This document shows, one piece after another, positions 1-36,186 of a stretch of DNA of 36,186 nucleotides. The position numbers and the translations under genes were made by a program. How positions within the stretch are numbered: the stretch's first letter is position 1; each line of letters opens with the position of its first letter. Under the pieces are notes generated by a model. That model was not told where the DNA came from. It saw only the letters and a list, made by a program, of their open reading frames with translations, and searched no databases. The stretch comes from Sphingomonadales bacterium 63-6 (GTDB taxonomy: Bacteria; Pseudomonadota; Alphaproteobacteria; Sphingomonadales; Sphingomonadaceae): assembly GCA_001898545.1 (NCBI GenBank), contig MKUB01000196.1, positions 1 through 36,186 on the forward strand, read 5' to 3'.

Positions 1-80
1 CAATGTGGCCTTGCTGCGCCAGATCTGGGCGCGCGGCCCGCCCGCCAGTACCTTCCTGGTCGGCCATCCGGATGCGGACA

Positions 81-755
81 ATGGCGCGGGTTGATGGCGG
101 CGACCTTGCGGAGCTGGAAGGCTTCGTGGGCGGAATCCTCAAATCGCTGGAACCGGCCGAGCGGCGCAAGCTGTTCCGCCAGATCACTACCAATATGCGC
201 CGCCAGCAGCGGGAGAGGATCAGGGCTCAGCGCAACCCGGATGGCTCGGCCTTCGAAAAGCGCCGGGCCCCGATCGAGCCTCAGCCCGTCAACCACACAA
301 TCAAGTTCCTCTATCCGGCGGGCGGCAGCGGCGCCCCGCGCGTGGCCTTGCTGAAAAGCTGGGTAAGGCAGGGGCCGATCTTCACCGGCTATGATATTGC
401 CGCTGGCGGCATCCGGAGCTTCGAGCGCGATAAGGTGGTGAAATGGCTGCGCGCCGATCCGGCGGATGAGAACAAGAGCGCGGGCAGGATCCGCAACCGC
501 CCCACAATTCGCCAGCACGCCATGTTCCGCAAGATCGGCCGCGTGATGCAGGCCGGGCAATCCGATCAGGAAGCATGGATCGGTTTTGGCGGGATGGTGG
601 CAGCCGTGGCGCAGGTCCACCAGTTCGGCCTGAAGGACAAGCCTGCCCGCCACGCGCGCGAAACCCGCTATGCCCGGCGCGAACTGCTGGGCATGACATC
701 GGCAGAGCGGGAAGCATTGCTGGACGCGGTGATCGAGCATCTGGCAGGTGATTAG
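81..755 (+). CDS. S: Phage virion morphogenesis / tail completion protein (P2 gpS / Mu gpG family)
   Basis: ORF 3..755; internal ATG at 81 gives MARVDGGDLAELEGFVGGILKSLEPAERRKLFRQITTNMRRQQRERIRAQRNPDGSAFEKR, typical of the gpS family. Position next to the tail cluster fits. Confidence 0.8.
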   Translation: MARVDGGDLAELEGFVGGILKSLEPAERRKLFRQITTNMRRQQRERIRAQRNPDGSAFEKRRAPIEPQPVNHTIKFLYPAGGSGAPRVALLKSWVRQGPIFTGYDIAAGGIRSFERDKVVKWLRADPADENKSAGRIRNRPTIRQHAMFRKIGRVMQAGQSDQEAWIGFGGMVAAVAQVHQFGLKDKPARHARETRYARRELLGMTSAEREALLDAVIEHLAGD

Positions 756-790
756 TGCTCATAAAGAATTGGCTGCTATCCGAACTCGCT

Positions 791-1453
791 ATGAAATGGC
801 TCCTGCCCCTTGCCCTGGCCCTGGTGCCCACCCCTGCGCTCGCCCAGCTAATCACGGGCAAGGCCTACGCGATCGATGGCGACACGCTCGACATGGACGG
901 CTTCCGCATCCGCCTGCACGGCGTGGACGCGCCGGAGGCCGAGCAGACCTGCCTGCGCGAAGGGAGCGATTGGGCATGCGGCCAGGCATCCAAGGCCGCA
1001 CTGGCCGCCCTGGTCGAAGGGCGGCCAGTGGAATGCGAACAGAAGGGACGTGATAATTACGGCCGGATGGTCGCCGTGTGCCGCGTTGGCGGCATCGATA
1101 TGGCGGACGAACAGGCCAGGCTCGGCATGGTGGTCGCCCTGCCCGACTTCTCACTGGCCTATGTCGATAGCGCTGCCCTGGCGCGCACGAACCGCCTGGG
1201 CATCTGGGGCTCGCAGTTCCAGATGCCGGCGGATTATCGCGCCGCGCACCCGGAGACATACCGTAAAGCCGCGCCGCCCTCGCAAGCCGTCAGAAAAGCC
1301 GCTCCTGCCTGGCCCAGAGTTTTTTATCGCAACTGCAACGAGGCGCGCGCAGCGGGTGCCGCACCGCTCCATCGCAGCCAGCCCGGCTATCGTTCGGAAA
1401 TGGATGGCGATAATGACGGCATCGCCTGTGAGCCCTATCGCGGTGGGCGCTAA
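791..1453 (+). CDS. Secreted thermonuclease-family (SNase-like) protein with C-terminal excalibur calcium-binding domain
   Basis: ORF 755..1453. ATG at 791 gives signal peptide MKWLLPLALALVPTPALA, then ITGKAYAIDGDTLDMDGFRIRLHGVDAPE (SNase), then YRNCNEARAAG...DGDNDGIACE (excalibur). Confidence 0.85.
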   Translation: MKWLLPLALALVPTPALAQLITGKAYAIDGDTLDMDGFRIRLHGVDAPEAEQTCLREGSDWACGQASKAALAALVEGRPVECEQKGRDNYGRMVAVCRVGGIDMADEQARLGMVVALPDFSLAYVDSAALARTNRLGIWGSQFQMPADYRAAHPETYRKAAPPSQAVRKAAPAWPRVFYRNCNEARAAGAAPLHRSQPGYRSEMDGDNDGIACEPYRGGR

Positions 1454-1632
1454 GAATCATGCGCTTCCGCGCCGCACCTACTGCACACCCGTGCATTTTT
1501 AAAAACGAAAATGTCGAGCATCGAGGTGCGCTGCAGCTCCACCATCATATAGAATAATGAGACCAATGCATAATTGGTATAAAAATAAAAATACTATGTA
1601 TTTTTGAAATTCTCACAAAATATAAATTTCTC

Positions 1633-2031
1633 TTAATTATTTATTTGTTCGTAATACTTTCTCAGTCTTTCCTTTAATGCGGAAAGAGAAAGCTCCCAAA
1701 GATCCACAGCTTGTGAAAATGTATTTCGCTCATCCAAATCAGAATTTATCCAACAATCCAGTTCTATAATTAGATCTTTGTCATCATCCATATATATCTT
1801 AGAAAAACGAGTTTCAAAATTGAATTCATTTGCAAATTTTAGCAAATCAATTTCTTCTCCATCTACGCTATTCAAAAGACATCTAAATTGAATATTTTCA
1901 TCATAAGATTGAACTATAAAACGCAGCCCAGACGCTGCAGATCCAACCGTTTCTTCGTCAAGGATCTCAGCCTTATACCCAAGATCATGGAGCGCTTTGT
2001 ATACCGCTTTTGCAGTGTCTTCTTTTGTCAT
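1633..2031 (-). CDS. YbjN-like domain hypothetical protein
   Basis: 132-aa ORF in an AT-rich region; acidic small protein resembling YbjN/T3SS-chaperone-like fold. Start overlaps the stop of the upstream gene (2028..2915). Confidence 0.5.
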   Translation of the reverse strand: MTKEDTAKAVYKALHDLGYKAEILDEETVGSAASGLRFIVQSYDENIQFRCLLNSVDGEEIDLLKFANEFNFETRFSKIYMDDDKDLIIELDCWINSDLDERNTFSQAVDLWELSLSALKERLRKYYEQINN

Positions 2032-2915
2032 TCTACCACTCTCAACCTGGATCGTTCAGTATTCGATCTGCGACCATAATTGCGCGACCTCTTCCCTTGA
2101 AGTATTGCCGCCTTATTCGGAATAAGAGCAGGGTCCATGCTGTCATGGATCGTCGTTTCTGCCATGATCAGATTTCGAGCACCCTCATTGGTGAATGAGC
2201 TTGCCTGATCCGAATCCGAGGATAGATCGCCCTTGGCTACACGGTGTCCGCGCCCCAACGACGAACTCATAGGAAACCTAAACTCAGCGGACGCCCCCTT
2301 TAAGCCAGCCACTCCTGGATGATGGACGGAAGTCAAGAAATCTTCATGCTTATCGATCGGCATCTTATTGGTTGCATGCAAGTTTGTTCGCCATAGCTCG
2401 CGATCGGACGCAGCAACTCGATGCAAGACATTCCGCCCAATACGACGACTTGTGATCTTGCGCTCGGCACGCAGCTGGCTGACAGCGCGCGCGACCGTCT
2501 CGATGCGTCGCTCCGCTTCCTTTGCAAGATCACTTGTCGACCAGGGACGACAATTGCCACTAGAAAGGATCTGCATAATCCTTTCCTTGACATCTCGCGC
2601 CGTATCCCGAGGAAGAGGCGCTTGCTCCGAGGCGATAGCGGCAGTTTCAGCGTCAGCTGATAGCTTGGCAGCCATGGTTTGAGCACTTCTCTCAAGCGCC
2701 ACTCTGTGGGTGAGCCTCAAGCGCTCATAGCTTTGGGCGAGAACATCCCGCGCAGCTGCAATATCCTCTTCGCCCCGTCCAGAACTGATCATTTCAAGCA
2801 AGCGCCGTTTGGCAGCGATGCGGACGCGATCCACTTCGTCCCATCGCTCCGCGTCAATTGCAGAATCCATACGCGCCCTATAAGCATCTATCGCCCATAC
2901 TCGGCTCACATACAC
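2028..2915 (-). CDS. Hypothetical protein with central winged-helix-like segment
   Basis: 295-aa ORF; segment VKERIMQILSSGNCRPWSTSDLAKEAERRIETVARAVSQLRAERKITSRRIGRNVLH looks like a wHTH. Confidence 0.5.
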   Translation of the reverse strand: MYVSRVWAIDAYRARMDSAIDAERWDEVDRVRIAAKRRLLEMISSGRGEEDIAAARDVLAQSYERLRLTHRVALERSAQTMAAKLSADAETAAIASEQAPLPRDTARDVKERIMQILSSGNCRPWSTSDLAKEAERRIETVARAVSQLRAERKITSRRIGRNVLHRVAASDRELWRTNLHATNKMPIDKHEDFLTSVHHPGVAGLKGASAEFRFPMSSSLGRGHRVAKGDLSSDSDQASSFTNEGARNLIMAETTIHDSMDPALIPNKAAILQGKRSRNYGRRSNTERSRLRVVE

Positions 2916-2948
2916 CTCCGCCTTGCCTTTACCAATGCCATCTAGTCA

Positions 2949-2968
2949 GTTGACATCAATTGATCAAC
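2949..2968. promoter_or_regulatory. Candidate operator between divergent cargo genes
   Basis: GTTGACATCAATTGATCAAC: outer GTTGA/TCAAC inverted repeat with inner palindrome ATCAATTGAT, between starts at 2915(-) and 2993(+). Confidence 0.4.
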
Positions 2969-2992
2969 ATTTCCTAACATGGTACCCGACCG

Positions 2993-4642
2993 ATGCTGAA
3001 TGATCCAGATGCAGTCCGAGTTGCCGCGGCCTTGAGAGACTGCTTTGCGACGATCGCCCGTTGCGAGCAGGATTTGCACGCGGCTCGCCGTCAGAAATGT
3101 ATGGGCAACGCGGACGAAGTGGGCGATTTGGTAAACGCTCTCAAGACAGACTGCGCAAAGATCGACGATCAATTAGAAGAAGCTACAGACATCGACGCCA
3201 TACTGTCAGATGCACCAACAATGACCGTAGATGTACTTCTTTCGACATTAGGCGAACTTCCCACACCGGCATCTGCATATCCAACCAACCCAGATGAAAT
3301 TCCGAAATGGATTTCTTCCTTCATAGTGAAGGCGCAATTGCTAGATGGCTGGCTTGAGCCCGCAAACAATACCGACATGACCTTGTCTAAGGAGCAGGCT
3401 GAATTCCGTGATATTTTTGATACCAATGGTTATTTACAACTAACCGATGGCGCATTGCTCATCCGTCGACGAATTACGCGATGGCAAGGTGATGATGACG
3501 AAGTAGAAACTTTTGGATTATTCGCTCGATATTTGCGCGAAGTAACTTATATTCCTGCCCTTCTCGACTGCGATGACCCTGACATTTTAAAGTATACCGG
3601 CAATCCAATATCATCCGGCTTCTACCTTTGGAATAGCGATACAATTCTATCTAACCCACTTCCAACAGACCCGAAGATAGCAGTAGCTCCACTTGCCGAA
3701 CGCGGTAGCGATGTTGCATTTGTGCCAAGCGCCTGCCGGAGCAAATATGCATTGAATCTTAATTACGATGAAAGCCGCTTCGCAGCCGCGTTGGCTCGCG
3801 CCCTCAACGAGAATGTAAACATTCTGCTCATTCCTGAAATGGCCTTGCCAGAAGGCGATCCGTCAGACTTTGCTGATCGCATGCGCAAGCTCTTTCTTGA
3901 GGTCCGTGCTACACACTACAACCAGAGCGGAGAAGTCGGGCAACTCTGTTTCGTGATAGCTGGCGTCCTTGGCGGTGCTGGTCCGGATGGCCACCATAGA
4001 AACTACGCTGTAGCATTTGATGCTTACGGCGAGCAGCCCGAAGGCTTCCAACAGCTCAAACTCTCACATTGGAATATCACTCGAAGCGAGCAGGATCGCT
4101 TTGGGATTACGCATTATCAGGCAAAAAACGGAGATCTAGCTGACCCGATCGTTGAGAACTCTTTGCCAGCAGAATGCCTTTCAATTCTCGAAATTCCGGG
4201 CGTAGGCCGGACCGCCACATTGATCTGTGCGGATATGTCGCAGAATAATCCTGGCGATTGGTTAAGCCTTAACGCCGTGCTCGATTGGATTTACGCCCCA
4301 ATCATGGATAAATCGACCTGCTGGGAAATTTCTGACCAACAGAACACCCCGCGACCTTGGATTGTAAACCGCTCTTATCGGGCAGCGCTGCTAACACGAA
4401 CGGTCGTCATCACCACTAACAGCATGTCACTAAGCCGCTGGGTTAATGAAGCAAACAAACTGTCAAAAAGCACATGGCCTCAATATTCCGAAGTCGGAAT
4501 CGGCTTAGCAATCAACGGACGTGTTGACGTGCCCACGCAATGCCACGTTTCGACTCCCATTGACGAGACGAATGTACTCATGGCTTTTGCACCGATGAAT
4601 CAATGGCCGCCCTTTCCTTTACCCCCAAATAATCAAAAATGA
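2993..4642 (+). CDS. Nitrilase-superfamily-like (carbon-nitrogen hydrolase fold) protein with novel N-terminal region
   Basis: 549 aa; ordered candidate triad E282 (NILLIPEMALPEG), K356 (FQQLKLSHWN), C412 (ATLICADMSQNN). Confidence 0.65.
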   Translation: MLNDPDAVRVAAALRDCFATIARCEQDLHAARRQKCMGNADEVGDLVNALKTDCAKIDDQLEEATDIDAILSDAPTMTVDVLLSTLGELPTPASAYPTNPDEIPKWISSFIVKAQLLDGWLEPANNTDMTLSKEQAEFRDIFDTNGYLQLTDGALLIRRRITRWQGDDDEVETFGLFARYLREVTYIPALLDCDDPDILKYTGNPISSGFYLWNSDTILSNPLPTDPKIAVAPLAERGSDVAFVPSACRSKYALNLNYDESRFAAALARALNENVNILLIPEMALPEGDPSDFADRMRKLFLEVRATHYNQSGEVGQLCFVIAGVLGGAGPDGHHRNYAVAFDAYGEQPEGFQQLKLSHWNITRSEQDRFGITHYQAKNGDLADPIVENSLPAECLSILEIPGVGRTATLICADMSQNNPGDWLSLNAVLDWIYAPIMDKSTCWEISDQQNTPRPWIVNRSYRAALLTRTVVITTNSMSLSRWVNEANKLSKSTWPQYSEVGIGLAINGRVDVPTQCHVSTPIDETNVLMAFAPMNQWPPFPLPPNNQK

Positions 4643-5024
4643 CGAACTCAACCTTAGCTAGATCAACTCGACAATATTACATTGATCACTCAATTTTTAG
4701 CTAGCTCGCCTGAACATAATTTGTTCCCGACAGCCACCTGAAAGCAGACCGTCATTCAGTTCTTGCCCCGTTATTCTGCGGGTCTTTCAATCGCAGCTGA
4801 GGGAAGGCTTCCAGAAACACGGCCAAAGCCACGATCGGGATCAGGCGGCGCCAGCGCCACCCTGATCGGATATTGCTGGATACGGGTTTTCCAATCGGGG
4901 ACCATTCGCCTGACCATAGGCGGAACATAATTGGAACATCCGATTCGGCCAACATGGTTCCGCACCTGACCCCCACCGCGTGGGAATGCTGGATTGATCC
5001 CGAGTTGCTGGCTACAATGTGCCC

Positions 5025-5588
5025 ATGGCGCAAAGGCATATATGGCTGTTCAGTCTGGCCGCACTGTTCAGCTTGAGTGCCTGTGGAGAGCATCTCGGCA
5101 ATTATGAAGTCGAAGAGGTGCGAAGGGTCTCCGAGATGCCGCGGGGCGACGCGGTTGATTTCCCGCACCCGGTTTACCGCGAATTTCTGCGTATCGAGCT
5201 TTCGTCCAGCACCAATTTGAACCGGATGGACACGGGGGCCGGCCTCTATGTCGATGCCGATTTTTGCCCGATGGACAATCGGCTGCAGATCATCGCGTTC
5301 GGGCCCTTGGCAACCGATGGCCATTCCGTGGAAAACTGGCTGCGAACCACCGCATTGCAACCGAGCGACAAGGATGGGCGCTTTCATTATTACGTCTATG
5401 TCGTGCCGCGATCACCCGCACGGAAGCCCTATTCCAATTCTCCTGACCTGATCCCAGAGTATGATCTGCGCACGGCAGACAAGGACATCTGCCTGAGGTT
5501 CTTCATCCCAGGATATAATATCGTGAAATCGAGATCAGACGTGGTGGAAGTGCCCGCCAGCGCACTTCAAACGGCGCTTCGTGACTGA
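5025..5588 (+). CDS. Putative lipoprotein of unknown function
   Basis: ORF 5019..5588 (GTG); ATG at 5025; signal with lipobox LSAC (MAQRHIWLFSLAALFSLSACGE). Confidence 0.55.
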   Translation: MAQRHIWLFSLAALFSLSACGEHLGNYEVEEVRRVSEMPRGDAVDFPHPVYREFLRIELSSSTNLNRMDTGAGLYVDADFCPMDNRLQIIAFGPLATDGHSVENWLRTTALQPSDKDGRFHYYVYVVPRSPARKPYSNSPDLIPEYDLRTADKDICLRFFIPGYNIVKSRSDVVEVPASALQTALRD

Positions 5589-5619
5589 AAACCCAAGCAC
5601 ATAACAGGCCGATAATTGC

Positions 5620-5730
5620 CTATTCGCCTGGCCGGGCGTGCTTCCTCACCACCCGAACGGCCAGCTTGCCCGCAACGAAGGCAAGGCAGGCGAGGCCCAG
5701 CAGAACCGCAATTTTGAGAACAGCCAGCAT
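5620..5730 (-). CDS. Possible small single-pass membrane protein (36 aa)
   Basis: Read by hand on the minus strand: MLAVLKIAVLLGLACLAFVAGKLAVRVVRKHARPGE stop; hydrophobic segment then basic tail. Confidence 0.3.
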   Translation of the reverse strand: MLAVLKIAVLLGLACLAFVAGKLAVRVVRKHARPGE

Positions 5731-5808
5731 GGCAAGGAATATAGCATCCGCTGGTGCCTGCGCCGACGCAATTTAGCGTCCAAACAACAGCCTGAATTCC
5801 GTGCGTAA

Positions 5809-5847
5809 TACAATGTAGCCCTTGACTACAATGTAGCCCTAAGCTAC
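5809..5847. promoter_or_regulatory. Candidate toxin-antitoxin operator
   Basis: TACAATGTAGCCCT at 5809 and repeated at 5827 (18-bp period), with inverted repeat GTAGC(ccTAA)GCTAC at 5833-5847, just before the toxin gene. Confidence 0.5.
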
Positions 5848-5856
5848 ACCTCGGAC

Positions 5857-6105
5857 ATGAAAGAGATCGTCTATACCCGCAACGCTCTCAGGGCCCTGCG
5901 CAGGATGCCCGCCAATGTTGCGGCGCGTATCCGGGCCAAGGTCCAGCAATATGCCGCCGATCCTGCTTCTCTGGCCAATAATGTGACCGAGTTGAAGGGG
6001 CGTGACGGCATCCGGCTGCGAGTGGGTGACTGGCGTGTCATCATGGAGGATGGCATCGTTCTGGCGGTTCTCGAAATTGGCCCGCGCGGCGGGATTTATG
6101 AATAA
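5857..6105 (+). CDS. RelE/ParE-superfamily toxin (HigB-like order)
   Basis: 82 aa, MKEIVYTRNALRALRRMPANVAARIRAKVQQYA...RLRVGDWRVIMEDGIVLAVLEIGPRGGIYE; followed by an HTH gene. Confidence 0.85.
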   Translation: MKEIVYTRNALRALRRMPANVAARIRAKVQQYAADPASLANNVTELKGRDGIRLRVGDWRVIMEDGIVLAVLEIGPRGGIYE

Positions 6106-6127
6106 GCCCCTCAATTAAAGGAGGAAC

Positions 6128-6472
6128 ATGATGGGCGAAATGGTGACTATCAGCCGGGCGGAATATGACCGGCTAATCGAAACGGCGGAGAATTTTGCGG
6201 ATCTTCGCGCCTATGATCGCGCCAAGGCCGCCCTGGCCGCTGGCGATGATGAACTCATTCCGGAAGATGCCGTGCGCCGCATTCTGGATGGCGAAAGCCC
6301 CCTGCGCGTTTTCCGCGAATTGCGCGGGTTTACGCAGGCCCAGCTGGGCGAACTCGCAGGCGTGAACCGGGTGCAGATCGCGGACATCGAAGCGGGCCGC
6401 AAATCCGGATCGATTGACACGGTAAGAAAGCTGGCCAGTGCGCTGAATGTGGCGATTGACGATCTGGTCTAG
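6128..6472 (+). CDS. XRE-family HTH antitoxin
   Basis: 114 aa; LRVFRELRGFTQAQLGELAGVNRVQIADIEAGRKSGSIDTVRKLASALNVAIDDLV HTH; 22 bp downstream of the toxin. Confidence 0.85.
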   Translation: MMGEMVTISRAEYDRLIETAENFADLRAYDRAKAALAAGDDELIPEDAVRRILDGESPLRVFRELRGFTQAQLGELAGVNRVQIADIEAGRKSGSIDTVRKLASALNVAIDDLV

Positions 6473-6478
6473 CTTCCT

Positions 6479-6496
6479 GCCGGGCCTATGCCCGGC
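6479..6496. terminator. Hairpin between convergent transcription units
   Basis: GCCGGGC-CTAT-GCCCGGC between the antitoxin stop (6472) and the Rz1-like stop (6499). Confidence 0.5.
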
Positions 6497-6498
6497 TC

Positions 6499-6840
6499 TT
6501 AGAATACACCGAACAGCCGGGAGCGACTGGCCTTGACGGCCTGCCTGTCCCGTTCCTCGCACCGCTCCACGATGCCCACTGCCGCGCGATAGCGATCATT
6601 CGACTTGTCGAGCTGGCCGGTCTGGGCATCGCCAAAGATCATCCAGTCCGCCAGCGATTGGCCTGCCGGCAGGGCAGCGCCCGGCACTCCCTCGCGCCAT
6701 TCATCGGGTAGCAGGCGGCTGCAGGCACTCGGGGCGGCCACGATAGGCGGCGCGCTTACACAGGCTGCGCAGGCCAGCAGCATGGGCGGCAGGGTCCACA
6801 GGCGCATCTGCGCCCGGCGCGGAACGGATTTCATGTGCAT
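6499..6840 (-). CDS. Rz1-like outer-membrane spanin lipoprotein (overlaps Rz in another frame)
   Basis: MHMKSVPRRAQMRLWTLPPMLLACAACVSAPPIVAAPSACSRLLP; lipobox-like LLAC; start lies inside ORF 6701..7096. Confidence 0.55.
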   Translation of the reverse strand: MHMKSVPRRAQMRLWTLPPMLLACAACVSAPPIVAAPSACSRLLPDEWREGVPGAALPAGQSLADWMIFGDAQTGQLDKSNDRYRAAVGIVERCEERDRQAVKASRSRLFGVF

Positions 6841-7096
6841 TCTCCGATGAGAGACTATCGGCAGCAGCCTCGCTGGCGATCTGTCCGCCGATTGTGGCCA
6901 CCGCATCGCTGCCGCTTTCAACGGCAGCCCCGGCCAGATTGCGGTTAAGCCGGGCATCCACTTTGGCGGATTTCCCGCCAGTCACATTGGCGAGCAGCCA
7001 CCAGACGCCAAAGCCAAGCAGTGCCGCCCCGATCACCCATGGGGCAAGCTTGCGCCAAGGGCGGGTCAATGGAGCGCCCCCAGCCCTTCCCGGCAC
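6701..7096 (-). CDS. Rz-like inner-membrane spanin / lysis accessory protein
   Basis: N-terminal TM (LAPWVIGAALLGFGVWWLLANVTG) and C-terminal LRSLCKRAAYRGRPEC; directly after the endolysin and overlapping Rz1. Confidence 0.6.
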   Translation of the reverse strand: MPGRAGGAPLTRPWRKLAPWVIGAALLGFGVWWLLANVTGGKSAKVDARLNRNLAGAAVESGSDAVATIGGQIASEAAADSLSSENAHEIRSAPGADAPVDPAAHAAGLRSLCKRAAYRGRPECLQPPATR

Positions 7097-7656
7097 ACCC
7101 TGGCTTCACGCGCCCGCCGGGCGACCAGACCGCGCGAGACGGCGCCGCCTGCGCGGTTCCACCAAATTATGGCACTACACCCGGCGGGATAGTTGAATGC
7201 ATTGAACCGGGTTCGCGCAGTGGACGCGCAATAGCGACCGGGGCCCACATTATAGGCGAGCGAGACGGCGGCGAAGCGGGGGCCTTCCCGGCGGCGCTCG
7301 GTCACGGGATCGGCGGAAAGGGCAAGGCCGGGCGTGCAGGCCATGACAGCGGAGGCATGTTTCACCAGCTCTTCTTCCAGCATGGCCGCGCATTGGCTTT
7401 CGGTGAATTTCATCCCCGGCAGGATGGGCCGCCCCTGATAGGTAGTGATGCCGTCGCAGGCGGTGGGCACGCCCACCATGTCCAGATAGGCCACCAGATA
7501 TTGCCGCCCGGAAATGTGGCGGACCTGCAGTTGCCCGGCCTGCCCCAGGCTGGCTTCCACCTTGCGACCGCTTTCTTCCATCGGGATGAAAGCCCCCAGG
7601 GCGAGTGCCACCCCGCTGCCCACCAGCATGGCGAGGGAGAGTTTGCCCCGGCTCAT
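7066..7656 (-). CDS. Phage lysozyme (GH24-type), N-terminal hydrophobic / SAR-like segment
   Basis: In ORF 7066..8097, ATG at 7656: MSRGKLSLAMLVGSGVALALGAFIPMEESGRKVEA...YLDMVGVPTACDGITTYQG...FAAVSLAYNVGPGRYCASTARTRFNAFNYPAGCSAIIWWNRAGG. Confidence 0.8.
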   Translation of the reverse strand: MSRGKLSLAMLVGSGVALALGAFIPMEESGRKVEASLGQAGQLQVRHISGRQYLVAYLDMVGVPTACDGITTYQGRPILPGMKFTESQCAAMLEEELVKHASAVMACTPGLALSADPVTERRREGPRFAAVSLAYNVGPGRYCASTARTRFNAFNYPAGCSAIIWWNRAGGAVSRGLVARRAREARVCREGLGALH

Positions 7657-7850
7657 GGCTGCCCCTCCCCCCGGCGCACAAGGCGCTGGATGGTGGGCGA
7701 TTCGTAAATGCGGATGGCCGTCCAGACGACCGAGAGCAGCGCCGCGATAGAGGGCAGCCACTGGACGATGGAAGCCACCACTGTGCCAATCGATACTGCA
7801 TCGATCGTATGCTTGGTGCCGCTGGACAGATTGCTGAAGAAGTCGCGCAT
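7653..7850 (-). CDS. Putative holin
   Basis: 65 aa, MRDFFSNLSSGTKHTIDAVSIGTVVASIVQWLPSIAALLSVVWTAIRIYESPTIQRLVRRGEGQP; one long hydrophobic segment; ATGA overlap with the lysozyme start. Confidence 0.7.
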   Translation of the reverse strand: MRDFFSNLSSGTKHTIDAVSIGTVVASIVQWLPSIAALLSVVWTAIRIYESPTIQRLVRRGEGQP

Positions 7851-7864
7851 GTCGGCAGCTCCGA

Positions 7865-8779
7865 TCAGGCCTTGAGATCGACGGCCGGGGTGAAGGCATC
7901 CCCGTGGAAGCGGCCCCCTTCGGCAAAGTCGCGCGCGGCCAGGGCATTGATTGAGTTGAGCATCGCCAGCCCCTTGGCAGTGACATTCGCGCCCGGTGCG
8001 TCCGAGAAATCCAGCACATCGAGCTGGGCCCGGTAAATGATGCCGGAGCATGCCTTGTTGTAATTGATGGTGTCCCACGAGCCCATCGCGCCGACATTGG
8101 CCATGGCGCGCTGAAATGCGCCGTTAAGCGTAGCGGCCCTGGTCCCTCGCCAGCCTTTTGCCGCTGCGCACATCACGCCCGGAACATCGAGCGCGATATG
8201 GTCCTGCCGGATGCCGATCCAGTTTTCACGCGCTGCATCGGGCGGAGCCCCTTCCCCCCGCTGCAGCTGCACGATGTAGCTGCCGGTCTGCCCGAACGAG
8301 GCCGCCATGTGGCCCCAGCTCTGGGGGTTCGTATTGGGGCCGCCATATTCGCGGGTCTTGCGCACCCAGAGGCTGAGCATCACCGAATAATTCTCGCCCG
8401 CGCCGCAATTGGCAGCCAGCCAGTTTGCGAGGGTCTGGCTTAGGCAGAGCGAGAAGTTCGATTGCGCATCCTGTGCGCCCGCCTGGGTGCTGGCGATGTG
8501 AATGCCGCCCTTCGCGGTAATTTCGCCAGCAGCGAAGTCGTTCGCCATGGTGTTGTAGGCTTCGACATCGCATTGGCTGGCCGTAAGGCCGGACAGGGCG
8601 GAGGCGCGATCGCGCATGAGATTGGGGAGCGTGACGCCATTGGCGGGTACATTTTCCATCTCCGCGAAGCCCGCGTCCCACAGGAACACGGTGCTGTCCC
8701 ACACGCCTTCGTAAGGCTGCAGTTTTCCAAAGGGCGAGGTGCTGGCCGCCCCCGCAAGCTGAAGTGCTGATCCGGTCAT
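7865..8779 (-). CDS. Phage structural / host-recognition protein of unknown fold
   Basis: 304 aa; between the SGNH protein and holin in the same minus-strand operon. Confidence 0.45.
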   Translation of the reverse strand: MTGSALQLAGAASTSPFGKLQPYEGVWDSTVFLWDAGFAEMENVPANGVTLPNLMRDRASALSGLTASQCDVEAYNTMANDFAAGEITAKGGIHIASTQAGAQDAQSNFSLCLSQTLANWLAANCGAGENYSVMLSLWVRKTREYGGPNTNPQSWGHMAASFGQTGSYIVQLQRGEGAPPDAARENWIGIRQDHIALDVPGVMCAAAKGWRGTRAATLNGAFQRAMANVGAMGSWDTINYNKACSGIIYRAQLDVLDFSDAPGANVTAKGLAMLNSINALAARDFAEGGRFHGDAFTPAVDLKA

Positions 8780-8783
8780 TCGC

Positions 8784-10046
8784 TCAAATCCATCCTAGTT
8801 CGCGCAGGCGCTGGTCGATGTAGAAAGCTTCCTGTCCGTAGCCGGGATCGTTCATGTGAGTGGCATCGAGTGGGAAGTTGGTGAGGAAGCTGGGTGGGAG
8901 GCTGCCATTTGCGATCTTCGCATCGTCATCGGTGGTGGGCGTGATTCCTGCCCGCGCCAGCGCCGCGTAGCTGGAGAGATATTCCAGCGAGTTGACGAAG
9001 CGGCGGCCATAGCGGTTGAGCATGGCGGCATGAATGCTGGCCCGAGCGGAAAGGGTGGAGGTGGTGAAACCGATGACGAGGAAGCGCCGCACCGGCCGGG
9101 TCTGGCTGTTGACGATGGAGTCGATCATCGCCAGCAGCTGCTCGGTATCGGCATAGCCACCATTCTGGCCGATCTTCACGATCAGGATGTCCCCGCGCCG
9201 ATTGGCATAGGCATCGGTCACTATCGGGGCGGGGAAAGGCACCGGCACCGCAGTGCCATTGGCCAGGCGCGTGAAGGTGTAGACCCCGCCGCTCAGGCTG
9301 AGAATGCCGGAAACGCCTGCGATTGTGCAGGGATTGATGCCAGTGGCGCCCTGAAGCAGTGGGGCAACGGCTTCGCCATCCACGCTCTTGAGCGTGATGG
9401 TGACGCCCCCGCTCGCCGGAATGGCTCCCCCTGAAACCGTCGCGATCCAAGGCCAGGTGCCGAAGCGTCCGGCAATGGTACGCGCGGTTTCCCCGCCCAC
9501 GCCAAGGTTGCGCACCGTGCGGCCGGTGAGCGTGGCCAGCGCGGCCGGATAGGAAATGGTCGCTCCGGCCCCGGCGGTGAGGCTGTCCCCCACGCAGGCA
9601 ATGTCCGGCCCGGAAATACCGCCATTGGCCAAGGCAGGGTAATTCGCGGCAATGATCGCCTGCACCGCGCCCGCCGGGATGATGGCGCTATTGTCCAGCG
9701 CGATCCGCCATTTGCCGTTCGCCAGGACACCGCCCAGCACGTTGCGCGCCGCATCCACGACCACGAACAGCCATCCAGAATCAGGCGGGCAGGCAAGAAA
9801 GGTGACGCCGCCGCCCAGCGGGACGATGGCATCATCGGCCAGCGCCAGCTTCCACTTGCCCGTGGCTCGCTCGATCAGGGCGAAGATATTGCGATCGTCA
9901 TCGACCAGCGCATGCGAGTAGATTGAGTCATGGAAGGGGACGGTGCGCAGCGAGCCGAAGCGCTCCACAAGATCGCTTTTCGTCTCCCCGCCGCTGCGCG
10001 CAATCACATCTTCATCAAGCATTTTGAAGGGGGACGGCTGCGACAT
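8784..10046 (-). CDS. SGNH/GDSL hydrolase, probable virion-associated esterase / tail spike-like protein
   Basis: ATG at 10046 (MSQPSPFKMLDEDVIARSGGETKSD); blocks ACVGDSLTAGAG, NLGVGGETART and DATHMNDPGYG fit SGNH hydrolases. Confidence 0.7.
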   Translation of the reverse strand: MSQPSPFKMLDEDVIARSGGETKSDLVERFGSLRTVPFHDSIYSHALVDDDRNIFALIERATGKWKLALADDAIVPLGGGVTFLACPPDSGWLFVVVDAARNVLGGVLANGKWRIALDNSAIIPAGAVQAIIAANYPALANGGISGPDIACVGDSLTAGAGATISYPAALATLTGRTVRNLGVGGETARTIAGRFGTWPWIATVSGGAIPASGGVTITLKSVDGEAVAPLLQGATGINPCTIAGVSGILSLSGGVYTFTRLANGTAVPVPFPAPIVTDAYANRRGDILIVKIGQNGGYADTEQLLAMIDSIVNSQTRPVRRFLVIGFTTSTLSARASIHAAMLNRYGRRFVNSLEYLSSYAALARAGITPTTDDDAKIANGSLPPSFLTNFPLDATHMNDPGYGQEAFYIDQRLRELGWI

Positions 10047-10114
10047 GGGGGCCCTCTGGCAGTGGTTATGTTCCCACCTTTGCCTGCCCCCACGCTCCTC
10101 TCTACCGGCGGCCC

Positions 10115-10135
10115 TTGTGGTGCCGGCCATCACAA
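10115..10135. promoter_or_regulatory. Candidate late-promoter activator site (TTGTG-N11-CACAA)
   Basis: TTGTGgtgccggccatCACAA in the divergent intergenic between SGNH (-) and gpJ (+); same motif and spacing at 14795. Confidence 0.45.
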
Positions 10136-10180
10136 AGGGGCCTGCTGGCCGTCGCGCAAGGGGAGTGGCGAAGTGCGCCC

Positions 10181-11065
10181 ATGCCCTTCACTGCCATCGA
10201 TCTTTCCCAACTGCCCGCGCCGGTCGCCGTCGATCCGCTGGATTACGAGGCGATCCTGGCCGAGATGCTGGCCAGATATCAGAATCTGTTCCCCGATTTC
10301 GTGCCGGTGGAGAGCGATCCTGCCATGCGCGTGCTGCAGGTGGCGGCATGGTTCCGCCTGCTGGACCGGCAAAAGGCCAATGACGATGCCGTGGGCGCGA
10401 TGCTGGCCTATGCCACAGGCGCGGATCTGGACCAGATCGGGGCGCGCTTTGGCGTCCAGCGGTTGCAGATTTCCCCCGCCGATCCCGAACAGAACCTGCC
10501 CGCCGTCATGGAATCGGATGCCGATCTGCGCTTCCGCATCACGCTGGCGCCGGAAGGCTATTCAGTGGCCGGGCCGGAAGGGGCCTATCTCTATTATGCG
10601 CTGACGGCGGATAGCCAGGTGGCATCGGTTACGGCGCGCAGCCCCGCCCCGGCCGAAGTGGAAATCCATGTGCTGTCGCGCGCGGCCGAGGGCACTGCAT
10701 CGCCTGAGCTGATCGCCACGGTTGCCGCTGCCCTGTCCGACAAGACAGTGCGCCCCATCGGCGACCGGGTGACGGTGCAATCCGCCACTATCGTGCCCTA
10801 TGAAATCGAAGCGAGCATCACCAGCTTCGCCGGGCCGGATGCCTCCATAGTCATGGCCAATGCCCAGGCGCGGATTGAACAATTCGTGGCCGACAACCGC
10901 AAGATCGGGCGGGACATCACCCGCGCTGCCATCAATGCCGCCCTGTTTGTGGGCGGGGCGCAGAATGTGTCCATCCTGTCCCCGGCGGAAGACATCGTGC
11001 TGGACGATACGCAGGCGGCAATCTGCACCGGCATTACCATTACCCATGCGGGCATTGCCGAATGA
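10181..11065 (+). CDS. J: Baseplate assembly protein J
   Basis: ATG at 10181; MPFTAIDLSQLPAPVAVDPLDYEAILAEMLARY...YATGADLDQIGARFGVQRL...ESDADLRFRI, typical gpJ. Confidence 0.9.
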   Translation: MPFTAIDLSQLPAPVAVDPLDYEAILAEMLARYQNLFPDFVPVESDPAMRVLQVAAWFRLLDRQKANDDAVGAMLAYATGADLDQIGARFGVQRLQISPADPEQNLPAVMESDADLRFRITLAPEGYSVAGPEGAYLYYALTADSQVASVTARSPAPAEVEIHVLSRAAEGTASPELIATVAAALSDKTVRPIGDRVTVQSATIVPYEIEASITSFAGPDASIVMANAQARIEQFVADNRKIGRDITRAAINAALFVGGAQNVSILSPAEDIVLDDTQAAICTGITITHAGIAE

Positions 11066-11706
11066 GTGTCCTGCCGCCCAATGCCAGCCCGCAGATGCGC
11101 GCACTGGAACAGGCCGTGGCCGTGCCCCCTTTGCCGGACCGGACGATCCGCGATTATTGGGATCCCTATCGCTGCCCGGAATATCTGCTGCCCTGGCTGG
11201 CCTGGTCTTTCTCGGTCGATAATTGGGATGCGGGCTGGCCCATTGCCGTGCGCCGCGCGGTGATTGCCAGTTCGATTGAAATCCACCGGCGCAAGGGCAC
11301 GCTGGCGGCCGTGGAACAGGCGATCAGCGCCTTTGGCGCGGCCATTGCCATTCGCGAATGGTGGCAGTCCGATCCCCCGGCGGAGCGCGGCACTTTCAAT
11401 GTCGTGCTGTCCCTCGCCGCCGTGGATGGCGCGCCGCCCAGCGAGGAATATCTCACCTCCGTCATTCGCGAGATCGAGAGGACCAAGCCCCTTTCGCGCC
11501 ACTTCACCTTTACCCAGGGGCTGGAGGCGAAAGCCGCGCCTGCCATGGCCATGGCGGCTCGCCCGGTGGCCTATGCCCGCCTGCGTTTTTCCGCAGTTTC
11601 CGCCCCTGAAATCGACCTGTCCAATGTCCTTTCCGATCCGGACAGCGGCGCATTCCTGACCGACCCCGACAGCGGCCAGTTGCTGACCGCGCCCGTTCCG
11701 GTCTGA
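11062..11706 (+). CDS. I: Phage tail protein I
   Basis: MSVLPPNASPQMRALEQAV...YWDPYRCPEYLLPWLAWSFSVDNWDAGWP; ATGA overlap with J. Confidence 0.9.
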   Translation: MSVLPPNASPQMRALEQAVAVPPLPDRTIRDYWDPYRCPEYLLPWLAWSFSVDNWDAGWPIAVRRAVIASSIEIHRRKGTLAAVEQAISAFGAAIAIREWWQSDPPAERGTFNVVLSLAAVDGAPPSEEYLTSVIREIERTKPLSRHFTFTQGLEAKAAPAMAMAARPVAYARLRFSAVSAPEIDLSNVLSDPDSGAFLTDPDSGQLLTAPVPV

Positions 11707-11725
11707 CCATCCAAGGATCCCCGCG

Positions 11726-13420
11726 ATGGCCTTTACCCTGACTGTCACCAATATGGGCTTTGCCGCGCTGGTGAATGCCCAGCACACAGGCACCGCCCCG
11801 GTCACCATTGCCGCATTCGGCCTGTCCGAAGATGCTCTGGCCCCCGCCCCCGCACTGACCAGCCTGCCGGGAGAAGTGAAGCGCCTGGCGACCCTATCCG
11901 GTGATCAGGTGGATGATGGCACCATTCACCTGGTGGTGCGCGACGACAGCGCCGACAGCTACACCATGCGCAGCGTGGGGCTTTATCTGGCCGATGGCAC
12001 CTTGTTCGCCATCTATGGCCAGGAAGAACCGATCATCGCCAAGGCGGCGGCTTCCATGATGCTGCTGGCGGTGGATGCCCGCTTTGCCAATATCGATGCG
12101 GCGCTGCTGAGCTTTGGCGATACCAACTTCCTCAATCCCCCGGCCACAACCGAGCGGCTTGGCGTGGTGGAGCTGGCGACGCTAGCAGAGGCTCAGGCGG
12201 GCGTGGATGCCGAACGCCCCGTGCCGCCCGCCGCCCTGCTGGGCGCCGTTACTGCCTGGCTGAATGCCCGCTTCGGCATGGGGAACAGCGGCATCTGGCA
12301 CCCCGGCAATGATGGGGCTGGATCGGGGCTGGATGCGGATTTGTGGCGTGGGCAGACCCCGGCGCAATTCCTGGACAGCTATGTCACTGCCGCACTGGTG
12401 CTGGCGCGGCTTGGCTTCACGCCGGTCAACAAGGCGGGCGATGTTATGACTGGGCCGCTCGCCCTGCCCGGCGCGCCCACTGCCAGCCTTCACGCCACCA
12501 CGAAGAAATACGTAGATGATCTGGTGGCAGGCGCCGGGATCGGCTTCACCCCTGTGAACCGGGCTGGCGACACCATGACCGGGCGCCTGACCCTGTCCGA
12601 TGTTCCGCTGAACATCATGCATGCGGCCAATAAGGGCTATGTTGACGATCAGACCGCCGCCGCTGCTGTGCTGGCCCGGCTGATGACAGTGGACGGCGCA
12701 GGGTCCGGTCTGGATGCGGATCTGTGGCGCGGGCAGACCCCGGCGCAGTTCCTGGACAGCTTCGTGACCACCGCCCTTGTCCTCGCCCGGATCGGCTACA
12801 CCCCGCTCAATCGCGCGGGCGACATTCTGGGCGGCTTCCTGACGCTGCATGCCGCGCCCAGCGCCGCAATGCATGCGGCGAACAAGGGCTATGTCGATAC
12901 TGCCGTGGCCGGGGCCGCGCTGGGCTTCACCCCGGTAAACCGCGCGGGCGATACGATGACCGGGCGGCTCACCCTCTCCGCCGCGCCCACTTCCAATTTG
13001 CATGCCGCCACCAAGCAATATGCCGACCAGCTGGTGACGGCGGCGGCGCTGCTGGCCAAGCTGGTGACCGTGGACGGAGCAGGCTCCGGCCTGGATGCCG
13101 ATATGCTGGACGGATACCACGCGGGCGATTTTGACCGCATTACCGCCAGAAGCCACGCCGCCACCGGCTATCGCATCCATGCCGATGGCTTCAAGGAAAT
13201 GTGGGGCAGCGCCTATGTGCCGGCAGGCGGCACCACCAATGTCGAGTTCCCCAATGGCGGCTTTTCCAGCTGGGTGAACCTCAGCCTGGGCGTGTCGATC
13301 CGCGCCAGCGGCGGCACGCAGGACAATGTGGGCTGGACCACCAAGAGCACCAGCGGCTTCACCCTGCGCAATGTCGAGGGGATCGGCCAGCAGGTGGAAT
13401 GGTCCGCCAGAGGCGTTTGA
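11726..13420 (+). CDS. H: Tail fibre protein (P2 gpH-like N-terminus, repeat-rich shaft)
   Basis: 564 aa; four copies of GFTPVNRAGDTMTGRLTL..AP...HAANKGYVDD-type repeats; downstream of I. Confidence 0.85.
   Translation: MAFTLTVTNMGFAALVNAQHTGTAPVTIAAFGLSEDALAPAPALTSLPGEVKRLATLSGDQVDDGTIHLVVRDDSADSYTMRSVGLYLADGTLFAIYGQEEPIIAKAAASMMLLAVDARFANIDAALLSFGDTNFLNPPATTERLGVVELATLAEAQAGVDAERPVPPAALLGAVTAWLNARFGMGNSGIWHPGNDGAGSGLDADLWRGQTPAQFLDSYVTAALVLARLGFTPVNKAGDVMTGPLALPGAPTASLHATTKKYVDDLVAGAGIGFTPVNRAGDTMTGRLTLSDVPLNIMHAANKGYVDDQTAAAAVLARLMTVDGAGSGLDADLWRGQTPAQFLDSFVTTALVLARIGYTPLNRAGDILGGFLTLHAAPSAAMHAANKGYVDTAVAGAALGFTPVNRAGDTMTGRLTLSAAPTSNLHAATKQYADQLVTAAALLAKLVTVDGAGSGLDADMLDGYHAGDFDRITARSHAATGYRIHADGFKEMWGSAYVPAGGTTNVEFPNGGFSSWVNLSLGVSIRASGGTQDNVGWTTKSTSGFTLRNVEGIGQQVEWSARGV
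12331..13093 (+). repeat. 381-bp (127-aa) superrepeat within the tail fibre gene
   Basis: GSGLDAD(LWRGQTPAQFLDS) anchors: ggatgcggat at 12331 and 12712, ggatgccgat at 13093; both intervals are 381 bp. Confidence 0.8.
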
Positions 13421-13434
13421 GAAAGGACAATCAC

Positions 13435-13635
13435 ATGAAGATCTCTGTCGGCAAGTTCGACCCGGAAACCCGCACGGTGGCGGTAACCTTCACCCATGAA
13501 AAGGTGCGCCACCGCCGCCTGATCAATGCCGCCCTGGACGCGGATGGCAATTACGACCGCAAGGCCACACGCGAGCTGATCGACGCCCAGGCACGCGGGG
13601 TGGAATACAAGATCGAGCGGGGGATTATTGGGTGA
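13435..13635 (+). CDS. Small phage protein of unknown function
   Basis: MKISVGKFDPETRTVAVTFTHEKVRHRRLINAALDADGNYDRKATRELIDAQARGVEYKIERGIIG; directly after the fibre. Confidence 0.6.
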   Translation: MKISVGKFDPETRTVAVTFTHEKVRHRRLINAALDADGNYDRKATRELIDAQARGVEYKIERGIIG

Positions 13636-13731
13636 GTCGTCTTTTCGCCCCGCATTTGCAACGAAACGTACAATACGGTTGATCCAACGATCGCCGCTAA
13701 CGTAAACAGTGCCCAACTAGGCGGGGGGCCC

Positions 13732-14121
13732 ATGGCAGTCGAAATTACAATCTCTGCTGAACAGTTAACCGGTTTCAGTAAGCCTGCGCAGGAGGCGATT
13801 GTGAAAGCCGGATCGGAGTTCGTCCAGGCGGTGATCGATGAGGCCAATCGACTGGAATCGAGTCACAATGCTGATGGCGGGCCGATTGAAATAACTCGCG
13901 GAATGGTAAGCGACGCAGTTGTTATACAGCGCCGAGCACTGAAACGAAAACAAAGCGAACCAAGAACAAAAATATTTAGAGCCGCTTCATCAATTTTCTC
14001 AATTATACTCGGATTTATGTACGACACCGAATCACTACAAAATCCAATTTTCCTTGCATTTTTTATGCTATTCGGAGCAATAACAATACTTCTCGTAACT
14101 TATTCCACTATCAAGGATTAA
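13732..14121 (+). CDS. Membrane-anchored protein with histone-fold-like N-terminus
   Basis: 129 aa; AQEAIVKAGSEFVQAVIDEANRLE...GGPIEITRGMVSDAVVIQRR then two hydrophobic segments. Confidence 0.45.
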   Translation: MAVEITISAEQLTGFSKPAQEAIVKAGSEFVQAVIDEANRLESSHNADGGPIEITRGMVSDAVVIQRRALKRKQSEPRTKIFRAASSIFSIILGFMYDTESLQNPIFLAFFMLFGAITILLVTYSTIKD

Positions 14122-14124
14122 CCT

Positions 14125-14787
14125 GTGGAAGAAAATCAACAAGACCCGATAGTTCAGAGATTGTTCTTTGAACGGAATCAGGATTTAAAGTTACGACAGC
14201 AGAAGTGGATGCAGATAGACATTGCTCTTCGGACCTATTCGTATCTTGGCCTCGTAATCAGCCTGATATCAGCGGGTGCATTTGCGTTCTCGTTTCTGAA
14301 CGTAAAATTGACCAACAACCAGCTGGTCGCCTTAATTGTGGCAGGAGTTGGACTGCTGCTCTCAATTCTATCTTTTATGCTCTTGAGAATTCGGAGCCAG
14401 CTACAAAAGAGAATTTTCGATTTCGAAATCGGCACCACAACACCTTATTATCTGATGGATGAAACATCTCTTTCCGCGGAAGTCGTGATGAAGTGGGCAG
14501 AATTTGAAAGAATTGCCCGTCAGATAACGAGTAAAGACGGAAAGCCTTACGGTCAGAAATCCATTAAAATAATCATTAAGGATGTTTCAGAATTAGGCAT
14601 AATCAGCCCCAACGACATTCAATATTTGTCCATACTTCTTGAAATAAGAAATTCAATAGTACATGGAGAAGGGTTGCGCGATTTCTACGCTGCATCCCAT
14701 TCTTTAGAAAAGCTTGATATAATCATCAGGGAAATCAAGAATGAATTACAAGCTCCCCCGGACAGAAACTTAATACATAACAGCTGA
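14125..14787 (+). CDS. Two-TM protein with HEPN-like C-terminal domain
   Basis: 220 aa (GTG start); two TM helices; EIRNSIVHGEG contains R175-N-xxx-H180, the HEPN Rx4-6H motif. Confidence 0.55.
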   Translation: MEENQQDPIVQRLFFERNQDLKLRQQKWMQIDIALRTYSYLGLVISLISAGAFAFSFLNVKLTNNQLVALIVAGVGLLLSILSFMLLRIRSQLQKRIFDFEIGTTTPYYLMDETSLSAEVVMKWAEFERIARQITSKDGKPYGQKSIKIIIKDVSELGIISPNDIQYLSILLEIRNSIVHGEGLRDFYAASHSLEKLDIIIREIKNELQAPPDRNLIHNS

Positions 14788-14794
14788 TTTAGCT

Positions 14795-14815
14795 TTGTGG
14801 TTCTCGTCACCACAA
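14795..14815. promoter_or_regulatory. Candidate late-promoter activator site (TTGTG-N11-CACAA), second copy
   Basis: TTGTGgttctcgtcacCACAA (within the longer inverted repeat TTTGTGGT...ACCACAAA) upstream of gpV. Confidence 0.45.
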
Positions 14816-14849
14816 ACGCCACCTTTTGCGCAAAGAAGGTCAGGCCGCG

Positions 14850-15392
14850 ATGTTGCGGCCGATGGAAGACGAGGACGACATTCCCGGCAAGATGGGCGAT
14901 TTACTACGCCTTGGCCGGATTGCGTCGGTCGATCTGGCAGCCGGGCTGGCCGAGGTGGAATGCGGCGAAGTCCTGTCCCCGCCTGTGCCCTGGACAGAAC
15001 TGGCGGGCGCGTTTCGCACATGGGCCCCGCCCAGCGTGGGCGAGCAGGTTCTGCTTATCTGCCCCGAGGCGGACATCGCCGGGGCGATCATCCTGCGTGG
15101 GCTATTGTCCAACGCCTTCCCCGCGCCCGCCAGCGATGAAAACCACCATCTGCATGGCCCCAATGGGCTGACGATCAAACTCACTGCTGACGGGATCGTG
15201 ATCGCCGCGCCCGGCGGGATCGATATTACCGGCGATGTCACCATAACCGGCAATCTGTCCGTCAGCGGCGATGCCGATGTGGAAGGCACGGTCACCGGGC
15301 AAAGCGATGTGGTGGCCGCCGGGATCAGCGGCAAGGGCCACACTCACCCCGGCGTGCAATCCGGCCCTGCCAGCACGGCAGGCCCGCAATGA
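14850..15392 (+). CDS. V: Baseplate assembly protein V
   Basis: MLRPMEDEDDIPGKMGDLLRLGRIASVDLAAGLAEVECGEVLSPPVPW...WAPPSVGEQVLLICPEAD...HHLHGPNGLTIKLTADG. Confidence 0.9.
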   Translation: MLRPMEDEDDIPGKMGDLLRLGRIASVDLAAGLAEVECGEVLSPPVPWTELAGAFRTWAPPSVGEQVLLICPEADIAGAIILRGLLSNAFPAPASDENHHLHGPNGLTIKLTADGIVIAAPGGIDITGDVTITGNLSVSGDADVEGTVTGQSDVVAAGISGKGHTHPGVQSGPASTAGPQ

Positions 15393-15730
15393 GCGCGATG
15401 GACCGCAATACGGGCCGCGCGCTGAGCGGCGATGCCGAGATTGACCAGAGCGTGGCCGAAATCCTGACCACGCCCAAGGGCAGCTGCGTGATGCGCCACG
15501 AATTTGGCAGCGATCTGTTCAAGCTGGTGGATGCCCCGCTGGGCCCGGCCCTGCCCCTGCTGCTGTTTGCGGCCACGGCCATTGCCATCCGCCGTTGGGA
15601 ACCGCGCGTGCGCCCCACCCGCGTATCGGTGGCTGGGCTGAGCCGCACAGGGCGCCCGGAACTGACCATCAAAGGCTACCGCACCGATCTGCCGGGCAAG
15701 CCGCCTTACTCCCTCACCCTAGCCCTCTAG
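15389..15730 (+). CDS. W: GPW/gp25-family baseplate protein
   Basis: MSAMDRNTGRALSGDAEIDQSVAEILTTPKGSCVMRHEFGSDLFKLVDAP. Confidence 0.9.
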   Translation: MSAMDRNTGRALSGDAEIDQSVAEILTTPKGSCVMRHEFGSDLFKLVDAPLGPALPLLLFAATAIAIRRWEPRVRPTRVSVAGLSRTGRPELTIKGYRTDLPGKPPYSLTLAL

Positions 15731-15748
15731 CCACCGAAAGGCCGCCCC

Positions 15749-16897
15749 ATGCCCTATTACCACGGCATCCGCGTAACCGAGAATAACAGCGCCACCCGCG
15801 CCATTGCCGATGTCGCCACTTCCACCATCGGCATGGTCTGCACGGCGGACGATGCCGATGCCGCCACTTTCCCGCTAAACGAGGCAGTGCATCTGGAAGA
15901 CCTTGCCGCTGCAATCGGCAAGGCCGGGGATGACGGCACGCTGGCCCGATCGCTGGATGCCATTGCCGACCAGGCCAATGCCCCGGTGGTGGTGGTGCGC
16001 GTGGCCGAGGGGGAGACCACAGCGGAAACCAGCGCCAATGTGGTGGGTACCACCACGGCGGGCGGCGAGTTGACCGGCATGCAGGCATTGCTGGGCGCGG
16101 AATCCCAGCTAGGCCTGCGCCCGCGCATTCTGGGCGCGCCGGGGCTGGATGGGGAAAGCGTGGCCGCAGCCTTTGCCACTGTGGCGCAGAAGCTGCGCGG
16201 CTTTGCCTATTGCGCGGCGCAGGGCGACACTTTGGGCGAGCTTTCCGCCTATCGCCAGAATTTTGGCCAGCGGGAAATGATGCTGATCTGGCCGGAATTT
16301 TCCGACTTTGACGGCAGCGCCATTGCCCGCGCGCTGGGCCTGCGCAGTAAGATCGACCAGCAGACCGGGTGGCACAAGACCCTGTCCAACGTGGCAGTAA
16401 ACGGCGTGACCGGCCTTGCCCGCCCGGTGCCCTTTTCCATCCTGGCCAATGATGTGACCCTGGCCAGCCAGCTGAACGATGCGGACATCACCACGCTGGC
16501 CCGGATCGATGGTTATCGCTTCTGGGGCAACCGCACCTGTTCGGACGATCAGATCTTCGCCTTCGAAAGCACAGTGCGCACCAATTACGCCCTGCAGGAT
16601 GCCATTGCCGAAGGGCTGGTTTGGGCCATCGACAAAGACATTACCCCCGGCCTGATCCGCGACATCATTGAGAGCGTGAATGCCATGTTCCGCGAGATGA
16701 AGTTGCCCAACAACAATCGGGGCGGCCAGATCATTGGCGCCGAAGCGTCCTTCAAGTCGGCAAACAATTCTGCCGCAGCGCTCAAGGCCGGCAAATTGGT
16801 GATCGATTACGAATTCACCGACTGTGCCCCGGCCGAAGCAATCGGTCTGCGATCGTCCATTACCGACCGCTTCTACACGCAGCTTCTGGCCGCCTGA
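15749..16897 (+). CDS. FI: Tail sheath protein
   Basis: 382 aa; MPYYHGIRVTENNSATRAIADVATSTIGMVCTADDAD..., FWGNRTCSDDQIFAFESTVRT. Confidence 0.9.
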   Translation: MPYYHGIRVTENNSATRAIADVATSTIGMVCTADDADAATFPLNEAVHLEDLAAAIGKAGDDGTLARSLDAIADQANAPVVVVRVAEGETTAETSANVVGTTTAGGELTGMQALLGAESQLGLRPRILGAPGLDGESVAAAFATVAQKLRGFAYCAAQGDTLGELSAYRQNFGQREMMLIWPEFSDFDGSAIARALGLRSKIDQQTGWHKTLSNVAVNGVTGLARPVPFSILANDVTLASQLNDADITTLARIDGYRFWGNRTCSDDQIFAFESTVRTNYALQDAIAEGLVWAIDKDITPGLIRDIIESVNAMFREMKLPNNNRGGQIIGAEASFKSANNSAAALKAGKLVIDYEFTDCAPAEAIGLRSSITDRFYTQLLAA

Positions 16898-16936
16898 GCG
16901 CCAGCGCCCTTCCCTCATCTGCTGGAGAATCCCGCC

Positions 16937-17446
16937 ATGGGCATCCCCTTCAAACTCAAGTTCATGAACACCTACAATGACGGCGTAAGCTACATGGGAG
17001 AAACCAGCGAAATTACGCTCCCGAAGATGACCCGCATCCTTGAAGACTATCGGGGCGGCGGCATGGATGCAGCTATCGGAATCGACCTTGGCGGTGAGCC
17101 GACCGAGATTGAATGGAAGATCGGCGGGCTGGTGCCGCAGGTCTATTCCCAGTTTGGCAACCGCCGCTTGGATGGCGTGATGTTGCGCTGGGTCGGTTCG
17201 TATGAGGACGACAGTAGCGGGCAGACCAAGACGGCAGACATCACCGTGCGCGGCCGCCATTCCGAGATCGATCCCGGCAGCGCCAAGGCCGGTAGCGACA
17301 CCGAACAGACGGTGAAGACCCGCTGCGTCTATTACAAGCTGATGATCGATGGCCGGACAGTGATCGAGAAAGACGATCTCAACATGGTCTTCATCGTCAA
17401 CGGCGTGGACCTGCTGGCCGAACATCGCCGCAATCTCGGGAACTAG
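16937..17446 (+). CDS. FII: Major tail tube protein
   Basis: 169 aa; MGIPFKLKFMNTYNDGVSYMGETSEITLPKMTRILEDYRGGGMDAAIGIDLG...; follows the sheath. Confidence 0.9.
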   Translation: MGIPFKLKFMNTYNDGVSYMGETSEITLPKMTRILEDYRGGGMDAAIGIDLGGEPTEIEWKIGGLVPQVYSQFGNRRLDGVMLRWVGSYEDDSSGQTKTADITVRGRHSEIDPGSAKAGSDTEQTVKTRCVYYKLMIDGRTVIEKDDLNMVFIVNGVDLLAEHRRNLGN

Positions 17447-17536
17447 CCCGCACCAGCTTCGCCCCGGCGTGCATCGAGCGGACGCGCCGGGGCGGGGAAC
17501 TTTCCGCTCCCCTTCCCCATCTTCGAAAGGTGCCCC

Positions 17537-17866
17537 ATGGCCGACCAGCCTGCCGCTGCCGCCCGCAAATTTTCCGACCCCATTGACCTGGCCGAACCGA
17601 TCCGGCGCGGGGAGGAAGCCATTTCCAGCATCACCCTGCGCAAACCCCGCGCGGGCGAGCTGCGCGGCCTTTCCATTCAGGATCTGATGAATGCGCGGAC
17701 CAGCGCCGTGCTGGACGTGCTGCCCCGCATTGCCGCCCCGCCGATCACCGCCGCCGAAGCGGACCAGCTGGAAGCGGAAGACATTGCCGCCTGCGCGGGC
17801 GCGATCATCGGTTTTTTTCTGAACCCGTCCCAGAGGCAGCAAGTGGAAGCGGCATTGAAGAACTGA
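17537..17866 (+). CDS. E: Tail assembly chaperone gpE
   Basis: 109 aa; KFSDPIDLAEPIRRGEEAISSITLRKPRAGELRGLSIQDLMNARTSAVLDVLPRIAAPPIT; between FII and T. Confidence 0.85.
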   Translation: MADQPAAAARKFSDPIDLAEPIRRGEEAISSITLRKPRAGELRGLSIQDLMNARTSAVLDVLPRIAAPPITAAEADQLEAEDIAACAGAIIGFFLNPSQRQQVEAALKN

Positions 17867-17994
17867 TCGCGGACATTGCCCTGATATTCCACTGGCCGCC
17901 CGCCGTGCTGCTGGAAATGGAACTGGCCGAATTGCGCATGTGGCGGGAACTGGCGGTCAGCCGCTGGAATGACATCAACCGGGTGGCCGAATGA
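17537..17994 (+). CDS. gpE+E' -1 frameshift product (tail assembly chaperone)
   Basis: T7 run at 17812-17818 read as GGT TTT TTT CTG; the -1 frame is open to TGA 17992-17994 and ends IADIALIFHWPPAVLLEMELAELRMWRELAVSRWNDINRVAE, a P2 E'-like tail. Confidence 0.75.
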
Positions 17995-20333
17995 ACAAGA
18001 ACCTGCGCCTTCTCGTCAGCTTTGCCAGTTCCGACCGGCTGTCCGGCCCCCTGAAGAATATCGTGGGGCTGGGCCAGTCGGGCAGCGAACAGCTGGCCGC
18101 CATGAAGCGCGAGGCGCGCGATCTGGAAAAGGAAATGCGCAATGTGCAGGGCGAACTGAAGCGTTCCACCGGCAATGTTTCCTCCCTGATGAACCGCGAA
18201 CGCGACCTGGCCGACCGGATTGCCCGCACCAATAGCGAGATGGAACGCCAGACCAAGCTGCTGGCCATCAATGCCCGCGCCGATGCCATGCGCAATCGCG
18301 GTGCGGATCTGCGCTCTGCCGGGACCGAGAATATCGTAACCGGCGTGGCCATGGCCGCCCCGGCCATGCTGGCGGCAAAGCAGGCCATGACCTTTGAAAG
18401 CGCCATGGCCGATGTGCGCAAGGTGGTGGATTTCGACACGCCCCGGCAATTCGAGAAGATGGGGGACGATCTGCTGGAAATGTCCACTCGCATTCCCATG
18501 ACGGCGGAGGGCATGGCCCAGATTGTGGCCGCTGCCGGGCGCGCAGGCGTGGCCCGCAAGGAATTGCTGACCTTCACCGAAGATGCAGCGCAAATGGGCA
18601 TCGCCTTTGACACCACGGCAGAGGATGCCGGGGAAATGATGGCCAAATGGCGCACGGCCTTTGGCCTGGGGCAGGAAGATGTGCGTGGTCTTTCCGACCA
18701 GATCAATGCCCTGACCAATTCCTATGGCGGCAATGTGGGCGCCGTGGCCGGGATTGTGACGCGCATCGGCGCGCTGGGCAATGTGGCGGGCGTGGCCGCA
18801 CCGCAGATTGCCGCCATGGGCCAGCTGATGAATTCAGTGGGCGTGGAAGAAGAAGTGGCCGCCACTGGCATCAAGAACATGATGCTGGCGATGACCAAGG
18901 GGGACAAGGCCACCAAGAGCCAGCAACAGGCCCTGAAATCTTTGGGCATCGACGTGGCCGGGCTGGCCAATTCCATGCAGAAGGATGCGGGCGGCGCGAT
19001 CCTGAACCTGCTGGAAAAAATCCGCCTGTTACCCAAGGAAGCGCAGGCCGGGACGCTGACCCAGCTATTCGGATCGGAAAGCGTGGCCGCCATCGCGCCG
19101 ATGCTGACCAATCTGGACCAGCTGAAAAAGAACCTCACCCTGGTGGGGGATAGCACTGCCTATGCCGGCAGCATGCAGAAGGAATATCTGGCCCGCATCG
19201 CCACCACCGAAGGGGCGCTGGGGCTGGCGAAGAACGGCCTTTCCGCCGTGAACATCACGCTAGGGCAGGCCCTGCTGCCCACCATTACCGAAGGCGCGCA
19301 GAAAGTGGTGGCCATCGCCAATTCCGTGCGCGCCTGGACGAAGGAACATCCCGAGCTTTCCAAGGGCCTGATGCTTGGCGTGACCAGCCTTGCAGCAATG
19401 ACCATTGGGCTGGGCGCGTTGAAAGTGGGGCTTGGGCTGGCAATCGGGCCATGGGCTTCGCTCTGGCGCCTGTGGAAGCAGTTTCAGGTTCTGAAGGAGG
19501 CAGGAGCCTTCGTCTCCGCATTCAGCAAAATCCGGGGTGCAGCGATGCTGCTGGGACAAGGCTTCGCCCGCGCAGGGGCATTGATGGCAGCTAACCCCAT
19601 GGTGCTGATCATCGGTGCAATCGTGATTGCCCTGGCCGTGGCGGGCTATCTGATCTGGCGGAATTGGGACACAATCAAGGGCGCCTTCAATTCCGGCCTG
19701 GCCATGCTGTCCGGCGCGTGGAACTGGCTGAAAGGCACTTTCATGCGCTTCCCCTATCTATTCGGCCCCATCGGTGTGGCCGTGGCCTTTGTCATCCGCC
19801 ATTGGGACGGGATCAAATCCGCCTTTGGCGCCGGGCTGGACTTCCTTGCCGGATTGCCGGGGCGGATGCTGGCCATGGGCAAACAGATCATGGCCGGGCT
19901 GCTGAATGGGCTCGATCCGCTGGGCCTGCGCAACCGGCTGCTGGACATTGCCAAAGCGGGCATCACGGCCTTCAAGAACTTCTTCGAGATCAAATCCCCC
20001 TCCCGCCTGATGATGCTGCAGGGCAGCTTCATCACCCAGGGCCTTGCCAGCGGGATTGAGCGCGGCGGGGATGGGCCCGTGCGGGCGAGCCGGGCCATGG
20101 CAGGCGATGTGGCCATGGCCGCCATGCGCCCCCGCCCCTTGGCCCTCGCCCCCGCACGCGGCGGCGGCATGGCGGCGGCGAACAATAATTTCACCTTCGG
20201 CCCCGGCGCCATCACCATCAAGGCTGCACCGGGCCAGAGCGCGGCCAATATCGCGGATGAAGTTGTGGCTGAATTCCGCCGCCTGGCGGACGGCAAGGCC
20301 GCCGCGAAGCGATCTTCCTTTTCCGATCAATAG
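17991..20333 (+). CDS. T: Tail tape measure protein
   Basis: 780 aa; coiled N-terminus, hydrophobic central segments, TMP-typical FESAMADVRKVVDF...SPSRLMMLQGSFITQGLASGIERGG. Confidence 0.9.
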   Translation: MNKNLRLLVSFASSDRLSGPLKNIVGLGQSGSEQLAAMKREARDLEKEMRNVQGELKRSTGNVSSLMNRERDLADRIARTNSEMERQTKLLAINARADAMRNRGADLRSAGTENIVTGVAMAAPAMLAAKQAMTFESAMADVRKVVDFDTPRQFEKMGDDLLEMSTRIPMTAEGMAQIVAAAGRAGVARKELLTFTEDAAQMGIAFDTTAEDAGEMMAKWRTAFGLGQEDVRGLSDQINALTNSYGGNVGAVAGIVTRIGALGNVAGVAAPQIAAMGQLMNSVGVEEEVAATGIKNMMLAMTKGDKATKSQQQALKSLGIDVAGLANSMQKDAGGAILNLLEKIRLLPKEAQAGTLTQLFGSESVAAIAPMLTNLDQLKKNLTLVGDSTAYAGSMQKEYLARIATTEGALGLAKNGLSAVNITLGQALLPTITEGAQKVVAIANSVRAWTKEHPELSKGLMLGVTSLAAMTIGLGALKVGLGLAIGPWASLWRLWKQFQVLKEAGAFVSAFSKIRGAAMLLGQGFARAGALMAANPMVLIIGAIVIALAVAGYLIWRNWDTIKGAFNSGLAMLSGAWNWLKGTFMRFPYLFGPIGVAVAFVIRHWDGIKSAFGAGLDFLAGLPGRMLAMGKQIMAGLLNGLDPLGLRNRLLDIAKAGITAFKNFFEIKSPSRLMMLQGSFITQGLASGIERGGDGPVRASRAMAGDVAMAAMRPRPLALAPARGGGMAAANNNFTFGPGAITIKAAPGQSAANIADEVVAEFRRLADGKAAAKRSSFSDQ

Positions 20334-20344
20334 GAGCCTCCGCC

Positions 20345-20725
20345 ATGCTGATGGCCCTGGACCAGTTCATCTTCGAAATCGGCACGCTGCCCTATACCGA
20401 GCTTCGCCACCGCTTCGAATGGCGCTTTGCCGAAGGGGACCGTTTTGGCGTGCGCCCGGCCACGCAATTTATTGGCCCCGGCGCGGAAAGCGTGGACCTG
20501 TCCGGCGCGCTTTATCCGGGGGACGGGATTGGCGCCTATTCCTCTATCGAGACTATCCGCGAGCTGGCTGCGCGGGGCGATTCCTACACGCTGACCAGCG
20601 GCGCGGGCGAAGTGCTGGGAGAATTCACCATCCGCTCGCTGGAACTGACGCAGAGCCTGTTCTTTGTGGACGGGGCCCCGCGCAAATCGGATTTCTCCCT
20701 CTCGCTGGTGCGCGCCGATGGCTGA
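20345..20725 (+). CDS. U: Phage tail protein U
   Basis: MLMALDQFIFEIGTLPYTELRHRFEWRFAEGDRFGVRPATQFIGPGAESVDLSGALYPG. Confidence 0.9.
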   Translation: MLMALDQFIFEIGTLPYTELRHRFEWRFAEGDRFGVRPATQFIGPGAESVDLSGALYPGDGIGAYSSIETIRELAARGDSYTLTSGAGEVLGEFTIRSLELTQSLFFVDGAPRKSDFSLSLVRADG

Positions 20726-21734
20726 CCTGCCCTTTGCCACATGGCTGGTGATGCTGGACGGGAAGGATATGACCGACAAGCTGAACCCGCGCCTGCTTTC
20801 CGCCAGCATTACCGAAAAGCGGGCCGAGGAAGCCGACCAGCTGGACATCGTGCTGCAGGATGCGGACGGGCTGCTGGAATTGCCCAGGCCGGGCGTGGAG
20901 CTGGAAATCTCCATGGGCTGGCAGCGCGGGGCGGGCTTGCCGCTGGGGCTGGTCCACAAAGGCCGCTTCCGCGTGGACGAGGCGAAGTGGAGCGGCGCGC
21001 TGGACATCGTGACCATCCGCGCCCGCAGTGCCGATTTCACCGATGCCTTCCGCGTGCGGCGGGAACGCAGCTTTGTGGGCAAGAGCCTGCGGGACGTGCT
21101 GACCGCCATTGCCGGGGAAAACGGCCTGGGCACTGCCATCGACGCCGCGCTGGGCGGGAAGACCATCCCGGCGCTGGGGCCCGGCGCGAAAAGCGATGCC
21201 GCCCTGTTGATGCTGCTGGGCAAACGCTTTGATGCCATGGCCACGGTGAAAGCGGGCAAGCTGATCTTCGCCCCGATCGGCAAGGGCAAGGCCCCCGGCG
21301 GCGGCACCATTCCCACCGTCACCATCGACCGGGCCGACACCAACGGCGCGGAATACGAACGGATAGAGCGGGAGAATTACGGCGGCGTCATCGCCGTGTG
21401 GCATGACAAGGCCACTGGCAGACGGCAGGAAGTGCAGGTTGGCGGCAGCGGAGAGAGCGATGCCAAGCCCAAGCGCATCCGCAAGACCTACGCCAATGAA
21501 GCCGACGCCCGCCAAGCTGCCGAAGCCGAAGACAGCCGCCTGACCCGTGCCAAGGCGAAGCTGAGCTTCACCCTGCCCCTGGGGCGACCGGATATCTATC
21601 CGGAAACGCCGGTGACGGTGAAGGGGTTCAAAGCGGAGATCAACGCGCGGAAATGGGTGGTGGCGGAACCGGTGCACACTATGGATGGAGGTGGCGGGTT
21701 GTTTTCCAAGCTGATGTTAGAAGCAGTCGGGTAA
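20718..21734 (+). CDS. D: Late control protein D / baseplate hub
   Basis: ATG at 20718 overlapping the U stop; MADLPFATWLVMLDGKDMTDKLNPRLLSASITEKRAEEADQLDIVLQDADGLLELPRPGVELEISMGW. Confidence 0.9.
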   Translation: MADLPFATWLVMLDGKDMTDKLNPRLLSASITEKRAEEADQLDIVLQDADGLLELPRPGVELEISMGWQRGAGLPLGLVHKGRFRVDEAKWSGALDIVTIRARSADFTDAFRVRRERSFVGKSLRDVLTAIAGENGLGTAIDAALGGKTIPALGPGAKSDAALLMLLGKRFDAMATVKAGKLIFAPIGKGKAPGGGTIPTVTIDRADTNGAEYERIERENYGGVIAVWHDKATGRRQEVQVGGSGESDAKPKRIRKTYANEADARQAAEAEDSRLTRAKAKLSFTLPLGRPDIYPETPVTVKGFKAEINARKWVVAEPVHTMDGGGGLFSKLMLEAVG

Positions 21735-21755
21735 CATCACTCCGTCTCGGTATAA

Positions 21756-21777
21756 CCCACGCTTTTCATTGCGTGGG
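21756..21777. terminator. Hairpin downstream of gpD
   Basis: CCCACGC-ttttcatt-GCGTGGG. Confidence 0.4.
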
Positions 21778-21817
21778 AATTGAGGTTCACTCCCCATTAT
21801 CAACAAGGGGCACTAGA

Positions 21818-22354
21818 ATGGGTGAGATCAAGCGAGTTCACACTCTGATTTACGGCTTGGTCTATCCTGCGCTGCTGGGGACATACCTGACTACGCTGGC
21901 GAGCGATCCGCCTTTGGGCGGATTGGTATCGTGGCCTTGCTTGATCGCCGTCTATTTCGTGCTGTTGTTTGTCGTTGGTTGCGATTCAGGCCAAACCTAC
22001 AGCATTCCCCAGGCGCTGCTTGATGCTGCGGAAATCATCGTCCTGTTCTTCGTTGTTCGCGGATTTGGGTATTTCGGATCGCCCGAATGCTCCGCTGATT
22101 GCGAACCGGGGTCGATCAGCCCCGCCCGATGGCTCTTGCCCCTCGCGTTCTTGTTGCCGATAGTTTGGCGGGCAGCTTCCGATTGGAAGGGTTTTTCCTC
22201 TGGCATGGGGATATTTCTGACGATCCTGTCGGGGCTCGCAATGCTGTTCAGCTTTATCGCGCTCAATATGTGGACATTGGGAATAACGGCGGTGCTGTTG
22301 TTGGTTTATGCCCTTCTGGCCGTATTCGGTCGCGTCGCGACGGAAAGCGCCTAG
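21818..22354 (+). CDS. Multi-pass membrane protein (moron cargo)
   Basis: ATG at 21818; MGEIKRVHTLIYGLVYPALLGTYLTTLASDPPLGG..., several TM segments; lies between the two gpD 3' copies. Confidence 0.65.
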   Translation: MGEIKRVHTLIYGLVYPALLGTYLTTLASDPPLGGLVSWPCLIAVYFVLLFVVGCDSGQTYSIPQALLDAAEIIVLFFVVRGFGYFGSPECSADCEPGSISPARWLLPLAFLLPIVWRAASDWKGFSSGMGIFLTILSGLAMLFSFIALNMWTLGITAVLLLVYALLAVFGRVATESA

Positions 22355-22393
22355 TTCACATACGCGGTCAGCACCACGACCTTTGGCGTCAAA

Positions 22394-22623
22394 ACGCCCG
22401 CCAAGCCGCCGAAGCCGAGGACAGCCGCCTGACCCGCGCCAAGGCGAAGCTGAGCTTCACTCTGCCGCTAGGGCGGCCGGACATCTACCCGGAAACGCCA
22501 GTGACGGCGACGGGGTTCAAGGCGGAGATCAACGCGCGGAAATGGATGGTAGCGGAGGCGAGCCACACCATGGATGGGGGTGGCGGGCTAGTTTCGAGAT
22601 TGATATTGGAGGCGCTCATTTGA
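22394..22623 (+). pseudogene. Duplicated 3' end of gpD
   Basis: Gap-free 230-bp match to 21505..21734; ARQAAEAEDSRLTRAKAKLSFTLPLGRPDIYPETPVTATGFKAEINARKWMVAEASHTMDGGGG (65 of 76 aa identical by hand count). Confidence 0.85.
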
Positions 22624-22714
22624 AGTTGATACTTAAGCGGCTCACATTCTGGAAATTCGTTGACTTTCCCTTGTCGACTATTTGGGTTCTAGCAGAACGA
22701 TTATCGGGGACTAC

Positions 22715-23929
22715 ATGTCAAAAATCGATTTTGGCGAACATGGCGGCGGACTTCGACATTTCGATGTCGTAGAAGAAGCGCTTGATTACATCTCACAGCG
22801 CATCGTGGAATTTCGGCCTGACGACACATTTGCAGAGTCCGAAACATGGAGGAAGCCGATCGTACATCGATGGCTTGAGATTCAGGAAGAAATTATTAGG
22901 CGGCGCGATGCTGATCTAATGGCCGAGCGAGAGCCAGATTTCGAGTTAAATGGCTTTCTAGCGTTGAAGGCAGCTATTCGGAGAGATTCAAAGGCAGGCG
23001 AAGCCCTGTTCGCGATTAACGCTGAATTTGGCTCAAGTGCTGCCCGTAGCGCAGCATGGTTCGCCACACGACTTCCCGACGAACAAATCTCCATGCCTAA
23101 CACTCGCGATGGGATCATCGGTGTTGTCGCATTCAGCGAAGCAATGGTTGGATCAGGCGATGCTGCTCACAGAGCTAGTCAGATCGCATACAAAAATCTC
23201 GTCAAATCCATACAGAATGACGTCGAAGAGCATCGACGGCAGCTGTTGGATTATTGTGAAAACCACGAAGCGAAAGTAGGCGACCTCAACATTCGCTTGG
23301 AACAAGAGATGCGTCAGTGGAACGAATGGCGTACCGTCACAGGAGGAGAGGTTCAAGCAGACCGCCAGCAATGGTCTGAAGATTGGAATAGCGCTTACAA
23401 CGCCTTCACCGAACAATTAAGCATCGAGGCGCCAGTTGCACTATGGAACTTGCGCGCATTAGAACACACAAGGAATGCTAGGCGCTTACGCCTTTCGATC
23501 GCTAGCTTTTGCATTATCGGTGCATTTTTGCTTATTGGGTTAATTCCGATTTCGTTGAAATCGGTGCATCACCTCATGGGAGACCCGAATGCCTCGGCTG
23601 GGCAATTTAGTCCGCATGAATTAATATTCTCGGCTTCGTTATTACTCTTCTATCTCACCATGTTTTTCTGGCTGATGCGGATAGTAGTGCGCATGTATAT
23701 GACCGAGCACCATCTTGGTATTGATGCAAAATCCCGTGCAGCGATGGCTGAGACATATCTCTCCCTGACAAAGCAACGTGTAGCCACCGATCAGGATCGG
23801 GCAATTGTGCTCGCGACGCTTTTCCGTCCGGTCGTCGACGGAATTGTGAAAGATGACGGTCTACCCGCAATTACACCAGCAGCTATCTTGTCAGGATTGG
23901 CTGGAGGAAAAGCTCATGCAGGCAATTAA
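22715..23929 (+). CDS. Membrane protein of unknown function, resembling DUF6161
   Basis: 404-405 aa; two TM helices (SIASFCIIGAFLLIGLIPISL; ELIFSASLLLFYLTMFFWLM) then LGIDAKSRAAMAETYLSLTKQ...RAIVLATLFRPVVDGIVKDDG. Family recalled, not searched. Confidence 0.5.
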   Translation: MSKIDFGEHGGGLRHFDVVEEALDYISQRIVEFRPDDTFAESETWRKPIVHRWLEIQEEIIRRRDADLMAEREPDFELNGFLALKAAIRRDSKAGEALFAINAEFGSSAARSAAWFATRLPDEQISMPNTRDGIIGVVAFSEAMVGSGDAAHRASQIAYKNLVKSIQNDVEEHRRQLLDYCENHEAKVGDLNIRLEQEMRQWNEWRTVTGGEVQADRQQWSEDWNSAYNAFTEQLSIEAPVALWNLRALEHTRNARRLRLSIASFCIIGAFLLIGLIPISLKSVHHLMGDPNASAGQFSPHELIFSASLLLFYLTMFFWLMRIVVRMYMTEHHLGIDAKSRAAMAETYLSLTKQRVATDQDRAIVLATLFRPVVDGIVKDDGLPAITPAAILSGLAGGKAHAGN

Positions 23930-23936
23930 CTACGCA

Positions 23937-24737
23937 CTATCTGCCCAGCTTGAGGATCCGCTCCGCTCGTTGAATTCGGTATTTGGCGCCTTCCCAATTG
24001 CCGTGAAAACGAAATGCATCACCATCGGAGAAGGCAAAGCGCCAAGGTTCAAATACCAGAGGGTGTAGTACGCCCTGCTGTCCTTCCAGGCGCACGTACC
24101 ATTCCCCGTGAACGTTGAAGACTGTGCCATAAACACCGTTCAGAACGCTCATGCCCTCTGGCGCTGGAAGACCCTTGAGTAGCTGGCTTGCCGCAGGTCG
24201 GCTTGCAAATAGTTTGTCGGCCAAATTCTCAGCGCTGAAAGTGCCGTTCTGATTATCTTTAACAGTTCTGGCAGGCGCGTCGATCGCGGCCGCTATTTTT
24301 TCCGAAATCTTCCGATCGATGTTTACGGTGTTTCCATCACCATTGATCACGATATTAACTTGTCGCGCCTGATCGCGTGCAATAGGTTCATTGAGAGCCT
24401 TGATGGTCTTACGATCTTGAGCTGTGATTTTTCCCTTTTTGAAGCCTTGAACAATAGAAATCACATCAGCCAAGAACCCAACATATGCACCCAACTCTTT
24501 GATATATAGACCGGCGGCAGCTGCGCTCAAAGTGCCGGCAACAGCAAATTCAATCCACCAACTGCCGGTTCCCGAAGCGTGAACCGTCAACTTCAGGTGA
24601 TTTCGTCGCCTTTCGAAGCGTTGGAAATTAGTCCCGACTTCCGCAATCATGGCACCGAGGAGTTGGGCATCTATCACCCCATCGGTTTCGTATTTGATGC
24701 GAAGGAACGGAATGTCCCTATCGGCAATCACCTCCAC
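23937..24737 (-). CDS. Hypothetical protein in the lysogeny operon
   Basis: 266 aa with AGG AGG-type SD; contains a hydrophobic segment and QVNIVINGDGNTVNID. Confidence 0.5.
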   Translation of the reverse strand: MEVIADRDIPFLRIKYETDGVIDAQLLGAMIAEVGTNFQRFERRRNHLKLTVHASGTGSWWIEFAVAGTLSAAAAGLYIKELGAYVGFLADVISIVQGFKKGKITAQDRKTIKALNEPIARDQARQVNIVINGDGNTVNIDRKISEKIAAAIDAPARTVKDNQNGTFSAENLADKLFASRPAASQLLKGLPAPEGMSVLNGVYGTVFNVHGEWYVRLEGQQGVLHPLVFEPWRFAFSDGDAFRFHGNWEGAKYRIQRAERILKLGR

Positions 24738-24842
24738 CCCACACCTCCTGTTTTTTTATTGGATGGCGCCGCAGCGTAACTAAGAATCAACAACGCTCAC
24801 CTTGGTTCATGCTGGCCGCAAGGCCAACCATTTGCCTTTGGA

Positions 24843-25895
24843 TTAGCCTTCAAGCTCGGCAATCCGCTCCAACAGCGCCTTTTCGAACTTATAGATGTCA
24901 ATCGCGCCAGCCACTGAATGGCGCGTCTCATCTTTGCCGGTGAACAGCCCCAGATAGCGGACGTTCTCGCTGTTGAAGTGAAGCCGGGCGAGCGGCTTGC
25001 GATTATTGTCGTCCAGCAGGACCGCACAGTAAGACTTTGCATCGCGGATCACGACGCGCGCCGGATCGATCACACGGGCCGCAATTGCCCGCACGATGTT
25101 GTAACCGGCCAGTTCTTCTTCCGTGGTCACAATCTCGTCAGCGCCAGCCACCTCAACGGGTTCCTCCTCATGGGGATTGGAGGCGCTCAGCGCTGAATTC
25201 AGCCGGTCGTTGACCTTGTCACGGATCAGGCCGCTGATCGAACGGGTGATGTGTTCTTTGAAGGTTTCCCGCACCTGCGGAGTGAGATTGCCTTCATGGA
25301 TGCGGCCAGCGATCAAGCGCACGAACTGATCCGAAGGGCTGGCAAATTCCTTTTCCAGTTCCGCATCGACAAGCGATTGCAGCTTCAGGCTGCCAGCCTC
25401 GCGAATGATCGCATCGACATCGAAGGATTGCTTGGCAAACTTCTCCAGCGTCCGAAGGTCTGTCTTGCTGTATCGCTCAAGCGTAAACTCGAAGAACGGC
25501 ACTTCGTCCATGCGGTTCGCAGCGTCGATGTCAGAGTAGAATTTGTAGATAACGCCATTGGTCAGCACCGCGACGCGCACTTCCTGAATGGCGGAAAAAT
25601 ACCGGAAAAGCTGGGATGCGTGCTTCAGGTTAAGCTCGCCGTTGGCTGGCTTGCATTCAACCAGCATGCGAATGGCATCGCCATCCTTGATGGCGTAATC
25701 GACCTTTTCGCCCTTCTTCGTCCCCACATCGCAGGTGAATTCTGGCACCACCTCGCCGGGGTTGAACACATTGTAACCCAGGGCTTGCAGGAAAGGCATA
25801 ACAAGAGCGTTCTTCGCCGCTTCCTCTGTCGCCAGAACTTCCCGGTGCGCACGCATCGTCCGCGCGACTTCGTCAATCTTCGATCCCAAATCCAT
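24843..25895 (-). CDS. Orphan type I restriction HsdR N-terminal-like nuclease domain protein
   Basis: ATG at 25895 (ORF to 25919); VDYAIKDGDAIRMLVECKPAN gives D...ExK; ALGYNVFNPGEVVPEFTCDVGTKKGEKVDYAI typical of HsdR_N-like proteins. Confidence 0.7.
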   Translation of the reverse strand: MDLGSKIDEVARTMRAHREVLATEEAAKNALVMPFLQALGYNVFNPGEVVPEFTCDVGTKKGEKVDYAIKDGDAIRMLVECKPANGELNLKHASQLFRYFSAIQEVRVAVLTNGVIYKFYSDIDAANRMDEVPFFEFTLERYSKTDLRTLEKFAKQSFDVDAIIREAGSLKLQSLVDAELEKEFASPSDQFVRLIAGRIHEGNLTPQVRETFKEHITRSISGLIRDKVNDRLNSALSASNPHEEEPVEVAGADEIVTTEEELAGYNIVRAIAARVIDPARVVIRDAKSYCAVLLDDNNRKPLARLHFNSENVRYLGLFTGKDETRHSVAGAIDIYKFEKALLERIAELEG

Positions 25896-25915
25896 AGTGC
25901 CCCCCATTCTCGTCG

Positions 25916-26572
25916 TCACATCTTCCGAACGATCCCCACTACGCGGCCGAGGATGTGCAGTTCGCCATCGTGTGCCACTTCCGGCGGGACCGCCGGGTTA
26001 TCGGATAGAATCTTCACGCCATCCGGAGTCGGCCTCAGTCGCTTGACCATGCCGCTGCCGCAATACGCAACAGCCCATATCTTGTCGGCCAGCGTCATGC
26101 TTTGCTGCGATGTATCGATCAGCAGCAAGTCACTGTCGTGGATGGTGGGCATCATGCTGTCGCCTGAGCCCTGGGCGAAATAGACCGCTTCTGGATTGGC
26201 GCTGGTATATTGGCGTAGCCAGCCCCGGCTGAAGTGGCGGACCGTTTTGGTTACCGGGACTTCGAAGGCTGTCGAGCCCATGCCGAAGCGGAGATCGATT
26301 TCTTGGACTTCGACCAGGTCGAGTTGGTCGGCCAGCACAGTTGCCGATGGCGCAGGCAGTGCCCCGACAGAAGGATCGTCCGTTTCGCCTGAAAGGTATT
26401 CGGCTGTAGTGCCTAGCGCGCGCGCAATCTTGTGAAGATGCGACGATCCGGAACTGATCCCCGACTCTAATTTGCCGATTGTCGCCTGTGACAGGCCAAC
26501 CTGCTTCGCAAGCTGAGTCTGAGAAAGACCCAGCTTGTTCCGCAATTCCGCGATTCTCTCACCCGTGCGCAT
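25916..26572 (-). CDS. Phage repressor, HTH + S24 (LexA/CI-like) peptidase
   Basis: MRTGERIAELRNKLGLSQTQLAKQVGLSQATIGKLESGIS HTH; GSGDSMMPTIHDSDLLLID and MVKRLRP give a Ser/Lys dyad. Confidence 0.9.
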   Translation of the reverse strand: MRTGERIAELRNKLGLSQTQLAKQVGLSQATIGKLESGISSGSSHLHKIARALGTTAEYLSGETDDPSVGALPAPSATVLADQLDLVEVQEIDLRFGMGSTAFEVPVTKTVRHFSRGWLRQYTSANPEAVYFAQGSGDSMMPTIHDSDLLLIDTSQQSMTLADKIWAVAYCGSGMVKRLRPTPDGVKILSDNPAVPPEVAHDGELHILGRVVGIVRKM

Positions 26573-26586
26573 AGCAACACACACTT

Positions 26587-26600
26587 ATTCCGTTTGGAAT
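26587..26600. promoter_or_regulatory. Candidate repressor operator 1
   Basis: ATTCC-GTTT-GGAAT in the repressor/cro intergenic. Confidence 0.7.
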
Positions 26601-26634
26601 TGCCCGATACCTTCGATATGCCCTTGACCTTCTA

Positions 26635-26648
26635 ATTCCATATGGAAT
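26635..26648. promoter_or_regulatory. Candidate repressor operator 2
   Basis: ATTCCATATGGAAT, a perfect 14-bp palindrome with the same half sites as operator 1. Confidence 0.7.
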
Positions 26649-26658
26649 AAATGGGGGT

Positions 26659-27000
26659 ATGGAACACGACCTGACACCTTTGGAAGCCTTGGAACTGGCG
26701 GTTACCCGCGCTGGGAGCCAATCAGCGCTGGCGCGCATTTGCCGAGTTGGGCAACCGGCGGTCTGGAAATGGCTGCAATCCTCCAAGCGCATCCCGGCCC
26801 AGCATGTTATCGCAGTGGAGTTTGCCACTAACGTTTCCCGCCACCAGCTGCGCCCGGATATCTACCCACTCGAACCTGCACTTCCCGCCTCCGCGATTGG
26901 CGAGGAAGCCCCGCTCTGTGGCCCAATCCTATCCGTCCATGCGCTCGCGAAATACGGCAATCCGGCCAAGTTTATGGACGAAAGGGAAGTTGCCGCATGA
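26659..27000 (+). CDS. Cro/YdaS-family transcriptional regulator
   Basis: LTPLEALELAVTRAGSQSALARICRVGQPAVWKWLQSSKRIPAQHVIAVEFATNVSRHQLRPDIYP; divergent from the S24 repressor. Confidence 0.85.
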   Translation: MEHDLTPLEALELAVTRAGSQSALARICRVGQPAVWKWLQSSKRIPAQHVIAVEFATNVSRHQLRPDIYPLEPALPASAIGEEAPLCGPILSVHALAKYGNPAKFMDEREVAA

Positions 27001-27332
27001 TCGGGAAGACCCTAGCTCGCCACGCCATCAAACCGAACCTGCCCGCCCCCGAATTTGGGCAGGCTCCGGTTACGCTGGGCAGGGGCTCCCCCCTTGCCCC
27101 TGCCCAGCCCATCAAACACACGCTGCTGCCCGTCTCCGAACCGGAATGGCGCTATGACCCGGCAGCGCTGGAAGCGCGCCTGGTGGAGCGCAACCGGCGG
27201 GTGCAGGCCATTGCCGCCAAGGTGCAGCTGGTGACGCTTGGCCTGCTGGCCCTTGGGCTGGCCATCGGCCTGCCGATCATGGGCAAGAATATCTGGCTGG
27301 GCCTGACCTTTGCTCAGGAGGGGCGGCCATGA
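26997..27332 (+). CDS. Hypothetical single-pass membrane protein
   Basis: 111 aa; ATGA overlap with cro; TM VTLGLLALGLAIGLPIMG. Confidence 0.55.
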   Translation: MIGKTLARHAIKPNLPAPEFGQAPVTLGRGSPLAPAQPIKHTLLPVSEPEWRYDPAALEARLVERNRRVQAIAAKVQLVTLGLLALGLAIGLPIMGKNIWLGLTFAQEGRP

Positions 27333-27445
27333 TCGACCCTGCCCAGCGCCGCGAAGACAGGCTGCTGATGCTTGGCGCCTGCCTTGTGGGCGCGCTGACC
27401 AGCCTGTTGTTCCTGATGATCGTTGCCGGGGATGCCCGGCCTTGA
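27329..27445 (+). CDS. Small membrane protein (38 aa)
   Basis: Hand translated: MIDPAQRREDRLLMLGACLVGALTSLLFLMIVAGDARP; ATGA overlap with the upstream gene. Confidence 0.45.
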   Translation: MIDPAQRREDRLLMLGACLVGALTSLLFLMIVAGDARP

Positions 27446-27482
27446 ACTGCCCTTTGCCTTCCCTTGTTCAGGAGCCTGCCGC

Positions 27483-27947
27483 GTGACCATTCCCCGCCAG
27501 CCCATCACCTTTGAAAATGCCCTGTGGCAGATTGCCGCCCTGCTGGGCTGGGATGGCTGCGCCGCGGTGCTTGGCAAATCCGAAAGCCAGGTGCGCAAGC
27601 TGGGCACGCCCGGTGTCGAGCGTGAAATCAGCCTGCGCGATGCCTTGCGCCTGGACGCGGCATTCCGCGCCGCCGGGGGCGACGGTGCGCCCTTGCTGGA
27701 ATGTTATGCCATCAAGCTGGACCTGAAAATCCCGGTGGAGCCTGCCGCACCGGCCTGCATGATTGTGGGTGCCGGGCGCGCCGCCAAGGAAAGCGGCGAG
27801 GCCGTGGCCGCCGCAATCGAGCTGGCCCACAATGCCAATGATCCGCGGGCCCGCGTGAATGCCTGCCGCGAAATTGAAGAGGCGATCACCGAGCTGACCC
27901 GCCTGCTGACCCGCATGGCCGCCCAGAACGAGGAGATGCGCGCATGA
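27483..27947 (+). CDS. Phage regulatory (CII-like) protein
   Basis: GTG at 27483; MTIPRQPITFENALWQIAALLGWDGCAAVLGKSESQVRKLGTPGVEREISLRDALRLDAAFRAAGG. Confidence 0.6.
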   Translation: MTIPRQPITFENALWQIAALLGWDGCAAVLGKSESQVRKLGTPGVEREISLRDALRLDAAFRAAGGDGAPLLECYAIKLDLKIPVEPAAPACMIVGAGRAAKESGEAVAAAIELAHNANDPRARVNACREIEEAITELTRLLTRMAAQNEEMRA

Positions 27948-28282
27948 TGCCCGCCCGCGCCCAGCCCCCGCAAACCCCGCCCGCCACGGTTCAGCGCATC
28001 CATATGGGCAAGGCCCCTGCGGTCAGCTGCCCCGTTTGCGGCCAGAAGGCCCACACGCGCAGCAGCACGGAAATTACGCCCACCTATCGCGAACTCTATT
28101 ACCGCTGCAGCAATATCGCCTGCGGCATGACCTGGGTGGCCAGCCTCAGCTTTGAACGAGTGCTTTCCCCCAGCGGATTGGGCGATCAGTTCCGCGCGCC
28201 CCGTCCGGCCCAGCAGCGCCCGCCGGGGGAGGATTTCGGGCAGATGTCCATCTTTGAAATGATCCCCAAGCCTTCCGGCTGA
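27944..28282 (+). CDS. ogr: Ogr/Delta-like zinc-finger late transcription activator
   Basis: VSCPVCGQKAHTRSSTEITPTYRELYYRCSNIACGMTWVASLSFERVLSPSG matches the Ogr/Delta pattern. Confidence 0.85.
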   Translation: MMPARAQPPQTPPATVQRIHMGKAPAVSCPVCGQKAHTRSSTEITPTYRELYYRCSNIACGMTWVASLSFERVLSPSGLGDQFRAPRPAQQRPPGEDFGQMSIFEMIPKPSG

Positions 28283-28394
28283 GGGGGCCCGGCGCCCCAG
28301 GCCAGCCCCGAACCATCCGCTTCCCATCCCTGTTTCGCCGTGCCGGTCAACCGGTGCGCGATGCCCTGCACCCTGAAAAGACAGCACCGCCCCG

Positions 28395-31154
28395 ATGGAC
28401 GATATACTTCGCCAGAATATCCTTTCCCGGCTGCGCGCGGATTACAAATTCGGCGCTGGCGGCGGCGATTGGCTGCGCGGCGGGCGCTGCCCGGATTGCA
28501 AGGGCAAAGAGCTTTACATTCATGCCAAGCACCCCTGGCTGCTGAAATGCGGGCGGGAAAACAAATGCGGCCATGAATGGTCGACCCGCGACCTTTACGC
28601 CGACCTGTTCGACAATTGGTCTGACCGGCACCCGCAGACGCCCGAAGATCCACATGCAGCGGCCAAAGCCTATTTGCGGGACGAGCGCGGGCTGAACATC
28701 GTCAAACTGGCGGGCGCCTATGCGCAGGATTCCTATTTCGACCGGAAGCTGAATGCCGGATCGGCCACAGTGCGCTTCACCCTGCCCGGCGGCGGATGGT
28801 GGGAAAGGCTGATCGACCGGGTTCACCGCTTCGGCAAGAAGAAGGCGAACATCAAATATGGCTATTCCTATCGCGGCCATGCCTGGCACCACCCCGATCT
28901 GAGCTTTGCCGACTTCGCCCAGGCAGAAGAAATCTGGTTTGCGGAAGGCATCTTTGACACGGTCGCCCTGGGCGAGGCATTCGAGCGGGATCGGCCGGGG
29001 GCGCTGGCAGCCTCCACCATGTCCACCAATAATTACCCGGCGCTGTGGCTGGACGATCTGGCCAGGGCCGTGGCGGAGCTGGGGCCCATGGCCCGGCGGC
29101 CCACGCTGGTCTTCGCCTATGATGTCGGCCCTGCCGGCATCCGCTTTACCCGCCGCTATGTGGAACAGGCGCGCGAAGCCGGGTGGACCGCCCGCGCCGC
29201 GCAGGTGCGGCCCGATGGCGAAGGGACCAAGCTGGATTGGAACGACCTGCTGAAGCGCGGGAAGCTGGCCAGTGCGGATCTGGAAACCTACCTTGAAAAT
29301 GGCGACATCACGATTGCGGAGAATGCCGCTGAAAAGGCGTTCCTGCTCTATCGCCGGTCGCGCCGCAGCGAATTCCCGCTGACCTTCAAGAGCCGCCAGC
29401 TCTGGGCGAAATTCTCGGTCGAGCGGATCAACGAGCTGATCCAGTCCTATGGCGAAGACAAGACGCTTGCCGCCCTGTCCAACGACCGGAAATGGGACAT
29501 GGCCGCGCGTGAAGCGGTGGAAGTGCAGGAAATCGCCAACTGCACCTTTCGCACCCTCTATTTCCAGCGCGACAAGGCGCTGAACGATGCCAGCTATTAC
29601 GTGCGCGTCGATTTCCCCGGCAAGCAGGACACGGTGAAGGCGCCCTTCCCCGGCCCCGCCGTGGCCGGTGCAGGCGAATTCAAGAAGCGGCTGATCAGCG
29701 TGGCGCCGGGCGCCATGTTCACCGGCAGCAATTATCAGCTGGATAAGCTGATGGAGCGTCAGCTCGACAATATCCGCACGGTCGATACGCTCTATTTCTC
29801 CGGCTATTCCATCGAACATGGCGCGTGGATGTTTGACGATGTCGCGGTCACCGATGGCCGCGTGATCGCGCTGAACGAGGAAGACTTCTTCGAGATCGGC
29901 AAGGTGGGCCTGAAGCCCAAGGAAGCCACCGGCGAATTCGCGATAGAATATGATCCCCATGGGCTGAATTTCAGCTGGTGGAACGATCTTTATACCGCCT
30001 TCGGGCCGCTGGGCCTTGTCTCGCTGGCCTTCTGGCTGCTGACCCTGTTTGCCGAACAGATCCGCCGCGATCAGCAAAGCCTGGCCTTTCTGGAAATTGC
30101 CGGGCCTCCGGGTTCGGGCAAGTCCACCCTGCTGATCTTCCTGTGGAAGCTGGTGGGACGCCGCCACAATTACGAAGGTTTCGATCCGGCCAGCGCCACC
30201 GCTGCCGGCATCGCGCGCGAGCTGGTGAAATACGGCAATCTGCCGGTGGTATTCCTTGAAGGGGACCGCAAGAAGGACCAGCCCGCCGCCCGCAAGTTCG
30301 ACTGGTCCGAACTCAAGAAGATCTACAACGGCCATTCGCCCCGCACACGCGGCATCGCCAATGGCGGCACGGACACTTTCAGCCCGCCCTTTCGCGGCGC
30401 CATGGTGATCGCCCAGAACGATCCCGTGCGCGATGCGGAAGATGCGGTGCTGGAACGCATCATGCCGCTATTCGTGGACAAGAGCCGCTTCACGCCGGAG
30501 GGCAAGGACGCGGGCAATCGCCTGAAGCGGATCGATACCGAAGCCGTCTCTCACTGGATGGTGGCGATGATCCGGCAGGAAAAGCAAATCCTCGCCCATT
30601 ACCACCAGCGTTTCCCGCTGCACGAGCAGCGCCTGCTGGACCATCCCGAAGTCCAGAACGACCGGCTTGCCTTCAACCATGCCCAGCTGGCCGCCGCGCT
30701 GGATTGCCTTGCCCAGGCCATGATGGTGGATGGCAAGCCCGTGATCGCGCCTGCGCAGCTGGCGGAGGGGCACCAGCTGATCGAACGCATGTGCCTGCTG
30801 CAGCATGGCGCGCTGGGCGCCGATCTGCCCGGCGTGGTGCAGTTCTGGGAAAGCTTCGACTTCCTCGATCGCAAGATCACCGAAGGGAAGCTGGAGGCCG
30901 AATGCTATGGCCTCAATCATTACCGCAAGGCCGACAAGGGCCTGATCGCGGTCAGCATGCCCGAGATCGAGCAGGTATTTTCGCAATACCGTTTCTCGAT
31001 CCCCGGCGGGACCATGCTGGAGCTGAAGAAGCTCCTCAAGACCAGCAAGGCGCGCAAGTTCCTGGGCGATAAGCAGGTGAACTGCCGCGACGGCAAGAAC
31101 CGCCACTGCTGGGTTTTCCAGGACACCAAACACCAGGAGGCTTTGCCGGTATGA
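28395..31154 (+). CDS. Phage DNA primase/helicase
   Basis: 919 aa; N-terminal zinc ribbon CPDCKGKELYIHAKHPWLLKCGRENKCGHEW, Toprim-like region, Walker A AGPPGSGKSTLLIFLWKLVG. Confidence 0.85.
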   Translation: MDDILRQNILSRLRADYKFGAGGGDWLRGGRCPDCKGKELYIHAKHPWLLKCGRENKCGHEWSTRDLYADLFDNWSDRHPQTPEDPHAAAKAYLRDERGLNIVKLAGAYAQDSYFDRKLNAGSATVRFTLPGGGWWERLIDRVHRFGKKKANIKYGYSYRGHAWHHPDLSFADFAQAEEIWFAEGIFDTVALGEAFERDRPGALAASTMSTNNYPALWLDDLARAVAELGPMARRPTLVFAYDVGPAGIRFTRRYVEQAREAGWTARAAQVRPDGEGTKLDWNDLLKRGKLASADLETYLENGDITIAENAAEKAFLLYRRSRRSEFPLTFKSRQLWAKFSVERINELIQSYGEDKTLAALSNDRKWDMAAREAVEVQEIANCTFRTLYFQRDKALNDASYYVRVDFPGKQDTVKAPFPGPAVAGAGEFKKRLISVAPGAMFTGSNYQLDKLMERQLDNIRTVDTLYFSGYSIEHGAWMFDDVAVTDGRVIALNEEDFFEIGKVGLKPKEATGEFAIEYDPHGLNFSWWNDLYTAFGPLGLVSLAFWLLTLFAEQIRRDQQSLAFLEIAGPPGSGKSTLLIFLWKLVGRRHNYEGFDPASATAAGIARELVKYGNLPVVFLEGDRKKDQPAARKFDWSELKKIYNGHSPRTRGIANGGTDTFSPPFRGAMVIAQNDPVRDAEDAVLERIMPLFVDKSRFTPEGKDAGNRLKRIDTEAVSHWMVAMIRQEKQILAHYHQRFPLHEQRLLDHPEVQNDRLAFNHAQLAAALDCLAQAMMVDGKPVIAPAQLAEGHQLIERMCLLQHGALGADLPGVVQFWESFDFLDRKITEGKLEAECYGLNHYRKADKGLIAVSMPEIEQVFSQYRFSIPGGTMLELKKLLKTSKARKFLGDKQVNCRDGKNRHCWVFQDTKHQEALPV

Positions 31155-31537
31155 CGGCCCAACAATCCGCGGATGTGCGGCCCATGGCGCTTGTCCGCGT
31201 TTCGGACGGAGAGGGCGGCTTTCGCCATGAATTCCGCCCCGTGCCAGCGGAAAAGCCGAAGGCGCGCAAGAAGCCGCGCACGCCGGACCCGATCCACGCC
31301 AACCCGGATGCTTCGGCCCAGCAGCTGAAGCAGATCATCGAAAGGGTTGAGCGCCTCAATGACGAGGAACTCGGTATCAAGAACGACAAGCGGGACGTGT
31401 TGGCCGAAGCAAAGGCCATCGGCTTTGATACGAAGACGATCAACGCGATCGTCGCCCTTCGCAAGATGCAGCCCGATCTGCGCCGCGAGGCGGAAGATAT
31501 CCTCGAAACCTACAAAGCCGCGCTGGGCATCGACTGA
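31151..31537 (+). CDS. GapR-like DNA-binding protein (DUF2312)
   Basis: ASAQQLKQIIERVERLNDEELGIKNDKRDVLAEAKAIGFDTKTINAIVALRKMQPDLRREAEDILETYKAALGI. Confidence 0.85.
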   Translation: MTAQQSADVRPMALVRVSDGEGGFRHEFRPVPAEKPKARKKPRTPDPIHANPDASAQQLKQIIERVERLNDEELGIKNDKRDVLAEAKAIGFDTKTINAIVALRKMQPDLRREAEDILETYKAALGID

Positions 31538-31660
31538 TGCAGCCCGGACCATGCCTTTGCGAAGCCTGCCGCGCCACGCGCCTGATGCGCTGCATCGCTG
31601 CTGGCAGTGCCTTGGGCATCGCCCTGATCCTCGCCTCCCTCTCCCTGCTGATCGATTGAA
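31538..31660 (+). CDS. Small hypothetical protein with TM segment (40 aa)
   Basis: Hand translated: MQPGPCLCEACRATRLMRCIAAGSALGIALILASLSLLID. Confidence 0.4.
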
Positions 31661-31669
31661 AGGACGACC

Positions 31670-32116
31670 ATGTCTGCCCCTTCCCACACCCATTTCGCTG
31701 GCCTGGACCTCGCCAAGGGCGAATGCGCCACGGCCTTCGCCTTCTCTTTCATTTGCGGCGGATGCGGCTTGCAAAACCACTCCCCGCGCTGCGAGCGGCC
31801 AGCAGGCTGGGCGTTCATTCCCGGAAGCCGCGATGGCGATTCCGCAAAATTGCTTTGCCCCGATTGTCGGCCCCATCCCAAGGCACCCTCGCCGCAAGCG
31901 CGCAGCAGCGCCTTCGCCCTCTATCTGGAAAAGCAGCCGGATGGCGCCTTCCACATCGCCATGAGCCCGGAACAGGCGCTGATGCGCTGGCTTCCGCTGG
32001 GCTTCTTTCTCACTCCCGCGCAGGCCCGCGAAATGGCCCGCGAGCTGCACAACCTTGCCGCCCTGGCCGAACGTCCCGGCTCGGTCCCCGCGATTGCCAG
32101 CAAGAGCTGCCGATGA
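31670..32116 (+). CDS. Hypothetical cysteine-rich (possible zinc-binding) phage protein
   Basis: 148 aa; CGGCGLQNHSPRC and LLCPDC motifs; collinear with replication genes. Confidence 0.5.
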   Translation: MSAPSHTHFAGLDLAKGECATAFAFSFICGGCGLQNHSPRCERPAGWAFIPGSRDGDSAKLLCPDCRPHPKAPSPQARSSAFALYLEKQPDGAFHIAMSPEQALMRWLPLGFFLTPAQAREMARELHNLAALAERPGSVPAIASKSCR

Positions 32117-32631
32117 AAGACTGGAGCCACCCCCGGCTGCAGAATGTGGATGCAGCAAAGGATGATTGGGACGATCTGGCGGCCGAGGCGCAGGCCGCCT
32201 ACCAGCGCCGCTATGCCTCCTATCCCGATCTGGTGAAGCTGGGCAGAATTTCGGCCGAGGATGCCCGCGCCGATCTGCTCGCCTGGCGCGCCATTGCCAG
32301 GGACTGGCACTGGATCGCCTATGGCGACGGCGAACCGGCGGACTGCAACACGCTCGAACAGCGCATGAAGGCGCTCGACACTGCCGTGGAACGCTGGATC
32401 GACTTCGCCGCCAATGAAGGCGGCTCGCTCTTCCCGGCCGACCAGCGCCAGGGCGAAGCCATCTGCGCCATGCGCTGGTGGGCAGAACGAGAGAGAACCT
32501 TCTTCTGCCACTACCACCACGCCCGCGAACGCGCCCGCCGCATCCACGAAAACTGCCGCGCCAACGGCCACCCCTCACGCGGGGAAAGGCTGGCGGAACT
32601 GCAATCGCCCCAAATGAAAGCTGCCGCATGA
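32113..32631 (+). CDS. Hypothetical phage protein
   Basis: ATG at 32113 inside ORF 31723..32631: MKDWSHPRLQNVDAAKDDWDDLAAEAQAAYQRRYASYPDL; ATGA overlap with the preceding CDS. Confidence 0.55.
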   Translation: MKDWSHPRLQNVDAAKDDWDDLAAEAQAAYQRRYASYPDLVKLGRISAEDARADLLAWRAIARDWHWIAYGDGEPADCNTLEQRMKALDTAVERWIDFAANEGGSLFPADQRQGEAICAMRWWAERERTFFCHYHHARERARRIHENCRANGHPSRGERLAELQSPQMKAAA

Positions 32632-32858
32632 CTGACGAACCCAAGGGCATGACTGGATATGCCGAGACCATCATTGAGCAGACGAAGGACCGTCTGATCA
32701 CCATCAAGGAAGTGATGGCGCGCACATCCCTCTCCCGAGCCCATGTCTACACTCTGGTGAAACGCGGCGACTTGCCCGCACCAATCAAGCTGGGTGCAAA
32801 ATGTTCCCGTTGGTCAGAGCAGGAACTGGATCGCTGGATTGCCGATCGTGCGAACTGA
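32628..32858 (+). CDS. AlpA-family excisionase/regulator
   Basis: DRLITIKEVMARTSLSRAHVYTLVKRGDLPAPIKLGAKCSRWSEQELDRWIADRAN; near the integrase. Confidence 0.9.
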   Translation: MTDEPKGMTGYAETIIEQTKDRLITIKEVMARTSLSRAHVYTLVKRGDLPAPIKLGAKCSRWSEQELDRWIADRAN

Positions 32859-32969
32859 CGGCGAAGCACCGTCTGTTATCATCCGACATTTTCGGCCATT
32901 CCGGACACGACAACATTGCAGACATCGATCGTGTAGGCCAACATGCTGCCGAACATCGGAACTGCGCGA

Positions 32970-33356
32970 ATGAACCAGCAGGATCGCATCAACTCCGTAT
33001 CAAACGACTGGGAAGCTGATCCTTGGGATGCCTCCGATGAAGTGGCTGACGCCCAACTCTCTGGCTTCAAGTTGCGGGCTAACAAACCACTCGAATGGAT
33101 TCCAATTCGCACTTCGGGCCAGTCAATCTTCGGCATCGATGTTTCAAAGCTTACGTCAGCTGATGTGAAGTTTTACACGACACATGATGGCGAAGAAATG
33201 CTGCTGATGCAGTTGACTTGGCACGGATGGCCTGACCCGCCAGAATGGCGCTTGGCCTCTCGCCCCCACGGCAGCAAAAAGTCCAGCTGGTCCTCGTGGG
33301 GTTATTTTAGCGAGCTTCCTAGAGCCTGGACGATGCCAGAGGCATCCAAATCCTAA
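32970..33356 (+). CDS. Hypothetical protein
   Basis: ORF 32943..33356 with second ATG at 32970; MNQQDRINSVSNDWEADPWDASDEVADAQLSGFKLRANKPLEW; between alpA and int. Confidence 0.45.
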   Translation: MNQQDRINSVSNDWEADPWDASDEVADAQLSGFKLRANKPLEWIPIRTSGQSIFGIDVSKLTSADVKFYTTHDGEEMLLMQLTWHGWPDPPEWRLASRPHGSKKSSWSSWGYFSELPRAWTMPEASKS

Positions 33357-33432
33357 CGTCCGCTAACCACCCCAATCCGGCCATTCGAAGCTCAGGGGAC
33401 GCCTCCCGAAACCAGACAATGGAACGAAGCCA

Positions 33433-34740
33433 CTATGTTGTCCTATCATGGCCCCATCGCATTGGCTGCCCCATGTGGATTTCCGGTGGCCACATATCCT
33501 TCGTGAGCATGTCAGCCCATTCGCACGCTAACTCCCGGCGGCGCGGCATGTAGGCTGCCCGGTTATACGCCCGCTCCACTTTGTTCTGAGGGACATGCGC
33601 CAGCATTAGATCGATCACCGCCCTGTCACCTGGGCGTCCATTTGCGTGCGCATGTTCGTTCATGATCGTGGAGAAGGCCGATCGGAAGCCGTGCGGAACG
33701 TGCCGCTGGTAATAACCGGCTCTGATCAGGAGCGCGCGCAAAGTGTTCTCACTCATTGGCCGGTGGCTGTGGCGATCGGAGGGGAAAACCAGCGGCAAAT
33801 GCCCTGTCAGCGGCATGAGCGCTTTCAGGATAGCGACCGATTGCGGAGCCAAGGGAACGAGATGATCGCCGTCAGCCTCCGCCTTGCGCCCTTTGTCGCC
33901 CTTCATGCGCGCGGCAGGAATTCGCCAAAGCGGCTCTGCCCCGTCGAGATTTTCGAATTCGGACCAACGCGCCCCATGCAGTTCGCCGGGCCGAACGGCG
34001 GTCAATGCAATCAGTCGCAAGGCGAGCTTGGTTGGGGCACGGCATCGTTCTGCCTCGCAATCAACCAGGAGCTGGCGAAGCTTGTGAATGTCGGTAACCG
34101 CCGGCTGCGATTTCGTCTTGGGCTTTGGAGGCAGGATCTGTCCCAGGCCGCCGGCCGGATCGACGGTGGCATAGCCCATGGCAATGGCATAGACGAAGAT
34201 GGAACTGATCCGTTGTCGCAACCGGTGCGCTGTTTCAATCGCGCCGCGATTGACGACATCCATCAGAACCCTGAGGACCGTGGGCGCATCGATGTCGCCC
34301 AGGGGAAGTCCGCCAATCGCGGGATAAGCCTCGTTCTGCAAACTGATCACAACATCATCGGCATGCACTGCTGACCATCGCGGACGCTGGCTCTCCAGCC
34401 ACTCTGCAGCCACTTTTTCAAACGTGCGCTGGCGCGCTTCTTCCGATCTGGCAGCCTCGAACAGATCCGCATGCGTGGGCTCTCGTCCTCGGGCGAGAAC
34501 GGCTTTTGCCCGATCCCGCGCCTCGCGCGCATCCTTCAGGCCAATGGCGGGATAGCTGCCGATCGTCAGCGTCTTCTGTACCAAGCGGCCGCTGGCGGCA
34601 CGGCCGAACTGATAATTCATCCGCCAGTGCCGCCCGCCGACAGGCGTCACATACAAATAGAGCTGTTCGCCATCCGACAGCTTGTAAGCCTTATCCCGCC
34701 CCTTCGCCGCCCGAACCTGCGCATCACTCAGCCGCCCCAT
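33433..34740 (-). CDS. int: P4-type tyrosine integrase (arm-binding DUF4102 + catalytic domain)
   Basis: ATG at 34740: MGRLSDAQVRAAKGRDKAYKLSDGEQLYLYVTPVGGRHWRMNYQFG; RPGELHGARWSE and HGFRSAFSTIMNE catalytic boxes. ORF upstream to 34920 runs into the tRNA. Confidence 0.9.
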   Translation of the reverse strand: MGRLSDAQVRAAKGRDKAYKLSDGEQLYLYVTPVGGRHWRMNYQFGRAASGRLVQKTLTIGSYPAIGLKDAREARDRAKAVLARGREPTHADLFEAARSEEARQRTFEKVAAEWLESQRPRWSAVHADDVVISLQNEAYPAIGGLPLGDIDAPTVLRVLMDVVNRGAIETAHRLRQRISSIFVYAIAMGYATVDPAGGLGQILPPKPKTKSQPAVTDIHKLRQLLVDCEAERCRAPTKLALRLIALTAVRPGELHGARWSEFENLDGAEPLWRIPAARMKGDKGRKAEADGDHLVPLAPQSVAILKALMPLTGHLPLVFPSDRHSHRPMSENTLRALLIRAGYYQRHVPHGFRSAFSTIMNEHAHANGRPGDRAVIDLMLAHVPQNKVERAYNRAAYMPRRRELACEWADMLTKDMWPPEIHMGQPMRWGHDRTT

Positions 34741-34769
34741 ACCATACTGCCCTAATCCCATACCATACT
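34736..34769. repeat. Two copies of CCCATACCATACT at 21-bp period at the integrase start
   Basis: 34736-34748 and 34757-34769; encodes repeated YGMG and duplicates the in-frame start (34740, 34761). Confidence 0.6.
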
Positions 34770-34892
34770 TCGGACCATATGGCGCACCGGATGCGTGAGA
34801 ACAAATGCAGACTCTATGAGACGCAGAAAACGCAAAATCGCCCCGATTTCCTATGAAAATCAGACAATTACGTGCGCTGGAAGATCGTAATA

Positions 34893-34983
34893 TGGCGGAG
34901 CGGGTGGGATTCGAACCCACGATACAGGGTTACCGTATACACACTTTCCAGGCGTGCGCCTTCGACCACTCGGCCACCGCTCC
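34893..34983 (-). tRNA. tRNA-Ser(GGA), includes encoded CCA; likely attachment site
   Basis: Minus strand GGAGCGGTGGCCGAGTGGTCGAAGGCGCACGCCTGGAAAGTGTGTATACGGTAACCCTGTATCGTGGGTTCGAATCCCACCCGCTCCGCCA; long variable arm, CTGGAAA anticodon loop. Confidence 0.95.
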
Positions 34984-35090
34984 GCATCGCCGGCTGACCA
35001 AGGGCCTGCTGGCGAAGGCGTGGCCGATAGCGCGGGCGAGGCGGTTGGGCAAGCTTGCAGGTGCGTATCTTGGCGTTAAATCCATTTTCC

Positions 35091-35495
35091 ATGGAAAGAA
35101 CATTCGGACTTGCCCCTTCCGCCGAGGAGATGGAGGCCATCGCCCGCGCCGCGCTGGAGCGGCTTCCGGCGCAGTTTCGCGTGCATCTGGGCGATATTCT
35201 GCTGCTGGTGGAAGACTTTGCCGATGCCGAAACGCTGGCGTCCATGGGTATCGAGGATCCGTTCGAGCTGACCGGAATTTACGAAGGCCTGCCCCTTGGG
35301 GAGAAAAGCATCGGCCATTCTGGCACAATGCCCGACCGGATTCGCCTGTTCCGCAGCTCCATTCTGGACGAATGGATCGCCCGCGGGGACGAGACGCTGG
35401 AACATCTTGTGGCCCATGTGGTGATCCACGAAGTCGGCCACCATTTCGGCCTGTCGGACGAGGCGATGCATGCGCTGGAGGAACTGGCGGAATAG
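35091..35495 (+). CDS. Metallopeptidase (zincin-like) family protein
   Basis: ATG at 35091; MERTFGLAPSAEEMEAIARAALERLPAQFR...LVAHVVIHEVGHHFGLSDEAM with HEVGHHFG. Confidence 0.85.
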   Translation: MERTFGLAPSAEEMEAIARAALERLPAQFRVHLGDILLLVEDFADAETLASMGIEDPFELTGIYEGLPLGEKSIGHSGTMPDRIRLFRSSILDEWIARGDETLEHLVAHVVIHEVGHHFGLSDEAMHALEELAE

Positions 35496-35540
35496 GCTGA
35501 TATCCTGTTCGTCATTGCGAGCGCAGCGAAAGGAGGAACC

Positions 35541-35858
35541 ATGAGCGAAACCATCCGCTTTGCCGCTCCGCTGATCCATTGGGAATTGGGCGACTTTGCC
35601 GGGCTGGGCTATGTCAGCATCACCGGCGAGACCGAGGAAGCCATTCGCGGGCATGAGCTGATGCGGCGGCTGGAACTGGGCAAGAGGCGCGGCTTCGGAT
35701 CGGTGAAAGTGAATGTCCGCCTGGGCGAAAGCCGTTGGTCCACTTCGGTCTTCCCGCAGAAGGAAGGCGGCTGGTTCCTGCCGATCAAGAAAGCCATCCA
35801 GCGCGCCGAGGGACTGGAGGAAGGCGATCTGCTGGAGATCGAGCTGGAGCTGCTTTAG
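35541..35858 (+). CDS. DUF1905 domain protein
   Basis: MSETIRFAAPLIHWELGDFAGLGYVSITGETEEAIRG...GFGSVKVNVRLGESRWSTSVFPQKEGGWFLPIKKAIQRAEGL. Confidence 0.8.
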   Translation: MSETIRFAAPLIHWELGDFAGLGYVSITGETEEAIRGHELMRRLELGKRRGFGSVKVNVRLGESRWSTSVFPQKEGGWFLPIKKAIQRAEGLEEGDLLEIELELL

Positions 35859-35875
35859 CGCGGTCTGTGCGTGGG

Positions 35876-35909
35876 CACCTGTAAGTTGTGGACACCTGTG
35901 AGTTGTGAA
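35876..35909. repeat. 17-bp imperfect tandem repeat
   Basis: CACCTGTAAGTTGTGGA / CACCTGTGAGTTGTGAA, adjacent. Confidence 0.6.
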
Positions 35910-35920
35910 TCCCAAAAATT

Positions 35921-35998
35921 GTGAGCCCCTGCGCAGGCAGGGGCCTCCGCGAATATCGCTCCATCGGGGGAGAGGCCCCTGCCTGCGCAGGGGCTCAC
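35921..35998. repeat. 27-bp perfect inverted repeat (terminator or REP-like element)
   Basis: GTGAGCCCCTGCGCAGGCAGGGGCCTC (35921-35947) and its exact reverse complement (35972-35998), 24-nt loop. Confidence 0.85.
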
Positions 35999-36023
35999 GG
36001 GGTGGCGGGTTCGTATCCCACAC

Positions 36024-36051
36024 TTGACATTTGAACCTATTTGGTTATATA
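36024..36051 (+). promoter_or_regulatory. Sigma70-type promoter candidate
   Basis: TTGACA (36024-36029), 16-nt spacer, TATATA (36046-36051). Confidence 0.55.
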
Positions 36052-36056
36052 GGCCC

Positions 36057-36186
36057 CATCCTGCATCTCAAAACAGGATGTGGAACCGGGAGAGCGGCTC
36101 GGCCGGCTTGCCTTCCCCTCCAGCAGCGGGTGTCCCTGCTTTCTGGCAGGGAAATGTCACTCCCGCATCGCGGCCGGCGCTCTTGC
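36057..36186 (+). promoter_or_regulatory. Structured 5' leader (gene beyond window)
   Basis: Hairpins CATCCTG...CAGGATG (36057-36080) and TCCCTGC-tttctg-GCAGGGA (36133-36152); no ORF, follows the promoter. Confidence 0.35.

Follow-up and report, generated by a model that had tools for sequence, protein, structure and literature searches.

A nitrilase-superfamily gene cassette in a P2-like prophage of Sphingomonadales bacterium 63-6, a candidate mobile immunity module

Gene content and layout of the cassette

The window analysed here (the whole stretch of 36,186 nucleotides from contig MKUB01000196.1 of Sphingomonadales bacterium 63-6) represents a P2-like prophage: its tail completion, baseplate, tape measure, tail, primase and integrase proteins gave strong PHROGs matches, and a tRNA-Ser gene adjoins the integrase gene. 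Between gpS/SNase and the toxin-antitoxin/lysis region of this prophage lies a cassette of three genes (Table 1). The coordinates given in the initial annotation for all three orfs, including the stop-start overlap, were correct, as was the description of a lower-GC block: the cassette is AT-richer than its surroundings, with a GC fraction of 0.33-0.54 over positions 1501-4500 versus 0.65 in the left flank. By gene, the GC fraction is 0.34 (YbjN-like), 0.54 (wHTH) and 0.50 (nitrilase), and that of the whole window is 0.60. No operator-like exact inverted repeat with arms of at least 6 nt is present in the divergent intergenic region.

Table 1. Features of the cassette, in window coordinates.
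Feature	Coordinates	Strand	Remarks
YbjN-like gene	1633-2031	-	132 aa; 4-nt overlap with wHTH partner gene
wHTH partner gene	2028-2915	-	295 aa; GTG start, 4-nt stop-start overlap
Divergent intergenic region	2916-2992		77 nt; presumably contains both promoters
Nitrilase-superfamily gene	2993-4642	+	549 aa; divergent from the other two genes
Whole cassette (discrete replaceable slot)	1453-4731		Alignable to the G1157 sister prophage on both sides but not in the interior

The nitrilase-superfamily protein

The largest protein of the cassette consists of a helical N-terminal region (residues ~1-220) and a catalytic domain (~225-545). By itself it has no match in Pfam, and it matches the PADLOC RT_UG5-nitrilase profile weakly (E 6e-4), in the nitrilase part only (profile positions 686-734). 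Family members of Azospirillum and G836 pass the cut-off of 23.2 for PF00795 (CN_hydrolase; P0005, 28.8 bits, and L036, 29.8 bits), and the family profile aligns with the ordinary nitrilases of the host (hhalign E 2.4e-10) as well as with mouse Nit2. Since relatives pass CN_hydrolase and the profile aligns to ordinary nitrilases, the assignment is settled: the protein is a member of the nitrilase (CN_hydrolase) superfamily, with a predicted alpha-beta-beta-alpha fold. Structure prediction of 2993-4642 followed by a Foldseek search, a check that the initial annotation had proposed, returned the nitrilase fold. The AF2 model, built from a shallow set of 5 sequences, is of low confidence overall (mean pLDDT 57) and acceptable in the catalytic half (residues ~221-549 mostly at 60-90); its best match is Nit2 (4hg3, 1.1e-10), and the best 50 PDB matches are all nitrilase-superfamily enzymes.

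Four residues (E282, K356, E388 and C412) are invariant in 17 of 17 aligned family members. Three of them, in the order E282/K356/C412, had already been named as the triad of the superfamily. Alignment with the host nitrilases matches E, K and C, and alignment with mouse Nit2 matches E and K; the second glutamate, E388, is out of register in both. This fourth residue, an invariant acid, fits the Glu-Lys-Glu-Cys tetrad that the superfamily has. The unrecognised N-terminal part noted previously is indeed present and is helical, but its length is ~220 residues rather than 280, the catalytic module starting at ~225.

Other nitrilase-like proteins encountered in the searches were kept apart from this family. 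A 272-aa protein of G051 was set aside as an ordinary nitrilase. Proteins of 571-587 aa in G1040 (L033 7728-9443) and G450 (L026 5939-7702) form a separate branch that keeps the four residues, has different N-terminal parts and lacks a recognised module; the G1040 copy lies amid transposase-like genes and a KAP-like NTPase fragment.

The partner proteins

The wHTH partner has a helical N-terminal domain (residues 6-118), a winged helix (~108-165) and a C-terminal tail modelled with low confidence. The earlier description of its gene as wHTH-like therefore applies to the middle of the protein, which stands behind a conserved helical domain. Homology between the partners of Sphingomonadaceae and those of Azospirillum and G427 extends over ~150 aa and includes both the helical and the winged parts (hhalign E 2.7e-11). 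A structure search with the partner gave no significant match (best E 0.17). The possibility of a CARF sensor was rejected because the weak CARF3/Csa3 matches sit on the winged helix (108-171) and not on the CARF part.

When 191 genomes were searched with the partner profile, matches were found in G427 (itself in the profile), in G433 (outside the profile, E 4e-12) and in G527 (7.8e-7, wHTH part only). A nitrilase relative, found in few genomes, is also present in G433, but it is broken by a stop and lies on another contig than the partner-like gene. These matches are no more than suggestive. G433 carries two helical-wHTH partner-like copies (L091 3809-4555 and L092 2083-2832), neither of them on the contig of the broken nitrilase gene.

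The 132-aa protein matches PF10722 (YbjN; E 3.3e-8, 34.2 bits, cut-off 22), in agreement with the initial annotation of it as YbjN-like, and from family membership it is predicted to be chaperone-like in fold. PF10722 is also matched above the cut-off by the corresponding proteins of L010 and L005; the third-gene protein of L011 has no PF10722 match.

A replaceable slot in the prophage

A prophage of the same genus (G1157) is 84% identical to window positions 825-1452 and 83% identical to 4732-4834, with unrelated sequence in place of the intervening 1453-4731. In agreement with the earlier proposal, the cassette is prophage cargo. In G1157 (L074) the slot contains a SRAP/YedK-like gene (identified by eye), and further cargo lies between gpS and SNase, namely genes for an antirepressor-like protein and a small membrane protein. 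A related prophage in G1188, with a gpS 72% identical, encodes a SIR2 protein (PDC-S25, 2e-72) directly 3′ of gpS and then a PLD-like protein; the SIR2 gene and the divergent PLD-like gene (L075 1002-3824, low GC) make up a second candidate defence pair beside the same phage gene. Other related prophages have lysis or baseplate genes directly 3′ of gpS. A complete Gabija system (GajA and GajB) was found in the tail-fibre region of another related P2-like prophage (G1269 L079 940-4589).

The position of the cassette amid late tail and lysis genes might indicate a morphogenetic or regulatory role that benefits the phage in its own life cycle. Such a role is very improbable: the late operon runs opposite to two of the three genes, the block has no relative in eight related prophage loci, and its relatives are found outside prophages. 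Scans and a tblastn search of phage and viral collections gave no relative.

Conservation of the three-gene module

Sphingobium, Qipengyuania and Sandarakinorhabdus, which belong to the same family as the host (Sphingomonadaceae sensu GTDB), each carry these three genes with order and orientation unchanged, at ~30% identity to those of the window and with unrelated chromosomal flanks, and therefore the shared layout is not inherited synteny. At each of these three loci, the nitrilase gene is followed divergently by the helical-wHTH gene and then by the YbjN-like gene at a distance of -14 to +9 nt. The YbjN-like gene is linked in all four testable loci of Sphingomonadaceae; the Sphingomonas corticis locus was left out of this test because its contig ends. 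Relatives of the nitrilase are rare and patchily distributed, occurring in four genomes of the order, that of the window among them, out of 401 searched, and a search at the level of the class found five more in 387 genomes, three of them distant.

The pair of nitrilase and wHTH genes persists through rearrangement. In Azospirillum plasmids the wHTH gene overlaps the nitrilase gene on its 3′ side, in G427 it is downstream, and among the relatives altogether divergent, downstream and upstream arrangements are found; the pair is retained in nearly every lineage whose contig permits testing. Linkage in all three arrangements is more than a simple divergent repressor would predict, and argues, from gene order, that the two proteins are partners, physically or functionally, over and above divergent repression. 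The proposal that the nitrilase is a stand-alone effector with a dedicated regulator is not supported, because the linkage is conserved and the nitrilase belongs to a module.

The genomic surroundings of the relatives are of two kinds, so that the expected association with mobile elements and defence genes holds for some and fails for others. The Qipengyuania copy has an integrase gene and tRNA-Leu on its upstream side and a DISARM-like block (DUF262, NERD-helicase, DrmB and DrmA genes) on its downstream side, and the copy on a plasmid of Rhizobium CC1099 adjoins genes for SIR2, nucleoside deoxyribosyltransferase and P-loop NTPase proteins; together with the prophage slot of the window, the Qipengyuania island and the Rhizobium plasmids account for the association. 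The copies of Sphingobium, Sandarakinorhabdus and G427 are amid housekeeping genes, and those of Azospirillum are also counted there, the pair on two Azospirillum plasmids being arrayed like an operon behind genes for a dehydrogenase and a cyclase-like protein. The Rhizobium CC1099 plasmid island (L038) includes FRG-domain, SIR2, nucleoside 2-deoxyribosyltransferase and QatA-like NTPase genes beside a wHTH-ATPase-nitrilase operon.

The Azospirillum copies downstream of metabolic genes, the intact active-site residues and the mostly metabolic character of the superfamily would fit a metabolic fitness gene, coding for an amidase or nitrilase that is regulated locally. This is quite unlikely for a family that is far from the five ordinary CN_hydrolases of the host and patchily distributed, with the window copy in a prophage slot. 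There is no conserved transporter or pathway neighbour, and the neighbours that are conserved are the wHTH protein and the YbjN-like protein or a KGGVGR ATPase. A plain metabolic operon was rejected, since a pathway neighbour recurs in Azospirillum alone.

Distant relatives with a KGGVGR ATPase

In Rhizobium CC1099, one operon encodes a wHTH protein, a repeat-bearing KGGVGR ParA-like ATPase and the nitrilase; in Rhizobium strain X9 the ATPase gene appears to be split by an IS21-type element. Similarity of the Rhizobium wHTH protein to the partner profile is confined to the winged part (E 3.3e-5). A distant branch of nitrilases, related to the window family with a profile E of 3e-17, is present in 13 of the 48 genomes searched from another proteobacterial class, in operons that combine the nitrilase with a KGGVGR ATPase and a helical-wHTH partner, and the ATPase is encoded in nine of ten further loci of that class. 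The partners in operons of the KGGVGR type have no significant sequence similarity to the window partner; architecture alone is common to them. The ATPases of the Rhizobium and G871/G836 operons match PADLOC PDC-M28B and, above the cut-off, NCBIfam AAA_KGGVGR, and the G836 nitrilase matches PADLOC CARF-nitrilase (CARF_m7--CARF_nitrilase, E 2.6e-8). The window cassette has no KGGVGR ATPase, the YbjN-like gene being in third place.

These ATPases bear on the possibility of prophage addiction, in which the nitrilase would be a toxin, and the wHTH protein (with or without the YbjN-like protein) would be its antitoxin, repress its own gene and so keep the prophage from being lost. The compact divergent layout with overlapping genes and a DNA-binding partner, the retention of the pair across lineages and the presence of relatives on plasmids are all compatible with addiction. 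In relatives, however, the added ATPase with repeats points to sensing more than to plain addiction. The effector is also a large enzyme, chromosomal housekeeping genes surround several of the copies, and a ParE/HTH pair is already nearby at 5857-6472. Addiction is accordingly considered unlikely.

Comparison with known systems

No description of a nitrilase with a wHTH, YbjN or KGGVGR protein was found in the literature searched, most of it outside subscription journals. The closest analogies are with systems in which one component is shared. The nitrilase domain of DRT1 is an abortive-infection effector that acts as an oligomer, and ATP, GTP and NAD+ have been suggested as candidate substrates (PMC13275509). 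Like DRT1 and the class 3 UG/Abi reverse transcriptases (UG1, UG5), the cassette encodes a nitrilase-fold domain with the catalytic tetrad and an additional helical domain. Unlike DRT1 and UG5, it lacks a reverse transcriptase, and control would lie with separate wHTH and YbjN-like proteins, or in relatives with a KGGVGR ATPase. No reverse transcriptase domain was detected in the three cassette proteins by Pfam, PADLOC, PHROGs or NCBIfam, and none was recognised in the neighbourhoods read; therefore, the cassette is not a DRT.

CARF-nitrilase resembles the cassette in having the nitrilase domain of a candidate defence effector, and its profile matches the G836 relative, but the window proteins showed no CARF domain and the cassette has no CRISPR genes. 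Without a CARF domain, the protein is not a CARF-nitrilase. The uncharacterised PADLOC candidate PDC-M28, a KGGVGR ParA-like ATPase, is similar to the ATPases of the distant relatives and differs from the window cassette, which has none. TY-chaperones, which have been unified with T3SS chaperones and YbjN, are found in predicted ADP-ribose immune systems (PMC9503650); such conflict systems have the YbjN family in common with the cassette, but their chemistry is that of ADP-ribose, and PMC9503650 does not mention nitrilases. In P2-like prophage hotspots, a small variable slot between conserved phage genes carries defence genes (PMC9122126), and the cassette occupies a slot of this type. The E. 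coli P2-like hotspot is adjacent to the cos site, in contrast to the slot of the cassette, which extends from gpS/SNase to the lysis region and is in another host group.

Predicted function in immunity

From genomic context, we infer a function in defence. The cassette recurs at unrelated sites and its relatives are twice found among anti-virus genes, and therefore it is probably an undescribed relative of cell-disabling immune systems. The best explanation, with a probability of roughly 0.6, is that the cassette is a mobile three-gene immunity module with a nitrilase-family amidohydrolase as its effector. By analogy, it is most likely an abortive-infection module in which the nitrilase is held by its partners, akin to DRT1 without the reverse transcriptase. 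Several results count against the immunity reading: the copies amid housekeeping or metabolic genes, the failure to find relatives in phage and viral collections, the resemblance of the KGGVGR-type partners in architecture alone, and the shallow structure model.

In an uninfected cell, the helical/wHTH partner and the chaperone-like YbjN-like protein would keep the nitrilase from acting or sense some event induced by phage; nucleic acid might be read by the wHTH, which might also control expression. Upon infection by a competing phage, the nitrilase would be freed or would oligomerise, and would then hydrolyse an essential small molecule bearing an amide or amine, arresting the cell before phage are produced. 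In relatives, the switch may be run by the KGGVGR ATPase with its repeat domains. What the analysis shows directly are the genes, their linkage, the modelled fold, the active-site residues and the mobility of the cassette; the inhibition, trigger, substrate and cell arrest are taken from the analogy with DRT1, and the detailed order of these steps is doubtful.

A broader proposal, tentative at somewhat less than even odds, is that the cassette represents a so far undescribed superfamily of immune modules, spread over Alphaproteobacteria and at least one further class of proteobacteria. Each module would have a nitrilase effector under the control of a helical-wHTH partner and of an exchangeable third protein, either a YbjN-like chaperone or a KGGVGR ATPase, and the amidase reaction, whether destroying a metabolite or making a toxin, would be new to immunity. 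If this is true, nitrilases would be a more general class of effectors in bacterial immunity that can be paired with several control devices. A small module that has a catalytic domain of the DRT1 type and is free of reverse transcriptase could be a simple system in which to find the substrate of defence nitrilases, and the cassette supplies concrete marker genes for finding further modules.

Other features of the window

The ParE/HTH pair mentioned above consists of a gene for a ParE-like toxin and, after it, an HTH gene, and the ParE-like protein is identical in the G1157 sister prophage. A low-GC pair of genes between the tail fibre and baseplate genes (13732-14787; 129 and 220 aa) may be a cargo insert; the 220-aa protein has predicted membrane segments, judged by eye. 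A low-GC block of four genes is located at 22682-26584, within which the gene at 24843-25919, of HsdR N-terminal type by eye, overlaps the gene of an XRE-like regulator (25916-26584).

Follow-up and report, generated by a model that had tools for sequence, protein, structure and literature searches.

Why does a P2-like prophage carry the 3′ end of its baseplate hub gene twice, with a gene for a predicted membrane protein between the two copies? The question is raised by the region between gpD and the repressor gene of a P2-like prophage in the window, by which we mean the whole 36,186-nt contig stretch of Sphingomonadales bacterium 63-6 that was analysed. The features of this region are listed below.

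20718..21734, + strand: gpD, baseplate hub / late-control D protein, the intact left anchor gene (phrog_52, E 3e-104; weak match to Pfam Phage_GPD)
21505..21734, + strand: native 3′ segment of gpD, first copy of the repeat (repeat comparison)
21818..22354, + strand: cargo 1, 178 aa, four predicted membrane segments (hydrophobic), without family match
22394..22623, + strand: gpD′, putative displaced gpD 3′ end (scar), in frame, without usable start codon (repeat and phrog_52 match)
22715..23929, + strand: cargo 2, 404-aa DUF6161 protein with an AbiZ-like C-terminal half and two predicted membrane segments (PF19658, E 3e-21)
23937..24737, − strand: cargo 3, 266 aa, no family assigned (open reading frame)
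24843..25919, − strand: endonuclease-like gene (HSDR_N), common to the sister prophage L008 (phrog_4225, E 1e-102; Pfam HSDR_N)
25916..26584, − strand: CI-like repressor, the right anchor gene, 3′ end towards the slot (phrog_4, E 7e-45; HTH_3 and Peptidase_S24)
25132..26092, no strand: block probably exchanged between the window and L008 lineages, spanning the repressor 3′ end and the larger part of the endonuclease gene (98.1% vs 93.2% identity)

The duplicated gpD 3′ end

As had been noticed in a preliminary description of this DNA, the last 230 bp of gpD (21505-21734) recur without gaps at 22394-22623, at a spacing of 889 bp. The copies are identical at 192 of 230 nucleotides (83.5%) and at 66 of 76 amino acid positions, stop codon counted (86.8%); the earlier hand count of about 86% was thus correct. 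The BLAST core of the repeat (88% over 201 bp) gave an E-value of 4e-63, therefore a chance match is out of the question. An assembly artefact was ruled out because the copies differ at 38 sites. No other direct repeat in 19000-26000 comes near it in length, and a genome search revealed no further occurrence of the repeat in the same genome. The only other long repeat of the window is an internal direct repeat of ~420 bp (72%) at 12311-13109, in a tail-fibre-like gene (11726-13420). An inverted repeat of ~80 bp (80%) is present at 35921-35998, near the right contig end.

The duplication encloses the membrane-protein gene and is followed by a second cargo gene, both as described before. On its own, gpD′ matches phrog_52, the family of gpD, with an E-value of 3e-19. 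Its reading frame is open and intact over 75 codons, and the in-frame start codons inside it would yield at most 40 aa. We consider gpD′ best read as an untranslated scar between the membrane-protein gene and the DUF6161/AbiZ-like gene.

The 38 differences between the copies are split 24/8/6 over codon positions 3/1/2 and amount to 22 synonymous and 10 non-synonymous changes of codons. Along gpD and gpD′ of the window, agreement is 1.00-0.83 at positions 1 and 2, compared to 0.80-0.47 at position 3. This excess at position 3 argues that the copies diverged as working gpD genes in separate phages and not by slippage, and it supports the earlier suggestion of a related phage as source (24 of 38 differences). 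Most of the divergence would have arisen while both copies were under selection as gpD. When gpD′ was compared with the gpD of another phage, as had been proposed, its distance to the gpD end of the sister phage L008 (83.5% identity) turned out to equal that to the native gpD end (83.5%), which fits an origin in a third phage of the same group. No donor was found when viral contigs were searched for the exact DNA pattern of gpD′, nor was a donor phage with the junction between gpD′ and cargo 2.

A variable slot between gpD and the repressor

The related prophages share a common gene order, gpD (+), a variable interval and the repressor (−). In the 55 loci in which both genes were found, the interval ranges from ~0 to 7.4 kb, and its 164 open reading frames fall into 134 protein clusters. 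Aligning the interval among relatives, a check proposed beforehand, thus gave a shared frame with variable content. The hotspot claim has held: cargo varies at this site, and the fragment is not a conserved gene of its own. G+C content is ~65% in gpD and drops to ~48-55% in the cargo.

Cargo 1 was seen only in the window (200 family genomes searched). Cargo 2 matches AbiZ in PADLOC with an E-value of 8e-11; since the match is limited to residues 208-381 (profile positions 224-383 of 398), similarity does not extend over the full length, and we label the predicted protein AbiZ-like and not AbiZ. Four relatives of cargo 2 were found, all distant (29-38% identity), and in the short loci fetched none of them had gpD, the repressor or the endonuclease nearby. 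Cargo 3 had no match in PHROGs, Pfam or PADLOC. A scan limited to sigma-70-like promoters found none in the cargo, and terminator-like sites were not above their number in shuffled sequences. Among the slot genes of the window and L008, no transposase or integrase was recognised.

In the slots of relatives we found genes for Dsr2, IetS, type II restriction-modification, type IIG-like, TIR, PDC-S13 and GmrSD/NsnA-like systems. This is a list of presence, without a background rate, and it suggests that the slot cargo of these phages is at least partly anti-phage defence. The window's own genome harbours a second, distant P2-like prophage (L073, G000:C46; gpD 41% identical), the slot of which holds a PDC-S13 / type I specificity-like defence gene. 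In a metagenome viral contig (L042), the first 91 gpD residues are 100% identical; the contig stops there, which places the slot outside it.

The closest relative of the window is prophage L008 in Altererythrobacter sp. CC-YST694 (the same place as G001:C1), with 89.8% identity left of the slot and 93.7% right of it. Its cargo is wholly different, a protein of 281 aa whose HNH match is weak and falls short of the Pfam cut-off, and no gpD remnant was found in its slot. The L008 slot contains a 140-bp remnant of the repressor 3′ end (85.7% identity), located just past the endonuclease gene, and this putative repressor scar is the mirror image of the gpD scar in the window. Moreover, the block 25132-26092 is 98.1% identical between the two prophages, compared to 93.2% elsewhere on the right side, and its score was reached in 0 of 100 block permutations. 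Codon-3 identity is 94-95% inside the block and 67-74% on both sides of it, therefore the excess is not simply due to protein constraint. The endonuclease gene and the repressor 3′ end thus probably moved together, exchanged as one piece between the two lineages.

Displaced ends of border genes and linkage of the gpD tip

In 125 loci searched with the gpD profile, second gpD pieces were confined to the window, L036/L037 and L093, always as 3′ ends directly downstream. L038 has the remnant of L036/L037, with an internal stop. In L036 and L093 no cargo is present between gpD and gpD′. Smp131 and some Burkholderia phages match the gpD end of L036 but leave the remnant uncovered. An extra gpD piece in L125 was rejected as a frameshift split. 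Searching 401 genomes of the order with a profile of the gpD C-terminus added remnants in L164 (G608) and L165 (G618), so that gpD 3′ remnants behind varied cargo, which the preliminary description had proposed to look for, do occur in other phages. A class-level genome search added no clear nearby remnants.

The order in L164 is gpD, a 345-aa cargo, a 562-bp gpD remnant that starts 9 bp past the cargo stop codon, further genes and the repressor. Its gpD copies agree up to about codon 300 and diverge sharply after that, third-position agreement being ~0.72-0.84 to codon 280 and 0.24-0.40 beyond codon 305; positions 1/2 agree at 0.96 vs 0.80 at position 3. In L165, gpD is followed by a 122-aa cargo, a degenerate gpD remnant containing stops, DNA methyltransferase, HEPN and GmrSD-like genes and a repressor-like gene.

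Self-comparison of loci also revealed repressor 3′ remnants in L137 (67 bp, 84%) and L124 (75 bp, 87%), both with a minus-strand gene between remnant and repressor, as in L008. Duplications in L087, L088 and some other loci involve neither gpD nor the repressor and were set aside. A duplication in L054 was likewise rejected as a scar, being of a different, transposase-associated kind: at 4219-7296 this locus has a transposase-like gene and duplications of 175 and 487 bp (98-99%) near a second HTH repressor-like gene.

All remnants represent the 3′ part of a gene, in direct orientation and within the slot. They vary in length (62-562 bp), in start point and in the gene concerned, and the varying start points argue against a site-specific recombinase. 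Scars are a minority (repressor ~3 of 55 slots, gpD a similar share), therefore the majority of exchanges must either proceed through two homologous joints or end in loss of the scar. A literature search, itself no proof of absence, did not bring up any previous account of displaced ends of gpD or the repressor.

We then asked whether the gpD tip follows the gene or the cargo. Codon-3 identity was determined for 129 pairs of related gpD genes from 54 loci, the tip being the last 30 codons. In pairs with the same downstream DNA, it was 0.78 in the gpD body and 0.82 in the tip, whereas with different downstream DNA it was 0.74 in the body and 0.48 in the tip. The pairs are not independent; as a guard, permutation was done within related groups, and none of 5000 permutations matched the difference. 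A test based on a tree would be preferable. The gpD 5′ end and the 120 bp upstream of it showed no effect of the downstream DNA (0.86-0.90 in both classes). In 10-codon bins, the drop sets in ~60-80 codons before the gpD stop and peaks over the final 20. A clear recombinant is L111, with a gpD body closest to that of L112 and a tip and downstream DNA closest to those of L090, L096 and L100. The same comparison on the repressor side offered almost no contrast, as nearly all close pairs across loci share their flank.

At the level of sequence, these comparisons show that the gpD 3′ tip shares its inheritance with the DNA that follows it, not with the remainder of the gene. Thus, the cargo would move with its neighbour's 3′ end by recombination inside gpD, and scars would be displaced old ends.

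Probable exchange of gene ends together with cargo

Cargo turnover, tip-cargo linkage and displaced ends of both border genes can all be read from the alignments. The order of events, the recombinase and the function of the cargo are matters of inference. It is very likely, in our judgement, that P2-like prophages have in this region a reusable slot for accessory genes, located between the convergent 3′ ends of gpD and the repressor and refilled by exchange of an anchor-gene end plus cargo. A related phage in the same cell would donate a segment consisting of an anchor-gene 3′ end and its cargo. One joint would form by homologous (homeologous) recombination inside the anchor gene, which would stay whole. 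The other would be non-homologous and cut the resident copy of the same anchor, the 3′ end of which would be pushed inward as an untranslated scar. Phage recombination between homeologous sequences of this divergence is on record, including pairs of a homologous and an illegitimate joint (PMC2327257, PMC3945230). In the window, the outcome would be the order gpD, membrane-protein cargo, gpD′, AbiZ-like cargo. Cargo 1 may have come in with the present gpD end and displaced gpD′, or else gpD′ and cargo 2 were joined behind cargo 1. The direct repeat may allow the phage to drop cargo 1 in one step. Of the successive acquisition by means of the gpD 3′ end that was proposed earlier, the role as anchor is supported; gpD is not the sole anchor, as the repressor 3′ end acts likewise, and either acquisition may have come first.

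Three other explanations were weighed against this exchange. Tandem duplication of the gpD 3′ end within one phage, by slippage or unequal crossover, with later insertion of cargo 1, is favoured by the finding of direct repeats that are in register and separated by unique DNA, and by the remnants in L036-L038 and L093, which sit directly behind gpD. However, a dead internal copy would decay at all codon positions, while the copies in the window and L164 differ mainly at position 3; the window copies are also as distant from each other as from another phage's gpD, and the repressor shows the same displacement of its 3′ end. We therefore regard tandem duplication as improbable. An integrase or transposase that inserts cargo site-specifically and in doing so rebuilds the target's 3′ end, in the manner of elements that integrate at tRNA genes, would account for a single place behind a conserved gene, but not for scars that differ in length, start point and gene, nor for the graded homologous exchange in gpD tips. 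With no such enzyme recognised in the window or L008 slots, and a transposase-like gene in one slot only (L054), this explanation is very improbable. The open frame of gpD′ and its retained profile match could point to a functional small gene, for instance a hub domain, spare or modified, that selection maintains. This we find hardly credible given its short possible products, its lack in L008, the stops in the L038 and L165 remnants and the different gpD codons at which remnants begin.

The exchange of gene ends with cargo can be compared to known systems. The antiviral hotspot of P2 itself adjoins cos and is bordered by gpA and gpQ; that of a Vibrio P2 relative lies between cI and the integrase (Rousset et al. 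2022, PMC9122126). The slot described here is similarly a small (~1-5 kb) interval between two conserved phage genes, with high turnover and many defence genes. Judged by its border genes gpD and repressor, it is not the gpA-gpQ locus. That study left the exchange mechanism open and suggested cos ends, whereas we attribute the exchange in the present slot to the 3′ ends of its border genes. Exchange by means of diverged homologous flanks is known from phage mosaicism (Martinsohn et al. 2008, PMC2327257; De Paepe et al. 2014, PMC3945230), and exchanges in which just one shoulder is homologous and the second joint illegitimate were foreseen there; unlike those general mosaics, one cargo slot is concerned here, in which displaced ends of both border genes are left. 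Orphan modules of CDI and Rhs systems (PMC3150448) also consist of start-less 3′ fragments downstream of a long gene, each with its own following gene, and their repeats could permit re-loading of stored cargo. Their 3′ fragment is the variable toxin, whereas here it is the ordinary gpD tail-hub C-terminus and the cargo is the gene behind. Like phage morons, the cargo consists of accessory genes of lower G+C among structural genes, but it is linked to the end of a phage gene. The kind of hotspot is already known; new here are its location behind gpD and a clearer mechanism.

A further proposal, for which we see an even chance, is that P2-like phages carry "tailed cassettes". Each cargo gene would bring a border-gene 3′ end (gpD or repressor) as a portable homology arm, which would target it and keep the essential gene whole; displaced ends would become new landing or deletion sites, so that the slot could stack, swap and drop cargo from both sides.

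How phage defence-gene hotspots are refilled so rapidly is an open question (PMC9122126), and displaced ends record past swaps. If cargo is swapped along with the end of the essential gene beside it, this would explain how the slot is refilled without breaking the virus. Whether the end of an anchor gene follows the cargo or the gene can be asked of any hotspot, and tip-cargo linkage offers a way to find exact cargo borders. The refilling of hotspots is thereby made testable, including by a simple laboratory cross of two related phages, and the slot behind gpD is a further hotspot in which to seek new defence systems.
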